Assembly (NCBI RefSeq): GCF_002261215.1
Contig: NZ_NEVS01000004.1
Location: 4,030,001 to 4,094,000 of the forward strand
Origin: Bordetella genomosp. 11
Lineage (GTDB): Bacteria; Pseudomonadota; Gammaproteobacteria; Burkholderiales; Burkholderiaceae_B
Reading direction: 5' to 3'
DNA: 64,000 nt
Position numbers and translations under genes: made by a program. Shown in pieces: positions 1 to 64,000 of the stretch. The notes below the pieces were generated by a model. That model had not been told where the DNA came from and did no database searches. It was given only the letters and a program-made list of their open reading frames with translations. Each line of letters starts with the position of its first letter. Within the stretch, counting starts at the first letter, position 1.

Positions 1-2
1 TG

Positions 3-164
3 ACGCCTTTGAACGACGCCCTGGCGACGTTGGCGCACAGCTACGGGGCCGATTTCGCCCTACATCTGCCGGAAACCCCATGGCTGGCCGTGGCCGTGGT
101 GGGGGCTGCCGTGCTGGCGGCGTTGTCCGCGCGCTGGTCAGTCACCCGCAGTACCCGCTTTTAG
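3..164 (+). CDS. ftsX: C-terminal fragment, probable cell-division permease FtsX
   Basis: Only the last 53 residues are in the window; the gene continues to the left. The visible part holds a hydrophobic segment (about residues 28-43 of the fragment) and ends in a short basic tail, [12 protein letters not shown]. FtsX is the membrane partner of the ATPase FtsE and couples septal peptidoglycan hydrolysis to division; its last transmembrane helix is followed by such a basic cytoplasmic tail. The call rests on resemblance of this tail to FtsX proteins as I remember them, so another four-helix permease cannot be excluded. Confidence 0.5.
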
Positions 165-361
165 CCCGCTTAATCGACCAAATCGGGCAGCCGCTTCCGT
201 GGAATAGTGGAACGGTGGCCGGCGTGCCCCCCTGCCGGCCCCCGCGTGGGAGACCCTTCCGTGGCGGATATCTTCACAAAGACAGAAATAAAGCTGAACT
301 TTCAGACAAATTTAGTAATATCGGCACTCCGCCCTATCGCTCTCTAGAAACCTGCCCCGCC

Positions 362-1006
362 ATGTCTGCCCGTGACGCCCGCGCGACGCGCCACTATTTT
401 GATAGTGCCTTCAACTATCAGGCAGTCAAAGTGCTGCCCAATGAGTACTACGTCACAGGCGACGACCTGATGATCACCACCGTGCTCGGATCCTGCGTGG
501 CCGCCTGTATCCGCGACCCGCAAACCGGCGTGGGTGGGATGAACCACTTCATGTTGCCGGAAGGCGACAGCCAGTCGCCCGCCTCGGCCACCATGCGCTA
601 TGGCGCCTTCGCCATGGAAGTATTGATCAACGAAGTCCTGAAGGCGGGCGCCGCGCGCGAGCGGCTGCAGGCCAAGGTCTTTGGCGGCGGCGCGGTGCTG
701 GAGGCGATGCAGCAGATGAACATCGGCGAGCGCAATGGCCAGTTCGTATTGAATTACCTGGCGATGGAAAACATCCCCGTGCTGGCCAAGGACCTGGGCG
801 ATGTCTACGCGCGCCGCATCAGTTTCTTTCCCCACGATGGCCGCGTCATGGTACGCAAGATGACCACCAAGACCCGGGCCACGGAGATCATCGCGAAGCG
901 CGAAGTCGCCGTCGTGCAGACACTGAAGGAAAAAACCGCGGCCAAGCCCCGCCTGGAGCTTTTCAACATGCCCGGCCGCACGGCGCGGCGCGCCGCCACT
1001 CCCTGA
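362..1006 (+). CDS. cheD: Chemoreceptor glutamine deamidase CheD
   Basis: A 214-residue CheD. This family deamidates (and can demethylate) glutamines in methyl-accepting chemotaxis proteins, tuning adaptation. The core motif is visible: [14 protein letters not shown] with the nucleophilic Cys, followed by GGMNHFMLP with the catalytic His. The longer reading frame starts at 80, but the stretch before 362 is low-complexity Gly/Arg and Pro/Arg, and homology begins at [14 protein letters not shown], so I start at the ATG at 362. No strong Shine-Dalgarno precedes it. No other chemotaxis gene lies nearby, so this is an orphan copy outside a che operon. A short basic C-terminal tail after KPRLELF is not part of the core fold. 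Confidence 0.9.
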
Positions 1007-1039
1007 AGCGGCGGCCCCGCCGCGGCTATCCTCGGGGCC

Positions 1040-1465
1040 TCAGCTCGCGGCGCCGGACGGCGCCACCGTGCTCCAGTACACCGTGAGGGTGGCATCGTTG
1101 AAGCCCGATTCCGGCGGAGTGCTGCCGCCGGAAGGATAGTTCTTCTCCGCGCCGATATTCACATACTTGCCGTGGCCCATGGTCTGGGTAGGAATCCAGC
1201 TCAGCTGCATCTGCCCCATCTGGCTGTCGTACATCTGCACCTGCACGCTGCGGGTATCCCCGCTTTTGGCGCCTTGCGCAGGGCGAAGCACACTGCCCTG
1301 GATGCCCCCGGGGGCCACCTCTATCTGCTGCGTTTCCTTCCGGTCGATGATGACCTTGACGGTCCGCTTCCACTTTTCCTCGTTATGGACGGAGATGTAC
1401 AGCGGCCTGTCCGCCGGCACGGTGAAATCGCATTCTTTGCCTGGGTTGCTGTTGCTCATTGCCAT
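1040..1465 (-). CDS. Stand-alone LecB-like lectin domain protein
   Basis: 141 residues with no signal peptide. It is clearly paralogous to the C-terminal domains of the two proteins encoded at 2969-4069 and 5126-6190: it shares the CDFTVP start, the NEEKWKRTVKV strand, DSQMGQMQLSW, and the loop NIGAEKNYPSGG...FNDATLTVYW. The pattern resembles the LecB/PA-IIL lectin family (IPxxTxF near the start, a GSExG...DYNDxxVxxxW loop near the end that binds calcium and sugar in LecB). Here the loop has an insertion and only part of the calcium ligands (E, N, D) remain. It lacks the Pro-rich linker and the N-terminal domain. It is the last gene of the minus-strand cassette, 231 bp after the glycosyltransferase. 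Sugar binding is an inference. Confidence 0.6.
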   Translation of the reverse strand: MAMSNSNPGKECDFTVPADRPLYISVHNEEKWKRTVKVIIDRKETQQIEVAPGGIQGSVLRPAQGAKSGDTRSVQVQMYDSQMGQMQLSWIPTQTMGHGKYVNIGAEKNYPSGGSTPPESGFNDATLTVYWSTVAPSGAAS

Positions 1466-1696
1466 ACCTCACGCTTTGACGGAATGCACGCGCGCTACGG
1501 TGATCAGGTTGGCGCGCGCAGGTTGACTGGAACTACACCGATGATGCCAGCCTAACGCCGAACCCCTGGGCGCGACCGCGCGGCACCCGTAACTTCGACG
1601 CACAAAACGTCACCGCGCCGGCATTGCCGATCACGTCTCGCGCGCGTGGTCCGGCGAAGGACGATCAAGCCCCGCACAAACGGCCGGGACGGCGGA

Positions 1697-2788
1697 TCAG
1701 GCATCGGACGCGCGGCGCGGCCAGGCGCGCCAAACATCGTCGTCCTGCGTCGCATCGCCCCGGGGCGGCAAGCGTCCGTCTAGGGTGGCTTCGTGTACCA
1801 GGCGCCGCGCGAAGCATATGCCCGCGTACCGCTCGTAATCGGCAAGGCTGCGGACAGCACCCAGCCCATAGGGGCCAAAATCGATGTCCTCCGCAGGCGT
1901 TCCGTCTATGCCCAAGAGACGCCGCACGCGCAGGCGTGCGCTGTCGTTCCGCTCTGCCCAGGCGCACTCGACCTCGCCCTTGGCTTTAGCCTCTTCCGTA
2001 TGGTCCTGCCAGATGGTCACACGGCCTTCGCACCCATACTGGTGCCAGGAAACCAGGCGATGCGGCGCATAGAAATCATAGCCGCGCGTGTAGGCGCGCG
2101 CCGCGATGGAGATCTCTTCGCCGTAGAAAAACAGCTTGGGATCATGCCGCACCTCCCGCGCGAACGCGCCGTCCGCGAACGCGAAGTGCGCGCTGTAGAA
2201 AGCGACGGGGATGGGACGCGCATGCTCGGATTCGGCGACGTACCTGCCGGAAAGCAGGAGGATGCCGTCGTAGTCGAACTCGCAGAACGTCAATACCGCG
2301 GGAAGCGCTACCCTGCTGTCGGGGTCATTCCGTGCGTCGAAAGCCGGCAGGTAGGTCGTCAACACGGGCTTGGGACTTTCCGTCCGCAGGGATTCCAGCA
2401 TCTCGATCAATATGGCGTCCCAGCGAGGAACGAAGCGATGATGCGAATCCAGCTGCAATGTATATTCTTCGCCGCGGTAGCGTTGCTGGATCAGGTGGCG
2501 CGCCCAGCAGGCGCCTTGCGATTGCAGCTGCGGCACATCGATGAGTTCGATGATGGCGCCTGCGCGCCCCAGCCGGTGTACGGGATGTTCCCCGCCGGCG
2601 TCGATACCGGCACCGACAAATCCGCTGGCGAAGAACGCATCCAGGGTTTCCTCCCTGGCATGCTGCCAGCAGACCACGACACGTAACGTGCCGGGTTGCG
2701 CCGCTTGCTCGATCAAGTCTGCCAGGGTGGGTATCAATTGCGGATCGCGATAGCTCGCGATCTGCACGAAGACCCGCTGCGCGCTCAC
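1697..2788 (-). CDS. Glycosyltransferase, Skp1 hydroxyproline GlcNAc-transferase-like family
   Basis: 363 residues from the GTG at 2788. The family (Pfam GlcNAc, PF11397) includes the Dictyostelium cytoplasmic enzyme that adds GlcNAc to hydroxyproline of Skp1. Visible hallmarks: N-terminal VFVQIASYRDPQLIPTLADL, CWQ at about 40-42, LQLDSHHRF (about 111-119, metal/nucleotide site), FFYGEEISIAARAYTRGYD (about 220-238) and LVSWHQY (about 245-251). No signal peptide or membrane segment, so it should act in the cytoplasm. The start is chosen because the GTG overlaps a relict prolyl-hydroxylase stop as GTGA; the longer ATG frame to 2827 only reads through the relict hydroxylase end. The gene follows lectin 1 and fits as the sugar transferase acting after the hydroxylase at 4317-5063. 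The donor sugar is not known from sequence. Confidence 0.85.
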   Translation of the reverse strand: MSAQRVFVQIASYRDPQLIPTLADLIEQAAQPGTLRVVVCWQHAREETLDAFFASGFVGAGIDAGGEHPVHRLGRAGAIIELIDVPQLQSQGACWARHLIQQRYRGEEYTLQLDSHHRFVPRWDAILIEMLESLRTESPKPVLTTYLPAFDARNDPDSRVALPAVLTFCEFDYDGILLLSGRYVAESEHARPIPVAFYSAHFAFADGAFAREVRHDPKLFFYGEEISIAARAYTRGYDFYAPHRLVSWHQYGCEGRVTIWQDHTEEAKAKGEVECAWAERNDSARLRVRRLLGIDGTPAEDIDFGPYGLGAVRSLADYERYAGICFARRLVHEATLDGRLPPRGDATQDDDVWRAWPRRASDA

Positions 2789-2930
2789 GTGAACGTGCCT
2801 TGCCTCAGCCATTTCGTCGCCAGCCATTTGTCGCCAGCCATTTGTCGCCCGCGATTACCGGCTGGCCGCCACGCACGTTCTTGCGTGTCCCGATGCGGGT
2901 CGGCCATATCGCGCTCGTCCTCCGCAAAGT
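2785..2930 (-). pseudogene. Relict of a prolyl 4-hydroxylase gene
   Basis: This stretch matches both ends of the intact hydroxylase gene (4317-5063) but lacks its middle. From 2785 to about 2909 it aligns with the 3' end of that gene; at about 2910 it jumps to sequence matching the region just before and at its start (5061 onward, CATATCGC...TCCTCCGCAAAGTG). About 640 bp are missing. In addition a 14-bp unit (CGACAAATGGCTGG on the minus strand) is tandemly repeated, which shifts the frame. No functional protein can be made. Its stop codon is still used as the overlap for the GTG start of the glycosyltransferase, showing that hydroxylase and transferase were once adjacent, overlapping genes. 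Confidence 0.85.
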
Positions 2931-2960
2931 GCAGGCCGTAGCCACAAGGCTACGGCCTGC
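2931..2960 (-). terminator. Perfect hairpin after lectin 1
   Basis: A 13-bp perfect inverted repeat, GCAGGCCGTAGCC / GGCTACGGCCTGC with a 4-nt loop, lies a few bases after the stop of lectin-like protein 1. The following transcript sequence has only a short T run (CTTTG), so it may attenuate rather than fully terminate, or protect the lectin mRNA end. The same hairpin occurs after lectin-like protein 2 (5089-5116). Confidence 0.6.
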
Positions 2961-2968
2961 TCAGCTAC

Positions 2969-4069
2969 TTAGCCGGCCGAGCCGGCCGGTTGGCTTACCA
3001 CCCAGGACACCGTGACCACCACGTCGTTGAAGCGGGTTTCCGGCGCGCCATTCCCACCCGACGGATAATCCTTTTCCGCGCCGATGTGGATGGATTCGCT
3101 GTCGCCGACGACCGCGGGCGGTTGCCAGCCCAACATCATCTGGCCCGACTGGCTATCCTCGATCTCGACGCAGATCATGCTCTTGCCTTTCTGGGCGGCG
3201 GTCCCCGGTCCCGAGACAAAGGTCTTAGATCCCGCGCTGTGGCCGACCGGGACGGGAATAGTGGTGGCCTTCCCGTCGATGTACACCGTTACCGTCCGGG
3301 TCCAATTTTCCTCGTTGGTGAATGCAACGGTGAAGTTCGTATGGGCCGGAATATCGAAGCAGCACTTCTTCCCGGTCGTCACCCCGGAGGAAGGAGACGG
3401 CGAGTGCGACGGTGCGGGCGAGGGAGAATGTGACGGTGCCGGCGAAGGAGAATGCGACGGCGAGGGAGAATGTGATGACGAAGCCCGTTGGACGTCGGCG
3501 ATTTTCCACCAAGTGTCGCCGCCTACGCCTGCATTCAAGTGTTGCCGCGTGTAGGCCATATACATCCCGCCCTGGATAACACCGGCGGCGCTCCCTTGGA
3601 TACACAGGAACTCGCCAATGGCATCTTGCGTCCCCAGAGGGACCGGCGTTCCCGCAAGACTGCTGGATAAAGCAACAAAGGCATTCGCCGTGGGGATGAC
3701 CTGCGGTGTGTATCCAAGTGGGATACTCGGCCCGGACACACCGTAGATGACCCATGTCAAGCTCGAATCTTTCGTCGGGCCGGCGCCGGAATGTGCTTGT
3801 GCGTTGGATTCCCTCACGCACTGAAGCTCCTTCCCGGCAACGGATTTCGGCGCGACGCCCACGATCCTGACGGTGTCTCCCACCATCACGTTGCCTGTTT
3901 TCTTGCCGTCCCAGGATTCGAATTTCCAGGTTGCCACCGGACTTGCGGTCGTTACCGCGTTCCCCGTCCCATCGAACGCAAGATATCCGCCGGCAGGTGG
4001 CAGATTGGTAGCCGGCTGATCGCCGAGGCCTTGCAGCTGGAAAGTATCGCCATATTGAAGATCACTCAT
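2969..4069 (-). CDS. Two-domain lectin-like protein 1 with Ser-Pro-Ala-Pro repeat linker
   Basis: 366 residues, no signal peptide or membrane segment. Three parts. Residues 1 to about 195: a beta-rich-looking N-terminal domain (YGDTFQL, GGYLAFDG, ATWKFESWDGKK, VGDTVRIVG), family not recognised; a beta-trefoil is possible. Residues about 197-230: linker of SHSPSPAP octapeptide repeats. Residues about 235-366: a LecB/PA-IIL-like domain beginning CCFDIPAHTNFTVAF and ending with IGAEKDYPSGG...RFNDVVVTVSWVV, followed by a short tail ending in Gly. The linker resembles plant hydroxyproline-rich glycoprotein motifs and is the most likely substrate for the neighbouring prolyl hydroxylase and glycosyltransferase. 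The start has a good Shine-Dalgarno, GGGAG six bases before ATG. The modification and sugar binding are inferred. Confidence 0.7.
   Translation of the reverse strand: MSDLQYGDTFQLQGLGDQPATNLPPAGGYLAFDGTGNAVTTASPVATWKFESWDGKKTGNVMVGDTVRIVGVAPKSVAGKELQCVRESNAQAHSGAGPTKDSSLTWVIYGVSGPSIPLGYTPQVIPTANAFVALSSSLAGTPVPLGTQDAIGEFLCIQGSAAGVIQGGMYMAYTRQHLNAGVGGDTWWKIADVQRASSSHSPSPSHSPSPAPSHSPSPAPSHSPSPSSGVTTGKKCCFDIPAHTNFTVAFTNEENWTRTVTVYIDGKATTIPVPVGHSAGSKTFVSGPGTAAQKGKSMICVEIEDSQSGQMMLGWQPPAVVGDSESIHIGAEKDYPSGGNGAPETRFNDVVVTVSWVVSQPAGSAG
3408..3482 (-). repeat. 24-bp tandem repeats coding the Pro-Ser linker of lectin 1
   Basis: About three imperfect 24-bp units (plus strand GGCGAGTGCGACGGTGCGGGCGAG and variants) encode the octapeptide P-S-H-S-P-S-P-A on the minus strand. 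One unit is shortened, giving SPSPSHSPSP at its N-terminal end. The units differ by silent changes, so the peptide is kept while the DNA drifts. Such arrays can change copy number by slippage, which would alter linker length in frame. Confidence 0.8.
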
Positions 4070-4259
4070 CTTGAGCTCCCGGTCCTGCCATGCAAAATTC
4101 CAAAACCGGAATCGCCTTGGCAGATGAATTTGAGTTGCCCGCAGGAAGATGCGCTTCCCCGGATGCCATTACGTTCATACGCGGAAGAAGCCGCCGCGTG
4201 ACGCTTGCCGCGCCGGCTTAGCCCCTGTCGCGGCCATTGTGCGCACGATGCCGCGCGGC

Positions 4260-4366
4260 ACCTCCGGCATTCGCATCCGCGCCGCCATCCGATCTGCACG
4301 AAGACCCGATGCGCGCTCACGTGAATGTGCCCTGCCTCAGCCATTTCGTCGCCAGCCATTTTTCGC
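4260..4366 (-). pseudogene. Relict 5' end of a second glycosyltransferase gene
   Basis: From about 4366 down to about 4293 the sequence is nearly identical to the start region of the glycosyltransferase gene: it encodes VSAHRVFVQI in the same frame relative to the hydroxylase stop, again through a GTGA overlap. After VFVQI the frame runs into unrelated sequence (GWRRGCECRRC), and the roughly 1 kb rest of the transferase gene is missing. It marks the place where the second cassette copy lost its transferase. The remaining sequence up to the lectin 1 start (4070-4290) holds no gene that I can support. Confidence 0.8.
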
Positions 4367-5063
4367 CGGCGATTACCGGCTGGCCGCCATGCAAGGTCTT
4401 GGTGTCCCGATGCGGGTCGGCGTAGCTGAAGAACAATGCCTGCCCACGCTGTGCGCCCACGGTCACGCCGATCTCTGGAAAAGTGGTACCGCCACCGCAC
4501 GTTGGCTCGTTCAGATACATCAATACACTGGCGAGACGTTGCCCGCCGCGCTGGAGTATCACCGGCGTCCCCCGGGCATCCGGCGGGAAGAAATCGAAAT
4601 GAGGCCGGTATTCCGCGCCGACGCGGTAATGAAGCACCTGCATGCCTTCCCCGCGTTCCACGGGCCAGTTCACCATATGTGCGATGCGCGTCTCGATACG
4701 GCGTACGAGTTCGTTTTCGCCCGGATGGAAGAACATCCCGTCGCTGGTCCGCACGTTGGCGAGCACACTGTCGCCACCGGTTTCGTTATCGACCACGGTG
4801 GATTGCCGCAACCGGGGCCGTGCCGCCTCAATCAGGGCATCGCACTCTTCGTCGGAAAGAAAATCCGCGAACAGAACGATGCGGGGATCGCGCATGGCAA
4901 ACAACACGCGGACTTCACGATCCCCCACGTGGATACGCTGGGGGGAAAGGCCTAGCGCCGGCTCCGGACAACCAGACCACGCCATGGCACCGATACCGTC
5001 CATCACATCGCCACGCACTTCGGCAGCCGCCTCAGCGTTCACCGCGTCCATTCCCCCTCCCAT
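4317..5063 (-). CDS. Prolyl 4-hydroxylase (Fe(II)/2-oxoglutarate dioxygenase)
   Basis: 248 residues. The C-terminal two thirds is a P4Hc dioxygenase domain. The iron triad is visible as H155-F-D157 (EYRPHFDFF) and H225 (TKTLHGG); K235, ten residues after the distal His (GEKWLATKW), is the 2-oxoglutarate-binding lysine position of this family. RTSDGMFFHPGENELV and LHYRVGAEY are typical of the peptidyl-proline branch rather than of AlkB or JBP relatives. There is no signal peptide. Start: the frame is open to a GTG at 5102, but that lies inside the hairpin after lectin 2; I prefer ATG 5063, with GGAGG about 11 bases upstream, or ATG 5051. The gene lies between two lectin genes with Pro-Ser linkers, the probable substrate. 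Some bacterial relatives act on EF-Tu, so substrate identity is inferred. Confidence 0.88.
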   Translation of the reverse strand: MGGGMDAVNAEAAAEVRGDVMDGIGAMAWSGCPEPALGLSPQRIHVGDREVRVLFAMRDPRIVLFADFLSDEECDALIEAARPRLRQSTVVDNETGGDSVLANVRTSDGMFFHPGENELVRRIETRIAHMVNWPVERGEGMQVLHYRVGAEYRPHFDFFPPDARGTPVILQRGGQRLASVLMYLNEPTCGGGTTFPEIGVTVGAQRGQALFFSYADPHRDTKTLHGGQPVIAGEKWLATKWLRQGTFT

Positions 5064-5088
5064 ATCGCACTTGTCCTCCGCAAAGTGC

Positions 5089-5116
5089 CAGGCCGTAGCC
5101 ACGAGGCTACGGCCTG
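5089..5116 (-). terminator. Hairpin between lectin 2 and prolyl hydroxylase
   Basis: A 12-bp inverted repeat (CAGGCCGTAGCC / GGCTACGGCCTG, 4-nt loop) begins about ten bases after the lectin 2 stop and ends about 25 bases before the preferred hydroxylase start. It is the counterpart of the hairpin at 2931-2960. Placed inside the operon, it would lower hydroxylase expression relative to its presumed lectin substrate. Confidence 0.6.
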
Positions 5117-5125
5117 CTCAGCTAC

Positions 5126-6190
5126 TTAGCCGGCCGAGCCGGCCGGTTGGCTTACCACCCAGGACACCGTGACCACCACGTCGTTGAAGCGGGTTTCCGG
5201 CGCGCCATTGCCACCCGACGGATAATCCTTTTCCGCGCCGATGTGAACGGACTTGCTGTCGCCCGCGGTCACGGGCGGTTGCCAGCCCAACAGCATCTGC
5301 CCCGACTGGCTGTCCTCGACCTCGATGCAGACCGTGCTCTTGCCTTTATGGGCGGCGGTCCCCGCGCCTGAGACAAAGCCCTTCGACCCCGTGCTATGGC
5401 CGACCGGCACTGGGATATTGCTGGCCTTCCCGTCGATGTACACCGTTACCGTCCTGGTCCACTTTTCCTCGTTGGTGAAGGCAACAGTGAAGTCTGTATG
5501 GGCCGGAATATCGAAGCAGCACTTCTTCCCGGTCGTTAACGCGGGGGAAGGAGACGGCGAGTGCGATGGCGCGGGCGACGGGGAATGCGACGGCGCGGGC
5601 GACGGGGAATGCGACGGCGCGGCCGCTTTAATGACCTGCCACCATGTGTTCCCGCCCTGAGCGGTATCCAGCGGATAGCGCGTGTAAACCTTCATGATGA
5701 CATTCACGCCGTCATAGGTCGTACCGGGCGGTACCATGCCGGTCGGGTACCACACATTGAGGAAATTGCCGGTGACCGCACCGACCCCCTCCCATCCCAC
5801 TTTGTTGCACAAGACGATATAGGATTCTTCCGGGACGGTACTACCCGGCACAGAACACATGGCGACATACCATATCGTGTCGTCCTCCTTCGACGATAGA
5901 TTGGCGCCGGAAGCCTGTGTGTTGACTGCTGCCCCGCACTTCAGCGCAAGCGCGGACTTGTAAGGAGGATTCGGGCCCGCACTCACAATCCTGACCGCGT
6001 CCCCGACCGACACACCGCCCTTTTTGCCGTCCGCGGATTCCAGTTTCCAGAATGCCAGTGGCGTTGCGGTCGTGATCGCCATCTCACTTCCGTCCAACGC
6101 AAGGTAGCCCCCGTTGGGTGGCGCGGCAAGCGAGACCTCATTGCCGGCACACGCCAACTGGAACGTCTCGCCGTATTGAAGATCAGCCAT
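5126..6190 (-). CDS. Two-domain lectin-like protein 2 with Ser-Pro-Ala-Pro repeat linker
   Basis: 354 residues, paralogue of the protein at 2969-4069 and the first gene of the cassette. Its C-terminal LecB-like domain (about 224-354) and the DNA coding for it are almost identical to the paralogue, while the N-terminal domain (1 to about 188) is strongly diverged: it keeps only YGETFQL, GGYLALDG, FWKLESADGKK, VGDAVRIV and a final NTWWQVI. The linker (about 191-217) has three P-S-H-S-P-S-P-A units. No signal peptide is seen, as is usual for LecB-type lectins. The start ATG follows GGGAG by six bases. The pattern suggests two ligand specificities on a common lectin base; ligand and localisation are unknown. 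Confidence 0.7.
   Translation of the reverse strand: MADLQYGETFQLACAGNEVSLAAPPNGGYLALDGSEMAITTATPLAFWKLESADGKKGGVSVGDAVRIVSAGPNPPYKSALALKCGAAVNTQASGANLSSKEDDTIWYVAMCSVPGSTVPEESYIVLCNKVGWEGVGAVTGNFLNVWYPTGMVPPGTTYDGVNVIMKVYTRYPLDTAQGGNTWWQVIKAAAPSHSPSPAPSHSPSPAPSHSPSPSPALTTGKKCCFDIPAHTDFTVAFTNEEKWTRTVTVYIDGKASNIPVPVGHSTGSKGFVSGAGTAAHKGKSTVCIEVEDSQSGQMLLGWQPPVTAGDSKSVHIGAEKDYPSGGNGAPETRFNDVVVTVSWVVSQPAGSAG
5551..5624 (-). repeat. 24-bp tandem repeats coding the Pro-Ser linker of lectin 2
   Basis: Three consecutive units of about 24 bp (plus strand GGCGACGGGGAATGCGACGGCGCG and variants) encode repeated P-S-H-S-P-S-P-A on the minus strand. Two of the units are identical in DNA, which points to recent unit duplication. 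Confidence 0.8.
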
Positions 6191-6566
6191 CTTTAACTCC
6201 CGGTTCTGTCAGGCGGATTGCAAATCGAACGCCTGGCAAGTGCTGTGAGAACATCCAGAGCAGTAAGCGCCTCTCTGGATCCTGCTTCTGTGATGACAAG
6301 ACAGTAAAGCGCCGTCCATCCAGTCGCAGCCATTGTGGTCACACCACGTACGCGAAGCGAGTCCGCGACCATAATCTTTTGTGTCGGGCATTTGCGCTGT
6401 CGAGCGCAGCCCCACGTCGCGCATGCGGCACGGCGCCGCCCGTCCCGCGCACCGTGCACCGCGAGGGCACCCCGGTTCACATGCCATGCCGCGGCGGCGA
6501 TGCGGGCAAACGGCAAAAAAAACGACGCGCAGGGCGCGTCGCTTGAATCGGGAATAGGGGGAACCG
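6191..6566. promoter_or_regulatory. 376-bp intergenic region upstream of the lectin cassette
   Basis: No gene is supported here. The region must hold the promoter of the minus-strand lectin/hydroxylase/transferase cassette. The first 50-60 bases before the lectin 2 start resemble the sequence before the lectin 1 start (4070-4125), consistent with duplication of the leader together with the gene. It also lies downstream of the oxidoreductase stop (6567, same strand). I could not identify convincing -35/-10 elements. Confidence 0.4.
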
Positions 6567-9500
6567 CTATGCGGCGCGGGCGGTGCCTCCGGCATTCGCA
6601 TGCGCGCCGCCCTCCAGGCGCTGCAACAACGCCGACCGCCGCGCGCGCGCCTTATCGATCGCCGCGTCCTTGATATGGCCATAGCCGCGGATCTCTTCGG
6701 GCAGGCTGGCGAGCGCCACGGCGATATCCAGGTTGCCGCGGCCAAGACGAGGCAATAGCGCCGCGATGGTGTCGCGATACTCGGCCACCAGCGCCCGTTC
6801 CGTACGCCGCTCCTTGGTGTATCCAAAGGGATCGAGCGGCGTGCCGCGCAGGAAGCGCGCCTTGCTCAGGATGCCGAAGGCTTTCATCATCCACGGCCCG
6901 AAGGAACGTTTGACCAAATGGCCTTGGGCATCGCGGCGTGAAAAGGCCGGCGGCGCCAGATGGAAGTTCAGCTTCCAGTCGCCTTCGAATTGTTCGGCGA
7001 TGCGGCGCAGGAAAACCCCATCGCTGTACAGGCGGGCCACCTCGTATTCGTCCTTGTACGCCATTAGCTTGAAGTAGTTTCGCGCGACGGCCTGGGCCAG
7101 GCGCGTGGTCCCGGTGGCGGCCAGTTCGGCCGTCGCGACCTGCTCGACGAAATCGGCATAGCGGCGCGCGTAGGTCTTGTTCTGGTAGTCGGCCAGGAAA
7201 CGCTCGCGCCGGCCGACCAGCGAAGCAAGATCCGCTGGCCAGCGTCGAGCCTGGCCGCCATCGCCGCCGGCCAGGGCGGCGCCGCGGCGGATCTCGATAA
7301 TTTCCGCGCCCGTGGCGCCGGCATCGTCGGCCGGGTCGCCGGCCGGCGCGATCAAGCGCTGGACCGCTGCCAGGTCCTGGGCGGCACGCCTGCCCCACGC
7401 GAAGGCCGCCTTATTGTTTTCGACCTGCTGGCCATTCAGCTCTATCGCGCGCAATAGCGTCTCGCGCGCCAGCGGAATCCAGCCCTTTTGGTAGGCATAG
7501 CCCATCATCAAGGGATTGGCGTAGATGGCGTCGCCCAGCAGACCCACGGCCAGTTCGGCGGCATCGACCGTATCCACCTGCCCCGGCATGCATGCGCCAT
7601 CGATATCGCGCTGCAGGCTATCGGACGGCAGGCGCCAGTCCGGATTGGAAATGAAAGCGGCGGTGGGCGCCACATCGCTATTGAGCAGCAGCCGCGTGCG
7701 TTCCGGCCGCATGCGCGCGAGCGCGTCGCGGCTGCTGGCCACGACAAGGTCTCCGGCCAGCACCAGGTCGGCCTCGCCCATCGCCACGCGCGTGTTAAGC
7801 AGATGACCCGGCGACTGGGCCAGGATGACGTGCGAATGCACCGCGCCGCCTTTCTGCGCCAGGCCCGCCATGTCCAGCACCGAACAGCCCTTGCCCTCCA
7901 GATGCGCGGCCATGCCCAGCAACTGCCCGATGGTCACCACGCCCGTACCGCCCACGCCCGCGATGAACACGCCATACGGGCGATCGAGAGCCGGTTGCTC
8001 CGGCTCCGGCAAAGCCGCGTCGATGGCTTCCTGGGCGCCTACGCCCTTGGGCTTGCGCAGCTTGCCGCCTTCCACCGTCACGAAACTGGGGCAGAAGCCG
8101 TTCAGGCACGAGAAATCCTTGTTGCAGCTGGACTGGTTGATCGTGCGCTTGCGGCCGAATTCGGTTTCCAGGGGTTCCACCGACAGGCAATTGGACTTGT
8201 CCGAACAATCGCCGCAGCCTTCGCACACGCGTTCGTTGATGACCACACGCCGCGCCGGATCGGGATAGGCGTTGTGCTTGCGCCGCCGGCGCTTTTCCGT
8301 CGCGCAGGTCTGGTCGTAGATCAGGATGGACACGCCGGGATAGTCGCGCAGTTCGCGCTGGACGCTATCCAATTCGTTGCGGTGCAGGACCGGCACGCCC
8401 GGCGCCATGCCGCTCATGTTCTTGTACTTCTCCGGCTCGTCCGTCACCACGACGATTTTCTCGATGCCCTCGGCGGCCAGCTGGCGCGTGATCATCGGTA
8501 CGCTGATCGGCCCGTCCACCGGCTGCCCCCCCGTCATGGCGACCGCATCGTTGAACAGGATCTTGTACGTGATGGGTGTCTTGGCGGCGACCGCGGCGCG
8601 GATGGCAAGCAGGCCGGAATGATAGTAGGTGCCATCGCCCAGATTGGCGAACACGTGTTTTTCATCCGTGAACGGCGCATGGCCCACCCACGGCACGCCC
8701 TCGCCGCCCATGTGGGTGAAGAGATCCGTGTTGCGGTCCATCCAGCGAACCATGTAATGGCAACCGATGCCGGCCATGCCGCGCGAACCCTCCGGCAGGC
8801 GCGTGGAGGTGTTATGCGGGCAGCCAGAACAGAACCAGGGCTTGCGCTCGGCCACCACGCGCGGCCGCGACAGGGCGCGTTCGCGCGCATCGATGAAGGC
8901 CAGGCGGGCCTCGATGCCGGCGCGCACGTCGGCGGGCAGCTCGAACTTCAACAGGCGCGTGCCGATCGCTTTCGCCACGATGGCCGGCGAAAACTCGTAG
9001 TGGGCCGGCAACAGCCAGTTGCCTTGCGGCACCGCCCATTCGCCGCCGTCCTTATCGTCGAACTTGCCGACCACGCGCGGAATCTTCTTGCCGCTGCCGA
9101 TCCAGCCGAACAGTTCTTCTTTCAGCTGGTACTCCAGCACCTGGCGCTTTTCCTCGACCACCAGGATCTCGTCCAGGCCTTCGGCGAAGCGCTGCATGCC
9201 GGTGGCTTCCAGCGGCCACACCATGCCGACCTTGAACAGGCGCACGCCGATGCGGCGGCACGTCTCGTCGTCCAGCCCCAGGTCGGCCAGCGCCTGGCGC
9301 GTATCCAGGTATGCCTTGCCCGATGTCATGATGCCGAAACGGGCCGATTCCTGCGGCACATGCCAGAGTTCGCGGTTCAGGCCGTTGGCCCGGGCATAGG
9401 CAAGCGCCGCATACAGCTTGAAGTCCAGCAGGCGCGCTTCCTGTTCCAGCGGCGTATCGGGCAGCCGGATATTCAGGCCGTCCGCCGGCATCTGGAAGTC

Positions 9501-10205
9501 GTGCGGTAACACGATGCCCACGCGGTCCGCGTCGACTTCGACCGACGCCGAAACCTCGACGATGTCGGTAATGCACTTCATGCCCACCCAGACGCCCGCG
9601 TAGCGGCTCATGGCCCAGCCATGCAGGCCGTAATCCAGGACTTCCTGCACCGTGGAGGGGAACAGCACCGGGATCAGGCAGGCCTTGAGCAAATGATCGC
9701 TTTGGTGCGGCAGCGTGGACGACTTCGCCGGATGATCGTCGCCGGCCACCACCAGCACGCCGCCGTGGCGCGAGGTACCTGCGGCGTTGGCATGCTTGAA
9801 TACATCGCCGCAACGGTCCACGCCGGGGCCCTTGCCGTACCACATGCCGAATACGCCGTCGTAGCGCGCCCCCGGATACAGGTTTACCTGCTGCGATCCC
9901 CATACGGCGGTGGCGGCAAGGTCTTCGTTCACGCCCGGCTGGAATACCACGTGGTGGGCCTTCAGGTATTTGGCCGCCTTCCACATGTTCAGGTCCACGC
10001 CCCCCAGGGGCGAGCCGCGATAGCCGGAAATAAACCCCGCCGTGTTCAGGCCGGCGCGTGCATCGCGCGTGCGCTGCATCATGGGCAGACGCACCAGGGC
10101 GTGGATGCCGCTCATCCAGGCACGGCCGGTTTCGAGGGAGTATTTGTCGTCCAGCTGGACCGAATCGAGCGCGGCGCGCTGCGCCGGCGTAAGGGGGGCA
10201 TTCAT
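6567..10205 (-). CDS. Indolepyruvate ferredoxin oxidoreductase, fused IorA-IorB type
   Basis: A 1212-residue single-chain enzyme of the kind found in beta- and alphaproteobacteria. It oxidatively decarboxylates aryl (or related) 2-oxo acids to acyl-CoA using thiamine diphosphate and Fe-S clusters. Order of parts: N-terminal pyrimidine-binding domain (GFISGYRGSPLGG), TPP domain (CSGCPHNTST; GDGTYYHSG), a ferredoxin-like cluster region (CEGCGDCSDKSNC and later CNKDFSCLNGFC), the gamma/IorB domain (GVGGTGVVTIGQLLG, GLAQKGGAVHSH) and a long C-terminal extension typical of these fusions. The frame is open to 10448, but MNAPLTPAQRAALDSVQLDDKY starts at ATG 10205, preceded by GGAG seven bases away. 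It is divergent from mutY. Role in aromatic amino-acid catabolism is inferred from the family. Confidence 0.88.
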   Translation of the reverse strand: MNAPLTPAQRAALDSVQLDDKYSLETGRAWMSGIHALVRLPMMQRTRDARAGLNTAGFISGYRGSPLGGVDLNMWKAAKYLKAHHVVFQPGVNEDLAATAVWGSQQVNLYPGARYDGVFGMWYGKGPGVDRCGDVFKHANAAGTSRHGGVLVVAGDDHPAKSSTLPHQSDHLLKACLIPVLFPSTVQEVLDYGLHGWAMSRYAGVWVGMKCITDIVEVSASVEVDADRVGIVLPHDFQMPADGLNIRLPDTPLEQEARLLDFKLYAALAYARANGLNRELWHVPQESARFGIMTSGKAYLDTRQALADLGLDDETCRRIGVRLFKVGMVWPLEATGMQRFAEGLDEILVVEEKRQVLEYQLKEELFGWIGSGKKIPRVVGKFDDKDGGEWAVPQGNWLLPAHYEFSPAIVAKAIGTRLLKFELPADVRAGIEARLAFIDARERALSRPRVVAERKPWFCSGCPHNTSTRLPEGSRGMAGIGCHYMVRWMDRNTDLFTHMGGEGVPWVGHAPFTDEKHVFANLGDGTYYHSGLLAIRAAVAAKTPITYKILFNDAVAMTGGQPVDGPISVPMITRQLAAEGIEKIVVVTDEPEKYKNMSGMAPGVPVLHRNELDSVQRELRDYPGVSILIYDQTCATEKRRRRKHNAYPDPARRVVINERVCEGCGDCSDKSNCLSVEPLETEFGRKRTINQSSCNKDFSCLNGFCPSFVTVEGGKLRKPKGVGAQEAIDAALPEPEQPALDRPYGVFIAGVGGTGVVTIGQLLGMAAHLEGKGCSVLDMAGLAQKGGAVHSHVILAQSPGHLLNTRVAMGEADLVLAGDLVVASSRDALARMRPERTRLLLNSDVAPTAAFISNPDWRLPSDSLQRDIDGACMPGQVDTVDAAELAVGLLGDAIYANPLMMGYAYQKGWIPLARETLLRAIELNGQQVENNKAAFAWGRRAAQDLAAVQRLIAPAGDPADDAGATGAEIIEIRRGAALAGGDGGQARRWPADLASLVGRRERFLADYQNKTYARRYADFVEQVATAELAATGTTRLAQAVARNYFKLMAYKDEYEVARLYSDGVFLRRIAEQFEGDWKLNFHLAPPAFSRRDAQGHLVKRSFGPWMMKAFGILSKARFLRGTPLDPFGYTKERRTERALVAEYRDTIAALLPRLGRGNLDIAVALASLPEEIRGYGHIKDAAIDKARARRSALLQRLEGGAHANAGGTARAA

Positions 10206-10377
10206 GCAGTCTCCGTTTGTCTTGGATCGCTCGTGCCGGGCGGGGGATCGCCTCTTGTGAAGGCCTACCGGCCGGCATAAACAGTCAACCAGGCTTTTCC
10301 ATCCTGCCTGTACGGGTGTTTTACTCCTGGGCATGCGGCCGCGCAATCGGTGTTCCCGAGGATGCCATAATCGCGCC

Positions 10378-11469
10378 ATGGACTTCGCAACCCGAATCGC
10401 CACCTGGCAGCAGCGCCACGGGCGCCACGACCTGCCATGGCAGAACACCCGGGATCCCTACCGCATCTGGCTGTCGGAAATCATGCTGCAGCAGACCCAG
10501 GTGAGCACAGTCATCCCGTATTACGAGCGCTTTCTGGAACGCTTCCCGGACCTGGCGGCCCTGGCCGCCGCCGACCAGGAAGCCGTCATGCCCTATTGGG
10601 CCGGCCTGGGCTACTACGCGCGCGCGCGCAACCTGCATCGCTGCGCGCAGGACATCGTGCAGCATTGGGGCGGGTCATTTCCGCCGGACGCCTCGTCCAT
10701 CGCCACGCTGCCGGGCATAGGCCGCTCCACCGCCGCCGCCATCGCTGCCTTTGCCTATGGCGAGCGATCGCCCATCATGGATGGCAACGTCAAGCGCGTG
10801 TTTGCGCGCCATTTCGGCGTCGCCGGGGACCCGGCGCGGCGCGAAACCGAAATCCGCCTCTGGGCCCTGGCCGACGCGCAACTGGCCGACGGTGCCGGAC
10901 ACGGCATCGACATGGCGGCCTATACCCAGGGCCTGATGGACCTGGGCGCCACGATATGCACGCGCGGCAAGCCGCTGTGCGACCGCTGTCCCGTGCGCGA
11001 AACCTGTGTCGCGCGGCGCGACGGCCGCCAGGCGGAACTCCCCACACCCAAGGCGCGCAAGGTAGCGCCGGAGCGGCGCACGGGTATGCTGGTGCTGGGA
11101 CACGAGGGCCGGATACTGCTGGAACAGCGCCCCTCGCCGGGTATCTGGGGGGGGTTGTGGAGCCTGCCGGAATTCGACGCCGGCCTGGACGCGGCGGCGG
11201 CTTGCGCCGCCCTGGGCGCCTCGCCGGGCACGGTTTTCGAACTGGCGGCGTTCTCGCATACGTTCACGCACTTTCGCCTGCACGTGCGCCCCTGGTACGT
11301 CGCCGTGGCGCAAGCGCGCATCGAACAAGAGCGGCCATGGCAATGGGTGGACGCGGAGGCGTGCGCCCGCATCGCCCTGCCCGCGCCGGTGCGCAAGCTC
11401 GTGGACGGCCTGTTCGCGGCCGGGTTGCCGGAAGCACTGATGGCGCCGGCCGCCGCGACCGGTCCCTAG
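10378..11469 (+). CDS. mutY: A/G-specific adenine DNA glycosylase MutY
   Basis: 363 residues. MutY removes adenine mispaired with 8-oxoguanine. Motifs: catalytic Glu in RIWLSEIMLQQTQV, the helix-hairpin-helix LPGIGRSTAAAIAAFAYG, catalytic Asp region GHGIDMAAYTQGLMDLGATIC and the [4Fe-4S] cluster C-X6-C-X2-C-X5-C (CTRGKPLCDRCPVRETC). The C-terminal third is the NUDIX-like domain that recognises 8-oxoG (MLVLGHEGRILLEQRPSPGIWGGLWSLPEF). The start at 10378 gives the canonical N-terminus. Its stop overlaps the stop of convergent rodA in the palindrome CTAG. Confidence 0.95.
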   Translation: MDFATRIATWQQRHGRHDLPWQNTRDPYRIWLSEIMLQQTQVSTVIPYYERFLERFPDLAALAAADQEAVMPYWAGLGYYARARNLHRCAQDIVQHWGGSFPPDASSIATLPGIGRSTAAAIAAFAYGERSPIMDGNVKRVFARHFGVAGDPARRETEIRLWALADAQLADGAGHGIDMAAYTQGLMDLGATICTRGKPLCDRCPVRETCVARRDGRQAELPTPKARKVAPERRTGMLVLGHEGRILLEQRPSPGIWGGLWSLPEFDAGLDAAAACAALGASPGTVFELAAFSHTFTHFRLHVRPWYVAVAQARIEQERPWQWVDAEACARIALPAPVRKLVDGLFAAGLPEALMAPAAATGP

Positions 11470-12602
11470 GTCTTGGCCGATCGATGCCGGTTCACGCTCA
11501 TCAGCATCCCGCAGGCCACCCCCACGGTCAGCAAGGCGGTCCCGCCATAGCTCATGAACGGCAAGGGCACGCCCACCACGGGCAGGATGCCCGTCACCAT
11601 CCCGATGTTCACGAACACATAGATGAAGAACATCATCGTCAGGGATCCGCTTAGCAGGCGGCCGAATTGCGTGGTGGCCCGCGTGGCGATGGTCAGGCCG
11701 CGGGCGATCAGCAATCCATACAGCACCAGGATCAGCACGCCGCCATACAGGCCGAATTCCTCCGCGTAGACCGCGAAGATGAAGTCGGTGGTGCGCTCGG
11801 GAATGAAGTCCAGGTGCGTCTGGGTGCCTTTCATATAGCCCTTGCCGTACAGGCCGCCCGATCCCACCGCGATCATCGACTGGATGGTATGGAAACCCTT
11901 GCCCAGCGGATCCGAACTGGGATCCAGCAAGGTGCATACACGATGCTTCTGGTAGTCGTGCAGGACGACCCAGTCCACATCCGGCTGGCATAGCTGGCCT
12001 TCGTAGCTGACCAGCGCGCCCACGCCGATAACGCCCGCCACGACCACCGGCACCAGCAGCTTGAAGGACAGCCCCGCGAAGTAGATGACGCAGAAGCCGG
12101 CGCCAAACACCAGCAGCGCCGTGCCCAGGTCGGGCTGGCGCACGATAAGCAGGAAGGGCACGCCCAGCAGCAGGCCGGCGAACAGGAAGTCCCTGATGCG
12201 GACCTGCCCTTCATGCCGCTGGAAATACCAGGCCAGCATCAAGGGCAGCGCGATCTTCATCATTTCCGACGGCTGGATGCGCGTGACGCCCAGGTTCAGC
12301 CAGCGGGTGGCGCCCTTGCTCGTTTCGCCGAACAGCTCCACGGCCACCAGCAGCGCCACGCCCAGCACATAGGCCGGCGGCGCGCACTTCATCAAGAGTT
12401 TGGGCGGGATCAGAGCCACCACCCACATGGCAAAGAAAGCGATGACGAAATTGCGCGACTGGTCGGCGAAACGCCAATCGGTGCTGCCCACCGCCGAATG
12501 CATGACGGTCAGCCCCAGGGCGGTCAGCAGGACCAGGATGAAGAGCATGGGCCAATCGAAGGCCGTGACCACACGCAGCAGGATCAATGCCAGGCGCTTC
12601 AT
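11466..12602 (-). CDS. rodA: Rod-shape SEDS peptidoglycan glycosyltransferase RodA (MrdB)
   Basis: 378 residues with about ten hydrophobic segments. RodA polymerises lipid II in the elongasome together with PBP2. SEDS-family signatures: GATRWLNLGVTRIQPSEMMKIALPLMLAWYF and, near the C-terminus, GILPVVGVPLPFMSYGGTALL. It overlaps the end of mrdA by four bases (ATGA), the last gene of the mreB-mreC-mreD-mrdA-rodA unit, implying translational coupling and equal production with its transpeptidase partner. Confidence 0.95.
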   Translation of the reverse strand: MKRLALILLRVVTAFDWPMLFILVLLTALGLTVMHSAVGSTDWRFADQSRNFVIAFFAMWVVALIPPKLLMKCAPPAYVLGVALLVAVELFGETSKGATRWLNLGVTRIQPSEMMKIALPLMLAWYFQRHEGQVRIRDFLFAGLLLGVPFLLIVRQPDLGTALLVFGAGFCVIYFAGLSFKLLVPVVVAGVIGVGALVSYEGQLCQPDVDWVVLHDYQKHRVCTLLDPSSDPLGKGFHTIQSMIAVGSGGLYGKGYMKGTQTHLDFIPERTTDFIFAVYAEEFGLYGGVLILVLYGLLIARGLTIATRATTQFGRLLSGSLTMMFFIYVFVNIGMVTGILPVVGVPLPFMSYGGTALLTVGVACGMLMSVNRHRSAKT

Positions 12603-14707
12603 CGCGCGGTTCCCGTCATGGCGGCATCCGTATTGACGACAACGGCGGGCTGGCGCGGCGGCATGTCGGACTGGTTGAGCGCGGCATCGGGCCGGCGTGG
12701 CGGGCTATCGGGCCTGTTGTCCGCGAGCCTGGCGGGCGAGGATGGCGCGGCCGGCCTGACCGCGGCGACGGCCGGCCGCGGGCCGGCTTTGCCTACCGCG
12801 ACGGCCGTCTGCTGGCCCGGTTTGCCCGCGGCGACGTCCGGCTGCTTGGGCGGCGTGTCCGGATGCTCCTCGACGAGCCAGGCATCGAACACCTTGCGGG
12901 CGATCGGCGCGGCGGCGCTGGCGCCCCAGCCGGCGTTTTCCACGATCAGCGCGACGGCGATGCGCGGATGGTCCACCGGCGCGAAACCCATGAATAAGGC
13001 GTGGTCGCGCAGGCGTTCGTTGACGGCACTGGCGTGGTAGCGCGCGCCACGCAGGCTGTAAACCTGCGCCGTGCCGGTCTTGCCGGCGGCCTGGTAGGCG
13101 GCGCCGCGAAACGGCTGCCGTGCCGTCCCCACGCGAACCACATCCGCCATGGCCCCCTTGACTATGTCCAGGTTGGCCTGGTGCAGCGGTATCTGGTAGG
13201 TGGGCGCGGTAGGCATATCCGCGAACTTGCCGGTGCGCGGGTCTTCCACCGCATGCACCAGATGGGGCTTGCGATACAGGCCGTTGTCGGCCAGCGTGGA
13301 GGTGGCCTGCGCCAGCTGCATGATGGTGAAGGCGTTGTAGCCCTGCCCCACCGCGACCGACACCGATTCGCCGGCGTACCAGCGCTGTTTGTCCTTGTCC
13401 TTGTAGGCCGCGCGCTTCCAGGCGGTCGAGGGGAGCACGCCGCGCTTTTCGCCGTCCAGGTCGATGCCGGTGATCTGCCCGAAACCGAACTGCTTGGTGA
13501 AATCGTGCAGGGCATCCACGCCGATCTCCGGCCCCAGCGAAAAGAAGTAGGTATCCGAGGACACCACCAGGGCTTTGTGCATATCGGTGGGCCCGAACAC
13601 CGCGCCCGCCGCGTTGCGGAATTTCTGCCCGCCGAATTCGAAATAGCCGGGATCCGGGATACGGTCGGTCGCGCGGCGCTTGCCCAGCTCCAGGGCCGCC
13701 ATGGCCACGAAAGGCTTGTACGTCGACCCGATCGGATAGGTACCGTAAATGGGCCGGTTGATCAGGGGATGGTCCGGCGATTCGTTCAACATGCGCCAGT
13801 TGTCCACGTCGATGCCGTCGACGAACAGATTGGGGTCGAACGACGGTTGCGAGACGAAAGCCAGGACTTCGCCGGTATCCGGATCCAGCGCGACCAGGGC
13901 GCCGCGCTGGTCGCCGAAGGCTTCCTCTGCGACTTTCTGCAGCCGCAGGTCGATGGACAGCTCGATGTCCGAACCCGGCACCGGGTCGATGCGGCGCAGG
14001 GTCCGCACGGGCCGCCCGCCCGCCGTCACTTCGACTTCTTCGAGCCCGGTACGGCCATGCAGTTGGGCTTCCCAGCTTTTCTCGATGCCCTTCTTGCCGA
14101 TGACATCGGTACCGCGGTAATTGCCCAGCTGTCCGTTGGCTTCCAGTTCCTCGATATCGCTGTCGGAGATACGGCCGATATACCCCACCACGTGCGCCGC
14201 CGACTTGCCCTCGGGATATTCGCGCACCCAGCGGGCGCGCAGCTCCACGCCGGGAAACTGGAAGGCATGGGCGGCGAACCAGGCAGCCTCGGTGTCGTTC
14301 AGGTTGTCGCGCAGCGTCAGCGTCGCGTAGCGGCTGTTTTCCGCGATGCGCCGCTTCAGCCTGCGCTGATCCGAAGGGCTCAGGTAGACCACGGGGGTCA
14401 GCGCCTTGAAAAGCGCATCGATATTGCCCACCTGCGCCGGCACGATGTCCAGGGTGTACGTGCGGTAGTTGCGCGCCAGCACGACGCCGTTGCGGTCCAG
14501 GATTTCGCCGCGCCGCGGCGGGATGGGCACCACGGCGATCCGATTGCGGTCCGCGCGCTCGGACAAGCCCTCGTAGCGGTCCACCTGCAGCATCCAGAAG
14601 CGGCCGATGAGCAGGCTGAAGCACAGCAGCGCCGCGATGCCGCCCACCCAGGCGCGCAGTCGGAAGCGCTGTTTCTGCTGCGCGCCGGTTTTCTTGAATT
14701 CAAACAT
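12599..14707 (-). CDS. mrdA: Penicillin-binding protein 2 (MrdA), elongasome transpeptidase
   Basis: 702 residues. One N-terminal membrane anchor (about 23-40), a PBP dimerisation/pedestal domain (about 60-240), and the transpeptidase domain with S328-T-Y-K331 (PIGSTYKPFVAM), the SSD motif (VVSSDTYFFSLG) and KTGTAQV. It cross-links peptidoglycan during lateral growth, working with RodA. Unusual is a C-terminal tail of about 80 residues after the catalytic domain, rich in Pro, Ala, Gly, Arg and Lys, with loosely repeated units (QPDVAAGKPGQQ, RPAVAAVRPAAP, RRPDAALNQSDMPPRQP). The family is usually about 620-640 residues long, so this tail is an addition. Confidence 0.95.
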   Translation of the reverse strand: MFEFKKTGAQQKQRFRLRAWVGGIAALLCFSLLIGRFWMLQVDRYEGLSERADRNRIAVVPIPPRRGEILDRNGVVLARNYRTYTLDIVPAQVGNIDALFKALTPVVYLSPSDQRRLKRRIAENSRYATLTLRDNLNDTEAAWFAAHAFQFPGVELRARWVREYPEGKSAAHVVGYIGRISDSDIEELEANGQLGNYRGTDVIGKKGIEKSWEAQLHGRTGLEEVEVTAGGRPVRTLRRIDPVPGSDIELSIDLRLQKVAEEAFGDQRGALVALDPDTGEVLAFVSQPSFDPNLFVDGIDVDNWRMLNESPDHPLINRPIYGTYPIGSTYKPFVAMAALELGKRRATDRIPDPGYFEFGGQKFRNAAGAVFGPTDMHKALVVSSDTYFFSLGPEIGVDALHDFTKQFGFGQITGIDLDGEKRGVLPSTAWKRAAYKDKDKQRWYAGESVSVAVGQGYNAFTIMQLAQATSTLADNGLYRKPHLVHAVEDPRTGKFADMPTAPTYQIPLHQANLDIVKGAMADVVRVGTARQPFRGAAYQAAGKTGTAQVYSLRGARYHASAVNERLRDHALFMGFAPVDHPRIAVALIVENAGWGASAAAPIARKVFDAWLVEEHPDTPPKQPDVAAGKPGQQTAVAVGKAGPRPAVAAVRPAAPSSPARLADNRPDSPPRRPDAALNQSDMPPRQPAVVVNTDAAMTGTAR

Positions 14708-14719
14708 GTCTGGAAAGGG

Positions 14720-15283
14720 TCAGACCGAGGGCGATTCGGCATCGTCGGCGCCACGCGTCGGCAGATGCAGGAGCCAGCCCACGACGGGCCACAGCGCGGC
14801 GGTGAGCGCCGTGCCGACAGCCCAGTCCCAGCCCGGCCATCTCCCGGCGATCCACGCCTTGATCAGTACGGTAAGCAGCCGCGCCACGAAGAAGATGGGC
14901 AGCATGTGCATCGCCTGACTCCACAGGTCGAAGCGCTGCAGGCGGCGATGCAGGATGACGGCGCCGTAGGCGACCACGGTATAGGACAGGGCATTGCCCC
15001 CCAGCACCCCGGCATCGTGCACGTCCATCAGCAGGCCGAAGGCGAAAGCAGTCACCATGCCGATGCGCCGCGGTTCGTGTACGCACCAGAACGCGATCAC
15101 CAGGATCAGGATATCGGGCGATTGTTCCCACAGCCGCCATGGCAGCAGCGAGATCAGCCAGACCACGAACACCGACCCCCACACCATCACGGGATGCGCG
15201 GGGCGCGCGACGCGTTCGGGTTCGACCGTCCGGCGCGGGCGCAGGACCGCGCCCTGGGATTCACTCCGGTTTATCGGACTCAA
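14720..15283 (-). CDS. mreD: Rod shape-determining membrane protein MreD
   Basis: 187 residues with about five hydrophobic segments (VWGSVFVVWLISLLPWRLW; DILILVIAFWCVHEP; and others), the usual MreD layout with GLLMDVHDAGVLGGNALSY. MreD is an inner-membrane part of the elongasome. There is no ATG or GTG in frame near the expected N-terminus. The best start is TTG at 15283, which has a perfect AGGAGG nine bases upstream and lies inside the mreC end, overlapping it by about 20 bp. An alternative without support is the in-frame GTG-ATG pair about 30 codons further in, which would cut off most of the cytoplasmic N-terminus. Confidence 0.88.
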   Translation of the reverse strand: MSPINRSESQGAVLRPRRTVEPERVARPAHPVMVWGSVFVVWLISLLPWRLWEQSPDILILVIAFWCVHEPRRIGMVTAFAFGLLMDVHDAGVLGGNALSYTVVAYGAVILHRRLQRFDLWSQAMHMLPIFFVARLLTVLIKAWIAGRWPGWDWAVGTALTAALWPVVGWLLHLPTRGADDAESPSV

Positions 15284-16160
15284 TGGAGTCGGCCTCCTGG
15301 CGGTTGACTTCGGCGCGCTTGACGTCGACTTGCAGAACGAGGAAGTGCCGGTACCGTTCCGGATGGGCCAGCGGCTCGACCAGGGCACGGGCGAAGCCGG
15401 ACGCGGTATCGCGTTCGACCTTCGTCACCTTGGCCACCGGCAGGCCCGCCGGGAACAGGCCGCCGACACCGCTGGTGATAATAGTATCGCCCTCTTTGAT
15501 GTCGGCATTGGCCGCGAGATAGCGAACTTCCATCTTGCCGGGCTGGTTGCTGCCGAAAGCGATCAGCCGCAGGCCGTTTCGCAGGATCTGCACCGGGATG
15601 GACACCTGCTCATCGGTGACCAGCGCCGCTTCGGCGGTCATGGGCGTCACCCGCACGATCTGGCCCACCACGCCGCCTTCGTCGATGACCGGCATGCCGG
15701 GGGCCAGCCCCTGGCGGCTGCCCTTGTTGAACACCAGCCGCTGATTGAAGGCGTTGGGCGGTTCGTAGAGGACTTCGACCACCACCGCCTGCTGCGACAA
15801 GGTATCGGTCACACCCAGCAGCCGGCGCAACTGGGCGTTTTCCGCGGCCATCTGGGCGGCATGGGTGGCGACCTGCGCCAGCTCGATGCGCTGGCGCTGC
15901 AGGGCTTCGTTTTCGGAACGAACCAGATTGGCGGCGTTGTACCACTCGTTGATCTGCTGGACCACATCGCGCGGCAGCAGGACGGCACGCTGGAAGGGAT
16001 AGAGGGCGACGGAAACGACCCGCCGCACGGGCTCGAGCACGCGCCACTGCGAATCGCTCACCAATAGCGCCAGCGCCAGAACGACCAGGATGGCCAGCCT
16101 GGCTTCGGCCGGCAGGCCGTGTCGGAACAGCCGCGGTGTGGTGGCGTTAAGTTGGGGCAT
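15261..16160 (-). CDS. mreC: Rod shape-determining protein MreC
   Basis: 299 residues. An N-terminal membrane anchor (about 21-36) is followed by a coiled-coil stretch (about 70-115, SENEALQRQRIELAQVATHAAQ) and a periplasmic beta domain (NQRLVFNKGSRQGLAPGMPVIDEGGVVGQI; IITSGVGGLFPAGLPVA). MreC links cytoskeletal MreB to PBP2. Second gene of the operon, 80 bp after mreB. The acidic C-terminus ends in the region where mreD translation starts. Confidence 0.95.
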   Translation of the reverse strand: MPQLNATTPRLFRHGLPAEARLAILVVLALALLVSDSQWRVLEPVRRVVSVALYPFQRAVLLPRDVVQQINEWYNAANLVRSENEALQRQRIELAQVATHAAQMAAENAQLRRLLGVTDTLSQQAVVVEVLYEPPNAFNQRLVFNKGSRQGLAPGMPVIDEGGVVGQIVRVTPMTAEAALVTDEQVSIPVQILRNGLRLIAFGSNQPGKMEVRYLAANADIKEGDTIITSGVGGLFPAGLPVAKVTKVERDTASGFARALVEPLAHPERYRHFLVLQVDVKRAEVNRQEADSIESDKPE

Positions 16161-16241
16161 GGATACTCACGGGCTTATGGCCCGGTGCCGGCCGCCCACC
16201 GTAGCCGCTTCGGGCGAAGCGGCCGCGGCCAGGCGCATGGA

Positions 16242-17502
<1,261 letters not shown>

Positions 17503-17811
17503 ATGGCGCTAAATGACGAAGACGTGGCCCGCATCGCCCGGCTGGCCAGAATCGAGCTCACTCCCGAACGGCGCGCGCATGCGCTGCAGGAGCTCAACGG
17601 CATGCTCCATATTATCGAGCGCCTGCAACAGGAAGACACCAAGGGCGTCGAACCCATGGCGCACCCCCTGTCCGCGCTCGAAGACGTGGCGCTGCGTTTG
17701 CGCGAAGACCGCGTGACCGAAGCCGGCTCGGAAAGCGAGCGGGCGGCCCTGATGCGCAACGCCCCGGAAGCCCAGGACGGCCTGTTCCTGGTCCCCAAGG
17801 TGCTGGAGTAG
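17503..17811 (+). CDS. gatC: Asp/Glu-tRNA amidotransferase subunit GatC
   Basis: 102 residues. GatC stabilises the GatA-GatB pair that converts Glu-tRNA(Gln) and Asp-tRNA(Asn) to the amidated forms. The typical N-terminal pattern [19 protein letters not shown] is present. I start at ATG 17503; the longer frame from 17437 adds an implausible hydrophobic leader. Two bases separate it from gatA. Confidence 0.95.
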
Positions 17812-17813
17812 TC

Positions 17814-19340
17814 ATGAGCAAACCCGCACTGCATACCCAATTCGCCGATATCGCCGCCCTGCGGCAGGCCCTGGACCGGCGCGAGGTCAGCGCCGTCGAA
17901 CTGGCGTCCAGCGCGCTGGACGCCGCGCAATCGGCGTCCGCGCTGAACGCCTTCCTGCACATCGACGCCGACCTGACCCTGGAACAGGCCCGGGAAGCCG
18001 ACGCCGCCCTGGCGGCGGGCACCGCCGGGCCGCTGACCGGCGTCCCGATCGCCCACAAGGACGCCTTCGTCACCCGCGGCTGGCGCACCACCGCCGGCAG
18101 CCGGATGCTGGACGGCTACCTCAGCCCCTTCGACGCCACGGTGGTCGAACGCCTGCGCCAGGCGGGCGCGGTGTCCATCGGCAAGCTCAATTGCGATGAA
18201 TTCGCCATGGGCTCGGGCAACGAAAACTCCGCCTTCGGCCCCGTGCGCAACCCCTGGGATACCGCGGCGGTGCCCGGCGGCTCGTCGGGCGGCTCGGCCG
18301 CCGCGGTGGCGGCGCGCCTGGTGGCGGCAGCCACCGGCACCGATACCGGCGGCTCGGTGCGGCAGCCCGCCGCGCTGTGCGGCGTAACCGGCATCAAGCC
18401 CACCTATGGCACGGTATCGCGCTTCGGCATCGTCGCTTTCGGGTCCAGCCTGGACCAGGCCGGCCCCCTGGCGGCCAGCAGCCGCGACGCCCTGGCCCTG
18501 CTCGACGCCATGGCGGGCTTCGATCCGCGCGACGCCACCAGCGTCGAACGCTGCGGCAAGGACGCCAACGAACCGGGCCGCGTACGGCGCGACTTCGATG
18601 CCGCCCAGGCCGCCTACGGCGCCGCCGGCGGCCAACCGCTGGCCGGGCTGCGCATCGGGGTGCCGGCCGAATACCTCGGCACCGGGCTGTCCGATGAGGT
18701 GCGCGCGGCGGTCGAGGCCGCCCTGGCGCAATTCGAGGCCCTGGGCGCCCGCCGCGTCGATATCTCGCTGCCGCGCACCGAACTGGCCATCCCGGCCTAC
18801 TACGTGATCGCGCCGGCCGAGGCATCCAGCAACCTGGCGCGCTACGACGGCGTGCGCTACGGCCATCGCGCCGCGCACTACGGCGACCTGACGGAAATGA
18901 TCAGCCGCTCCCGCGCCGAAGGCTTCGGCGACGAGGTGCGGCGGCGCATCCTGATCGGCACCTATGTGCTGTCGCATGGCTATTACGATGCCTACTACCT
19001 GCAGGCGCAGCGCCTGCGCCGGCTGATCGCCCAGGATTTCCAGAGCGCGTTCGCGCAATGCGATGTCATCATGGGGCCGGTGGCGCCGACGGTGGCCAAG
19101 GATATCGGCGAAAACCGCGACGACCCCACCGCCGACTGGCTGGCCGACGTCTACACGCTGGGCGTCAGCCTGGCGGGCCTGCCCGCCATGTCGGTGCCCT
19201 GCGGCTTCGGTGGCGGCGCCCATGCCCGCCGCCCCGTCGGCCTGCAGATCATTGGCAATTACTTCGACGAAGGACGCCTGCTGGCGATCGCCGACCGCTA
19301 CCAACACGTGACCGACTGGCACCAGCGCGCGCCGGAATAG
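17814..19340 (+). CDS. gatA: Glutamyl-tRNA(Gln) amidotransferase subunit A
   Basis: 508 residues, amidase signature family. GatA hydrolyses glutamine and passes ammonia to GatB. The Ser-cisSer-Lys triad is visible: Lys in [18 protein letters not shown], and the serines in [27 protein letters not shown]. Length is normal. In most genomes gatB follows directly; here 316 bp of repeat sequence intervenes. Confidence 0.96.
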
Positions 19341-19656
19341 CCCACCCCCGAAGCGCTGCGCGCTTCCCCCTCAAGGGGGCGACGCCGGAGGACCGGCAAA
19401 GCCGGATCCTCGGCGTCCCGGATCGGCGGTATCTGTTTTTTGCGGGGGACTGTAATGGCGCCTAGTCCCCGAAGGACTGCGCGCCTCCCCTCAAGGGGGC
19501 GACGCCGGAGGACCGGAAGGAAGACCCACCCGAAGCGCTGCGCGCTTCCCCCTCAAGGGGGCGACGCCAGCGGACCGGCAAAGCCGGATCCGCGGCGTCC
19601 CGGGATAGGGATATACCCGTTAATGCGGGGGATGCGAAGGACAATGGATTACTGAC
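19341..19656 (+). repeat. Cluster of three intergenic repeat copies before gatB
   Basis: No gene. Three copies of a GC-rich element lie here: 19346 to about 19450 (full), 19465-19515 (truncated) and 19528 to about 19632. The core reads CGAAGCGCTGCGCGCTTCC, then CCCTCAAGGGGGCGACGCC, then a GGACCGGCAAAGCCGGATCC hairpin and CGGCGTCCC. It contains several internal inverted repeats, as in REP/BIME-type elements. The same element occurs inverted at 21955-22287. Confidence 0.85.
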
Positions 19657-21111
19657 ATGAACTGGGAAATCGTCATCGGGCTGGAAACGCACACGCAGCT
19701 TTCCACCGACTCGAAAATTTTTTCGGGCAGCAGCACGCGCTTCGGCGCCGCGCCCAACACGCAGGCGAACCTGGTCGACCTGGCGCTGCCCGGCAGCCTG
19801 CCCGTGATGAACCGGGCCGCCGCCGAACGGGCCATCCGCTTCGGGCTGGCGGTCGGCGGAAGCATTTCGCCGCGCTCCATTTTCGCGCGCAAGAACTACT
19901 TCTACCCCGACCTGCCCAAGGGCTACCAGATCAGCCAGTACGAGATCCCGGTCGTGGTCGGCGGTGCCATCTCGTTTTTCGTCGGCGAAACCGCCAAAAC
20001 GGTGCAGCTGACGCGGGCCCACCTGGAAGAAGACGCCGGCAAATCCCTGCACGATGAATTCCACCTGGCCAACGGGGCGCCGGCCAGCGGCATCGACCTG
20101 AACCGCGCCGGCACCCCCCTGCTGGAAATCGTCAGCGAACCGGAAATGCGCTCCGCCGCCGAGGCGGTCGCCTACGCGCGCGCGCTGCACAGCCTGGTCG
20201 TATGGCTGGGCATCTGCGACGGCAACATGCAGGAAGGCTCGTTCCGCTGCGACGCCAACGTCTCGGTGCGCCCGATGGGCCAGAAGGAATTCGGCACCCG
20301 CACCGAGATCAAGAACGTCAACTCCTTCCGCTTCCTGGAACGCGCCATCGTGTACGAAGCGCGGCGCCAGATCGAGCTGATCGAGGACGGCGGCACGGTG
20401 GTGCAGGAAACCCGCCTGTACGATTCGGACCGCGACGAAACCCGCAGCATGCGCAGCAAGGAAGACGCGCACGATTACCGCTACTTCCCCGATCCGGACC
20501 TGCCCCCCCTGGTGATCTCGCAGGCATGGGTGGACGAGGTCCGCGCCACCATGCCGGAACTTCCGGCCGACAAGCGCGCGCGCTTCGAAAGCGAGTACGG
20601 CCTGTCCGCCTACGATGCGGCCCAGCTGACCACCAGCCGCGACATGGCGGACTACTTCGAAGCGGTCGCCCGGGCCCTGCCGGCGGGCCAGGCCAAGCAG
20701 GCGGCCAACTGGATCATGGGCGAGCTGGCCGCCTCCCTGAACCGCTCCGAAATCGACGTGGCGGCCTCGCCCGTGGCGGCGCCGGCGCTGGCGGCCCTGA
20801 TCGGCCGCATCCTGGACGGCACGATCTCCAACAAGATCGCCCGCGACGTCTTCGCCGGAATGTGGGCGGGCGAACAGGGCGGCCAGCCCGATGCCATCAT
20901 CGAAGCGCGCGGCCTGAAGCAGATCAGCGATACGGGTGCCATCGGCGCCATGATCGACGAGGTGCTGGCCGCCAATCCGGCCGTGGTGGAGGAATACCGC
21001 GCGGGCAAGCAGAAGGCCTTCAATTCCCTGGTCGGCCAGATCATGAAGGCCGCCAAGGGCAAGGCGAACCCGCAGCAGGTCAACGACCTGTTGAAGCAGA
21101 AGCTGGGCTAG
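19657..21111 (+). CDS. gatB: Asp/Glu-tRNA amidotransferase subunit B
   Basis: 484 residues. GatB holds the mischarged tRNA and performs the phosphorylation/amidation step. Start [17 protein letters not shown] and the motif [15 protein letters not shown] are typical; [11 protein letters not shown] and [13 protein letters not shown] are also family-conserved. The C-terminal part is the YqeY-like tail domain ([15 protein letters not shown]). The upstream leader is repeat-rich, so the gene may have a separate promoter or depend on read-through from gatCA. Confidence 0.96.
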
Positions 21112-21125
21112 GCGCGCCGCCGCGG

Positions 21126-21806
21126 TCAGGCGGCCACGCCGTACTTCTGGCGGTAGGCCAGCACGGCCTGGCGGTGCTCGGCGAATTCCGGGGCGTGCTC
21201 CATCAGCTTCAGGATGTCCGCCAGCGTGGCAATGCTGACGACGGGGATGCCGTAGGTGCGCGCCACGTCCTGCACGGCGGAATGCGCGGACAGCGCGTCG
21301 TCCGGCCCGGCGCGCTCCATGCGGTCCAGCGCGATCAGGACGGCCGCGGGCTCGGCGCCGGCGGCGCGGATGATGTCCACGGATTCGCGCACCGACGTGC
21401 CGGCGGTAATCACGTCGTCGATGATCACGACCTTGCCCTTCAGCGGCGCGCCGACCAGCGTGCCGCCTTCGCCGTGGTCTTTCGCTTCCTTGCGGTTGTA
21501 GGCGAAGGGGATGGTCCGCCCGGCCGCGCGCGGGTCGGCGGCCAGCGCCATGGCCGTCGCCGTGGCCAGGGGGATGCCCTTGTAGGCGGGGCCGAACAGC
21601 ATGTCGAAGGACAGCCCCGAATCCAGCAGGGCCCCGGCATAGAAGGCCCCCAGGCGGTTCATGCAGGCGCCGTCGCTGAACAATCCGGCATTGAAGAAAT
21701 ACGGACTGATGCGCCCCGATTTGACCTTGAAGCTGCCGAAGCGCAGCACGCCCTGGTCGAGGGCGAAACGGACGAACTGGACGGATGGGGCGGCGGAAGC
21801 GGTCAT
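21126..21806 (-). CDS. pyrE: Orotate phosphoribosyltransferase
   Basis: 226 residues. PyrE makes OMP from orotate and PRPP in pyrimidine synthesis. The PRPP-binding loop [13 protein letters not shown] and the flexible-loop region [19 protein letters not shown] are clear. It is convergent with gatB, with only 14 bp between the stops. The start [24 protein letters not shown] is normal for betaproteobacteria. Confidence 0.95.
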
Positions 21807-21954
21807 ACGGTCACCGGAGACGAGGGAATTCGGAAGAAACCGGAATTATGCCTGCTCCATCCCGCGGCGCAGGCCGAACCCGCCCGTGCCGCCCGCCCCC
21901 TATCCCGAGCCTGCGGGTAGCCGCCCCCATCCTCGCCGCACGAAACAGATCGCC

Positions 21955-22287
21955 CCGCCCCGGGACGCCGCGGATCCGGCTTTGCCGGTCCGCTGACGCC
22001 TCCCCCCTTGAGGGGGAAGCGCGCAGCGCTTCGGGGATGGGATTAGCCACCACACCGCCCGCAAAAAACGGGTGCGGCCAAGCGGGGACGCCGAGGATCC
22101 GGCTCCGCCGGTCCTCTGGCGTCGCCCCCTTGAGGGGGAAGCGCGCAGCGCTTCGGGGGTGGGATTAGCCACCACGCCGCCACGCAAAAAACGGGTGCAG
22201 CCGACCGGGGACGCCGAGGATCCGGCTCCGCCGGTCCTCTGGCGTCGCCCCCTTGAGGGGGAAGCGCGCAGCGCTTCGGGGGTGGGC
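21955..22287 (-). repeat. Cluster of three inverted repeat copies between pyrE and exoIII gene
   Basis: Three copies of the element found before gatB, in opposite orientation: about 21955-22041, 22061-22163 and 22183-22287. The last two are nearly identical, including a preceding CGCAAAAAACGGGTGC and a spacing of about 122 bp, so they form a recent tandem duplication. The reading frames through this region are low-complexity artefacts of the repeat. The promoter of the following gene must lie at its right edge (about 22288-22332). Confidence 0.85.
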
Positions 22288-22332
22288 TCAATTTCAGGTA
22301 CGCTAGCGGCCGTCTCCCTACCTGTCCCCGCC

Positions 22333-23115
22333 ATGCTGCGCATCATCTCCGCCAATCTGAACGGCATCCGCTCGGCCGCCAACAAAGGCTTTTTCCCCTG
22401 GGTCGCCAAGCAGGACGCCGACTTCATCTGCCTGCAGGAACTGAAGGCCCAGGCCGCCGACATGACCCTGGAAATGCTCAACCCGCCGGGCCTGTACGGC
22501 TATTTCCACTACGCCGAAAAGAAAGGCTATAGCGGCGTCGGCATCTACGCCCGCACCCAGCCGCTACAGGTCATCGAGGGCCTGGGCGTGCCCGAGATAG
22601 ACAGCGAAGGCCGCTACCTGGAGCTGGTCTACGACCGGCACTCGATCATTTCGGTCTACCTGCCGTCCGGATCCAGCGGCGAGCACCGCCAGACCGCCAA
22701 GTTCGCCTTCATGGAACACTTCTACACCCACCTGGCCACGCTGGTGAAATGCGGACGGCAGGTCGTGCTGTGCGGCGACTGGAACATCGCGCACAACGAG
22801 ATCGACCTGAAGAACTGGAAGGGCAACATGAAGAACAGCGGCTTCCTGCCGGAAGAACGCGCCTGGCTGACCAAGGTATTCGCCGACCTGGGCTGGATGG
22901 ACGTCTACCGGCGCCTGCATCCGGAGGCCACCGGCGAGGCCTATACATGGTGGAGCAACCGCGGCCAGGCCTGGGCCAAGAACGTCGGGTGGCGCATCGA
23001 CTACCAGATCGCCACGCCCGAAATCGCCGCCACGGCGAAGGCCGCCTCCATCTACAAGGACGAACGCTTCAGCGATCATGCCCCGCTGACGATCGACTAC
23101 GACACGTCGCTGTAG
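22333..23115 (+). CDS. xthA: Exodeoxyribonuclease III
   Basis: 260 residues, exonuclease/endonuclease/phosphatase fold; AP endonuclease and 3'-5' exonuclease of base-excision repair. Motifs: ANLNGIRSAANKGF, metal-binding Glu in FICLQELKAQ, GDWNIAHNEIDLKNWKGN, and the C-terminal SDHAPLTIDYD with the catalytic Asp-His. A long frame runs upstream through the repeat region; ATG 22333 (MLRIISANLNG) is the standard start. By length and WKGN motif it belongs to the XthA subgroup. Confidence 0.93.
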   Translation: MLRIISANLNGIRSAANKGFFPWVAKQDADFICLQELKAQAADMTLEMLNPPGLYGYFHYAEKKGYSGVGIYARTQPLQVIEGLGVPEIDSEGRYLELVYDRHSIISVYLPSGSSGEHRQTAKFAFMEHFYTHLATLVKCGRQVVLCGDWNIAHNEIDLKNWKGNMKNSGFLPEERAWLTKVFADLGWMDVYRRLHPEATGEAYTWWSNRGQAWAKNVGWRIDYQIATPEIAATAKAASIYKDERFSDHAPLTIDYDTSL

Positions 23116-23128
23116 CCCCCTCGCCCGG

Positions 23129-25210
23129 CTAGGCCACCCGCAGGTCCCCGGCGGCCACCGCGGCCTGCATGAAGCGTTCCGCGGACATGGGGTGGCCCAG
23201 CAGGAAGCCCTGCAGCGAATCGCAACCCAGCCGGGTCAGGAATTCCTGCTGTTCGCGGGTCTCGACGCCTTCGGCGACGATCTGCAGATTGAGCGTCTGC
23301 CCCAGCGCGACGATGGCCGAAACGATAGCGGCATCCTCCGGATCGCGCTCCAGCTCGCGCACGAAGCCACGGTCGATCTTCAATTCCGTCGCCGGCAGCC
23401 GCTTCAGGTACATCAGGCTGGAATAGCCGGTGCCGAAATCGTCTATCGATATCTTCACGCCCATCTCGTGCAGCTGGCCCATCGTGGCCAGCGTGGCCTC
23501 CACATCGCGCATCGCCGTGGACTCGGTGATTTCCAGCGTCAGGTTGCGCGCCGGCAGCCCGTGCCGCGCCAGCGTGCTGCGCACCACCTGCACCAGCCCG
23601 GCGTGATTGAACTGCTGCAGCGACAGGTTCACGGCCATGGACCACTCGGTCCGGCCCGATTCATACCAGGCCTTCATCTGGCGGCACGCCTCGTCCAGTA
23701 CCCATTCGCCGATCTGGATGATGAACCCGGTTTTTTCCGCCAGGGGTATGAACACCGACGGCTGCACGATGCCGCGCACCGGATGGTTCCAGCGCACCAG
23801 CGCCTCGGCGCCGATCACGGCGCTGGACGCCGCGTGGTATTTGGGCTGGTATTGCAGTATGAGTTCGTCGCGCACCAGGGCGCGGCGCAGATCGCGCAGC
23901 AGCTCCACCTGGGCCTGCACGTCCTGGTTCATCGATGCCTCGAAATAGCAGTATGTATTGCGCCCGGACGATTTGGCGTAGTACATCGCGGCATCGGCGT
24001 TGGCCAGCAGTTCGTGGTGGTCGCTCCCGTTGCCCGGATAGACAGCGATGCCGATGCTGACCGATACATGCAGCTGGTGGCTATCGACCTCGAACTCGTC
24101 CTCGATGATCCTGACCAGCTTGGACGCGATGGTGGAGGCATCCGCCGGGCCCTCGACCTGGGCCACCAATACGAACTCATCGCCGCCCAGGCGGGCGATG
24201 GTGTCCTGCGCGCGCATACTGGCACGGATGCGCGCCGCCACTTCGATCAGCAAACGGTCGCCGATGTGATGGCCATAGGCGTCGTTCACGGCCTTGAAAC
24301 CGTCCAGGTCCATGAACATCACGGCGAAGCTGGTGCGTTCGCGGGCTGACGTATGGATCGCCTGCTGCAAGCGGTCTTCCAGCAGCAGCCGGTTGGGCAG
24401 CTTGGTCAGGTTATCGTGCAGCGCCAGGTATGTCAGTTCCTCGTTGGCCTCGGCCAGCGACGACGCCAGGATGGAGGTGCGCGCCTCCATCCGCTGGTCG
24501 AGCACGGAGGTGATCAGCGCGATGGCGATCACCGCCAGCGTGGCGACGATGATGACGATGGCCAGCCAGTTGCTGTCCACGCCGCCGCTCGCCGCGCCGC
24601 ACACGCTGCCCAGCGGAAACCGGGCGGCGGCCATGCCCGTGTAATGCATGCCGACGATGGCCCCGCCCATGACCAGCGCGGCGGCGGCGCGCAGGGACCG
24701 TGCACGGCGTACCGCCCCCCGCAGCCGGAAGGCGATCCACATGGCGCAGCCGGAAGCGCCGACGGCGATCAGCACGGACAGCGTGAACAGCCCCCGCTCG
24801 TAGTCGATACCGGGCATCATGCGCAGCGCCGCCATGCCGGTATAGTGCATGCCGGCCACGCCGGCCCCCATCAGCAATGCGCCGGCGCACAGGCGCGTCC
24901 AGGGCAAGGTCTGCTGGCAGACCAGCCACAGCGCGAACGCGGCGGAAACGATGGCGATGAGCAGGGAAAGCGCGGTCAGGCCGACGTCGTAGCCCAGGGG
25001 GATGGGCAGGCTGAAGGCCAGCATGCCCACGAAATGCATGGCCCAGATCCCCACCCCGCTCGCGACGGCGCCGCCACCCAGCCACCACCGCGCCGCATGT
25101 CCCCGTGCGGTGGCAATGCGGCCCGCCATATCGAGCGCCGCGTACGAGGCCAGGACCGCCACGGCCAGCGAGCACAACACCAGCGCGCTGTTATAGCTCG
25201 CCCCGTACAT
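23129..25210 (-). CDS. MHYT-GGDEF-EAL cyclic-di-GMP signalling protein
   Basis: 693 residues. N-terminal MHYT sensor with seven hydrophobic segments and three repeats of the signature (WAMHFVGMLAF, GMHYTGMAALRM, GMHYTGMAAARF), thought to bind copper and sense oxygen, CO or NO. Next a GGDEF domain (about 260-420, ARLGGDEFVLV with an intact active site) and an EAL domain (about 435-680, IGAEALVRW, DDFGTGYSSLMYL, KIDRGFV, ETREQ). Both catalytic motifs look intact, so diguanylate cyclase and phosphodiesterase activity are possible. Single gene, convergent with xthA. Starts at ATG 25210 directly before the first membrane helix. Confidence 0.93.
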   Translation of the reverse strand: MYGASYNSALVLCSLAVAVLASYAALDMAGRIATARGHAARWWLGGGAVASGVGIWAMHFVGMLAFSLPIPLGYDVGLTALSLLIAIVSAAFALWLVCQQTLPWTRLCAGALLMGAGVAGMHYTGMAALRMMPGIDYERGLFTLSVLIAVGASGCAMWIAFRLRGAVRRARSLRAAAALVMGGAIVGMHYTGMAAARFPLGSVCGAASGGVDSNWLAIVIIVATLAVIAIALITSVLDQRMEARTSILASSLAEANEELTYLALHDNLTKLPNRLLLEDRLQQAIHTSARERTSFAVMFMDLDGFKAVNDAYGHHIGDRLLIEVAARIRASMRAQDTIARLGGDEFVLVAQVEGPADASTIASKLVRIIEDEFEVDSHQLHVSVSIGIAVYPGNGSDHHELLANADAAMYYAKSSGRNTYCYFEASMNQDVQAQVELLRDLRRALVRDELILQYQPKYHAASSAVIGAEALVRWNHPVRGIVQPSVFIPLAEKTGFIIQIGEWVLDEACRQMKAWYESGRTEWSMAVNLSLQQFNHAGLVQVVRSTLARHGLPARNLTLEITESTAMRDVEATLATMGQLHEMGVKISIDDFGTGYSSLMYLKRLPATELKIDRGFVRELERDPEDAAIVSAIVALGQTLNLQIVAEGVETREQQEFLTRLGCDSLQGFLLGHPMSAERFMQAAVAAGDLRVA

Positions 25211-25344
25211 ATCCGATTCCTTGAAGACACGGGCTGTGGCATCCGGCCACGCCCGCTATCAAGCGGGAACCGCCCCTCACGGAATATCGGCAGCGCCTCC
25301 TGGCAAGTTAAATCCCATTAACATATTGTTGTAATTTATGTACG

Positions 25345-26196
25345 TTATGCGCGTCCATCGGGCTGCCGGACCACCAGCACGTCGCACGGCGCTTTCTCGA
25401 TCAATGCTTCGGCCACGCTGCCAATGGCGGTACGCAGCAAGCCGGTGGCGCCATGCGTCCCCGTGACGAGGAGATCGCAGTCGGACTGGTCCGCGTATGC
25501 GATCAGCACACGCTCGGCCAGGCCCGCGGCCACTTCTATGCGCGGTTTTTCGCTCCCGTGCAATTCCGGCGTGTTCTCCAGGAACTGGTCGGCAGCCTCC
25601 TGGGCCGTGCGCTGAAACCCCTTGGCCGTGAGCGCGTCATTCCGATTGCCGGGCAGATCGAAAGCATGGAACAGCGTCAGTTCCTCCACCGGAACCAGCG
25701 CCAGGGCCGCGCGCAGCGCGACGCGCGCGCCCTCGGAAAAGTCGCAGGCGACCAGGGCGTTGCGATAAGGGCGCCGGGCGCGGCGCTTGACGACCAGGAT
25801 CGGCGTGGACGATATGCGAACCAGCTTTTCCACTGTCGTGCCCAGCAGGATGCGGCCCAGCGTTTCGTCACGGGCGACACCCGCGACGATCAGGCCGCAG
25901 CGCCGCTCTTCGGCGACCTGCTGCAGCAGACGGACCGGATCGCCGCAGCGAACCATGATTTCCACGCCGGCATCGACGCCGTCCAGGTCGCGCAGCAGCG
26001 CGCGCCGCGCCTGGGATTCCCTTTCGGCCGCCGGCCGCTGAGGTGTGGGCAACGCGCGCACCTGCGAATCGATGACGTGCAGCGCGATCACGGACGTACC
26101 GAATTGACGGGCCAGCAACAGCGCGCGATCCAGGGCGCGGTCGCCGCGCGCGCTGAGGTCCGTGGCAAGGAGAATGGGCCCAGAAAAGCTTTGCAT
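25345..26196 (-). CDS. Universal stress protein, tandem UspA domains (copy 1)
   Basis: 283 residues made of two UspA domains (about 1-145 and 150-283). Each begins with a beta strand (GPILLATDLSARGDRALDRA; RNALVACDFSEGARVALRA). The C-terminal domain keeps the ATP-binding pattern G-x2-G-x9-G-S (GTHGATGLLRTAIGSVAE); the first domain has GVARDETLGRILLGTTVEKLV. I start at ATG 26196 (MQSFSGPILL), which has GGGGAG nearby, rather than the longer frame to 26235. It pairs with a paralogue immediately upstream. Confidence 0.9.
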   Translation of the reverse strand: MQSFSGPILLATDLSARGDRALDRALLLARQFGTSVIALHVIDSQVRALPTPQRPAAERESQARRALLRDLDGVDAGVEIMVRCGDPVRLLQQVAEERRCGLIVAGVARDETLGRILLGTTVEKLVRISSTPILVVKRRARRPYRNALVACDFSEGARVALRAALALVPVEELTLFHAFDLPGNRNDALTAKGFQRTAQEAADQFLENTPELHGSEKPRIEVAAGLAERVLIAYADQSDCDLLVTGTHGATGLLRTAIGSVAEALIEKAPCDVLVVRQPDGRA

Positions 26197-26274
26197 GATG
26201 GTCTCCCCGAATGATTCCCCGCCCCCGTGGTTCATTCTTGTTATCGCCGCGGCCGCCCTTCCCGGGCCGCGCGG

Positions 26275-27156
26275 CTACGGCACGGCTTGCCCGCGCACCA
26301 GCATGACATCGCTGGGCAGCGATTCCAGCAGCCGTTCGGCGACGCTGCCCACCATCGCCCCCATGATTCCCTTCATGCGCTGCGCCCCGGCGACGACCAG
26401 ATCGCAACGCGTGCGGAAGACATACTCGGACAATAGCGTTTCCGGTTCGCCATACTGCACGACCCTATCCGCCGGGACACCCGGCGGCAGCCCCGCGACG
26501 CCTTCCAGGAACCGGTGCATTTCGTGGTCCAGATCGCGCTGCAGCGATTCGGGTGCCCGCGCGGCATCGCCGGGCATGCCCAGCGCGGTGTCGCAGGCAT
26601 GGAACAGTGTCAAAGGCGTGCCCGTCATCCACTGCGCGGCCATCCGCAGCGCCTGGCCGGATTCCGGCGAGAAATCCGTCGCCACGATGCCGTTCGGATA
26701 CGGACCGTGCGGGCGATTCTTGACCACCAGCACCGGCAGGGCCAGGTGCCGCACCAACTTGCGGACGGTGGACCCCAACAGCAATTTGCCCAGCGATTCG
26801 TTACGCCCGACACCGGTCACCACCAACCCGCAACCCGATGCTTGCGCCAGCAGCAGGATTTGTTCCGCCGGATCGCCGCTTTCGACGCGGATCTCGCTAT
26901 CGATACCGGCGCCGGCCAGGTCCAGGTCCATCCGGTAGCGCGCCCATTCGCGGTGATCCTCGCTCAGGCGATGCCACGACGGCGCGCCGCCCGCGGCGGC
27001 GGACATGCCCGGCTCCAGCACATGCACGGCAATCAGCCGCGCTTTCCGCTGCCGGGCCAGCACCACGGCGCGGTCCAGCGCGCGGTCGCCCTGTGCGCTG
27101 AGATCGGTGACAAGAAGAATGGGAGCAGCGGCCTGCGTATGCGGGAACGTCGACAT
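26275..27156 (-). CDS. Universal stress protein, tandem UspA domains (copy 2)
   Basis: 293 residues, the same two-domain layout as the neighbouring gene at 25345-26196 (LLVTDLSAQGDRALDRAVVLARQ; NGIVATDFSPESGQALRMA; GAQRMKGIMGAMVGSVAERLLE). The two proteins are paralogues from an old tandem duplication: alignable throughout but with many differences. USPs of this type bind ATP and act in survival under anaerobic or stationary stress. About 80 bp separate the genes, so a two-gene operon is likely. Confidence 0.9.
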   Translation of the reverse strand: MSTFPHTQAAAPILLVTDLSAQGDRALDRAVVLARQRKARLIAVHVLEPGMSAAAGGAPSWHRLSEDHREWARYRMDLDLAGAGIDSEIRVESGDPAEQILLLAQASGCGLVVTGVGRNESLGKLLLGSTVRKLVRHLALPVLVVKNRPHGPYPNGIVATDFSPESGQALRMAAQWMTGTPLTLFHACDTALGMPGDAARAPESLQRDLDHEMHRFLEGVAGLPPGVPADRVVQYGEPETLLSEYVFRTRCDLVVAGAQRMKGIMGAMVGSVAERLLESLPSDVMLVRGQAVP

Positions 27157-27204
27157 GATGGTCTCCGGAGTGCCGTGAAACCATTATCACCCGCCGCGAC
27201 GGAT

Positions 27205-28398
27205 TTACGCCTGGTCCAGCGCCTGTATTTCCTGGCGCCGCAGGTAAAGCAGGACGAGTCCAGGCAGCGCGATCAGCACCGTCACCAGGAAAAACCACGC
27301 CCAGCCCATCCTTTCCACCAGCACCGGCGTCAGCGGGCCGGCCAGGTAGGTACGTCCCACCGCAGCGACGGCGGACAGCAGCGCATATTGGGTTGCCGAG
27401 AATTCCTGGCGGCACAGGGCCATGACCAGGGCCACGAACGCCGCCGTGCCCAGCCCCCCGCACAGGTTTTCCATGCCGACCGCGCCGACCATCAAGGGCA
27501 GGCTGCCGGGATGGAGCGCCACGAGCCAGTAGCCCAGGTTGGAAACCGCCTGCAGCACGCCGAACAGCATCAGCGAACGATACAGGCCGATGCGGACCAT
27601 GATGGAACCGCCCGCCAGCGCACCGACGATGGTGGAGACCAGGCCCAGTACCTTGTTGACCGTTCCCACTTCGGTGGGCGTGAAACCGCCGCCGCGCAGC
27701 AGGAAAGTGGTCGACAGCGCGCCCGCGAAGGCGTCGCCCAGCTTGTACAGCACGATCAGGGTAAGCAGGCCCAGCGCGCCGCGCCGCGAGAAGAACTCCC
27801 GCAGCGGGTCGGCCACGGCTTCCATCAGGCTGGGCGGCGCCGCCGCGGGGTGCTCGGGCTCCGGCGCCCACAATGTCGCCAGCATGCCCACCGCCATCAG
27901 GCCGCCCATCAGCACGTAGGTATTTCCCCAACCCAGCCAGCCGTCGGCCAGGATCAGGGCGAGGCCGCCGGACACCAGCATGGCGATGCGATAGCCCAGC
28001 ACCTTGACCGCCGCGCCCGCGCCCCGCTCCTGCTTGCGCAGCACGTCCGTGCTGTAGGCGTCGAAGGCGATGTCCTGCGTTGCCGAGAAGAACGCCACGG
28101 CCACCGCCAGCATCGCCAGCGGCAACAGGGCGCTGTCCGGCGACAGCAGCCCCATGCCGGCAATACCCACCGCCAGCGCCAGCTGGGTGGCCAGCATCCA
28201 GCCGCGCCGCCGCCCCAGCACGGGAACGGCATAGCGGTCCACCAGCGGCGCCCAGAGGAATTTCAGGGTATAGGCCGTGCCCACCAGGGTAAGGAATCCG
28301 ATGTCCTGCAGCGACACGCCAGCCACGGTGGCCCAGGCCTGCAAGGTCCCGCCGGTCAGCGCCAGCGGCAGGCCGCTGGAAAAACCGAGCGCCAGCAT
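27205..28398 (-). CDS. ampG: Muropeptide permease AmpG (MFS)
   Basis: At least 397 residues with about 12 hydrophobic segments. AmpG imports GlcNAc-anhydroMurNAc peptides for wall recycling. The N-terminal motif LGFSSGLPLALTGGTLQAWATVAGV and FLWAPLVDRYAVPVLGRRRGW are diagnostic. The first ATG is 28398, yet sequence like the normal AmpG N-terminus (HIYASRRVAPM) continues in frame upstream without any ATG, GTG or TTG, so the true start may be a rare codon such as ATT at 28425, or the N-terminus is slightly shortened. It follows metW on the same strand. Confidence 0.88.
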   Translation of the reverse strand: MLALGFSSGLPLALTGGTLQAWATVAGVSLQDIGFLTLVGTAYTLKFLWAPLVDRYAVPVLGRRRGWMLATQLALAVGIAGMGLLSPDSALLPLAMLAVAVAFFSATQDIAFDAYSTDVLRKQERGAGAAVKVLGYRIAMLVSGGLALILADGWLGWGNTYVLMGGLMAVGMLATLWAPEPEHPAAAPPSLMEAVADPLREFFSRRGALGLLTLIVLYKLGDAFAGALSTTFLLRGGGFTPTEVGTVNKVLGLVSTIVGALAGGSIMVRIGLYRSLMLFGVLQAVSNLGYWLVALHPGSLPLMVGAVGMENLCGGLGTAAFVALVMALCRQEFSATQYALLSAVAAVGRTYLAGPLTPVLVERMGWAWFFLVTVLIALPGLVLLYLRRQEIQALDQA

Positions 28399-28480
28399 GG
28401 GCGCGACACGTCGGCTGGCATAAATGTGGGCAGCTTGTGAAATACGTGATCTCCGTGACGGGTAGCGCGAACGCGCGGGC

Positions 28481-29089
28481 TTAGCCGGCGGTGAAGCGAT
28501 AGACCGCCAGAGTACTGCGCCAGCCCGGCAGCAGCCGCACCTCGCGGTCGTCGTTGAAGGTTGCCCGCTGCAGGATGCGCAGCCCCAGCTTGGCGGCCAG
28601 GTCCTCGAAATCTCGCAGCGTGCACAGGTGTATGTTGGGCGTGTTGTACCACTCGTACGGCATTTGCCCCGTCACCGGCATGCGCCCGCGCAGGATGGAC
28701 CAGCCGTGCGGCCAGTAGCCGAAGTTGGGGAAGGATACGACGCCGTAGCGCGCGACGCGCGCCATTTCGCGCAGGATGTGTTCGCTGCGATGCATGGACT
28801 GAAGCGTCTGCGATAGCACCACCGTATCGAACTGCTTTTCGTCGAACAGGGCCAGGCCATCTTCGAGGTTTTGCTGGATGACGTCCACCCCCCTGCGCAC
28901 GCAGGCGATCACATAGTTGTCATCGATTTCAACGCCGGCGCCACGGACCTGGCGCTCGTCGCGCAGCCAGGCCAGCAGCTCGCCGTCGCCGCACCCCAGG
29001 TCCAGCACCCGCGAACCGGGGGTGATCCAGCTGGCGATGCGCGCCAGGTCGGCGCGCAATTCGGTCGTCGTCATCGCGGACGCGCTCAT
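28481..29089 (-). CDS. metW: Methionine biosynthesis protein MetW
   Basis: 202 residues, SAM-dependent methyltransferase fold (motif [36 protein letters not shown]). MetW is found next to MetX in many proteobacteria and supports homoserine acetylation/methionine synthesis. [35 protein letters not shown] is a MetW hallmark. Its start overlaps the metX stop by four bases (ATGA). Confidence 0.95.
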
Positions 29090-30444
29090 TCCGCCCCCTT
29101 GTGCTCGATGGCGCGGGGCGGCAGCCCCAATTCATGCGCGATGCGGTCGTAATAGGCCCGCACGACCGCGTGATAGCGGGAATCGTCCAGCAGGAAAGCA
29201 TCGTGGCCGTGCGGCGCGTCGATCTCGGCGTAGGTGACCGGCCGGCCGTTCTTCAGCAGCGCCCGCACCATCTCGCGCGAGCGTTCGGGTGGGAAGCGCC
29301 AGTCCGTGCTGAACGAAACCAGCAGGAAACCGGCCCGCGCGGCCGCCAGCGCGCGGGCCAGATCGCCACCGTGCGTGCGGGCGGGATCGAAGTAATCCAG
29401 CGCCCGCGTGATCAGCAGATAGGTATTGGCGTCGAAGTAGCGCGAGAACTTCTCGCCCTGGTAGCGCAGGTAGGACTCCACTTCGAATTCGACGTCATAG
29501 CCATAGCGGTATTCGCCGTTGGCGCCCGGCGCCCGCTGCGTGCGGCCGAACTTTTCGGCCATGTCGTCCTGGGACAGATACGTGATGTGCCCGATCATGC
29601 GCGCCACGGCCAGGCCGCGATGCGGTACGGTGCCGTGCGCGTAGTAATCGCCGCCGTGGAAATCCGGGTCGGTAATGATGGCGCGCCGCGCCACTTCGTT
29701 GAAGCCGATATTCTGGGCCGACAGGCGCGGCGTGCTGGCGATCACCACGCAATGCGCGACGCGTTCGGGACAGGCGGTGGCCCAGCCCAGCGCCTGCATC
29801 CCCCCCAGCGATCCCCCCATGACGGCGGCGAAGCGTTCGATGCCGAAGTGGTCCGCCACCCTGGCCTGCGCGTGCACCCAGTCTTCGACGGTCAGGACGG
29901 GGAACGCGGCGCCCCAGGGCTTGCCGGTTTCCGGATTGATGCTGGCGGGCCCCGTGGAACCGAAGCACGATCCCAGGTTATTGATGCCGATCACGAAGAA
30001 GCGCTCGGTATCCACCGGTTTGCCCGGCCCGACCATGTTGTCCCACCAGCCGATGTCCGCGGGGTCGTCGGCGGAGATACCGGCGACATGGTGCGAAGCG
30101 TTCAGCGCGTGGCACACCAGCACCGCGTTGCTGCGCTGGGCATTCAGGGTGCCATACGTTTCCACCGCCAACTCGTAGGACGGCAGCGACTGGCCGCTGG
30201 CCAATTGCAGGGGTTCGGTGAACTTCAGGAAGAGCGGCGCGACCACACCGACGGAACGCGCGGCGGCTTCGGGTCCGGCCGCCGCGGCGCCACCGGCAAT
30301 GCCGGCCGCGGGCGTGCCATCTGCCATGCCCGCGGCGGGGGATGGCGAAGAACCGGAAACCGGGGATGGCGAAGAACTGGATTGCGTACCGGCGGATTCC
30401 GGGGAAACGGCCACGCCGGGGGATTGCTCGATGGTTGCAGTCAT
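29086..30444 (-). CDS. metX: Homoserine O-acyltransferase MetX with a Ser/Pro-rich N-terminal extension
   Basis: 452 residues, alpha/beta-hydrolase fold enzyme that acylates homoserine in methionine synthesis. Nucleophile Ser in [13 protein letters not shown]; the C-terminal Asp and His lie in FSTDWRFPP and [10 protein letters not shown]. The common family core begins near [17 protein letters not shown]; before it are about 60 extra low-complexity residues with [15 protein letters not shown] and Gly/Ala-rich runs. The only good start, ATG 30444, lies nine bases behind the SD (AGAGGT) embedded in a SAM-II riboswitch, which supports the long N-terminus. Expression should fall when SAM is high. 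Overlaps metW. Confidence 0.94.
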
Positions 30445-30448
30445 GCAG

Positions 30449-30508
30449 ACCTCTTTAGCTGGATTTATCAGGCGCCCGCAAGCGGATCAGGCAAATCGGC
30501 GCCAACCG
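30449..30508 (-). promoter_or_regulatory. SAM-II (SAM-alpha) riboswitch before metX
   Basis: On the minus strand the leader reads, in order, GGCGCC, GATTTGCC, CGCTTGC, GGGCGCC, TGATAAATCCAGC, TAAAGAGG. This follows the SAM-II class from end to end: a P1 stem (GGCGCC / GGCGCC), the GAUUU strand, CUUGC, UGAUAAA, and AGCUAAA running into the Shine-Dalgarno. In SAM-II the pseudoknot formed on SAM binding hides the SD, repressing translation, and the position right before metX fits. The class is best known from alphaproteobacteria. Confidence 0.88.
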
Positions 30509-30681
30509 AATGAATGGCAGATTCTAGCACCGGCGCGGATGCCGGTCGGGCAGGCCCGCGGAATCGCGGCCGCAATTCCCCTTCGTGTCATCCCTGGGCA
30601 GTGCCCGCCCCGCTATTGCAAGATCGCCGCCATCCCGCCTTCCCACGCTTCACCCCTCGCCGCGACGGCAGCGATCCCCCG

Positions 30682-30912
30682 ATGCCAGAAATGAAGTTGT
30701 CAGAACGCGAGGCCGCCTGCCTGCAGTGGGCCGCCGCCGGCAAGACCAGCCGGGAAACCGCCATGATTCTGGGCGTCAGCGAGCGGACCGTGAACTTCCA
30801 CTTGCAGAACGCCTGCAGAAAACTCTGCGCGCGCAACCGCCGCGCGGCGGTTGCCACGGCCCTGACCTGCGGCCTGCTGGCCGCGTGCCGCATCGGCGGC
30901 GGCAGCCACTGA
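30682..30912 (+). CDS. Small LuxR-type helix-turn-helix protein
   Basis: 76 residues, essentially only a LuxR/GerE DNA-binding domain: LSEREAACLQWAAAGKTSRETAMILGVSERTVNFHLQNACRKLCARNRRAAVATALTCGLL. No sensor or receiver domain is present. The frame is open upstream to 30514, but the added residues are Arg/Pro-rich and overlap the metX promoter region; ATG 30682 gives a clean domain start. It may be the remainder of a larger autoinducer-type regulator or a free-standing regulator. Target genes are unknown. Confidence 0.75.
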   Translation: MPEMKLSEREAACLQWAAAGKTSRETAMILGVSERTVNFHLQNACRKLCARNRRAAVATALTCGLLAACRIGGGSH

Positions 30913-30995
30913 AGCGCGGACCGCCGCAACCGCCCGCGCGGCAGGCACGCAGCGCCGCAATCCGCGCGGCGGACGGCGCTTCCGGCAAGGCGCCC

Positions 30996-31559
30996 TCATT
31001 GCGCGAAACGCAAGGAACCGACGAATTCCCGCGCCGGCGCCGCGGGCAGGCCCTTCTCCGACCCGGTGGCCACCGCCTCGACCAGCAGGCCGCCCTGCAC
31101 CCAGACCCGCCCCAGGGCCCAGACGGGCCGGCCCCCGGCATGGCCGCGCACCTCGATATCGGTCCCATAGGCCGGCGGCGTGGCGGGCGGCTCGGCGCCC
31201 AGGTTCGCGTACAGCGCACGCACCAGGGCGTCGGCCAATTCGCGTTGGCCCGCGGGATCCGCGGCCAGGGCCGGCGGCAACGGCGCGTAGCCCACCGCGA
31301 ACACCGCGTCGCCGACGCGTGCCGACGTCAGGGAAAAACGCAGGTCGCGGCCTCCCAGCCGGATATCGCGCGTGTCGGTGGCCGGACGGTCCGGAAACGT
31401 GGCGCGCGCGGCGCCGTCGGCGATCAGGACTTCCCGCCAGTTATACGTAGGCGAGCACGCGGCCAGCAACAGCGCGCACAGCGCCACACAGGCCGCGCGC
31501 CGGGAGGACCGGCGCGCGGTCTTCCCGCCGGCGTCGCGGGGGCGCCCGGTTCCGCGCAT
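30996..31559 (-). CDS. Predicted lipoprotein of unknown function
   Basis: 187 residues from ATG 31559. The N-terminus is basic (RRSSRRAACVALCALLLAAC), with a lipobox LLAAC followed by SPTYNWREV, so it should be lipidated and anchored in the envelope. The rest is a compact domain (ATFPDRPATDTRDIRLGGRDLRFSLTSARVGDAVFAVGYAPL) ending in EFVGSLRFAQ. I recognise it as a common Bordetella-type hypothetical but know no function. It is divergent from gshA, with about 200 bp between starts. Confidence 0.75.
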   Translation of the reverse strand: MRGTGRPRDAGGKTARRSSRRAACVALCALLLAACSPTYNWREVLIADGAARATFPDRPATDTRDIRLGGRDLRFSLTSARVGDAVFAVGYAPLPPALAADPAGQRELADALVRALYANLGAEPPATPPAYGTDIEVRGHAGGRPVWALGRVWVQGGLLVEAVATGSEKGLPAAPAREFVGSLRFAQ

Positions 31560-31761
31560 CGCGTATGGTTGTTGCCTGATCGCTTCGTCCATATTGCCGG
31601 CCAACTGGCGGTATAACGGTGATATGCCATTGTCGCCCATGCCGGATCCGGCATCGGAACGCCATGGCCATTATCCCTGGCGGGCGCGGGTTACTCCACG
31701 CAGCCGTGGACGCACCCCGTAAAATCAGCTTCCATCTACCTGGACCATAAGAAGCCCCGCC

Positions 31762-33348
31762 GTGACCGATATCTCCGCTCGTCGCCTTGCCCGCCTGGAT
31801 GCCAATCGGGATCTGCTATCCCTTACCCTGCGCGGCATCGAAAAAGAAGGCCTGCGGATCGACGCCCATGGCCGGTTGTCGCGCAGGCCCCACCCGGTGG
31901 CGCTGGGCTCGGCGCTGACCAACGAACACGTAACGACCGACTACTCCGAGGCCCTGCTGGAACTGATCACCGGCACGCAGGGCAATGTGGCGGGCCTTAT
32001 CGGCGAACTCGAAGACATCCACCGGTTCGTCTATGCCAACCTGGGCGATGAACTCATCTGGAATCAATCCATGCCGGCGGCGCTGCCGGACGAGGCCGAC
32101 ATCCCCATTGCCTGGTACGGCACCTCCAATACCGGCATGCTCAAGCATGTGTACCGGCGCGGCCTGGCCCATCGCTACGGCAAGACGATGCAGTGCATCG
32201 CGGGCGTGCACTACAACTTTTCGCTGGACGACCGTATCTGGGATCTTCTCGAACACACCGGCGCCGACGAGCAGGAGCGCCGTTCCTCCGGGTACATCGC
32301 CCTGATCCGCAATTTCACGCGCTTTTCGTGGCTCTTGATGTACCTGTTCGGTGCCGCGCCCGCCCTGTCGAAAGACTTCCTGCGCGGCCGCGATCATCCT
32401 TTGCAGACGCTCGGCGCGGATACCCTGTACCTGCCCTACGCCACCAGCCTGCGCATGGGCGACCTGGGCTACCAGAACCCGGCGCAGTCGCAGCTCAAGC
32501 CCTGCTACAACGACCTGTCCACCTTCCTGCAGCGCCTGTACTCGGCCGTTACCATGCCCTGGCCCGCCTACGAGGCGATCGGCACGCATCGCGATGGCGA
32601 ATGGATCCAGCTGAACACAAACATCCTGCAGATCGAAAACGAGTACTACTCCAGCATCCGACCGAAGCGCGCCACCGGGCGCGGCGAACGCCCGATCACG
32701 GCCCTGGCCGAGCGTGGCGTGCAGTACGTCGAAGTGCGCTGCCTGGATATCGATCCCTTCGAACCCGTCGGTATCGCCGCCGACACCGCGCGTTTCGTCG
32801 ATGCGTTTCTGCTGTTTTGCGCCACCGCCGAAAGCCCCTACTTCGACGAAGCGGGCTTCTGTAGCAAAAGCGCGAGCAATTTCAACCGCGTGGTCAATGA
32901 AGGCCGCAAGCCCGGCCTGGAGCTCATGCGCGACGGCTCGCCGACTTCCTTGCGCGAGTGGGGCAAGGAACTGCTGGACCGCATCACGCCCTATGCCGAA
33001 TTGCTGGACGCGGCCTATGGCGGCCAGGCATACCGGCAAGCCGTCGCCGCGCAGGCGGGCAAACTGGACGAACCTCAGTCGACTCCGTCGGCCCGCTTGC
33101 TGGACGACCTGAAGCGCACGGGTGCCAGCTTCCTGGAATACACGCTGGCGCAGAGCAGCCGCCACGCGCGCACCCTGCTGGATACGCCCCTGCCGTCCGA
33201 CAAGGCGGCGGCGTATGCGGAAATGGCCCGTGCCTCGCTGGCCGGTCAGGCCGCCATCGAGGCCGGCGACACGATCGACTTTGACACATACGTGTCACGT
33301 TTCCATCAAGCCCTGAAACCGCCGACGGCGGCCGCGACGCGCGTATGA
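31762..33348 (+). CDS. gshA: Glutamate-cysteine ligase
   Basis: 528 residues, the proteobacterial GshA type that makes gamma-glutamylcysteine, first step of glutathione synthesis. Visible motifs: GIEKEGLRID near the N-terminus (ATP/Mg site), TNEHVTTDYSEALLELITG, CIAGVHYNFSLDD, SYSSIRPKR-like YYSSIRPKRATGRGERP and VEVRCLDIDPFEPVGI. Length matches the E. coli enzyme (518). Single gene with a short leader. Confidence 0.96.
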   Translation: MTDISARRLARLDANRDLLSLTLRGIEKEGLRIDAHGRLSRRPHPVALGSALTNEHVTTDYSEALLELITGTQGNVAGLIGELEDIHRFVYANLGDELIWNQSMPAALPDEADIPIAWYGTSNTGMLKHVYRRGLAHRYGKTMQCIAGVHYNFSLDDRIWDLLEHTGADEQERRSSGYIALIRNFTRFSWLLMYLFGAAPALSKDFLRGRDHPLQTLGADTLYLPYATSLRMGDLGYQNPAQSQLKPCYNDLSTFLQRLYSAVTMPWPAYEAIGTHRDGEWIQLNTNILQIENEYYSSIRPKRATGRGERPITALAERGVQYVEVRCLDIDPFEPVGIAADTARFVDAFLLFCATAESPYFDEAGFCSKSASNFNRVVNEGRKPGLELMRDGSPTSLREWGKELLDRITPYAELLDAAYGGQAYRQAVAAQAGKLDEPQSTPSARLLDDLKRTGASFLEYTLAQSSRHARTLLDTPLPSDKAAAYAEMARASLAGQAAIEAGDTIDFDTYVSRFHQALKPPTAAATRV

Positions 33349-33408
33349 TGTAGCGCGGCGCCGGGCGTATCGTCCCGGCTTGCGTGCATCCTGTCCGCGG
33401 GGATACCC

Positions 33409-33960
33409 ATGCATCTTCGGGCGTGTATAGCGTGCTTGTGTGTAGGCGGCCTGGCCGCCGCGATACCGGCAATGGCGGCACAGCCGGCCGATCCCGTACC
33501 GGTCCCTTCCGTGGACCTGCACAGCTACCTGGGCAAATGGTACGAAATCGCCCGGCTGCCCCGTTTCTACCAGCGCTATTGCGCCAGCGACAGCATCGCC
33601 CGGTATTCGGCGCGGGACGCCGGCCGCATCGACATCGAAAACAGCTGCCGCACCGCGGAAGGCGACATCCGGACGGCGCACGGCCGGGCGGAACCGGTTC
33701 CCGGCAGCAATAACGCCAAACTGGAGGTCACCTTCCTGCCTCCGTTTACCGGCGATTACTGGATCATCGGCCTGGCTCCCGACTACAGCTGGTCCGTGGT
33801 CGGCTCCCCCGGGCGCAAGTCGCTATGGATCCTGTCCCGCACGCCGCGGCTGCCACCGGCCGAGCTGAACAAGGCCAGGTCCATCGCGCAGTCGGAAGGC
33901 TACCCCGTCGATAAGCTGGTGTACACGCCCCAAAGCGACGCCAAGGCGGCGGCGCAATAG
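33409..33960 (+). CDS. Bacterial lipocalin (Blc-like)
   Basis: 183 residues. An N-terminal signal peptide (LRACIACLCVGGLAAAIPAMAA) is cut after AMA, with no lipobox, so it is probably a periplasmic protein. Lipocalin signatures: DLHSYLGKWYEIARLPRFYQR (G-x-W motif), YWIIGLAPDYSWSVVGSPGRKSLWILSRTP. Bacterial lipocalins bind lysophospholipids or fatty acids at the outer membrane under stress. It follows gshA by 60 bp and may share its transcript. Confidence 0.9.
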   Translation: MHLRACIACLCVGGLAAAIPAMAAQPADPVPVPSVDLHSYLGKWYEIARLPRFYQRYCASDSIARYSARDAGRIDIENSCRTAEGDIRTAHGRAEPVPGSNNAKLEVTFLPPFTGDYWIIGLAPDYSWSVVGSPGRKSLWILSRTPRLPPAELNKARSIAQSEGYPVDKLVYTPQSDAKAAAQ

Positions 33961-34336
33961 CGCGCGTTACGTCGCGGCGCCCCCTGCTGCGGCCAAGGGC
34001 CATCAAACGCCATCAAACGCCATCAGGCGGCCCCCGAAAACGGGGCGGCGCCCGCCATGCGCCGGCCCGGAGGCGGCGACACCATCATCCCGCCTAGGCT
34101 GTCGGGCTGATCTCTTCGGGTTAGTCCCGACGTTCAGCCAATTGTCAACATGGCGGCATGCGCGTGTAATGAACGAAAGCCAGCAGGTAAGCGCGCGAAG
34201 AAGCGACAAATGGAACGATATCCACGATGCGCGCCGGACGCGTGCCTCGAAGCTGGCGGATAGGCAGAGCACTGGTTGGGAAGTCAGGTTCCATACAAAA
34301 CGATGGTCCTCTAGCAGCCAACAGGAGACACATGCC
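33961..34336. promoter_or_regulatory. 376-bp intergenic region with TRAP operon promoter
   Basis: No gene supported. Contents: a 10-bp tandem repeat CATCAAACGC at 34001-34020 with a third diverged unit to 34030, and a good sigma-70-like promoter TTGTCA (34142-34147), 17 bp spacer, TGTAAT (34165-34170), about 170 bp before the TRAP binding-protein gene. The long leader after the promoter may carry regulation that I cannot read. Confidence 0.5.
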
Positions 34337-35455
34337 ATGCAACGCCAGACTCGTTCTCGCCGCACATTCCTGTCGGGCGCCACCGCGGCGGCCGGCGCGG
34401 CCGCCCTGGGCTTTCCGGCGATCGCCCCCGCGCAAGCACCGATCACCCTCCGCTTTCAAAGCACCTGGCCTTCCAAGGACATTTTCCACGAGTTCGCCCA
34501 GGACTACGCCCGCAAGGTCAACGATATGGCGGCCGGCCAGCTCCGTATCGAAGTCCTGCCGGCGGGCGCGGTAGTCAAGGCCTTCGACCTGCTGGACGCG
34601 GTATCCGCCGGGACGCTGGACGGCGGTCATGGCGTGGTCGCGTACTGGTACGGCAAGAACACCGCCGTCGCGCTGTGGGGATCGGGACCGGCCTTCGGCA
34701 TGGACGCCAACATGCTGCTGGCCTGGCATGAATACGGCGGCGGCAAGGAGTTGCTGGAAGAAATCCAGAAGGCGATGGGCGTCAACGTGGTGTCGCTGAT
34801 GTACGGCCCGATGCCGACACAACCCTTCGGCTGGTTCAAGAAACCGGTGTCGCGGGTGGAAGAGATGAAGGGCGTGAAGTTCCGCACGGTAGGGCTTGCG
34901 ATCGACATGTATACGGCGATGGGCGCGGCGGTGAACGCGCTGCCCGGCGGCGAGATCGTGCCCGCGCTCGATCGCGGCCTGCTCGACGGCGCGGAATTCA
35001 ACAATGCCTCGTCCGACCTGGCGCTGGGCTTTGCCGATGTTTCCAAGGTCTGCATGCTGCAAAGTTTCCACCAGTGCGCCGAACAATTCGAAATCCTGTT
35101 CAACAAGGACCGGTACGCCGCCCTGCCCGAACACCTGAAGCATTTGCTGCGCTACGCCGCGCAAGCGTCCAGCGCGGACATGTCGTGGAAGGCCGTGAAC
35201 CGCTATTCGGAGGACTATCTGGTCCTGCAGAACCAGCGCAACGTCAAGTTCTACAAAACGCCGGATGCGATCCTGCAGCAGCAATTGAAGATCTGGGACG
35301 AGATGATCGCGCGGCGCTCGGCGGAAAATCCGCTGTTCAAGAAAGTGCTGGAGTCGCAAAAGGCCTTCGCCCAACGCGCCGGCAAATGGCAGGGCGATAC
35401 GCAGGTGAACTATCGCATGGCCTACAACCATTATTTCGCCCCTGCCAGGGCCTGA
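34337..35455 (+). CDS. TRAP transporter substrate-binding protein (DctP family)
   Basis: 372 residues. The N-terminus has a twin-arginine signal (SRRTFLSGATAAAGAAALGFPAIAPAQA), so it is exported folded by Tat. The mature part, TLRFQSTWPSKDIFHEFAQDYARKVNDMAAGQLRIEVLPAGAVVKAFDLLDAV, is a DctP-type periplasmic binder, closest to the group annotated for 2-oxo/hydroxy acids or chloroaromatics. The frame is open back to 34142; ATG 34337 is chosen because AGGAGAC precedes it and the signal starts there. It is followed by the small and large membrane subunits. Confidence 0.92.
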   Translation: MQRQTRSRRTFLSGATAAAGAAALGFPAIAPAQAPITLRFQSTWPSKDIFHEFAQDYARKVNDMAAGQLRIEVLPAGAVVKAFDLLDAVSAGTLDGGHGVVAYWYGKNTAVALWGSGPAFGMDANMLLAWHEYGGGKELLEEIQKAMGVNVVSLMYGPMPTQPFGWFKKPVSRVEEMKGVKFRTVGLAIDMYTAMGAAVNALPGGEIVPALDRGLLDGAEFNNASSDLALGFADVSKVCMLQSFHQCAEQFEILFNKDRYAALPEHLKHLLRYAAQASSADMSWKAVNRYSEDYLVLQNQRNVKFYKTPDAILQQQLKIWDEMIARRSAENPLFKKVLESQKAFAQRAGKWQGDTQVNYRMAYNHYFAPARA

Positions 35456-35510
35456 CGAAGTCGCCGGACATCATCCGCCACGGCGCGACCGCAGGAGGCC
35501 TGCCTTTCCC

Positions 35511-36113
35511 ATGATGGCGTTCATCCGTTTCATCGACCGGCTATCGACCGCCGTGGGAAAGGCCTTCGCCTGGCTGATCCTCGCGCTGACCCTGCATATC
35601 TGCTGGGAAGTCCTGGCGCGCTATCTCTTCCATCGTCCCAGCGCCTGGGCCTTCGACATGCAGGTGATGTACTACGGCATCATGTTCATGATGGCCGGCG
35701 CCTACACGCTGGCGAAGAACGGCCATGTCCGCGGGGACATCCTCTACGGCTTCCTGCGGCCGCGGGTACAGGCGGGACTGGACCTCATCCTGTACCTGGT
35801 GTTCTTCGTGCCGGGGGTCACCGCGCTGGTGTGGGCCGGCTGGTACTACGCGGGGGAATCCATCGCCATTCGCGAGCACTCGTCGCTGATGGCCGACGGC
35901 CCGCCCATCTATCCCTTCAAGATCTTCATTCCCCTTGCCGGCGCCTTCCTGCTGCTGCAAGGCAGCGCGGAAATCTGCCGCTGCCTGCTGTGCCTGCGCC
36001 ACGGCGCGTGGCCGCGGCGGGCCGACGATGTCGAAGAGGTCGACGTCGACAAGCTGAAGCAGATGGTACAGGCCAAGGACGTCGCCGTACCGGACCAGGG
36101 ATATCGCTCATGA
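35511..36113 (+). CDS. TRAP transporter small membrane subunit (DctQ family)
   Basis: 200 residues with four hydrophobic segments (LILALTLHICWEVLARYLF; YYGIMFMMAGAYTLAKNGHVRGDI; LILYLVFFVPGVTALVWAGWY; IFIPLAGAFLLLQGSAEICRC). DctQ subunits brace the large subunit in Na+-driven uptake. The charged C-terminal tail (DDVEEVDVDKLKQMVQAKDV) is cytoplasmic. Its stop overlaps the start of the large subunit (ATGA). Confidence 0.9.
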   Translation: MMAFIRFIDRLSTAVGKAFAWLILALTLHICWEVLARYLFHRPSAWAFDMQVMYYGIMFMMAGAYTLAKNGHVRGDILYGFLRPRVQAGLDLILYLVFFVPGVTALVWAGWYYAGESIAIREHSSLMADGPPIYPFKIFIPLAGAFLLLQGSAEICRCLLCLRHGAWPRRADDVEEVDVDKLKQMVQAKDVAVPDQGYRS

Positions 36114-38158
36114 AGACGAACAGGGCCGTGTGGTTCGGCTTTTCCTGCATCGGCATCGTCGTCGCGATGATCGCTTTCCTGACGCCATGGGGCAGCCTCA
36201 CTTCCGCCCATATCGGGCTGCTGATGCTGGCCTTGATCGTCGTGGCCATCATGCTGGGGTTCCCCACGGCATTCACCCTGATGGGCATGGGCGTGCTGTT
36301 CACGTTTCTCTCCTATTCCATGCAAGGCGACGGGTTCTCGCCGCGCGCGGTAAGGCAGACGCTGGACCTGATGGTGCAGCGTACCTACGCCACCATGACC
36401 AACGAATCGCTGATTTCCATCCCGCTGTTCGTGTTCATGGGCTACCTGGTCGAGCGGGCCAACCTGATCGAAAAACTGTTCCGTTCCATGCACCTGGCGC
36501 TGGCGCGCCTGCCCGGCGCGCTGGCGGTGGCCACGCTGGTGACCTGCGCGATCTTCGCCACGGCGACGGGCATCGTCGGCGCCGTAGTGACCTTGATGGG
36601 CCTGCTGGCCATGCCCACCATGCTCAAGGCGGGATACAGCATCGGCCTGACGTCCGGCTCCATCACGGCGGGCGGCTGCCTGGGCATTCTGATTCCCCCT
36701 TCGGTGATGCTGATCGTCTACGGCGCCACCACCGGCGTATCGGTGGTGCAGCTGTACGCCGGTGCGCTGTTCCCCGGCATCATGCTGGCGGGTCTGTATG
36801 TCGTCTACGTCATCGTTCTTTCCGCGCTGCGGCCGGACCTCGCGCCCCCCTTGGCCGCCGCCGAAAGATTGATCCCCCTGCCGGACGATGCCGCCCGCGT
36901 GGCGCGCGCGCATCCGGGCAACGCCATGGCCGGCCTGCTGGGCGCGCTGTTCCGGCCGCGTCCGGCCGCCACCGCCGCGTCGCGCCCGTTCCTGTGGACC
37001 TATCTGGCCGTGGCGCTGGCGCCGCTGGCGCTGTTCGCCCTGGTCATGGGCACCGTGCACAAGATGGTGACGACACCCGCCGCAGTCTATGAAGTCCCGG
37101 AAGAACTGCGGCTGGGATCGGGCACCGACGCGCCTTATCCCGCCAGCCTGGGCGAGCCGGGCGGACTGGCCGAGCCCCCGGGGCTTGCGAAGCCCGCGGG
37201 CGCGATGCAAGCCGCCCCGCAGCCGGGCGAGCTGGCGGAACCGCCCGGGGCGGGCACCTTGGCCGAGCCGCCCGCCGCCCTGGCCGGGCCACCTGGCGCG
37301 GCCAGCCCGTCCCTGGCGCCGGTTATGGGCTCGCCGCGCGCCGCAACGCCCGGCGGCGCGGCGGCACCATCGAAAGACGCCCCTTCGGGCGATAGCCCAC
37401 GCCTGCCGGCGCCGAACGGCTACTGGATAGGGTTCGCGATATGCGCCGTCATCGTGGCGGTCTTCTACCTGCTGCTGAACTGGCAGCGGCTGCTGATCTT
37501 TCGCCTCCTGATGGAATCGTTCTTCCCCTTGGCCATCCTGATCGGCGCCGTACTGGGGTCCATCACCTTCGGCCTGGCCACGCCCAGCGAGGCCGCGGCG
37601 ATGGGCGCGTTGGGCGGCGCTTTGCTCGCCCTCGCCTATCGCCGGCTGAAGCTGCCGATGCTGAAGGAATCCGTCTACCTGACCGCCAAGACCACGGCCA
37701 TGGTCTGCTGGCTGTTCGTCGGTTCGTCGATATTCTCCGCCGCCTTCGCCCTGCTGGGCGGACAGGCCCTGGTCGAATCCTGGGTGCTTTCGCTGGGCCT
37801 GAGCAAGCTGGAATTCCTGGTACTGGCGCAGGTCATCATCTTCCTGCTGGGGTGGCCGCTGGAATGGACCGAGATCATCGTGATCTTCATGCCGATCTTC
37901 GTGCCGCTATTGGCCGCTTTCGGCATCGACCCCCTGTTCTTCGGATTGCTGGTCGCGCTGAACCTGCAGACGGCCTTTCTTTCCCCGCCGGTGGCCATGT
38001 CCGCCTTCTACCTGAAGGGCGTGGCCCCGCGGCACGTCACCCTGAACCAGATCTTCCTGGGCATGATGCCGTTCATGGGCATACAGATCGTCGCCATCCT
38101 GTTGCTCTACGCTTTCCCCGGCATCGGCCTGTGGCTTCCCAAACTGCTGTACGACTGA
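36110..38158 (+). CDS. TRAP transporter large membrane subunit (DctM family) with low-complexity insertion
   Basis: 682 residues. N-terminal half (LGFPTAFTLMGMGVLFTFLSY; SLISIPLFVFMGYLVERANL; GCLGILIPPSVMLIVYGATTGVSV) and C-terminal half (FGLATPSEAAAMGALGGALLALAYRRL; LGWPLEWTEIIVIFMPIFVPLL; NLQTAFLSPPVAMSAFYLKGVAP) form a normal DctM permease. DctM proteins usually have about 430-450 residues, or about 600 in the long subgroup. Here about 120 residues between (about 330-440) are rich in Gly, Pro and Ala with loose repeats (LAEPPGLAKPAG, LAEPPGAGTLAEPP, GPPGAASPS). The insertion lies in a loop between membrane helices, so transport may be unaffected. Confidence 0.9.
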   Translation: MKTNRAVWFGFSCIGIVVAMIAFLTPWGSLTSAHIGLLMLALIVVAIMLGFPTAFTLMGMGVLFTFLSYSMQGDGFSPRAVRQTLDLMVQRTYATMTNESLISIPLFVFMGYLVERANLIEKLFRSMHLALARLPGALAVATLVTCAIFATATGIVGAVVTLMGLLAMPTMLKAGYSIGLTSGSITAGGCLGILIPPSVMLIVYGATTGVSVVQLYAGALFPGIMLAGLYVVYVIVLSALRPDLAPPLAAAERLIPLPDDAARVARAHPGNAMAGLLGALFRPRPAATAASRPFLWTYLAVALAPLALFALVMGTVHKMVTTPAAVYEVPEELRLGSGTDAPYPASLGEPGGLAEPPGLAKPAGAMQAAPQPGELAEPPGAGTLAEPPAALAGPPGAASPSLAPVMGSPRAATPGGAAAPSKDAPSGDSPRLPAPNGYWIGFAICAVIVAVFYLLLNWQRLLIFRLLMESFFPLAILIGAVLGSITFGLATPSEAAAMGALGGALLALAYRRLKLPMLKESVYLTAKTTAMVCWLFVGSSIFSAAFALLGGQALVESWVLSLGLSKLEFLVLAQVIIFLLGWPLEWTEIIVIFMPIFVPLLAAFGIDPLFFGLLVALNLQTAFLSPPVAMSAFYLKGVAPRHVTLNQIFLGMMPFMGIQIVAILLLYAFPGIGLWLPKLLYD

Positions 38159-38172
38159 ACCGGAGACACACC

Positions 38173-38553
38173 ATGAAGCCGCATCGCGCCATCTCCGCCT
38201 GCATGGCGGCGTTCGCCCTGGCACTGACGGCCAGCGCCGCCGCCCATCACGGCTGGTCCTGGGCCGACACGGACCAGATCAAGCTGGCCGGCGTCGTAAA
38301 GAAGGTAGTGATCGCGCCGCCACACCCGCACCTGGATGTGCAAACACCCGATGACGGACTATGGCGCGTAGAGCTGGGCAATCCCACCCAGACGCGGGAA
38401 TCCGGCTTCAACGAACAGTCCGCCCGCATTGGCCAATCCGTCACGGTGGTCGGCAACCGCGCCCGCGACCACGCCGAAAAACGCATGAAGGCGGTGCAGA
38501 TCTCCGTGGGCGGAAAAACCTACGACATTTATCCGGAGCGCATCCGGCGATGA
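38173..38553 (+). CDS. Small exported protein, DUF6152-like
   Basis: 126 residues. A signal peptide (HRAISACMAAFALALTASAAAHH) precedes a short beta-rich domain: HHGWSWADTDQIKLAGVVKKVVIAPPHPHLDVQTPDDGLWRVELGNP. The HHGW start of the mature protein is typical of a family annotated DUF6152, often encoded beside the membrane protein that follows here. His residues near the mature N-terminus could bind metal. It is transcribed with the TRAP genes (14 bp gap) and overlaps the next gene by four bases; no function is known. Confidence 0.75.
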   Translation: MKPHRAISACMAAFALALTASAAAHHGWSWADTDQIKLAGVVKKVVIAPPHPHLDVQTPDDGLWRVELGNPTQTRESGFNEQSARIGQSVTVVGNRARDHAEKRMKAVQISVGGKTYDIYPERIRR

Positions 38554-39029
38554 GCCTGGACACCTTCGTGCAATGGGTAACCGGCCTGCCGCCCGCCCAG
38601 TTCCTGCGCGATTCCAGCATCGGCTACCTGCTGGTCAATGCCGCGCACATCGTGGCCCTGGGTGTGCTGGCCGGCTCGATCACGGCGCTGGACCTGCGCC
38701 TGCTGCGCCGGCGCGGCACCCTGCCGCTGCGCGAGTTCGGCCCTTACCTGTCGCACCTGGCGGCGGCCGCGCTGGCCTGCGCCATCGTCACGGGCATGCT
38801 GCTGTTTTCCGTGAAGGCGGACGAGTACGTAAAGAACCCCGCTTTCCTGATCAAGCTTGCCGTGATCGGCCTGGCCATCCTGAACGCCGTGTGGCTGCAC
38901 GCCGGTCCGCACTGGCGCCGCGCGCTGCGGGAACCGGAGATCCCGCGCGCCTTGCGCCTGCATGCCGCCGCGTCCCTGGTGTTCTGGTTGGGTGCCATCG
39001 TGGCGGGACGCTGGATCGGCTTCCTATAG
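38550..39029 (+). CDS. Small integral membrane protein, DUF6644-like
   Basis: 159 residues with four hydrophobic segments: LVNAAHIVALGVLAGSITALDL, LAAAALACAIVTGMLLFSV, LIKLAVIGLAILNAVWLHAG, and AASLVFWLGAIVAGRWIGF. Conserved-looking His in the first and third helices (NAAHIV, WLHAG) recall heme- or metal-binding four-helix membrane proteins. Overlap ATGA with the preceding gene implies joint function. I do not know the role; the pair probably works in the membrane, not in solute uptake itself. Confidence 0.7.
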   Translation: MSLDTFVQWVTGLPPAQFLRDSSIGYLLVNAAHIVALGVLAGSITALDLRLLRRRGTLPLREFGPYLSHLAAAALACAIVTGMLLFSVKADEYVKNPAFLIKLAVIGLAILNAVWLHAGPHWRRALREPEIPRALRLHAAASLVFWLGAIVAGRWIGFL

Positions 39030-39073
39030 GAGTCGCCTGTCGCGCAACCAGCCTCCCGCGCCGGCGGCCGATC

Positions 39074-40150
39074 CTAGCGGCTTTTCTTGACGGCCATCGC
39101 CACCGCGTCGCCCATTTCCTCCGTGCCGACACGCTGGCAGCCGGGCTGCATGATATCGGGCGTGCGATAGCCCTCCGCGAGGACGGCGCGCACGGCGGCT
39201 TCCACCCGGTCGGCATTGGCCGCCTGGTCGAAGCTGTAGCGCAGCATCATCGCCATGGACAGGATGGACGCGATCGGGTTGGCCAGGTTCTTGCCCGCGA
39301 TGTCGGGCGCCGTCCCGTGCACCGGCTCGTACAGCCCCTTCTGGCCGTAGCTGAGCGACGCGGAAGGCAGCATGCCGATCGAGCCCGTCAGCATCGCCGC
39401 CGCGTCCGAAAGAATGTCGCCGAAGATATTGCCGGTCACCATCACGTCGAACTGCTTGGGATTGCGCATCAGCATCATCGCCGCCGCGTCCACGAACAGA
39501 TGGGTCAGTTCGACGTCGGGATAGTCCTTGCCCACCTTGATCACGACCTCGCGCCATAGCTGGCCGACTTCCAGCACATTCGCCTTTTCCACCGAACACA
39601 CCTTCTTGCGGCGGCCGCGCGCGGCCTTGAAGGCGACGTGGGCGATGCGCTCGACTTCGGATTCGCTGTAGCGCATGGTGTTGAACCCTTCGCGCTCGCC
39701 CTTCTCGTTGACCCGGATGCCGCGCGGCTCGCCAAAGTACGCATCGCCGTTGAGCTCGCGCATGATCAGCAGGTCCAGGCCATCGATGACTTCGGGCTTG
39801 AGCGTGGACGCGTCGATCAGCTCCGGAAACAGGAACACGGGTCGGAAATTGGCGAAGAGCTCCAGTTCCTTGCGCAGGCGCAGCAGGCTGGCACCCGGCC
39901 GCATCGCGTAGGGGATCGCCTCGTCGCCGGGAATGCCCGCCGCGCCGAACAGGATGGCGTCGGCCTTGCGCGCGATCTCCGACGTCGCGGCCGGCAGCGG
40001 ATCGCCGGCGGCATCGACGCCCGCGCCGCCGATCGCGGCCTCGACCAATTCCACGTTCGCGCCGGAGCCCAGCACGGCGTGCAACACCTTGACCGCCTGC
40101 GCGGTAACTTCCTTGCCGATGCCGTCGCCCGGCATGACTGCGATTTTCAC
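39074..40150 (-). CDS. leuB: 3-isopropylmalate dehydrogenase
   Basis: 358 residues. Oxidises and decarboxylates 3-isopropylmalate in leucine synthesis. NAD/substrate motifs: [90 protein letters not shown]. Last gene of leuCDB, 39 bp after leuD. Confidence 0.97.
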
Positions 40151-40189
40151 GGGTATTCCCTCTGTTCGGTATTCAGGAGTAAAGCGGCG

Positions 40190-40792
40190 CTAGGCGGCGG
40201 ATGCATCATGCTGCCGCTCGAAGGCGGCGATGCGATCGCCCAGCGTAAGGGTGTAGTCGAGTTCGTCCATGCCTTCGAGCAGGCATTGCCGGGAGAAGGC
40301 ATCGATGTGGAACGCGTGCGTGCCGCCGTCCGGTGCCGTGACGGTCTGCGAAACCAGGTCCACCACGATATGCGCGCCCGGGCTGTCCTGCACCGCGCGC
40401 AGCAGCGCGGCGACGGTCTCGTCGGGCAGGACGATAGGCAACAGACCGTTCTTCAGCGAGTTCGAAAAGAAAATATCGCCGAAGCTGGGCGCAATGACGG
40501 CGCGCACGCCGTAGTCGTACAACGCCCATACGGCGTGCTCGCGCGACGAGCCGCAACCGAAATTGCGCTGCGCCACGACGATGCGGGCCGGCCGGTAGGA
40601 CGGCTGGTTGAGGATGAAATCGGGATTTTCCGAGCCATCCTTGGCAAAACGCAGGTCGCGGAAAAGATAGGCGCCGAAGTCGTCGGTGCGCGGCTTCTGC
40701 AGATAGCGCGCCGGCACGATCTGGTCGGTATCGACGTTGGACCGCGGCACCGGCAGCGCCACGGCATCGACTCGTTGGAAGGCTTCCATCAT
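40190..40792 (-). CDS. leuD: Isopropylmalate isomerase small subunit
   Basis: 200 residues. The swivelling small subunit of the LeuCD aconitase-type enzyme. Motifs: SNVDTDQIVPARYL, NFGCGSSREHAVWAL, APSFGDIFFSNSLKNGLLPI. Start ATG 40792 (an ATG-ATG pair) is fused to the leuC stop as TGATG, a one-base overlap typical of translational coupling. The frame is open far upstream inside leuC, which is only shadow coding. Confidence 0.96.
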   Translation of the reverse strand: MMEAFQRVDAVALPVPRSNVDTDQIVPARYLQKPRTDDFGAYLFRDLRFAKDGSENPDFILNQPSYRPARIVVAQRNFGCGSSREHAVWALYDYGVRAVIAPSFGDIFFSNSLKNGLLPIVLPDETVAALLRAVQDSPGAHIVVDLVSQTVTAPDGGTHAFHIDAFSRQCLLEGMDELDYTLTLGDRIAAFERQHDASAA

Positions 40793-42216
40793 CAGCTCCT
40801 GTCCAGCAAGGGGCGCGGATCGGCCAGATGGCCGGTCACGGCGGCGGCCGCCGCCATCGCGGGGCTCATCAGGTGGGTACGCGAACCCGGCCCTTGCCGT
40901 CCGACAAAATTGCGGTTGGACGTCGAGGCGCAGCGCTGGCCCGGCGCGACGGTATCGCCATTGGTCGCCAGGCACATCGAGCAGCCCGCGTAGCGCCACT
41001 CGAAACCGGCGTCGCGGAAGACCCGGTCCAGCCCCTCCTGTTCGGCCTGCAACTTGACCTGCTGCGAACCGGGCACGACCCACGCGCGTACCCCCTGGGC
41101 GACACGCTTGCCGCGCGCCACGGCAGCGGCCTGGCGCAGATCCTCGATGCGGCCATTGGTGCAGGACCCGATGAACACGCGGTCCACCGTCACGTCCGTC
41201 AGGGGCATGCCGGGCTTCAATCCCATATATTCCAAGGTGCGCGCCATCGTCGCCCGCCGTCCGGCATCGGCGGCGCTGTCCGGATCCGGCACCCGGCCGG
41301 AAATGGGCAAGGCATCCTCGGGGCTGTTGCCCCAGGTCACCATGGGCTGCAAGGACGAACCGTCCAGTACCACTTCGCGGTCGAAGCGCGCCCCGGGGTC
41401 CGTGGGCAGCGCGCGCCATTGCGCGATCGCGCGGTCCCATTCGGCACCCGAAGGCGCATAGGGCCGCCCATGCAGCCAGGCAAAGGTCGTATCGTCGGGC
41501 GCCACCATGCCGGCACGCGCGCCGGCCTCGATCGACATATTGCAGACGGTCATGCGCCCTTCCATGGACAGCGCCTCGATAGCCGGGCCGGCGTACTCGA
41601 TGACGTGGCCGGTCGCGCCCGCGGCTCCGATCCTGGCGATGATCCCCAGGATGATGTCCTTGGCGGCCACCCCCGGTTGCAGGCGCCCCTGCACCACCAC
41701 ACGCATCGTCGGCGGCTTGCGCTGCCAGATCGATTGCGTCGCCAGTACGTGGGCCACTTCCGATGCGCCGATGCCGAAGGCGAAGGCGCCCATGGCGCCG
41801 TGCGTGGCGGTATGGCTGTCGCCGCACACGATCAGCATGCCCGGCAGGCTCAGGCCCTGCTCGGGCCCGACCACATGGATGATGCCCTGGCGCGGGTCGT
41901 CCAGCCCGAAGAACTGCATGCCCGCATCCTTGGCATCCTGCCGCAAGGCATCGGCCATGGCGCGTTTTTCCGGGTCGGCGATCGTGGACAGGTCGCGCGT
42001 ATCCGTGGGTACGTAATGGTCGGGCGTGGCGAAACTGCGCTGCGGACTGCGCACCTTCAGGCCGCGTTGCCGCAGCATCGCGAAAGCGGGCGCCGAACCG
42101 TCCTGGACCAGATGGCGATCGACGTAAAGCAGGCTGGTGCCGTCGTCACGCTGCAGGACCTGGTGCCGCGACCAGATCTTGTCGAACAGCGTGCTAGGCG
42201 CGGGGGCAGAAGACAT
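40792..42216 (-). CDS. leuC: Isopropylmalate isomerase large subunit
   Basis: 474 residues. Holds the [4Fe-4S] cluster with Cys in [12 protein letters not shown] and [13 protein letters not shown]-terminal [11 protein letters not shown] and [30 protein letters not shown] are diagnostic. First gene of the leuCDB unit; a Bug-type binding protein gene lies 42 bp upstream on the same strand and may be co-transcribed. Confidence 0.97.
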
Positions 42217-42258
42217 GGCTGAATGGCAGGCTGATAAAGGTTGAGGGAATCGGGGCGT

Positions 42259-43218
42259 TCAATCGAGCTTGGCGCCGGACAGTTCCACGATGGGCTTGTA
42301 GCGCTGGATCTCTTCGTTGATAAAGCTGGTGAAGTCCGCCGGCGTGCCGCCGCCGATCTCCGCGCCGTAGTCCAGCATGCGCTGGCGGATTTCGGCGTTC
42401 TTCAGCACCGCGTTGGTCGCCTTGCTGAGCTTGTCGACGACGTCCTGGGGCATGCCCTTGGGGCCCATCAGGCCATACCAGGACGAGGCATAGACGTTCT
42501 TCACGCCCAGCTCGTCCAGGGTCGGCACGTCCGGCAGTTGTGCGTTGCGCTGGCGCGATGCCACCGCCAGCGCGCGCAGCTTGCCGGCCTTGACCAGGGG
42601 CAGGCAGGTCGTCGTGTCCAGCATCAGCGACACGTGGCCCGCCATCAGGTCGGCTTCGGCCGGCGCGGTGCCCTTGTACGGCACATGGACGATGTTGATC
42701 TTGGTCGCGTCCATGAATTGCACGGCCGCCAGGTGCTGCGACGATCCCACGCCGGCCGAACCATAGTTCAGCTTGCCGGGGTTGGCCTTGGCGTAAGCGA
42801 CCAGGTCCTGCATGGTCTTGAACGGCGACGCGGCCGGCACGACCAGGATGTTGGGCACCGCCGATACATAGGTAATGGGCGTGAAGTCCTTGACCGGGTC
42901 GAACCCCAGGTGGGAATACAGGTAGACGTTGATGGCGTTGGGGCTGATGGAGCCCATCAACAGGTTGTAGCCGTCCGCCGGCTGGCGCATCGCCAGCTCG
43001 GTGCCGATGTTGCCCCCCGCGCCGGACCGATTGTCGACAATCACGGGTTGGCCGAGCTCCTGGGATAAGCCCTGCGCGACCAGGCGCCCCATGGTGTCCA
43101 CCCCCCCACCCGGGGGCCAGGGGACGATCATCTTGATGGGATGGTCGGGGTACTGCGCCTGCGCGGCGCTACAGGCGGCCAGCATCAGGGCGGCCAGCCA
43201 GGCATGCAGTTTGTTCAT
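42259..43218 (-). CDS. Tripartite tricarboxylate transporter substrate-binding protein (Bug family)
   Basis: 319 residues. Signal peptide LHAWLAALMLAACSAAQA, then the Bug pattern YPDHPIKMIVPWPPGGGVDTMGRLVAQGLSQELGQPVIVDNRSGAGGNIGTELAMR. Bug proteins are extremely numerous in Bordetella; most have no transporter membrane genes nearby, as here. The solute is unknown; carboxylates are common. Located between a divergent LysR gene and leuC. Confidence 0.92.
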   Translation of the reverse strand: MNKLHAWLAALMLAACSAAQAQYPDHPIKMIVPWPPGGGVDTMGRLVAQGLSQELGQPVIVDNRSGAGGNIGTELAMRQPADGYNLLMGSISPNAINVYLYSHLGFDPVKDFTPITYVSAVPNILVVPAASPFKTMQDLVAYAKANPGKLNYGSAGVGSSQHLAAVQFMDATKINIVHVPYKGTAPAEADLMAGHVSLMLDTTTCLPLVKAGKLRALAVASRQRNAQLPDVPTLDELGVKNVYASSWYGLMGPKGMPQDVVDKLSKATNAVLKNAEIRQRMLDYGAEIGGGTPADFTSFINEEIQRYKPIVELSGAKLD

Positions 43219-43338
43219 GGTTGTCTCCGTATTTTTTGTGGTGATACGGGCGTTATTCTTGGCTGTCGCCTTCTGGCGGGCAAGGCAAATTAAGGCATGT
43301 CAGCTATGATCAATACTCATAGCACTCTGGAGCAGGCC
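43219..43338. promoter_or_regulatory. Divergent promoter region of Bug/leuCDB and LysR gene
   Basis: 120 bp between two divergent starts, relatively AT-rich for this window (CAAATTAAGGCATG, ATGATCAATACTCATAG). LysR-type regulators usually bind in such a shared region; ATGA-N7-TCAT at 43306-43320 has dyad symmetry and fits a LysR box in shape, but I cannot confirm it. Confidence 0.35.
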
Positions 43339-44247
43339 ATGACCCGTCGCCTCCCGCCACTGAACGCACTGCGCGCCTTCGAGGCTTCCGCGCGCAATGC
43401 CAGCTTTACCCGTGCCGCGGAAGAACTCTGCGTCACCCAGGGCGCGGTCAGCCGCCATGTCGCCTCGCTGGAGGACTGGACCAAGGCGCAACTGTTCGTG
43501 CGCGGCCGCCATGGCATCGAACTGACCGGACCGGGACAGGCTTACTTCCGCACGATCAAGGCCGCGCTGGACCAGATCGAACAGGCGACCCGGCAGTTGC
43601 AGCAGCAGCCGGACGACCGCTGCCTGCGCATCAAGCTGCCGCCGACCTTCGCCATCAAATGGCTGGTGCCCCGGCTGGCGCGCTTTCACGCCGCGCGGCG
43701 CGACATCGACGTACAGATCACCACATCCCATCTGCGCGCGGATTTCGATCGCGAGGATGTGGACATCAGCATCCACTCGGAGGCGCGGACACCGTCGGGC
43801 CCCGGCTACCGCCGATTGTTCGGCGAAACGCTGCTGCCCGTTTGCGCGCCCGGGCTGTTAAACAAGGAACCGCGGCTGGAAAGGCCGGAAGACCTTGCCG
43901 ATCACGTCCTCCTGTGTTCCTTGAACCGCCCCAACGACTGGCCCACGTGGCTATCGGCGGCAGGCGTCGGCCATATCGACGGCAACAGCGGCCTGAAGTT
44001 CGAGAACGCCGCCCTGGCCTACCAGGCCGCCATCGACCAATTGGGCGTCATGGTCGCGCAGCTGGCCTTCGTCAGCGACGACCTGCTGGCAGGGCGGCTG
44101 GTGGCGCCGCTGCCCCAGCGCACCGACACCGGCGGCGCCTATGTGCTGGCGTATCGCAGCGACCGGCCCAAGCCGGAACGCGTGCAGGCGTTTGAAGCCT
44201 GGATCGTGAAGGAAGCGGAAGAGATGGAGTCCCGCCTGCTGATGTAA
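43339..44247 (+). CDS. LysR-family regulator, GcvA-like
   Basis: 302 residues. N-terminal winged HTH (LPPLNALRAFEASARNASFTRAAEELCVTQGAVSRHVASLE), then the effector domain (LRIKLPPTFAIKWLVPRLARFHAARRDIDVQITTS). The PPLNALRAFEA start defines the GcvA subgroup. I prefer ATG 43339 to the upstream in-frame ATGs at 43297 and 43306 because HTH spacing is then standard; the longer form is possible. It likely controls the divergent Bug gene and perhaps leuCDB. Confidence 0.88.
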   Translation: MTRRLPPLNALRAFEASARNASFTRAAEELCVTQGAVSRHVASLEDWTKAQLFVRGRHGIELTGPGQAYFRTIKAALDQIEQATRQLQQQPDDRCLRIKLPPTFAIKWLVPRLARFHAARRDIDVQITTSHLRADFDREDVDISIHSEARTPSGPGYRRLFGETLLPVCAPGLLNKEPRLERPEDLADHVLLCSLNRPNDWPTWLSAAGVGHIDGNSGLKFENAALAYQAAIDQLGVMVAQLAFVSDDLLAGRLVAPLPQRTDTGGAYVLAYRSDRPKPERVQAFEAWIVKEAEEMESRLLM

Positions 44248-44368
44248 TGGCGTAATGGCGCTTTTCCGGTAACCCGGCGCGCCGTCCCTGTCCGGGATCC
44301 ACCTTCATGAAATGGGCAAGGCCCGGAGGGCGACCCCGCATAAACGGCATCGCCCAGGGGCCTTCCTA

Positions 44369-47209
44369 TCACACGTGCGCCGGTTTCCGCTCTTCTACCT
44401 GGCGCGGCGCCTCCGCATCGGCGGACGCCTTCTGCACACGCACCGCATTCACGCCCGGATCGTAGGTAACCATCACCTTGTCGCCGTCGCGCACATCGCC
44501 CCGTAGCAGCGCATCGGCGATTTTCGATTCCACCTCCGCGCGGATCTTGCGCTTGAGCATCCGCGCACCGAACTCGGGGTCGTAGCCGATCTCGGCGAGA
44601 TAATCGCGCAGCGGATCGTCGAACGACAACTCGATATTCTGTCCGGCCGCGGTGCGTTGCACACGTGCGAGCTGCAGATCGACGATACTGCGGATCTGCG
44701 CCTTGCCGAGTGCATGGAACACCACCACTTCATCGACGCGGTTCAGGAACTCGGGCCTGAAATGATGCCGCAGGACCTCCATCAGACGGTCTCGCAGCGC
44801 GGGGTATTCGAGCTGCTTCTTGTCGGCACGCATGTTGTCCTGGATCATCTGCGATCCGATATTGCTTGTCGCGATGATGATCGTGTTCGTGAAATCCACG
44901 AGACGTCCTTTTCCGTCGGTGAGACGGCCTTCATCGAAGAGCTGCAGCAGGATGTTGTGCACCTCCGAATGCGCCTTCTCGATCTCGTCGAGCAACACCA
45001 CGCTATAGGGGCGGCGCCGCACTCGCTCGGTCAACTGACCGCCTTCCTCATAACCGACATAGCCCGGAGGCGAACCCACCAGCCGCGCCACGGTATGCCG
45101 CTCGGAATATTCGCTCATGTCGATACGAACCAGACTGTTCTCGTCGCCGAACACGGAGGCGGCGAGGGCCTTGGCAAGCTCGGTCTTGCCCACGCCGGTC
45201 GGCCCGAGAAACAGAAAGCTCGCGGTCGGCTTGCCGCCTTCGGTCAGACCGGCACGCGAGAGCCGGACGGCCTTCGCGACGGCGCTGACTGCCTCGTCCT
45301 GGCCGACCACACGCTCTCTTAGACGATCTTCGAGACGAAGCAGCTTCTCCCGGTCTTCAGCGGTAAGTTCGGACACGGGCACGCCGGTGAGCGACGCCAC
45401 GACCTGCGCGATGTCCTCCGCCGTCACCTTTTGCGAACTGGTGCCGCGTTCCTTTTTCCACGCTTCCGTCGCATCGTTCAGGCGCTGCTGATCGCTGATG
45501 ATCTTCTGTTCCAGTTCCTTCGCCTTGTCAAACTGCTTGGTGGCGCTTGCCGCGTCCTGTTCCCGGCGGGTGCGGCGGATGCTTTCCTCGATGCTATGCA
45601 GTTGCATCGGCCTGGAATTCGATGCGATGCGCACGCGAGCGGCCGCCTGGTCGAGCAGGTCGATAGCCTTGTCCGGCAGGAATCGCGCGGCGATATAGCG
45701 GTCCGACAGCTTCGCCGCCGCCGCGATGGCCTCCTCGGTGATCTTCACTTTATGATGCGCCTCGAGGCGGTCGCGCAGCCCGCGCAGGATTTCCATGGTT
45801 TCCGCGACGCTCGGCTCCGGCACGTTCACCGGCTGGAAGCGGCGCTCGAGCGCGGAATCCTTCTCGATGTACTTTTGGTATTCGTTAAGCGTCGTGGCGC
45901 CTACCAGATGCAGTTCGCCGCGCGCGAGCGCCGGCTTGAACACATTGCCGATGTCCAGCCCACCTTCGCCGCCGCCCTGGCCGGCACCCACGATCGTATG
46001 CAGTTCATCGATGAAGACGATCAGCCGGTCCTGGTTCTCGACGATCTCATCGAGCACCTGCTTCACGCGCTCTTCGAACTCGCCGCGGTACTTCGCCCCC
46101 GCCACCACGCTGTTGATGTTCAACTCGACGACGCGCTTGCCGCGCAGCACTTCCGGGACCTGATCCTGCGCGATACGTTGCGCGAGCCCTTCCACGATCG
46201 CGGTCTTGCCGACGCCCGGTTCGCCGATCAGCACCGGGTTGTTCTTGCGCCGGCGGGCAAGCACCTCGATCGTCGTTTCGATTTCCTTGTCGCGGCCGAT
46301 CACCGGATCCAGCTTGCCGCGCCGCGCGAGATCGCTAAGATCGCGTGCGTACTTGTCGAGCGTGGGCGTGGTGGAGCGCCCCTCGACGGTGCCTTCCTCG
46401 GCGCCCTTGCCGACCACCTTGACCGTCTTCTGCCGAAGCGCGTGCGACGATAGCCCGTACTTACGCAGCAACTCGCCCGCGAAACCGTCTTCCTCTTCCA
46501 CGAGCCCGATCAGGATATGCTCCGGCCCGACATAACTGTGACCGAGCTCCCGCGACGCGGTAAGCGCGTTCTCCAGCGCGCTCTTTGCGCGCGGCGATAC
46601 GCCGATGTTTTCATCGTCCGTTGTCTCCGCGCGAGCCCCACGCGGGGCGCTCTGGTCGACGGCCTTTTTGATTTCCTCGGCGTCCAGCTTGAATTCGCGC
46701 AGGATCTCCCGCACGACGTTATTGTCGGTCAGCGCGAGCAGCAGGTGTTCGGTATCGACTTCGGATTTGCCATACTCGACCGCCTTTTGCGCGGCCGCCT
46801 GCAAGCGGTCCAGGCCGCTCTCGCTCAGGAGTGTGCGCAGGTCAACCGCTTCGCGCGCCCGGCGATGCCGACCCGGCCGAGCGCCGGGCGAGCTCGCGGG
46901 GGTGCTCATGCCCGCGCCCCTGTTGCCGCCTTCACCGGGACTCGCGCCGGGACTCGCGCGCGTCCCGCCCGCCTGATCAAGGGAAGGCAAGCCGCCCCGC
47001 CTGCCCTCGAGCGGTGACCACATATCGTCGAAGAAACTATCGAAGAGGCCGCCGTGAAAGAGCGACTCAAGCGGCGAAAGGCTGCGCTGGTTGCGTGCCA
47101 TGAACTCCATGTAGTGCTGGTCGCACAGCGTCAACTGCCGACGCTGGCCGTTTTCGGCGATCGTGATCTGCGAAGTCGCCGGCTTTCCGCAAACGCTGCA
47201 AGTGGCCAT
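44369..47209 (-). CDS. clpK: ClpK/ClpG-type AAA+ protein disaggregase
   Basis: 946 residues. N-terminal zinc-binding segment (CSVCGK at 4-9, LCDQH around 29-33), then a flexible Gly/Pro-rich stretch, a Clp_N double repeat (about 120-270), AAA module 1 ([21 protein letters not shown]), a short middle region (about 500-560) and AAA module 2 ([37 protein letters not shown]). The N-terminal zinc motif plus ClpC-like core is what distinguishes ClpK/ClpG, the stand-alone disaggregase spread on stress-tolerance islands, from ClpB and ClpC. There is no IGF-type ClpP loop that I can see. It probably confers heat tolerance. Followed upstream by a PRC-barrel gene, and placed at the left edge of a probable island. 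Confidence 0.85.
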
Positions 47210-47261
47210 GATGATCTCCGTTGGGAGGATGCTGGAGGATTGAAGGTCTTACCGCCCGGTG

Positions 47262-47684
47262 TCAGCCCTTGGCGTACTCGAACTCCGGCAGCTTTTTCAG
47301 CGCCTCCTTGCTTGCGCCCGGGAGAATCGGCTTTGGCGTTATCTGCTCGAAATGCTGAACGGGGATGGCGACACGATGCGTGCCCATCCCCAGAAAGCCG
47401 CCCACATCGATAATTGCGGCCGAGAGGGTGCCATCGGGTGCCACAATCAGGTCGTCCACCCGGCCGATCTTTTCGTCCTTGTCGTTATAGACATCGGTAT
47501 GGATCAGCTTCGATGCGCGCCAGCCCGTTGCCACCAGCTGCGCTTCGGTGACGGATACGCCAAGTGTCGCCTTGCCCACAATAGGTGCACCCTGCGCTGT
47601 CGCGTCGCTGCCCACCAGGCCGCCAGCGGCCAGCGCAAGTACGAACGTCGACAGCCTTGCGGCCGAAATGAGGTGAGTCTTCAT
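47262..47684 (-). CDS. Exported PRC-barrel domain protein
   Basis: 140 residues from ATG 47684. A signal peptide (LISAARLSTFVLALAAGGLVGSDATAQG) is followed by a PRC-barrel beta domain: ATGWRASKLIHTDVYNDKDEKIGRVDDLIVAPDGTLSAAIIDVGGFLGMGTHRVAIPVQHF. Exported PRC-barrel proteins are common in stress islands of Burkholderiales; the molecular role is unknown. It is 52 bp upstream of clpK in the same direction and very likely in its operon. The frame is open further upstream (to 47882), but that part has no signal. Confidence 0.85.
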   Translation of the reverse strand: MKTHLISAARLSTFVLALAAGGLVGSDATAQGAPIVGKATLGVSVTEAQLVATGWRASKLIHTDVYNDKDEKIGRVDDLIVAPDGTLSAAIIDVGGFLGMGTHRVAIPVQHFEQITPKPILPGASKEALKKLPEFEYAKG

Positions 47685-47957
47685 GGTGTTCTCCGGGATG
47701 CGCAGCGGGATAAACATGACTGCGCTCAGCACGACCGCCGGAAAACCTGGCGCGGCGCCGGCGATCAGGATCGCAGTGCTGCTGTACAGGCCCGGCACCA
47801 ACGCACCGAGACAGGGCGCGCGATTGTTATGCCGCGACTGTTCTGCCGGGACATCTCGGAAGCATACGTCCGGGGGAACCACGGTTCTTTCGAGTTCCTG
47901 CCCAGAGATGTCGAATTCCTGCGTGCGTCGATCACTTGCGCATTGAGTCGCGAGTCT
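47685..47957. promoter_or_regulatory. Region upstream of PRC-barrel/clpK
   Basis: 273 bp with no supported gene. It should carry the promoter of the PRC-barrel/clpK pair. I looked for a heat-shock (sigma-32) promoter and did not find a convincing one. Confidence 0.3.
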
Positions 47958-48836
47958 TCACCGGATCGTCTGGCGGTTATGTGCGAGCCGGAAAGCCCGG
48001 GGCGTGCATCCCGCATACTGACGAAACACCGCGCTGAAGTGCTGCTGCGTCTGAAAGCCCGCGCGTGCCGCGACATCGACCAGCGGAAGACTTCCTTCGA
48101 AGAGCATCGACTCCGCGAATCTCAACCTCTTGGTGGTCAGGTAAAAGTGCGGCGTAAGCCCCGTCGCGTTCTTGAAAGCATGCGCAAAATGCGATGCGCT
48201 CATATGCACGAGCGCGGCAAGGCGCTCGATCGGGAGGTGCTCCGCGATGTGTTCGTGTATGAAGTGCTCCACGACGCTCAGCTTTAGCTGCGAGAGACTC
48301 GTACCCACTTCCTGCTCATCGGCGTGGCGTCCATACCGGCGGGCGAGATGAAGTGAGATGACGTCGGCGAACGCATCGAGACACACCGGGTCGGGGCTTA
48401 TGCCGGAATGCAATGCGGTAACGGTGTCGGCCGCTTCGCGCAGGAAGGGGTCCCAAGCCGTGAACCAGCACGGGATATCGCAGGCCCCGATGCCGAGTCC
48501 ATTTCGAGCGGCTTTCCTCACCCGGGCCGAATCCAGCGCGAGGACCAGGCCGCGCGGATCGTCGTCGTTGTCCGTTTCGATGCGTGCCCAGGCAGGCACG
48601 ATACCGATGAACGGCGCTCTGACGCTAATGCGGTGACAGGAGCGTTCGCTGCCTCCGACGGCGCTCGCATGCGCGATGGTCCGGTCCGCCGGGATGATAC
48701 ACAAGAGCCATTGCACCGACTTTACGGAACTGCGCGTGCCGGATGCGCCGGTCGAGTGGCAGTAAAGACAACGCAATTCTGAAGAACGGGACGTTTGCTC
48801 CATGGTGCGCGTTCTCCGGGAGAGCAGGTCGATCAC
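47958..48836 (-). CDS. AraC-family transcriptional regulator
   Basis: 292 residues. The C-terminal about 100 residues carry two HTH motifs (IERLAALVHMSASHFAHAFKNATGLTPHFYLTTKRLRFAE and LVDVAARAGFQTQQHFSAVFRQYAGCTPRAFR). The N-terminal part is a divergent sensor domain. The start could also be ATG 48803 (MEQTSRSSEL). A CLYCH sequence near the N-terminus looks like a heme-c motif, but in a cytoplasmic regulator it is probably incidental or a metal site. Upstream of and in the same direction as the PRC-barrel/clpK genes; it may regulate them. Confidence 0.85.
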   Translation of the reverse strand: MIDLLSRRTRTMEQTSRSSELRCLYCHSTGASGTRSSVKSVQWLLCIIPADRTIAHASAVGGSERSCHRISVRAPFIGIVPAWARIETDNDDDPRGLVLALDSARVRKAARNGLGIGACDIPCWFTAWDPFLREAADTVTALHSGISPDPVCLDAFADVISLHLARRYGRHADEQEVGTSLSQLKLSVVEHFIHEHIAEHLPIERLAALVHMSASHFAHAFKNATGLTPHFYLTTKRLRFAESMLFEGSLPLVDVAARAGFQTQQHFSAVFRQYAGCTPRAFRLAHNRQTIR

Positions 48837-49244
48837 GACGCATTCAGTCTAAAGTACCCGCCCGTCGATGTCAGGTTCTTTCTACATCCATAGGGAAGTG
48901 GCGCATTGCCAATGTGATGTTGGCCACGCGTGAGGCCGTTTCTGGCGATTTCCTGCTGACGCTTTACATTAATCTGCTACGCGCCAGGCCTATCTTGAAC
49001 CGGATCCGGAAGCTTGAACGCTGGTGGCTACGAGGGCATGGGGTGCTGATCAGTGCCTTTGCGGGCGATCCCCATGGGTTACGACACACCGCGCGACGGC
49101 GATACCCTGGGACTTTATGTCCAATGTTGCTCGCCGGTGGCTTAACCTAAAATAGACCGGCTTCGATAGACACGTCATATCGCGCTTCGAGGGAACGCGC
49201 CTCACGATGGATCGTGTCAAGCAATAGCCTGGAAACACTTAAAA
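48837..49244. other. 408-bp region without supported gene
   Basis: The sequence is less GC-rich than its surroundings (for example TCAGGTTCTTTCTACATCC). A 135-codon plus-strand frame crosses it but has no family resemblance and starts inside the AraC gene, so I leave it out. A short stretch at about 48912-49020 (VMLATREAVSGDFLLTLYINLLRARPILNRIRKLERWW) could be a decayed coding remnant. Confidence 0.3.
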
Positions 49245-49478
49245 ATGATGGATTGGACCCCTATAGTCTTCGGTACGTTCAAGGTTCTCGTATTCGGCAC
49301 GGGCGTGTTCTTCGCCATCAAGTGGCATTACGACCAAGGGAAGAAAGAGAAAGAGATGCGCGCGGTGCTGCCCATGGTGGGCAAGGTGGCCGCGATCTTC
49401 GTGCTCTCGCTCATGAGCCTGCTGATCCTCACCTTCGTCCTCGGCAGCAAGCTCGGGTTGGACTTGAGCTTGCCATGA
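49245..49478 (+). CDS. Small two-helix membrane protein
   Basis: 77 residues. Two hydrophobic segments: about 6-26 (IVFGTFKVLVFGTGVFFAIKW) and about 47-68 (VAAIFVLSLMSLLILTFVL), joined by a very charged cytoplasmic-type loop (HYDQGKKEKEMRAV). The start is an ATG-ATG pair with a weak SD (GGAAAC). I do not recognise a family; it is typical of small stress-island proteins. Confidence 0.6.
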   Translation: MMDWTPIVFGTFKVLVFGTGVFFAIKWHYDQGKKEKEMRAVLPMVGKVAAIFVLSLMSLLILTFVLGSKLGLDLSLP

Positions 49479-49715
49479 TTGCAGAGCGCGTAAGCTCCCC
49501 CACTCCGTAAACATCAGCCAGTAGAATTCCAGAGCCGCGGGAATCCCCCGTTGCCTCGCTCACGCCGGTGCGGCAGCGCCGCATCCCCGCCTTCCTTGGT
49601 TGCGTGAAGGCCTTGGGGTCATGCATCAGCCCACCACCGAAATATGGCTGTTCGAGGAAGAAAACCAGGATCAAAATAATACGGTTTCACCGGCCGCAGT
49701 CTCGAGGAGGCTTCC

Positions 49716-50198
49716 ATGCCCATCTCTTTCCTGCATTCAAAAGGAACCGACGCGCCCATCAAGATCCCGGCCATCGGGCTCGATCTGTTCGTGCGCATGC
49801 CGCCGGCGGCAAGTTCGGGCGAGTTCTGCTTTATCGAGACCATCAATGCTCCGGGCGCGGGTCCTCCCCGCCATCGCCACCGCGAAGCGGAGATATTCCG
49901 CGTCATTGAGGGGCGATATCTCTATGAGGCGGACGGCCGGCGCTTCCATGCCGAGGCGGGCGACGTGGTCAGCATTCCCGGCGGGGTCGAGCACGGCTTC
50001 TGCAACGTCACCGACAAGCCCGCACGCCAGTACATCCTGATGGCCCCGGCGCTCGATGCGGCGGCCTTCTTCACCGAACTGGCCGGCGTGATGCATGATG
50101 GCATTCCCGATCAGGCAGCGCTCAATGCCTTCGGGCTGAAGTGGCACGTGGAGTTCCTCGGGCCGCCCGTCAACAAAAACGACCAGCCCACGGATTAA
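49716..50198 (+). CDS. Cupin-domain protein
   Basis: 160 residues, single cupin barrel. Metal-binding motif 1 is visible as PPRHRHREAEIFRVIEGRY (His, His, Glu) and motif 2 as PGGVEHGFCN (His). Such small cupins include dioxygenases, isomerases and sensors; the substrate cannot be told. AGGAGG precedes the ATG by seven bases, so it is well expressed. It begins a plus-strand group with the acyltransferase-like gene downstream. Confidence 0.8.
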   Translation: MPISFLHSKGTDAPIKIPAIGLDLFVRMPPAASSGEFCFIETINAPGAGPPRHRHREAEIFRVIEGRYLYEADGRRFHAEAGDVVSIPGGVEHGFCNVTDKPARQYILMAPALDAAAFFTELAGVMHDGIPDQAALNAFGLKWHVEFLGPPVNKNDQPTD

Positions 50199-50522
50199 GG
50201 CGGCCGCATCTGCGTCGCCGCCAGCGGCCGACGCTCAAGCAGCCCGCTATGAGGACGGCGTCCCGATCGCCCTTCTCGCCCCGGACGAACCGGCCGACGA
50301 CGACGTCATCGGGCAGCGTACAGACGTTCGACGTGGAGGACATCCCTATCGCCTATCTTCCCGGCAATGCGCGCCGGGTCCGCGTGCGCGTCGTCGGGGA
50401 GATCGCGCGGCTCGCCGCAGATGGCGCAAGTTTCTGATGGTGCCCAGATGGCGGCGCCCTTGCATCGCCATCCGGTTCAGCGGCCGTGTGGCCTTAGTGC
50501 ACCGACCTCGGGGGAGACAAGC
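50199..50522 (+). other. 324-bp gap with possible gene remnant
   Basis: Between the cupin and acyltransferase genes. One frame reads ARYEDGVPIALLAPDEPADDDV from about 50240 and a second frame reads VQTFDVEDIPIAYLPGNARRVRVRVVGEIARLAADGASF up to a stop at 50437. Both look like genuine protein text, which suggests a frameshifted or truncated gene rather than intergenic DNA. I cannot name it. Confidence 0.35.
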
Positions 50523-51788
50523 ATGCTCGATGATCTTAATAACGAAGGGACGCCACAGGGACAGATCGGGCGCGAAAGGCGCGTCTATCGAAAAGCCTCG
50601 CCTACGGAATTGATCTACATCGCCACGCGCATGATCGTGGTAAGCCGCAGCAGCCTCTCGGGGATGGTCGACAGGGCGCAGTTCGAGGCGGCCGTCGCCC
50701 ACCTGGAAGCCCGATACGGAATCCTGCGCTCGGTGGTCGAGGACGGACATTTCGTAGGTAGGCTGGATGACCGATCGGCAATCGAGGCCTGGTTGCCCGC
50801 CGATACCTGCTCCGCCGAGACCATGTACGCGCAATTGCTGAACGCCGACCTCGATACCGGAAAGACCCTCTATGCCATCCACGTCATCGCCGCCGATGAC
50901 GCGCTCGATATCTTCATGCTCACCTCCCATGCGATCACGGACGCAACATCGCTGATCGAGCTGCATTCCTGTCTCGCCTACATGTGCGACTGCGTCGTGC
51001 GCGGCAAGGTACCGGTCCTCGGTGTGCAGCCGTTTCCGACCCCCGTCGACGACGCGGTGAGCCGCAGCCTGGCTGCGCTTGGAGCGTATGCGCCCCCCTC
51101 TTCCTATTCCGGATTATTCGCCGAGATCCCCATGCGCGCGCCCCATGATGGCGGTCCCGTGACCCATCGGCTCGAGCGCGTCGTGATCGGGGCGGACGCG
51201 ATGCAGCGGATCAAGGAGGCAAGCCATGCAACCGGCTCGTCCGTGCACTCGTTCCTGCTGGCCGCGTTCGCTCTCGCCATACGTGACGTCGCGGACGGAC
51301 ACCCGCGCCAGATCCTCATGCGATCATCGGTGGACATGCGCCGGCGGCTCGAGCCCCACGTTGCCCCCGAACTGGTCTTCACGGCCATCACCGGGCACAT
51401 CACGCCCGTCCCCGACCTCGACCTGCCCATGGTCGAGATCGCCCGTTTCATCTTTGACGATATCCATCAGGGACTGGCCAACGGCAGCATCTTCCACGAC
51501 TACATCAATTATCCGCGGGCATTCGGCAGCCCTCGGCAATCGCCGGTGGCCATCAATGTTTCCGACATCCAGACGGTGAAGTTTCACTGGCAGGTCGAGC
51601 GGCTGGTAGTGACGGGATTCGAGTATGCATTGGGCTGGATGAAGAAATTTCCCAATGTCTCCGTGTCGGTCTACGACGGCACGCTGATCGCCAACATCGT
51701 ATATGTGGAAGAGTTCGCCACTCCCACAACGATCCGGGCCATCTCGGACGGCTTCCTCAGAAGGCTCGATTCAGTCTACGAACAATAG
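50523..51788 (+). CDS. Condensation/PapA-type acyltransferase-like protein
   Basis: 421 residues with the layout of the CoA-dependent acyltransferase / NRPS condensation superfamily. The catalytic HxxxD motif is visible as TSHAITDATS (about 142-151), near the usual position. RRVYRKASPTELIYIATRMIVVS at the start and FTAITGHITPV plus SPVAINVSDIQTVKF later are in line with PapA5-like stand-alone enzymes that esterify alcohols. There is no signal peptide. No polyketide or peptide synthetase is nearby, so it probably modifies a small molecule or lipid. Start ATG 50523 with GGGGGAGA upstream. The gene looks horizontally acquired. Confidence 0.7.
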   Translation: MLDDLNNEGTPQGQIGRERRVYRKASPTELIYIATRMIVVSRSSLSGMVDRAQFEAAVAHLEARYGILRSVVEDGHFVGRLDDRSAIEAWLPADTCSAETMYAQLLNADLDTGKTLYAIHVIAADDALDIFMLTSHAITDATSLIELHSCLAYMCDCVVRGKVPVLGVQPFPTPVDDAVSRSLAALGAYAPPSSYSGLFAEIPMRAPHDGGPVTHRLERVVIGADAMQRIKEASHATGSSVHSFLLAAFALAIRDVADGHPRQILMRSSVDMRRRLEPHVAPELVFTAITGHITPVPDLDLPMVEIARFIFDDIHQGLANGSIFHDYINYPRAFGSPRQSPVAINVSDIQTVKFHWQVERLVVTGFEYALGWMKKFPNVSVSVYDGTLIANIVYVEEFATPTTIRAISDGFLRRLDSVYEQ

Positions 51789-51826
51789 AAACCCTGCCCC
51801 GAGGAGCGCGGCCGAGTGGCGGGCGA

Positions 51827-53521
51827 TTATGTCCCCTTTGCGGTGAGCGGTACGTAGTGCGGCGTCCAGACCTTGGCGCGCAAGCGCTGCTGGATCTGAT
51901 CGATCGCGACGTCGGGCGCGTTGCCCTCCCGGCGCGCCTGCATCGCAACCGCGAGAGCGACCCTTGCCGCGACTTCACGCAGGGCGCTCACGGGGGGCAA
52001 GAGATTGTGCCGAGGGTTGTTGCGCGCCGGCGACGCATCTGCCAGCGCCTTCGCGGCCGCCATGAACATGCCATCCGTCACGCGGCTCGCGCCGACCGCC
52101 AGGACGCCTAGGCCAACTCCGGGAAAGATATAGGAATTGTTGGTCTGGTCCACCTTGAAGCGGGTGCCGTCCCGCAGGAGCGGGGGAAACGGGCTGCCGA
52201 CGCCCACCAGAGCCCGCCCGCCGGTCCAGACCTCGATATCCGCCGGTGTCGCCTCCGCGCGCGAGGTCGGGTTCGACAGCGGAAAGATGATCGGCCGCTC
52301 GTTGCACTCGGCCATGGCGCGGACGACCGGCTCGCCGAAGGCACCCGCCAGGCCGGAGACGCCGATCAGCACGGTTGGCCGCGCATTGCGCACCACGTCC
52401 AGGAGCGCAACCTTGTCGGAATGTTCGAGCGCCCAGCCTTCGATCGCCCGCTTGCTCTGCACGAAGGGAATCTGGAATGGCTCAAGGCCGGGCATGCCTT
52501 CCATCAGCAGCCCGTCGCGATCGATCATGAAAAAGCGTTGTACCGCCTCGCTTTCCGACAGGCCGGCATCACACATGGCAGAGCGGATCAGGCCGGCGAT
52601 GCCGCAGCCGGCCGAGCCGGCACCGAACACGGCGACGCGCTGTTCGGTGAGCGGCACGCCGGTGACGCTGATGGCTGCCAGCAGGGTGCCGGTCGCCACG
52701 GCGGCCGTGCCCTGGATATCGTCGTTGAAGGTGCAAAGCCGGTCGCGATAGCGCTCCAGCAGGCGCGTCGCATTGGTCTTCGCGAAGTCTTCCCACTGCA
52801 GCAGAACCCGCGGCCAGCGCCGGATGACGGCCGAGACAAACGCCTCGATGAAGTCGTCGTAGTCCTGGCCCCGCACCCGCTCGTGCCGCCAGCCCACATA
52901 GAGTGGGTCGGCAAGGCAGTCGGCATTGTCGGTCCCGACATCGAGCAGGATCGGCAGGGTGGTCGCCGGATGCAGGCCGCCGCAGCCGGAATAGAGCGCG
53001 AGTTTGCCGATCGGAATCCCCATGCCGCCCGCACCCTGGTCGCCGAGCCCAAGGATGCGCTCTCCGTCGGTCACCACGATCGCCTCCACGGCATCGAAGC
53101 GCGGCTGCGCGAAGATTTGGTCGAGCCGCGCCGTGTGGGGGATGCTAAGGAAGAGGCCACGCGGCTTGTGGTAGAGGCGGCTGAACTGCTGGCAGCCGGC
53201 GCCGACCGTGGGCGTGTAGACGATGGGCAGCAACTCTTCCAGGTTCTCCACCAACGTCGCGTAGAACAGAGTCTCGTTGATGTCCTGCAACTCGCGCAGG
53301 AAGGCGTAGCGTTCGAGATCGGTCTCGAACTGGCGCAGCGACTGCAGGGCGCGGGAGACCTGCTCGTCCAGGGTGGAAACATGCGGCGGCAGCAATCCGT
53401 GCAGGTGGAATGCGTCGCGCTCTTCCTCTGAGAAGGCGGTGCCCTTGTTGAGCTGGGGATCGGCCAGCAATTCGTATCCGCTCAATTCGGTGGTCATGGG
53501 CGCGACGGTTGCATCGGACAT
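51827..53521 (-). CDS. maeA: NAD-dependent malic enzyme
   Basis: 564 residues, ScfA/MaeA type. Converts malate to pyruvate plus CO2. Motifs: LPIVYTPTVGAGCQQFSRLY, VVTDGERILGLGDQGAGGMGIPIGKLALY, FNDDIQGTAAVATGTLLAA, NAD-binding VFGAGSAGCGIAGLI, and FPLSNPTSRAEATPADIEVWTGGRALVGVGSPFPP. I start at ATG 53521 (MSDATVAPMTTELSG), preceded by AGGAG eight bases away; the frame extends to 53707 without homology. It lies tail-to-tail with the acyltransferase gene. Confidence 0.95.
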   Translation of the reverse strand: MSDATVAPMTTELSGYELLADPQLNKGTAFSEEERDAFHLHGLLPPHVSTLDEQVSRALQSLRQFETDLERYAFLRELQDINETLFYATLVENLEELLPIVYTPTVGAGCQQFSRLYHKPRGLFLSIPHTARLDQIFAQPRFDAVEAIVVTDGERILGLGDQGAGGMGIPIGKLALYSGCGGLHPATTLPILLDVGTDNADCLADPLYVGWRHERVRGQDYDDFIEAFVSAVIRRWPRVLLQWEDFAKTNATRLLERYRDRLCTFNDDIQGTAAVATGTLLAAISVTGVPLTEQRVAVFGAGSAGCGIAGLIRSAMCDAGLSESEAVQRFFMIDRDGLLMEGMPGLEPFQIPFVQSKRAIEGWALEHSDKVALLDVVRNARPTVLIGVSGLAGAFGEPVVRAMAECNERPIIFPLSNPTSRAEATPADIEVWTGGRALVGVGSPFPPLLRDGTRFKVDQTNNSYIFPGVGLGVLAVGASRVTDGMFMAAAKALADASPARNNPRHNLLPPVSALREVAARVALAVAMQARREGNAPDVAIDQIQQRLRAKVWTPHYVPLTAKGT

Positions 53522-53907
53522 GAAGATCGCTCCTGGCTTCGCCCGTCCGAGCGAGCTCGATGTAGGTATCAGGCCGGTAATGGAGTGTGTTGCGGGGTAG
53601 TGAGAAGGCACCTGCATGTCGAACAGCACGTGTCCGTAGCTTACATCGCAGCGCATAGGGCCGGTGCGGCTTGCTATATCCAGACGCGTCCACTCGCCCG
53701 GCTTCATCTCTTAGTCCATCGGCAGCTCGAAGGTCAGGCGCTGCCTCTCCGCCTCGTCGAAGCGCGCCCTTCGAGGCTGCCCAAACGTGAAAGACACGGA
53801 GCGTAATCTCGCCGATTTTGTCGGCGCCATTCGGATGACCTCCCGCAACGCGCCGCAACGTGCGGCTAATATGCGCCCACGGCCGGATGCAACACGGAGG
53901 CACGAGG
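53522..53907. other. 386-bp region between malic enzyme and hydrolase genes
   Basis: No complete gene. It contains the divergent promoters. On the minus strand a short end of a reading frame (FDEAERQRLTFELPMD, then stop at about 53711) reads like a real protein C-terminus and may be a remnant of an acquired gene that was cut by rearrangement. Confidence 0.35.
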
Positions 53908-55068
53908 GTGGTGATCCGGGAACTTAATCGTCGTGAAGTTGCGATGCTCGGCGTAGCCTTAGCCTTGTCCACGACATTGCGCGCTCCGGCGCAAGCACAG
54001 AAGAGATCTCCCATGCTCTATCCGGGCGAGGAATTGACTGAGGCGGCTGGCTATCCGGCGCTGGTGCGGTTCGAACCCGGGCGACCGGAGCTTCCCGTCG
54101 TGGTGTTCATCACAGGAGGCGGGGTGCTCGGCCGCATCGCCTACGGACCGCCCGGGGGAAGGGCTGCCGATTTCCTTTGCCACTGGCTGCATGAAGAAGG
54201 CTTCGGGTCGCTGGTCCTGTCCTATCCCATCGACAGCAGGGGTGTGTTCGACACCGCATTCCCGCAGTTTTCGATCACCGACTGGGCGGAGCAAAGCGCC
54301 GGGATCATCGCCCGGTATATGGATCGCAATGGCCTGCCGGCGAACGCCATCGTGCTCGGCTGGAGCATGGCGGGGCGAATTGCCGAGCCGCTTCATGCTG
54401 CGCTGCGAGGCAGGGGAAAGGGCATCGAACTTTTCGTCGCGATGGCGGGCGCATCGGCGCTTCCCAATACCCTGCCCGGTCTCGACCACTTGAAGCCAGC
54501 CGCAAGCGGCCTCGCCTCGATCCGGGGTGCCTACCTCGACTGGCTGCTCCAGTGCCTGACGGATCAGAACGCCGCGACCGGCCATTCGGCACTCGATGCC
54601 GACGAGTTCGTCCGCGGGATGACCGGCGATTTTCCGGTCGGGCTTGCGGCATCGGCAATGCGCTACAGGGCCGGAGCTTTCGTTTCCGACCCGGCCGGAG
54701 ACGCGCGTGAGGTCGGCACCGCGCGCTATCGAGCCTTTCCGCCGCTCGCCTTGATGACGCACGCCTCTGCGATCGACGCCCGGCACGCTCTCACGGACCG
54801 CTCCACATGGGGCGTCTATATCACCCAGCAGCTTTGTGAAGGTCTCGTTTTCTCGCAAGCGGACAAGCTCGCCGCGCTTCCCGCCGAGAGATGGGCGTTG
54901 CTGGTCGAGCATGTCGGGCACGCCGCCCAGCGGCTGAGCGCGACGCTACCGGGCAACCACATGTTTTTCCTTGGAGAGAATGGTGCGAGGAGAACCGTGC
55001 AGACGTTGAAGCTTCTCAGGCAAACCGCCGCAGACGTTGCAGGTGAAATCTCACATCTTATGGACTGA
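53908..55068 (+). CDS. Exported alpha/beta-hydrolase-like protein
   Basis: 386 residues from GTG 53908, which has GGAGG seven bases upstream; the longer frame from 53860 lacks such a site. The N-terminus NRREVAMLGVALALSTTLRAPAQA is a probable twin-arginine signal. The rest has a hydrolase pattern: VVVFITGGG (oxyanion strand), a nucleophile elbow GWSMAG with Ser at about 153, and a late HVGHAAQ...GNHMFFLGENG that may supply the His. Specific substrate is unknown. It is the last intact gene before the integrase stub at tRNA-Arg. Confidence 0.7.
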   Translation: MVIRELNRREVAMLGVALALSTTLRAPAQAQKRSPMLYPGEELTEAAGYPALVRFEPGRPELPVVVFITGGGVLGRIAYGPPGGRAADFLCHWLHEEGFGSLVLSYPIDSRGVFDTAFPQFSITDWAEQSAGIIARYMDRNGLPANAIVLGWSMAGRIAEPLHAALRGRGKGIELFVAMAGASALPNTLPGLDHLKPAASGLASIRGAYLDWLLQCLTDQNAATGHSALDADEFVRGMTGDFPVGLAASAMRYRAGAFVSDPAGDAREVGTARYRAFPPLALMTHASAIDARHALTDRSTWGVYITQQLCEGLVFSQADKLAALPAERWALLVEHVGHAAQRLSATLPGNHMFFLGENGARRTVQTLKLLRQTAADVAGEISHLMD

Positions 55069-55157
55069 AAAATCGGTCAGTCAGTCCTCTCCCATTGCGC
55101 GAGCGGCGTTGGAGCGATTGACCGGCACCGCATGCCGGAATGAATCCCGGCTAGCTG

Positions 55158-55301
55158 TCGCGGCCGATGGGCCACACGAATGCCAAGATGTTCTTCGAGG
55201 TGTATTCGAAGTGGATCGACGGCGCCGCCAACCAACTGGAAAAGGACAAGGTGCGAAGCCTTGTCGCGCGGTATGTGCCAATGGATGCTGCCGGAGGTTA
55301 A
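55158..55301 (+). pseudogene. C-terminal stub of a tyrosine-type phage/island integrase
   Basis: About 47 codons remain (from a stop at 55152): MGHTNAKMFFEVYSKWIDGA, then AANQLEKDKVRSLVARYVPMDAAGG and stop. The pattern is the end of tyrosine integrases: a G-H-x(3-4)-M-x(3)-Y block containing the catalytic Tyr, then a basic tail. Everything upstream, including the Arg-His-Arg part of the active site, is missing. Its position 75 bp from the tRNA-Arg 3' end, reading towards it, marks an old integration event. Confidence 0.75.
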
Positions 55302-55375
55302 GTCCTCGCAGCACTAGCTTGAACCGCGATTTGGGCACAACGTGGACGCAAAGTCCGGGTAACCCATTGATTTCT

Positions 55376-55450
55376 TGGCGCGCCCGACAGGAATCGAACC
55401 TGTATCAAGAGCTTCGGAAACTCTCATTCTATCCATTGAACTACGGGCGC
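55376..55450 (-). tRNA. tRNA-Arg (anticodon CCG)
   Basis: 75 nt with encoded CCA. Minus strand: acceptor GCGCCCG pairing CGGGCGC, D-arm GTTC...GAAT, anticodon stem AGAGT/GCTCT with loop TTCCGAA (anticodon CCG, reading CGG), and T-arm ACAGG-TTCGATT-CCTGT. The 3' end faces the integrase stub, so this gene is the likely attachment site of the island to the left. Confidence 0.93.
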
Positions 55451-55858
55451 GAAGAGGCAGTATTGTACCCAAAACAGGATTACGCGCTTGGCCGACTGCC
55501 GGCGGGCGTCATTTCGCCGCGCGGCCTGCCTGGATTCGCCCCGCGCCCAGCCCCTCGCAGCCCCGGATCTTACTGCGCCCGGGACGCCGGCCGGATGCCG
55601 GTCGGGACGCCCCTGGCGGCGCAACGGCGCCCATGCACCGAGCGGAAATGCACGCCGGCATCCGGCGGCCCATCTCGATTGCTGCGCCGCGACGAGGGCG
55701 GCCGGGCGTGACGGCACGCCGTCGGCCAAAGGGGCATCACCCCGCGTTATATAATCCAGCGTTTGCACGCGTGCAGGCGGAGAGCTGAGGAGGTCTCCGC
55801 AAGTCCGTAGTACTTTATCCGCCCCAGGCGCCCCGGTACCCGACAGCAGGATTAGGTT
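55451..55858. promoter_or_regulatory. 408-bp region upstream of cytochrome c gene
   Basis: No gene supported; plus-strand frames here are Pro/Arg-rich shadows. A -10-like TATAAT (in TTATATAATCC, about 55748-55753) lies about 105 bp before the cytochrome start; no clear -35. The end holds a purine-rich GAGGAGG stretch at about 55787-55794. Confidence 0.35.
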
Positions 55859-56764
55859 ATGAGCAAAGAGCAGGAACACGTAGAAGAACACGCCTCACTC
55901 ATCAAGACCCCGAAGCAGTTGATCGTCACGGTGGTTCTGGCCTTTCTAGTGCCGATCATCATCATCCTGATGCTCGTCAATATGGTGGCCTCCTACGGCC
56001 GCAGCGGTGCGGGGTCCAACGCCTTGACACCGGAAGCCATCGACAAGCGCATTGCCCCCGTCGCGGGTTTCGACCTGGTCGATGCCAACGCGCCCAAGGT
56101 CTTTAAGACCGGCGAACAGGTTTTCAGTTCCGTCTGTACGTCCTGCCATACGGCGGGCGTGGCCGGCGCGCCGAAAGTCGGCGACAACGCCGCCTGGGCG
56201 CCCCGCATAAAGGAAGGGCTGGAAACGATGTTCAACATCGCCCTGCACGGCAAGGGCGCCATGCCGCCCAAGGGTGGCAACCCCTCGCTGAGCGACTACG
56301 AAGTCGAACGCGCCGTGGTTTTCATGGCCAATAAGTCGGGCGGCAACTTCAAGGAACCCGAAGCGCCCGCCCAACCCGCCGCGAACCAGGGCCAGGCCGC
56401 CGCACCCGCTCCTGCACCCGCCCCCGCTGTGGCAGCGGCTGCGGCTCCAGCCACGCCGGCCCCCGCTCCTGCCGCACAGGCACAGGCGCCGGCACCGGCG
56501 CCCGCCCAGCAGGCGGCGGTGAACCCCGCGGGCGAAAAGCTCTATAAGACAACCTGCTTCGCCTGCCATGGCACCGGGGTAGCAGGCGCGCCGAAGTTCG
56601 GTAGCAAGGCCGACTGGGACAAATACATCCAGACGGGCCTCGACACCATGGTCAAGACGGCGATCACGGGCAAGGGCGCGATGCCGCCCAAGGGCGGCGC
56701 GGCCAACGCGTCGGACGCCGATATCCGGGCCGCCGTGGAATACATGGTGCAGGCAGCCAAGTAA
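55859..56764 (+). CDS. Membrane-anchored diheme cytochrome c5-type protein
   Basis: 301 residues. One N-terminal transmembrane anchor (about 21-44, IVTVVLAFLVPIIIILMLVNMVASY). Two class I cytochrome c domains of the c5 kind: first heme CTSCH (about 94-98) with Met ligand in GKGAMPPKGG (about 137), second CFACH (about 237-241) with a second GKGAMPPKGG. The domains are internal duplicates joined by an Ala-Pro linker of about 55 residues (APAPAPAPAVAAAAAPATPAPAP). It acts in the periplasmic electron-transfer chain; related proteins feed terminal oxidases or denitrification enzymes. Followed by a strong terminator. Confidence 0.92.
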   Translation: MSKEQEHVEEHASLIKTPKQLIVTVVLAFLVPIIIILMLVNMVASYGRSGAGSNALTPEAIDKRIAPVAGFDLVDANAPKVFKTGEQVFSSVCTSCHTAGVAGAPKVGDNAAWAPRIKEGLETMFNIALHGKGAMPPKGGNPSLSDYEVERAVVFMANKSGGNFKEPEAPAQPAANQGQAAAPAPAPAPAVAAAAAPATPAPAPAAQAQAPAPAPAQQAAVNPAGEKLYKTTCFACHGTGVAGAPKFGSKADWDKYIQTGLDTMVKTAITGKGAMPPKGGAANASDADIRAAVEYMVQAAK

Positions 56765-56784
56765 GCGCAAACGGACGGCCTTGC

Positions 56785-56819
56785 AAATCCCTACCGGGCA
56801 ATATCGCCGGTAGGGATTT
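56785..56819 (+). terminator. Intrinsic terminator after cytochrome c gene
   Basis: A 13-bp perfect stem, AAATCCCTACCGG / CCGGTAGGGATTT, with a 9-nt loop, 20 bp after the stop. The AT-rich stem base gives TTT on both strands, so it may work in both directions. Confidence 0.85.
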
Positions 56820-57245
56820 GTGCTTTATGGGTGTGGCGCGTCGGTACCATAGGCCGCATACACCCTTCCCGCGCGTCAAGCAGGACTGGGCCGCCGTGAA
56901 ACCGACGGGGGAGTCGCGCGCGGGATGGACCGCACAGTGCCGACGCGCGATAGCGAACAGAATTGGAACGAACCGGGAATAAAGAAACTGCCGCTGGGTG
57001 AACGACAGGTGGGCGACGACGAACAGGTGAACTGCGGGTAGGTGAACGACTTGCAGATGCACGACCTGTAGACAAGTGACCTGTAAATGAACGACTTGAG
57101 ATGTACTGCCGACAGGAAAGAGGCCTGCCGATGGGTGAACCGCCGATGCCTGAACCGGACATCCGTCAACCGCGGCTGGGATCGGGTCGGGGATTGAGAA
57201 AACGGACCCTTTCGGAGAACCCGGATGCAGGAAGCTTACGTGCAA
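56820..57245. repeat. Degenerate 15-bp repeat tract between terminator and regulator gene
   Basis: No gene supported. From about 56995 to 57110 a degenerate unit of about 15 bp recurs (GGTGAACGAC, GGTGGGCGACGAC, GGTGAACTGC, GGTGAACGACTTGC, GATGCACGACCTGT, AATGAACGACTTG), with related TGAACCG sequences to 57150. On the minus strand one frame reads as a pentapeptide-like VVHLQ series, but it has no start signal or family. The tract is much less GC-rich than the genes around it. Confidence 0.6.
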
Positions 57246-58289
57246 TCACGCGGCAAGCAGCCGTGTCGCCAACATGCGTGCGCCGGAATCCGCGAGTGGA
57301 AGGTGTCTTGGCGTAGATCGCGGCATGCCGGGAACGCCGGGCACCATGACGGAGGAGCGTAACGATGACGGACTTGCCGCCAATGGCTCCGCAAACAGAT
57401 AGCCGCAGCCCCGCACCGCCAACAAGGGCAGTTCGATGCCGGCGAGCCGCGCCTTGCGGCGCAACCGCGACACCAGGACGTCCATGCTGCGCGGGTCCAA
57501 TTCCGGCCCGGAGGGCTCGCCGATCCGCGCGTCCTGGCCCGTCGAGGCGCGGCGCCCGCGACGCGCCAACTGGGCCTCGCTGGATGCGATACGCATGAGA
57601 AAGCCGTTTTCCGCCACGGTCAGCAATAAGGTGCGGCCGCCAGGACATATGAGCACGCGGCAGCTTGCATCCAGGTTCCAGCCTGCGCCAGGGCTGCCCG
57701 CTCGCTGCATGGCGCCGAGGGGAGACGACCGATGCCCGGCATCCCGAGGATGCCGGGGTCCCCTGGCGCCGCCATCGTGGCAGGACGCCGGTTGAGCGGG
57801 CGCCTGCGCGACGTCGACGCGGGCCGGCCCGGCTCGTGGCACGGATTCCATGTGGTCCACGGGACGACGGGACGGGCGCTCGGCAGCGTTGCCAGACAGT
57901 TGCGGTTGCGCGCGGTAGGCGCGCGTGGCTTGCCGGCCCCAGGACAACAGGATGGCGGTAAGTTCGGCGATATCGATCGATGCGGCGTGGCAGGCATCCG
58001 CGCCCGCTGCCATGACGTGCATGCGCCACGCCGTGTCGGCCGCGGTGCCCAGCGCAATGACAATGGCAGTGGGCGCCGCCATGCGGACGCTTTGCGCATC
58101 GCAGGCGAGGTCGTCCGATTCGCCGGTAAGCACGATCAGGGGCGAAGGTTGCGCGGCGTACAGATGCCGAAGGCCGGCCAGGCTGCCGCACGAGCGCACC
58201 GTGAAGTCCCGCCTGGCCAGCTCCTGCGCCAGGTTGTCTCTTACCGCCCGCGCGTCCTGCAGCACGATGACGTCCCGGTAATCCATCAT
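57246..58289 (-). CDS. Atypical response-regulator-like protein with winged-helix domain
   Basis: 347 residues. The N-terminal about 120 residues look like a CheY-type receiver (DVIVLQDARAVRDNLAQELARRDFTVRSCGSLAGLRHLY), but where the phospho-acceptor Asp should lie the strand reads SPLIVLTGESDD, so phosphorylation is doubtful. After a Pro/Arg/Ala-rich linker (about 125-195) comes an OmpR/PhoB-type winged helix (about 205-310; LLLTVAENGFLMRIASS, DVLVSRLRRKARLAG, LLAVRGCGYLFAEPL). The start is ATG 58289, with AGGAG eight bases upstream. Divergent from an XRE regulator gene; no sensor kinase nearby. Confidence 0.75.
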   Translation of the reverse strand: MMDYRDVIVLQDARAVRDNLAQELARRDFTVRSCGSLAGLRHLYAAQPSPLIVLTGESDDLACDAQSVRMAAPTAIVIALGTAADTAWRMHVMAAGADACHAASIDIAELTAILLSWGRQATRAYRAQPQLSGNAAERPSRRPVDHMESVPRAGPARVDVAQAPAQPASCHDGGARGPRHPRDAGHRSSPLGAMQRAGSPGAGWNLDASCRVLICPGGRTLLLTVAENGFLMRIASSEAQLARRGRRASTGQDARIGEPSGPELDPRSMDVLVSRLRRKARLAGIELPLLAVRGCGYLFAEPLAASPSSLRSSVMVPGVPGMPRSTPRHLPLADSGARMLATRLLAA

Positions 58290-58372
58290 GTTCTTTCTCC
58301 TGCACACGACAAAACCACGAATGTGATTTATATAAACACCAACGTGGCAACGGTGCAAGCTTCAATCGGTCC

Positions 58373-58834
58373 GTGAAGAAATTTTCAGACCGTTTGAGGC
58401 ACGCTCGTTCACTGCGCGGATACACGCAGGCCGAAGTGGCGCGTCTGGCGGGCCTGTCGCAAAGCGCGGTCGCCAGCTACGAAAGCGGCGAACGCAAATC
58501 CAGCAGGGCGCTGTTCAAGCTGGCGGCGGCGCTGGGTGTCGAAGCGCAGTGGCTGGACACCGGCAAGGGGCCGATGGAACGTCCCGCCGACGTTTACGCG
58601 AACCCCACCGGCGGACAGCGCTACGCCCTGATGGAAGATGGCGCGCACGGCATGTTCGGCGACGCCCGCAAGGATGCGGACTGGCCCTTCCAGCACATCC
58701 CGCGCGGCCGCTACGAAACCCTGACCGCGCGCGACAAGCGCCATCTGGAAAACATGGTGGCCGCCTTCATCGAAGCCTGCCACAGCAACTACGCGCCGCT
58801 CAAATCCAAAAGCAAGACGCGCCGCGGCGAGTGA
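58373..58834 (+). CDS. XRE-family helix-turn-helix regulator
   Basis: 153 residues. N-terminal Cro/CI-type HTH (FSDRLRHARSLRGYTQAEVARLAGLSQSAVASYESGERKSS, about 4-45), then ALFKLAAALGVEAQWLDTGKGPME. The C-terminal half (RYETLTARDKRHLENMVAAFIEAC) is a short helical domain of unknown role. The start is GTG 58373; no ATG is available upstream. It faces the winged-helix gene across 83 bp and may control it and itself. Confidence 0.85.
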   Translation: MKKFSDRLRHARSLRGYTQAEVARLAGLSQSAVASYESGERKSSRALFKLAAALGVEAQWLDTGKGPMERPADVYANPTGGQRYALMEDGAHGMFGDARKDADWPFQHIPRGRYETLTARDKRHLENMVAAFIEACHSNYAPLKSKSKTRRGE

Positions 58835-59038
58835 TCCCGGAAACCGACCTGCCCGGCGGATACCCACCGTCGGATACCCACCGTCGGATGGCCCCATCGC
58901 GCACGACGGACAGAAGCAAATCGCGCGCGCCGCGTAAAAACATCGCACACCTGGCGCGAAAAAAATCGCGCCGCGGCGCGTGACGCCGGGGCGCGATGAT
59001 TTGCCGCGCGTCCTGGGGCCCGCCCCAGGACGCGGGCT

Positions 59039-59686
59039 TCAGCGGGCGGGTGCCGCGGTACCCGACGCGGGGGCGGACCGGTCAGATGCCGGAGGCACCG
59101 CCGGCGTGCCGCTGCCCGAGGCAGCCGGCGCATCGCCGCGCACGCGGGCCGCGATCTCGGTCGCCGTTTGCGCGGTATCCACGCCGAAGGCCAGCACGCC
59201 GCGATTCAACGGTTCGGCGATGCGCGGCGCGGCGACCAATTGGCCATTGATGACCAGCACCAGCAGCTTGCCGACGTTCTGCGAACTGACCTGGGCGAGC
59301 TTGCGCGCGCCTTCCGGGGTGAAGCGCAGGCCGACGAAATTCTGCCCCTGGCGATCGACCAGGGCCGCCGCTTCGGTCAGGTCGGCGCGCGTGAGCACGG
59401 GCTGCGGCTGCACGTAAACCGTGGCATCGCTGAGCTTGACCTCCATGAGATTGGGCCCGGCCTCCGTTTGCGCGATATAGAAGCCGACCGACGACGCCAC
59501 GGGGGCGGTCGAGGGCGCGGGTGTGCCGGGCGCGGTACCGGGCGGCGTGCCGCCCGCTGGCGTCGTGGTTCCACCGGATTGCGTGGACGCGGTCCCACCG
59601 GCCTTGTTGCCAGGCGTCTGGCAACCCGCCAGAAGGACCGTAGCCATCAATACCACGGGTGCGATCGTACGGAATTTGATGTGCAT
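59039..59686 (-). CDS. Lipoprotein with a SecD-head-like domain
   Basis: 215 residues. Signal peptide with lipobox LLAGCQTPGN, then a low-complexity Gly/Thr/Pro region (about 27-65), then a domain that resembles the first periplasmic subdomain of SecD: VGFYIAQTEAGPNLMEVKLSDATVYVQPQPVLTRADLTEAAALVDRQGQNFVGLRFTPEGARKLAQVSSQNVGKLLVLVINGQLVAAPRI. The Pro/Ala/Ser tail (SGSGTPAVPPASDRSAP) is disordered. Function is unknown; SecD itself uses this region in late protein export. Confidence 0.75.
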   Translation of the reverse strand: MHIKFRTIAPVVLMATVLLAGCQTPGNKAGGTASTQSGGTTTPAGGTPPGTAPGTPAPSTAPVASSVGFYIAQTEAGPNLMEVKLSDATVYVQPQPVLTRADLTEAAALVDRQGQNFVGLRFTPEGARKLAQVSSQNVGKLLVLVINGQLVAAPRIAEPLNRGVLAFGVDTAQTATEIAARVRGDAPAASGSGTPAVPPASDRSAPASGTAAPAR

Positions 59687-59800
59687 AACAGCTTTTCCTT
59701 ATTGGTGGAGGTTGCGAAAAAAGTGTACAGGGGACGCAAGGCGCGGCATAACGCAGACTGCTTCCAGATGTAATGTCCCCGACATGTTGTCTATACTGTC

Positions 59801-61904
<2,104 letters not shown>

Positions 61905-61956
61905 TAACCACGTTTGTGAAAGCACGGCGGCCGGGCCGGCCGCCGATGGAAATGCG

Positions 61957-62802
61957 ATGAGTCTATTGAAACGCTTCTTGACCCCGCGGACATCGCGCAC
62001 GCTCGATGCCGGCCAGTTCGCGCAAGCCTACGCCGACGCCGCGCAGGCGCGCTTTCCCAAGGAAGGCGTCAGTGTCGAGGCGGACACCGCGGGCGAAGAC
62101 GTGCAGGTCCGCTGGTCGCTGCCGGATGGGCAGCAGGTCATGCAATCGCTGGGCAACGCCTACACCGCCTATACCAAGGCGCCGGCCGATCTGGAGGCCA
62201 TCCTGGCCGCGCATCTGGACGCCGCGCCGGCGGCGGCCAAGCCGGACGCGGCCACGCGCCGCGCCGCGATCCTGCCGGTGATCAAGACCAGGATGTGGCT
62301 TTCGTCCAGCACACGGCAATTGCAGGCGGCCGGCGCCGGCAATGGCGATCGCTTCGTCGCCGAACCGCTTGCCGACGAATTGATGACGGTCTATGTGGAA
62401 GACCGTCCCGATGCCATGAGCTATGTCTCGCCGGACCACCTGGCCGGCCTGGAAGTGGCGCGCGAGGCCATGATGCCGCTGGCGCGGGACAACCTGCGCC
62501 GCCTGCTGCCGCAATTGACCATCGAGGGCGAGGATGGCTGCTATGGCGTGCGCCTGGACGGCAACTACGACGCCAGCCTGGCGTTCCTGGTCGATGACTG
62601 GCGCGACCGTGTAGAGATCGAAGGCGATCCGGTACTGGCGATTCCCGCGCGCGAGGAACTGCTGGTGTGCGGGACGAAAGACCGCCACGGCCAGAATCGC
62701 ATACGGAATATCGCGGCGCATATCATGGCGCGCTCGCCCTATGGCCTGTCGGCGATGCTGTATGTGTGGCGCGACGGCGTTTTGACCCGCTACGAGGACT
62801 GA
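61957..62802 (+). CDS. DUF1444-like protein of unknown function
   Basis: 281 residues, cytoplasmic. It opens MSLLKRFLTPRTSRTLDAGQFAQAYADAAQARFPK and has LVDDWRDRVEIEGDPVLAIPAREELLVCGTKD near the C-terminus, which resembles the DUF1444 family (a soluble alpha/beta protein of unknown role found in many bacteria). The gene follows thiC by 52 bp and could be co-transcribed. No catalytic motif is evident. Confidence 0.75.
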   Translation: MSLLKRFLTPRTSRTLDAGQFAQAYADAAQARFPKEGVSVEADTAGEDVQVRWSLPDGQQVMQSLGNAYTAYTKAPADLEAILAAHLDAAPAAAKPDAATRRAAILPVIKTRMWLSSSTRQLQAAGAGNGDRFVAEPLADELMTVYVEDRPDAMSYVSPDHLAGLEVAREAMMPLARDNLRRLLPQLTIEGEDGCYGVRLDGNYDASLAFLVDDWRDRVEIEGDPVLAIPAREELLVCGTKDRHGQNRIRNIAAHIMARSPYGLSAMLYVWRDGVLTRYED

Positions 62803-62906
62803 CGCCGCTGAGAAAGCGGCGATGCCGGTGCGCACGCAGGAATTCCCGACGGAGAGGTGACACCTAGCACTCCGGTGCCATGTCGCGTCTTCCAAGGAGC
62901 TCTTCC

Positions 62907-63719
62907 ATGCAAAGCATTTCCGTGTTCACCCATTCCTACTTTCCAGCCAGCCTGGACCAAACGGAAAGAAACAGCGCCATAGGCACGCCACGGCTCGTCA
63001 CAGGCCGGCAACGGTCAGCCTCCGCGCCGCCGGCCGGGCGACGCGAGATCCCATCGATCATCTACCGCTTCAGGCGGGACGAGGCAGCCAGTGCCTACAG
63101 CAGCAGCGTCCCGGACCTGCGCGACACGCCGCAGCATCCTGCCCTTGCGGCGATACGTCATCAAATGCCCACCATCTGCACGGCTGGGCAGGCGCTACAG
63201 TGGAAGCCCGTTCCGGGGGTGGCGGAAACCCTGTCCGCGGTGGCCCACTATGCGCGAACCGCGAGCGCGGAAGAAAAAGACGCGGCCGGCGCGCTGCTGG
63301 ATCGCTACCTGAAGGCAGCGACCGGCCACCGCGTGGACGACATCGCGCTGTTCAAGACGGCGATCGATCGCACCCTGCGGGGCGAATCCCCCGCGGAAGT
63401 ACTCGGCGAGCTGGCCGAAAGCAGCCTGAAGCTGCCGCACTTCAATATCCGGGTGGACGGCTTGGAAGAACCGCCGGCAAAACACTTCGATAGCGTACTG
63501 CCCTCTTTCGCGGCGGGCAGCTACGACCACGGCCCGCTGGGACGCACGCTGCTGCTGGAAGGAGGACGGGCCCGTTTCGCCGGCCCCAGCCAGGCACAGC
63601 GCGTCGATAAGCTGCGCGAAGTCATCTTCGCTTTGCCGAATCCGCCGCTATCCGGAGAACCGCTGGACGGCATGGCCGACATCTTCCAGGCGCTGATGGC
63701 CCTGGGCATCGATATCTGA
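62907..63719 (+). CDS. Unrecognised protein with Ser/Arg-rich N-terminus
   Basis: 270 residues from ATG 62907, preceded by AAGGAGC; the frame from 62880 is less likely. No signal peptide or membrane segment. The first about 80 residues are rich in Ser, Arg and Pro and look unstructured (NSAIGTPRLVTGRQRSASAPPAGRREIPSII), followed by a helical part (about 95-180) and a more compact C-terminal part (LLLEGGRARFAGPSQAQRVDKLREVIFALPNPPLSG). I know no family. A polar, unstructured N-terminus with no Sec signal is common in type III secretion substrates, which Bordetella has, but nothing here proves secretion. Confidence 0.6.
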   Translation: MQSISVFTHSYFPASLDQTERNSAIGTPRLVTGRQRSASAPPAGRREIPSIIYRFRRDEAASAYSSSVPDLRDTPQHPALAAIRHQMPTICTAGQALQWKPVPGVAETLSAVAHYARTASAEEKDAAGALLDRYLKAATGHRVDDIALFKTAIDRTLRGESPAEVLGELAESSLKLPHFNIRVDGLEEPPAKHFDSVLPSFAAGSYDHGPLGRTLLLEGGRARFAGPSQAQRVDKLREVIFALPNPPLSGEPLDGMADIFQALMALGIDI

Positions 63720-63735
63720 TCCGGCGTATCGAAAA

Positions 63736-63754
63736 GCCGGGGCCCCGCCCCGGC
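63736..63754. terminator. GC hairpin between convergent genes
   Basis: GCCGGGGCCCCGCCCCGGC folds with a 7-8 bp stem. It sits between the stops of the plus-strand unknown gene and the minus-strand regulator and may serve both. No T-run follows. Confidence 0.5.
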
Positions 63755-63759
63755 GCGCA

Positions 63760-64000
63760 TCACCGCTGAAGCTGCGCCGCCGCGCCGTCGGCCGGCTCGG
63801 CAAGCAGCATGATCAGCTTAAGATCGGCATGCGTGGCCAGGCGAAACGTTACCTGCTGGAAGCGCAGCAGTCCTTGCCGCGGATGCTGGAATTCCCGCAG
63901 CCCGCCTTCGCGTTCGACGACCGCATGGCGCGTCCACCAGTGCTCGAAGGCCGGGCTGTCCCGCAGCAGCGGGTCCAGCAGTTCGCGGACGTCCTGTTCG
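63760..64000 (-). CDS. C-terminal part, XRE/MmyB-type transcriptional regulator
   Basis: Only the last 79 residues are inside the window; the gene continues to the right. The fragment (EQDVRELLDPLLRDSPAFEHWWTRHAVVEREGGLREFQHPRQGLLRFQQVTFRLATHADLKLIMLLAEPAD) has the pattern of the MmyB-like ligand-binding domain, with FxxWWxRHxV and FQHPxxGxLxxxxxxF, which follows an N-terminal XRE HTH in this family. Confidence 0.85.
   Translation of the reverse strand, partial: EQDVRELLDPLLRDSPAFEHWWTRHAVVEREGGLREFQHPRQGLLRFQQVTFRLATHADLKLIMLLAEPADGAAAQLQR

Follow-up and report, generated by a model that had tools for sequence, protein, structure and literature searches.

The window, meaning the whole 64,000-nt stretch of DNA analysed here, comes from Bordetella genomosp. 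11 (contig NZ_NEVS01000004.1). ORF calling in the window found five minus-strand ORFs, lec1, P4H, lec2, GT, and lecS, which form a cassette within 1040..6190 between cheD and an oxidoreductase gene. Thus, the enzyme and linker-protein genes lie together on one strand, as a preliminary description of this DNA had stated. The features of the cassette are listed below.

5126..6190, minus strand: lec1, 354 aa, with an N-domain without a Pfam family, a PSHSPSPA linker, and a PA-IIL-fold C-domain (ORF, Pfam profile, linker script)
5540..5626, minus strand: X-Pro linker of lec1, residues 189-217, a 24-bp DNA repeat (linker script and DNA repeat analysis)
5089..5116, no strand: inverted repeat between lec1 and P4H, with a similar sequence downstream of lec2 (self-comparison)
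4317..5102, minus strand: P4H, 2OG-Fe(II) dioxygenase, PF13640, probable start ATG 5063 (Pfam, PDB matches, self-comparison)
4290..4320, minus strand: 5′-terminal remnant of a second GT gene, which overlaps the stop codon of P4H (GTGA); in the self-comparison, 4290-4421 and 2758-2904 share 84% identity
4252..4290, minus strand: 3′-terminal remnant of the oxidoreductase gene that lies upstream, which marks the joint of the duplication; 87% identical to 6577-6615
2969..4069, minus strand: lec2, 366 aa, architecture as in lec1 (ORF, Pfam)
3371..3484, minus strand: linker of lec2 (X-Pro/Ser type), spanning residues 196-233, with 24-bp and 18-bp repeats in the DNA (linker script and DNA repeat analysis)
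2785..2904, minus strand: 3′-terminal remnant of a second P4H gene, with a stop codon that overlaps the start of GT and with the joint of an internal deletion near 2904; in the self-comparison, 5060-5622 and 2904-3465 share 90% identity, and 2758-2904 matches 4290-4421
1697..2827, minus strand: GT, PF11397 (GT60-type), 376 aa, probable start GTG 2788 (363 aa) (Pfam, alignment, self-comparison)
1040..1465, minus strand: lecS, 141 aa, a PA-IIL-like domain on its own, scoring below the Pfam cut-off and lacking a linker (ORF, Pfam)

Judged from these self-matches, the cassette is a tandem duplication of a lec-P4H-GT unit, and the two units show complementary decay. One P4H and one GT were retained after the duplication, while the 5′ end of the second GT and the 3′ end of the second P4H persist as remnants.

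The P4H ORF encodes 261 aa from a GTG codon or 248 aa from the ATG at 5063. It matches PF13640 (1.4e-13), PDB entries 3itq/5hv0 (about 2e-43), which are Bacillus P4Hs, and 2jig/3gze (about 5e-42), an algal P4H. Its HxD...H iron triad (H155, D157, H225) and 2OG lysine (K235), numbered from ATG 5063, are aligned with those of 3itq/5hv0; the profile and the PDB alignments thus bear out the earlier assignment of a prolyl 4-hydroxylase with these four residues. P4H is a prolyl-4-hydroxylase-family protein for which peptidyl-proline 4-hydroxylation is predicted. It resembles the Bacillus P4H in sequence and active-site residues. To my knowledge, no glycosyltransferase partner is known for bacterial P4Hs such as the Bacillus P4H and the Pseudomonas PPHD.

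The GT lies well inside PF11397 (1e-75, 255.8 bits; curated cut-off 21), so that the refuting condition named in the preliminary description, a transferase outside this family, did not occur. Its DSH motif (D127-S128-H129 in the 376-aa numbering) is invariant in all 15 aligned GT rows. No significant PDB relative was found by sequence in the solved-structure searches. GT is predicted to belong to the GT60-type polypeptide GlcNAc-transferase family, with UDP-GlcNAc as the donor and Hyp or Thr/Ser as the acceptor. According to PMC8724618 and PMC3769586, both Thr and Hyp are acceptors of GlcNAc for transferases of GT60, the class of the Skp1 enzyme. By eye, the bacterial enzymes have no signal sequence.

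The C-domains of lec1 (24.7 bits) and lec2 (23.9 bits) match the PA-IIL/LecB family PF07472 above the cut-off of 21, while lecS, with 14.6 bits, does not. An 11-row profile of the lec1 type (A3) matches LecB 4ut5 at 2.7e-16. The SEDGxDxDYNDG-type acidic loop is the Ca2+/sugar loop of PA-IIL lectins. It is replaced in the Bordetella-type proteins, where GAEKDYPSGGNGAPETRFND-type loops fill its position and the final ND alone is kept. Thus, the earlier term "lectin" holds for the fold, while the calcium/sugar loop is largely lost. Besides this loop, the Bordetella-type proteins differ from PA-IIL/LecB and BC2L lectins, which they resemble by profile in the C-domain, in the X-Pro linker and in the N-domains.

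The linkers, as cut by script, are 29 residues long in lec1 (10 P, 10 S) and 38 residues long in lec2 (10 P, 16 S), so that two proteins with Pro-Ser repeat linkers exist as described earlier. ORF calling gave 50 ORFs over the 64 kb, and a 24-residue small/polar stretch with at least 9 P occurs in lec1 and lec2 alone; ORF 55859-56764 has 8 P by this measure, and ORF 59039-59686 has 7 P. The X-Pro linker is constant across these LecB-fold proteins and the N-domains vary. Several linkers are DNA repeats able to grow by slippage, and different repeats yield one X-Pro pattern. The protein search with full-length lec1 gave just three matches, one of them the window protein itself; low-complexity words from the linker had probably taken up the list of candidates. 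With the C-domain as the query there were two matches, again including its own. No relative was found for lec1 among the viral sequences or for lec2 among the plasmids. P0122 is the closest full-length relative of lec1 among the matches found.

Do the three components occur together elsewhere? In the neighbourhood search, two further genomes, those of Bordetella sp. H567 and B. dolosa, showed P4H, PF11397, and X-Pro-linker proteins together. The H567 order is a hemopexin-domain linker protein, P4H, GT, and lecS, and the P4H stop and the GT start overlap (ATGA). The hemopexin-domain protein carries a Pro/Ser linker, and its C-domain shares 60% identity with that of lec1. The match of this protein to PF07472 (17.4 bits) is below the cut-off. 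The enzyme genes are open in the window and in H567, with about 82-83% identity between them. H567 also has a second P4H, a linker-protein gene broken in frame, and a further linker protein 0.39 Mb away (109-residue linker, 55 P). In B. dolosa, P4H and GT are adjacent (39 bp apart), and a PA-IIL (LecB-fold) protein with a PSPTPNPT linker lies about 5 kb from P4H, with a second such linker protein on a different contig. The lectin genes are separated from the enzyme pair by ORFs that, by eye, resemble a histidine kinase and a response regulator. As for other genomes, G113, of the same genus, gave no PF11397 match and no P4H match, and the linker of its PA-IIL-like protein is made of Gly/Asn/Asp with no Pro. 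No X-Pro linker was found in the 25 PA-IIL ORFs that came from 14 of 20 regions sampled in other Burkholderia genomes. In three of the six genomes in the H567 genus set (G414, G442, and G465) a P4H was matched, and none of these three appears in the list of PF11397 matches.

The GTs of the window, H567, B. sputigena (P0003), P0004-P0006, and B. dolosa cluster in the tree with 99/99 support, and long-branch plasmid and Luteibacter rows also fall inside this group. In the P4H tree, the B. dolosa sequence and the two from Bordetella do not group, so the two P4H-GT pairs may be separate assemblies. On a single origin of the pair the two trees disagree: the GTs group, and the P4Hs do not.

PF11397 genes are also found in T6SS loci, phages, and plasmids. 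Among the matches listed, 30 VgrG loci were sampled, with 13 GT-side rows; left out were L221 and L222, second pieces of L206 and L205, and L203, which has a tail and lies on a contig apart from the GT of its genome. Pro/Ser/Thr-rich tails were found in 10/10 VgrGs near a GT and in 1/17 other VgrGs, the sole exception (L210) being from a genome that carries a GT elsewhere, on a different contig. The tail repeats (PT, PPPSEE, PPTE, PDET, PEPST, PSDEQ, and similar) all contain Ser or Thr. Unlike the tss-fimbrial-GT-RHS-PAAR-VgrG loci, the window cassette has no T6SS genes flanking its GT. In phages, Pro/Ser/Thr linkers occur in 21 of 80 GT loci, the best 80 of 532, versus 1 of 80 random loci, a control sampled by 15-mer that may represent other virus types (GC median 0.42 vs 0.35). 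Another viral control, queried with a carbamoyltransferase, gave three loci and was unused. Tracts were found in 7/108 ORFs adjacent to a viral GT versus 12/508 other ORFs (p = 0.058, weak alone; 57 representatives of the 78 loci with a GT called, out of 80 fetched). The viral tract test itself demands Ser/Thr and is thus not independent evidence for a Ser/Thr acceptor. For genome loci no tract rate is given, since the ORF caller missed the GT in 12/47.

A P4H lies in the flanks of 2/44 PF11397 genome loci (one adjacent, one convergent) and 0/80 viral loci, and by these counts the P4H-GT couple was rejected as a conserved pair of the whole family. No P4H was seen near the GT in the VgrG loci or in a Klebsiella plasmid stretch. 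Since the PF11397 loci with Pro/Ser/Thr tracts are mostly without a flanking P4H, Ser/Thr may be the acceptor there. Thus, of the "Hyp-glycosyltransferase" of the preliminary description, the family stands, while the Hyp acceptor is weakened because GT60 also acts on Thr and most PF11397 loci have no flanking P4H.

It is likely, with a probability of roughly 60%, that the LecB-fold proteins encoded nearby are modified in the cytoplasm on their X-Pro linkers, first by P4H and then by GT. P4H would hydroxylate linker prolines to hydroxyproline in the cytoplasm, and GT would next add a sugar, probably GlcNAc, to the hydroxylated linker; alternatively, the sugar may sit on Ser/Thr beside Hyp. The modified linker may form a stiff, protease-resistant stalk between the two domains of an exported adhesin-like protein. 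The linkers are putative substrates of both enzymes. The pathway proposed earlier is thus kept in part: the enzyme families, the gene linkage with X-Pro linker proteins in the window, H567, and B. dolosa, and the H567 stop/start overlap favour it, whereas the Hyp acceptor and the lectin function are weakened. Since VgrG tails, phage linkers, and the cassettes all lie beside PF11397 genes, linker glycosylation as such appears well supported by association, and a Hyp acceptor would be specific to the P4H-coupled branch.

It is possible, though on balance unlikely, that GT is a mucin-type enzyme that puts its sugar directly on Ser/Thr of the X-Pro linkers, while P4H separately stiffens the linker and no Hyp-linked glycan is formed. 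The Ser or Thr in every VgrG tail and the absence of P4H from the VgrG, viral, and Klebsiella plasmid GT loci fit this explanation, and T. cruzi enzymes of the GT60 kind act on Thr in the accessible text of PMC3769586. However, the pair of P4H and GT60 enzyme works on Hyp in protists, as the available part of PMC8724618 describes. Moreover, P4H and GT overlap at stop and start in H567 and lie side by side in B. dolosa, and the duplicated window unit retained exactly one of each.

It is quite improbable that P4H and GT target another cytoplasmic protein and stand beside the linker proteins by coincidence. A Pseudomonas P4H reportedly modifies EF-Tu, and P4Hs do exist without cassette context (G414, G442, G465, and the second P4H of H567), but coincidence fits poorly with the joint occurrence of all three components in H567 and B. 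dolosa, the Pro-free linker of G113, and the Pro/Ser/Thr tracts next to PF11397 genes in T6SS loci and phages. It is hardly credible that the linkers are just spacer repeats that slippage expanded in a decaying island and that carry no modification. Such an origin would suit the 24-bp repeats, the frame-broken linker-protein gene of H567, and the enzyme remnants in the window; yet the enzyme genes are open and conserved at the identity given above, P4H and GT were retained in a complementary manner, and distinct repeats give the same X-Pro pattern.

As for known systems, the SP-type repeats recall the plant/algal Hyp-rich glycoproteins (extensin/AGP), and the window P4H matches 2jig/3gze; the plant/algal proteins are made by other glycosyltransferase families in the secretory pathway. 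I know of no P4H partner for the mucin-type GT60 transferases of T. cruzi and Dictyostelium. A bacterial Hyp-glycosylation system was not found among the listed titles and abstract openings of a literature search that covered a minor part of the subscription journals. In the accessible text of PMC8724618, P4H and a GT60 enzyme modify Skp1 in protists, and a dual-function P4H/GlcNAc-transferase from a plant pathogen is cited. The Skp1 pathway pairs a cytoplasmic P4H with a GT60-type transferase, as is predicted for the cassette. It differs in that one Pro is modified, whereas the bacterial cassette has two coupled genes and, as the proposed substrate, a repetitive X-Pro linker with many sites. 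In Pfam, the five cassette proteins include no Skp1 family match and, unlike the Skp1 pathway, no later sugar transferase. The mucin-type pp-alpha-GlcNAc transferases (GT60) of T. cruzi and Dictyostelium share the transferase class and mucin-like acceptors (PMC3769586, PMC8724618) but act on Thr in the Golgi, while the bacterial enzymes have no signal sequence by eye.

Hyp-linked stalk decoration would likely be new for bacteria. If true, hydroxyproline-linked glycosylation exists in bacteria, with a known enzyme pair and a new repetitive substrate, and the pathway could be rebuilt in E. coli. It would also offer a function for the large bacterial and phage PF11397 family (4748 proteins at E <= 0.001 among 7996 scored), a testable reason why VgrG tails are rich in proline, and, for the oxygen-sensing Skp1 chemistry of protists, a candidate relative in bacteria. 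A broader proposal, tentative and somewhat short of even odds, is that bacterial and phage PF11397 enzymes perform a general cytoplasmic O-glycosylation of the Pro/Ser/Thr stalks and tails of exported, injected, and virion proteins (LecB-fold adhesins, VgrG tails, and phage structural linkers). The P4H-coupled branch would then make true Hyp-linked glycans, and the glycosylation of Skp1 and mucins in protists would have its bacterial equivalent, and perhaps its origin, in this system.

Bacterial and phage PF11397 proteins are now named only "GlcNAc-transferase family protein". P0006 (Trinickia sp. EG282A) has best matches of 46-50% in three genomes of its genus set. The GT P0004 begins with VAGDEVAAAGCFH, which may be the shadow frame of a P4H C-terminus.

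It was found that five ORFs, all on the minus strand, occupy the space between cheD and an oxidoreductase gene in the window.

362-1006: cheD (PF03975 match)
1040-1465, minus strand: lecS, a PA-IIL (LecB)-fold C-domain alone
1697-2827, minus strand: GT, PF11397 (GT60-type) polypeptide-GlcNAc-transferase family
2969-4069, minus strand: lec2, linker protein
4317-5102, minus strand: P4H, prolyl-4-hydroxylase family
5126-6190, minus strand: lec1, linker protein
6567-10448: oxidoreductase gene of 1293 codons, reading as indolepyruvate ferredoxin oxidoreductase

The last name is that carried by plasmid records matching at the DNA level, and the Bordetella sp. H567 protein is 95% identical. The lec1 and lec2 proteins have a common architecture: an N-domain that matches no Pfam family, then a PSHSPSPA linker, then a C-domain of the PA-IIL fold. 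The families proposed for the two enzymes in the preliminary description were borne out by Pfam, and for P4H also by PDB, and the active-site residues named for P4H (H155, D157, H225, and K235) are correct. The description of the linker proteins as lectins stands in part. An 11-row profile of linker proteins and lone domains matched LecB structures (4ut5 at 2.7e-16), so that the profile likeness to PA-IIL holds; however, the calcium loop is replaced. The loop of canonical PA-IIL members holds two calcium ions, while lec1, lec2, and lecS retain solely its final Asn-Asp. Judged from these residues, "LecB-fold protein" would be a safer name than "lectin" for the window proteins. Elsewhere in the window, the ORF at 55859-56764 is the sole further called ORF reaching 8 Pro in a 24-residue small/polar stretch.

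Is the combination of P4H, GT, and a linker protein present in other genomes? It was found in H567 and in Burkholderia dolosa. In H567, P4H and GT are about 82-83% and lecS 81% identical to those of the window. The N-domain of the H567 linker protein beside P4H is a hemopexin domain (49.1 bits against a cut-off of 21.3), and 40 of the 75 residues of the Pro/Ser linker are Pro. The C-domain is 60% identical to that of lec1, yet falls below the PA-IIL cut-off (17.4 of 21). A second H567 linker protein, encoded at a distance of 0.39 Mb, lies above that cut-off; Pro makes up 55 of the 109 residues in its linker. H567 also has a lec2-type gene with a broken frame (L083:13101-14560). In B. dolosa, P4H (44%) adjoins GT (58%), and about 5 kb from P4H lies the gene for a 325-residue protein that combines a PSPTPNPT linker with a PA-IIL domain. 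A second linker protein of this type, on a different contig, retains more of the PA-IIL loop. In the metagenome protein P0123, the N-domain is accompanied by a Pro-rich tract, but there is no PA-IIL match. Since the end domains vary while the X-Pro linker is constant, these comparisons point to the linker as the probable shared substrate. In the GT tree, the P4H-linked GTs group at 99/99, long-branch rows included, while the P4H tree did not resolve the placement of the B. dolosa P4H. Downstream of GT in B. dolosa, at a distance of about 3 kb, is an ORF resembling an acyl-homoserine-lactone synthase by eye (L011:14341-14982), and quorum control of this cassette is possible.

The linker was then compared with PA-IIL proteins of other genomes. 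No X-Pro linker was found in 25 PA-IIL ORFs from other Burkholderia genomes (14 ORF-yielding of 20 regions), a count to be read as a sample because the choice of regions was guided in part by open frames that were large or unusual. The maximum per 24 residues was 5 Pro in these ORFs, whereas the six linker proteins measured reach 9 to 16. The G113 genome, from the genus set of H567, has neither a PF11397 nor a P4H match; its PA-IIL-like protein (E 2.8e-7 with the A4 model; 15.3 bits, below the Pfam cut-off) has GGNGSDGGNGDNGGDGGIGN, without Pro, at the linker position. The Bordetella-type domain model matched in 2 of 200 family genomes, H567 and G113. PF11397 is rare (8/300 order genomes, 7 of them above the cut-off; 9/65 in the Burkholderia set; 6/121 in the family), and PA-IIL was found in 44/65 of the Burkholderia set versus 2/399 order genomes.

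PF11397 genes also occur in type VI secretion (T6SS) clusters. On a B. ambifaria plasmid, the gene lies within such a cluster (tssEFG, ImpA-type, fimbrial protein, GT, RHS, PAAR, and VgrG), and Pfam scans of the GT neighbors in L016, L003, L001, and L002 are consistent with this arrangement. The GT-side VgrG ORFs end in C-terminal Pro-rich repeats whose letters vary (PT, PPPSEE, PPTE, PDET, PEPST, and PSDEQ), with Ser or Thr in every tail displayed. Among the matches listed, the tail is present in 10/10 VgrGs at most 6 kb from a GT versus 1/17 others (Fisher p 1.3e-6), although the ten are not independent events because they are close relatives of each other (63-100% to the query). The nearest non-GT VgrG among these matches (T. 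terrae L211, 64%) has neither a tail nor a GT on its contig. Across L001-L020 (e.g., L114:7019-15062), the PF11397 genes lie in T6SS clusters and close to VgrGs whose Pro/Ser/Thr repeat tails vary, and a fimbrial-protein gene is directly upstream of the GT in 3/3 loci checked (L016, L003, and L114).

In viruses, a Pro/Ser/Thr tract ORF was found in 21/80 GT loci (the best 80 of 532) versus 1/80 random loci, or in 30/953 versus 1/882 ORFs counted singly. After near-duplicates among the best 80 were dropped, the ratio was 13/57 versus 1/50 random loci of at least 8 kb (p 0.0012); restricted to ORFs adjacent to GT, the enrichment has a p of 0.058. In the viral loci L158, L168, L187, L189, and L191, large proteins with TP-rich linkers are encoded next to the PF11397 gene, and L187:6243-7643 matches a crAss-like muzzle C-domain. 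On a Klebsiella aerogenes plasmid, a beta/gamma-crystallin protein with a PTPTPSPT linker (L115:4738-7089) is encoded just upstream of a PF11397 gene. No P4H was found in the best 80 viral GT loci or in the Klebsiella plasmid stretch. Two further arrangements were observed: in Polynucleobacter (L044:7370-11172), a PF11397 gene is convergent with a 734-codon ORF in which P4H and TPR domains occur together with a GT9 match below the threshold, and on a Methylomagnum plasmid (L116:1-6645), a Cys-every-fifth RiPP gene set has a P4H downstream.

These associations favor a reading in which bacterial and phage PF11397 enzymes modify Pro/Ser/Thr-rich tracts, without fixing which residue is the acceptor. 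In published work, the acceptor of this enzyme class is Thr in T. cruzi mucins (PMC3769586) and hydroxyproline (Hyp) in Skp1 (PMC8724618); the latter review also cites a dual-function P4H/GlcNAc-transferase from a plant pathogen. The PF11397 loci without P4H elsewhere make Ser/Thr a plausible alternative acceptor, but in Bordetella and B. dolosa a P4H is coupled to the GT, and Hyp would thus be the most economical acceptor there. The linkers are very probably modified by one or both enzymes. For a Hyp-linked sugar on them, as the preliminary description proposed, I estimate a probability of about 0.55 to 0.6. Judging from the N-termini by eye and the protist parallel, both enzymes would act in the cytoplasm.

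How did the cassette arise? In two relatives, G113 and G252, the oxidoreductase gene and cheD are direct neighbors, separated by 110 bp and 29 bp, respectively, while the interval between them measures 5.6 kb in the window and 5.9 kb in H567; in G153, the third region compared, cheD was not found in the fetched region. By sequence comparison, the cassette is an insertion with a duplication. In the window, 2904-3465 copies 5060-5622 (90%), 2758-2904 copies 4290-4421 (84%), and 39 bp from the 3′ end of the oxidoreductase gene (6577-6615) recur at 4252-4290 (87%). I read these repeats as a probable tandem duplication of a unit comprising the oxidoreductase end, lec, P4H, and GT, after which GT would have been lost from copy 1 and most of P4H from copy 2. 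What remains is the pair of linker proteins together with a single intact copy of P4H and of GT. For the window GT, the likeliest start is GTG 2788, which overlaps the stop codon of the P4H remnant. In H567, the order is linker protein, P4H, GT, and lecS; there, the stop codon of P4H overlaps the start codon of GT (ATGA).
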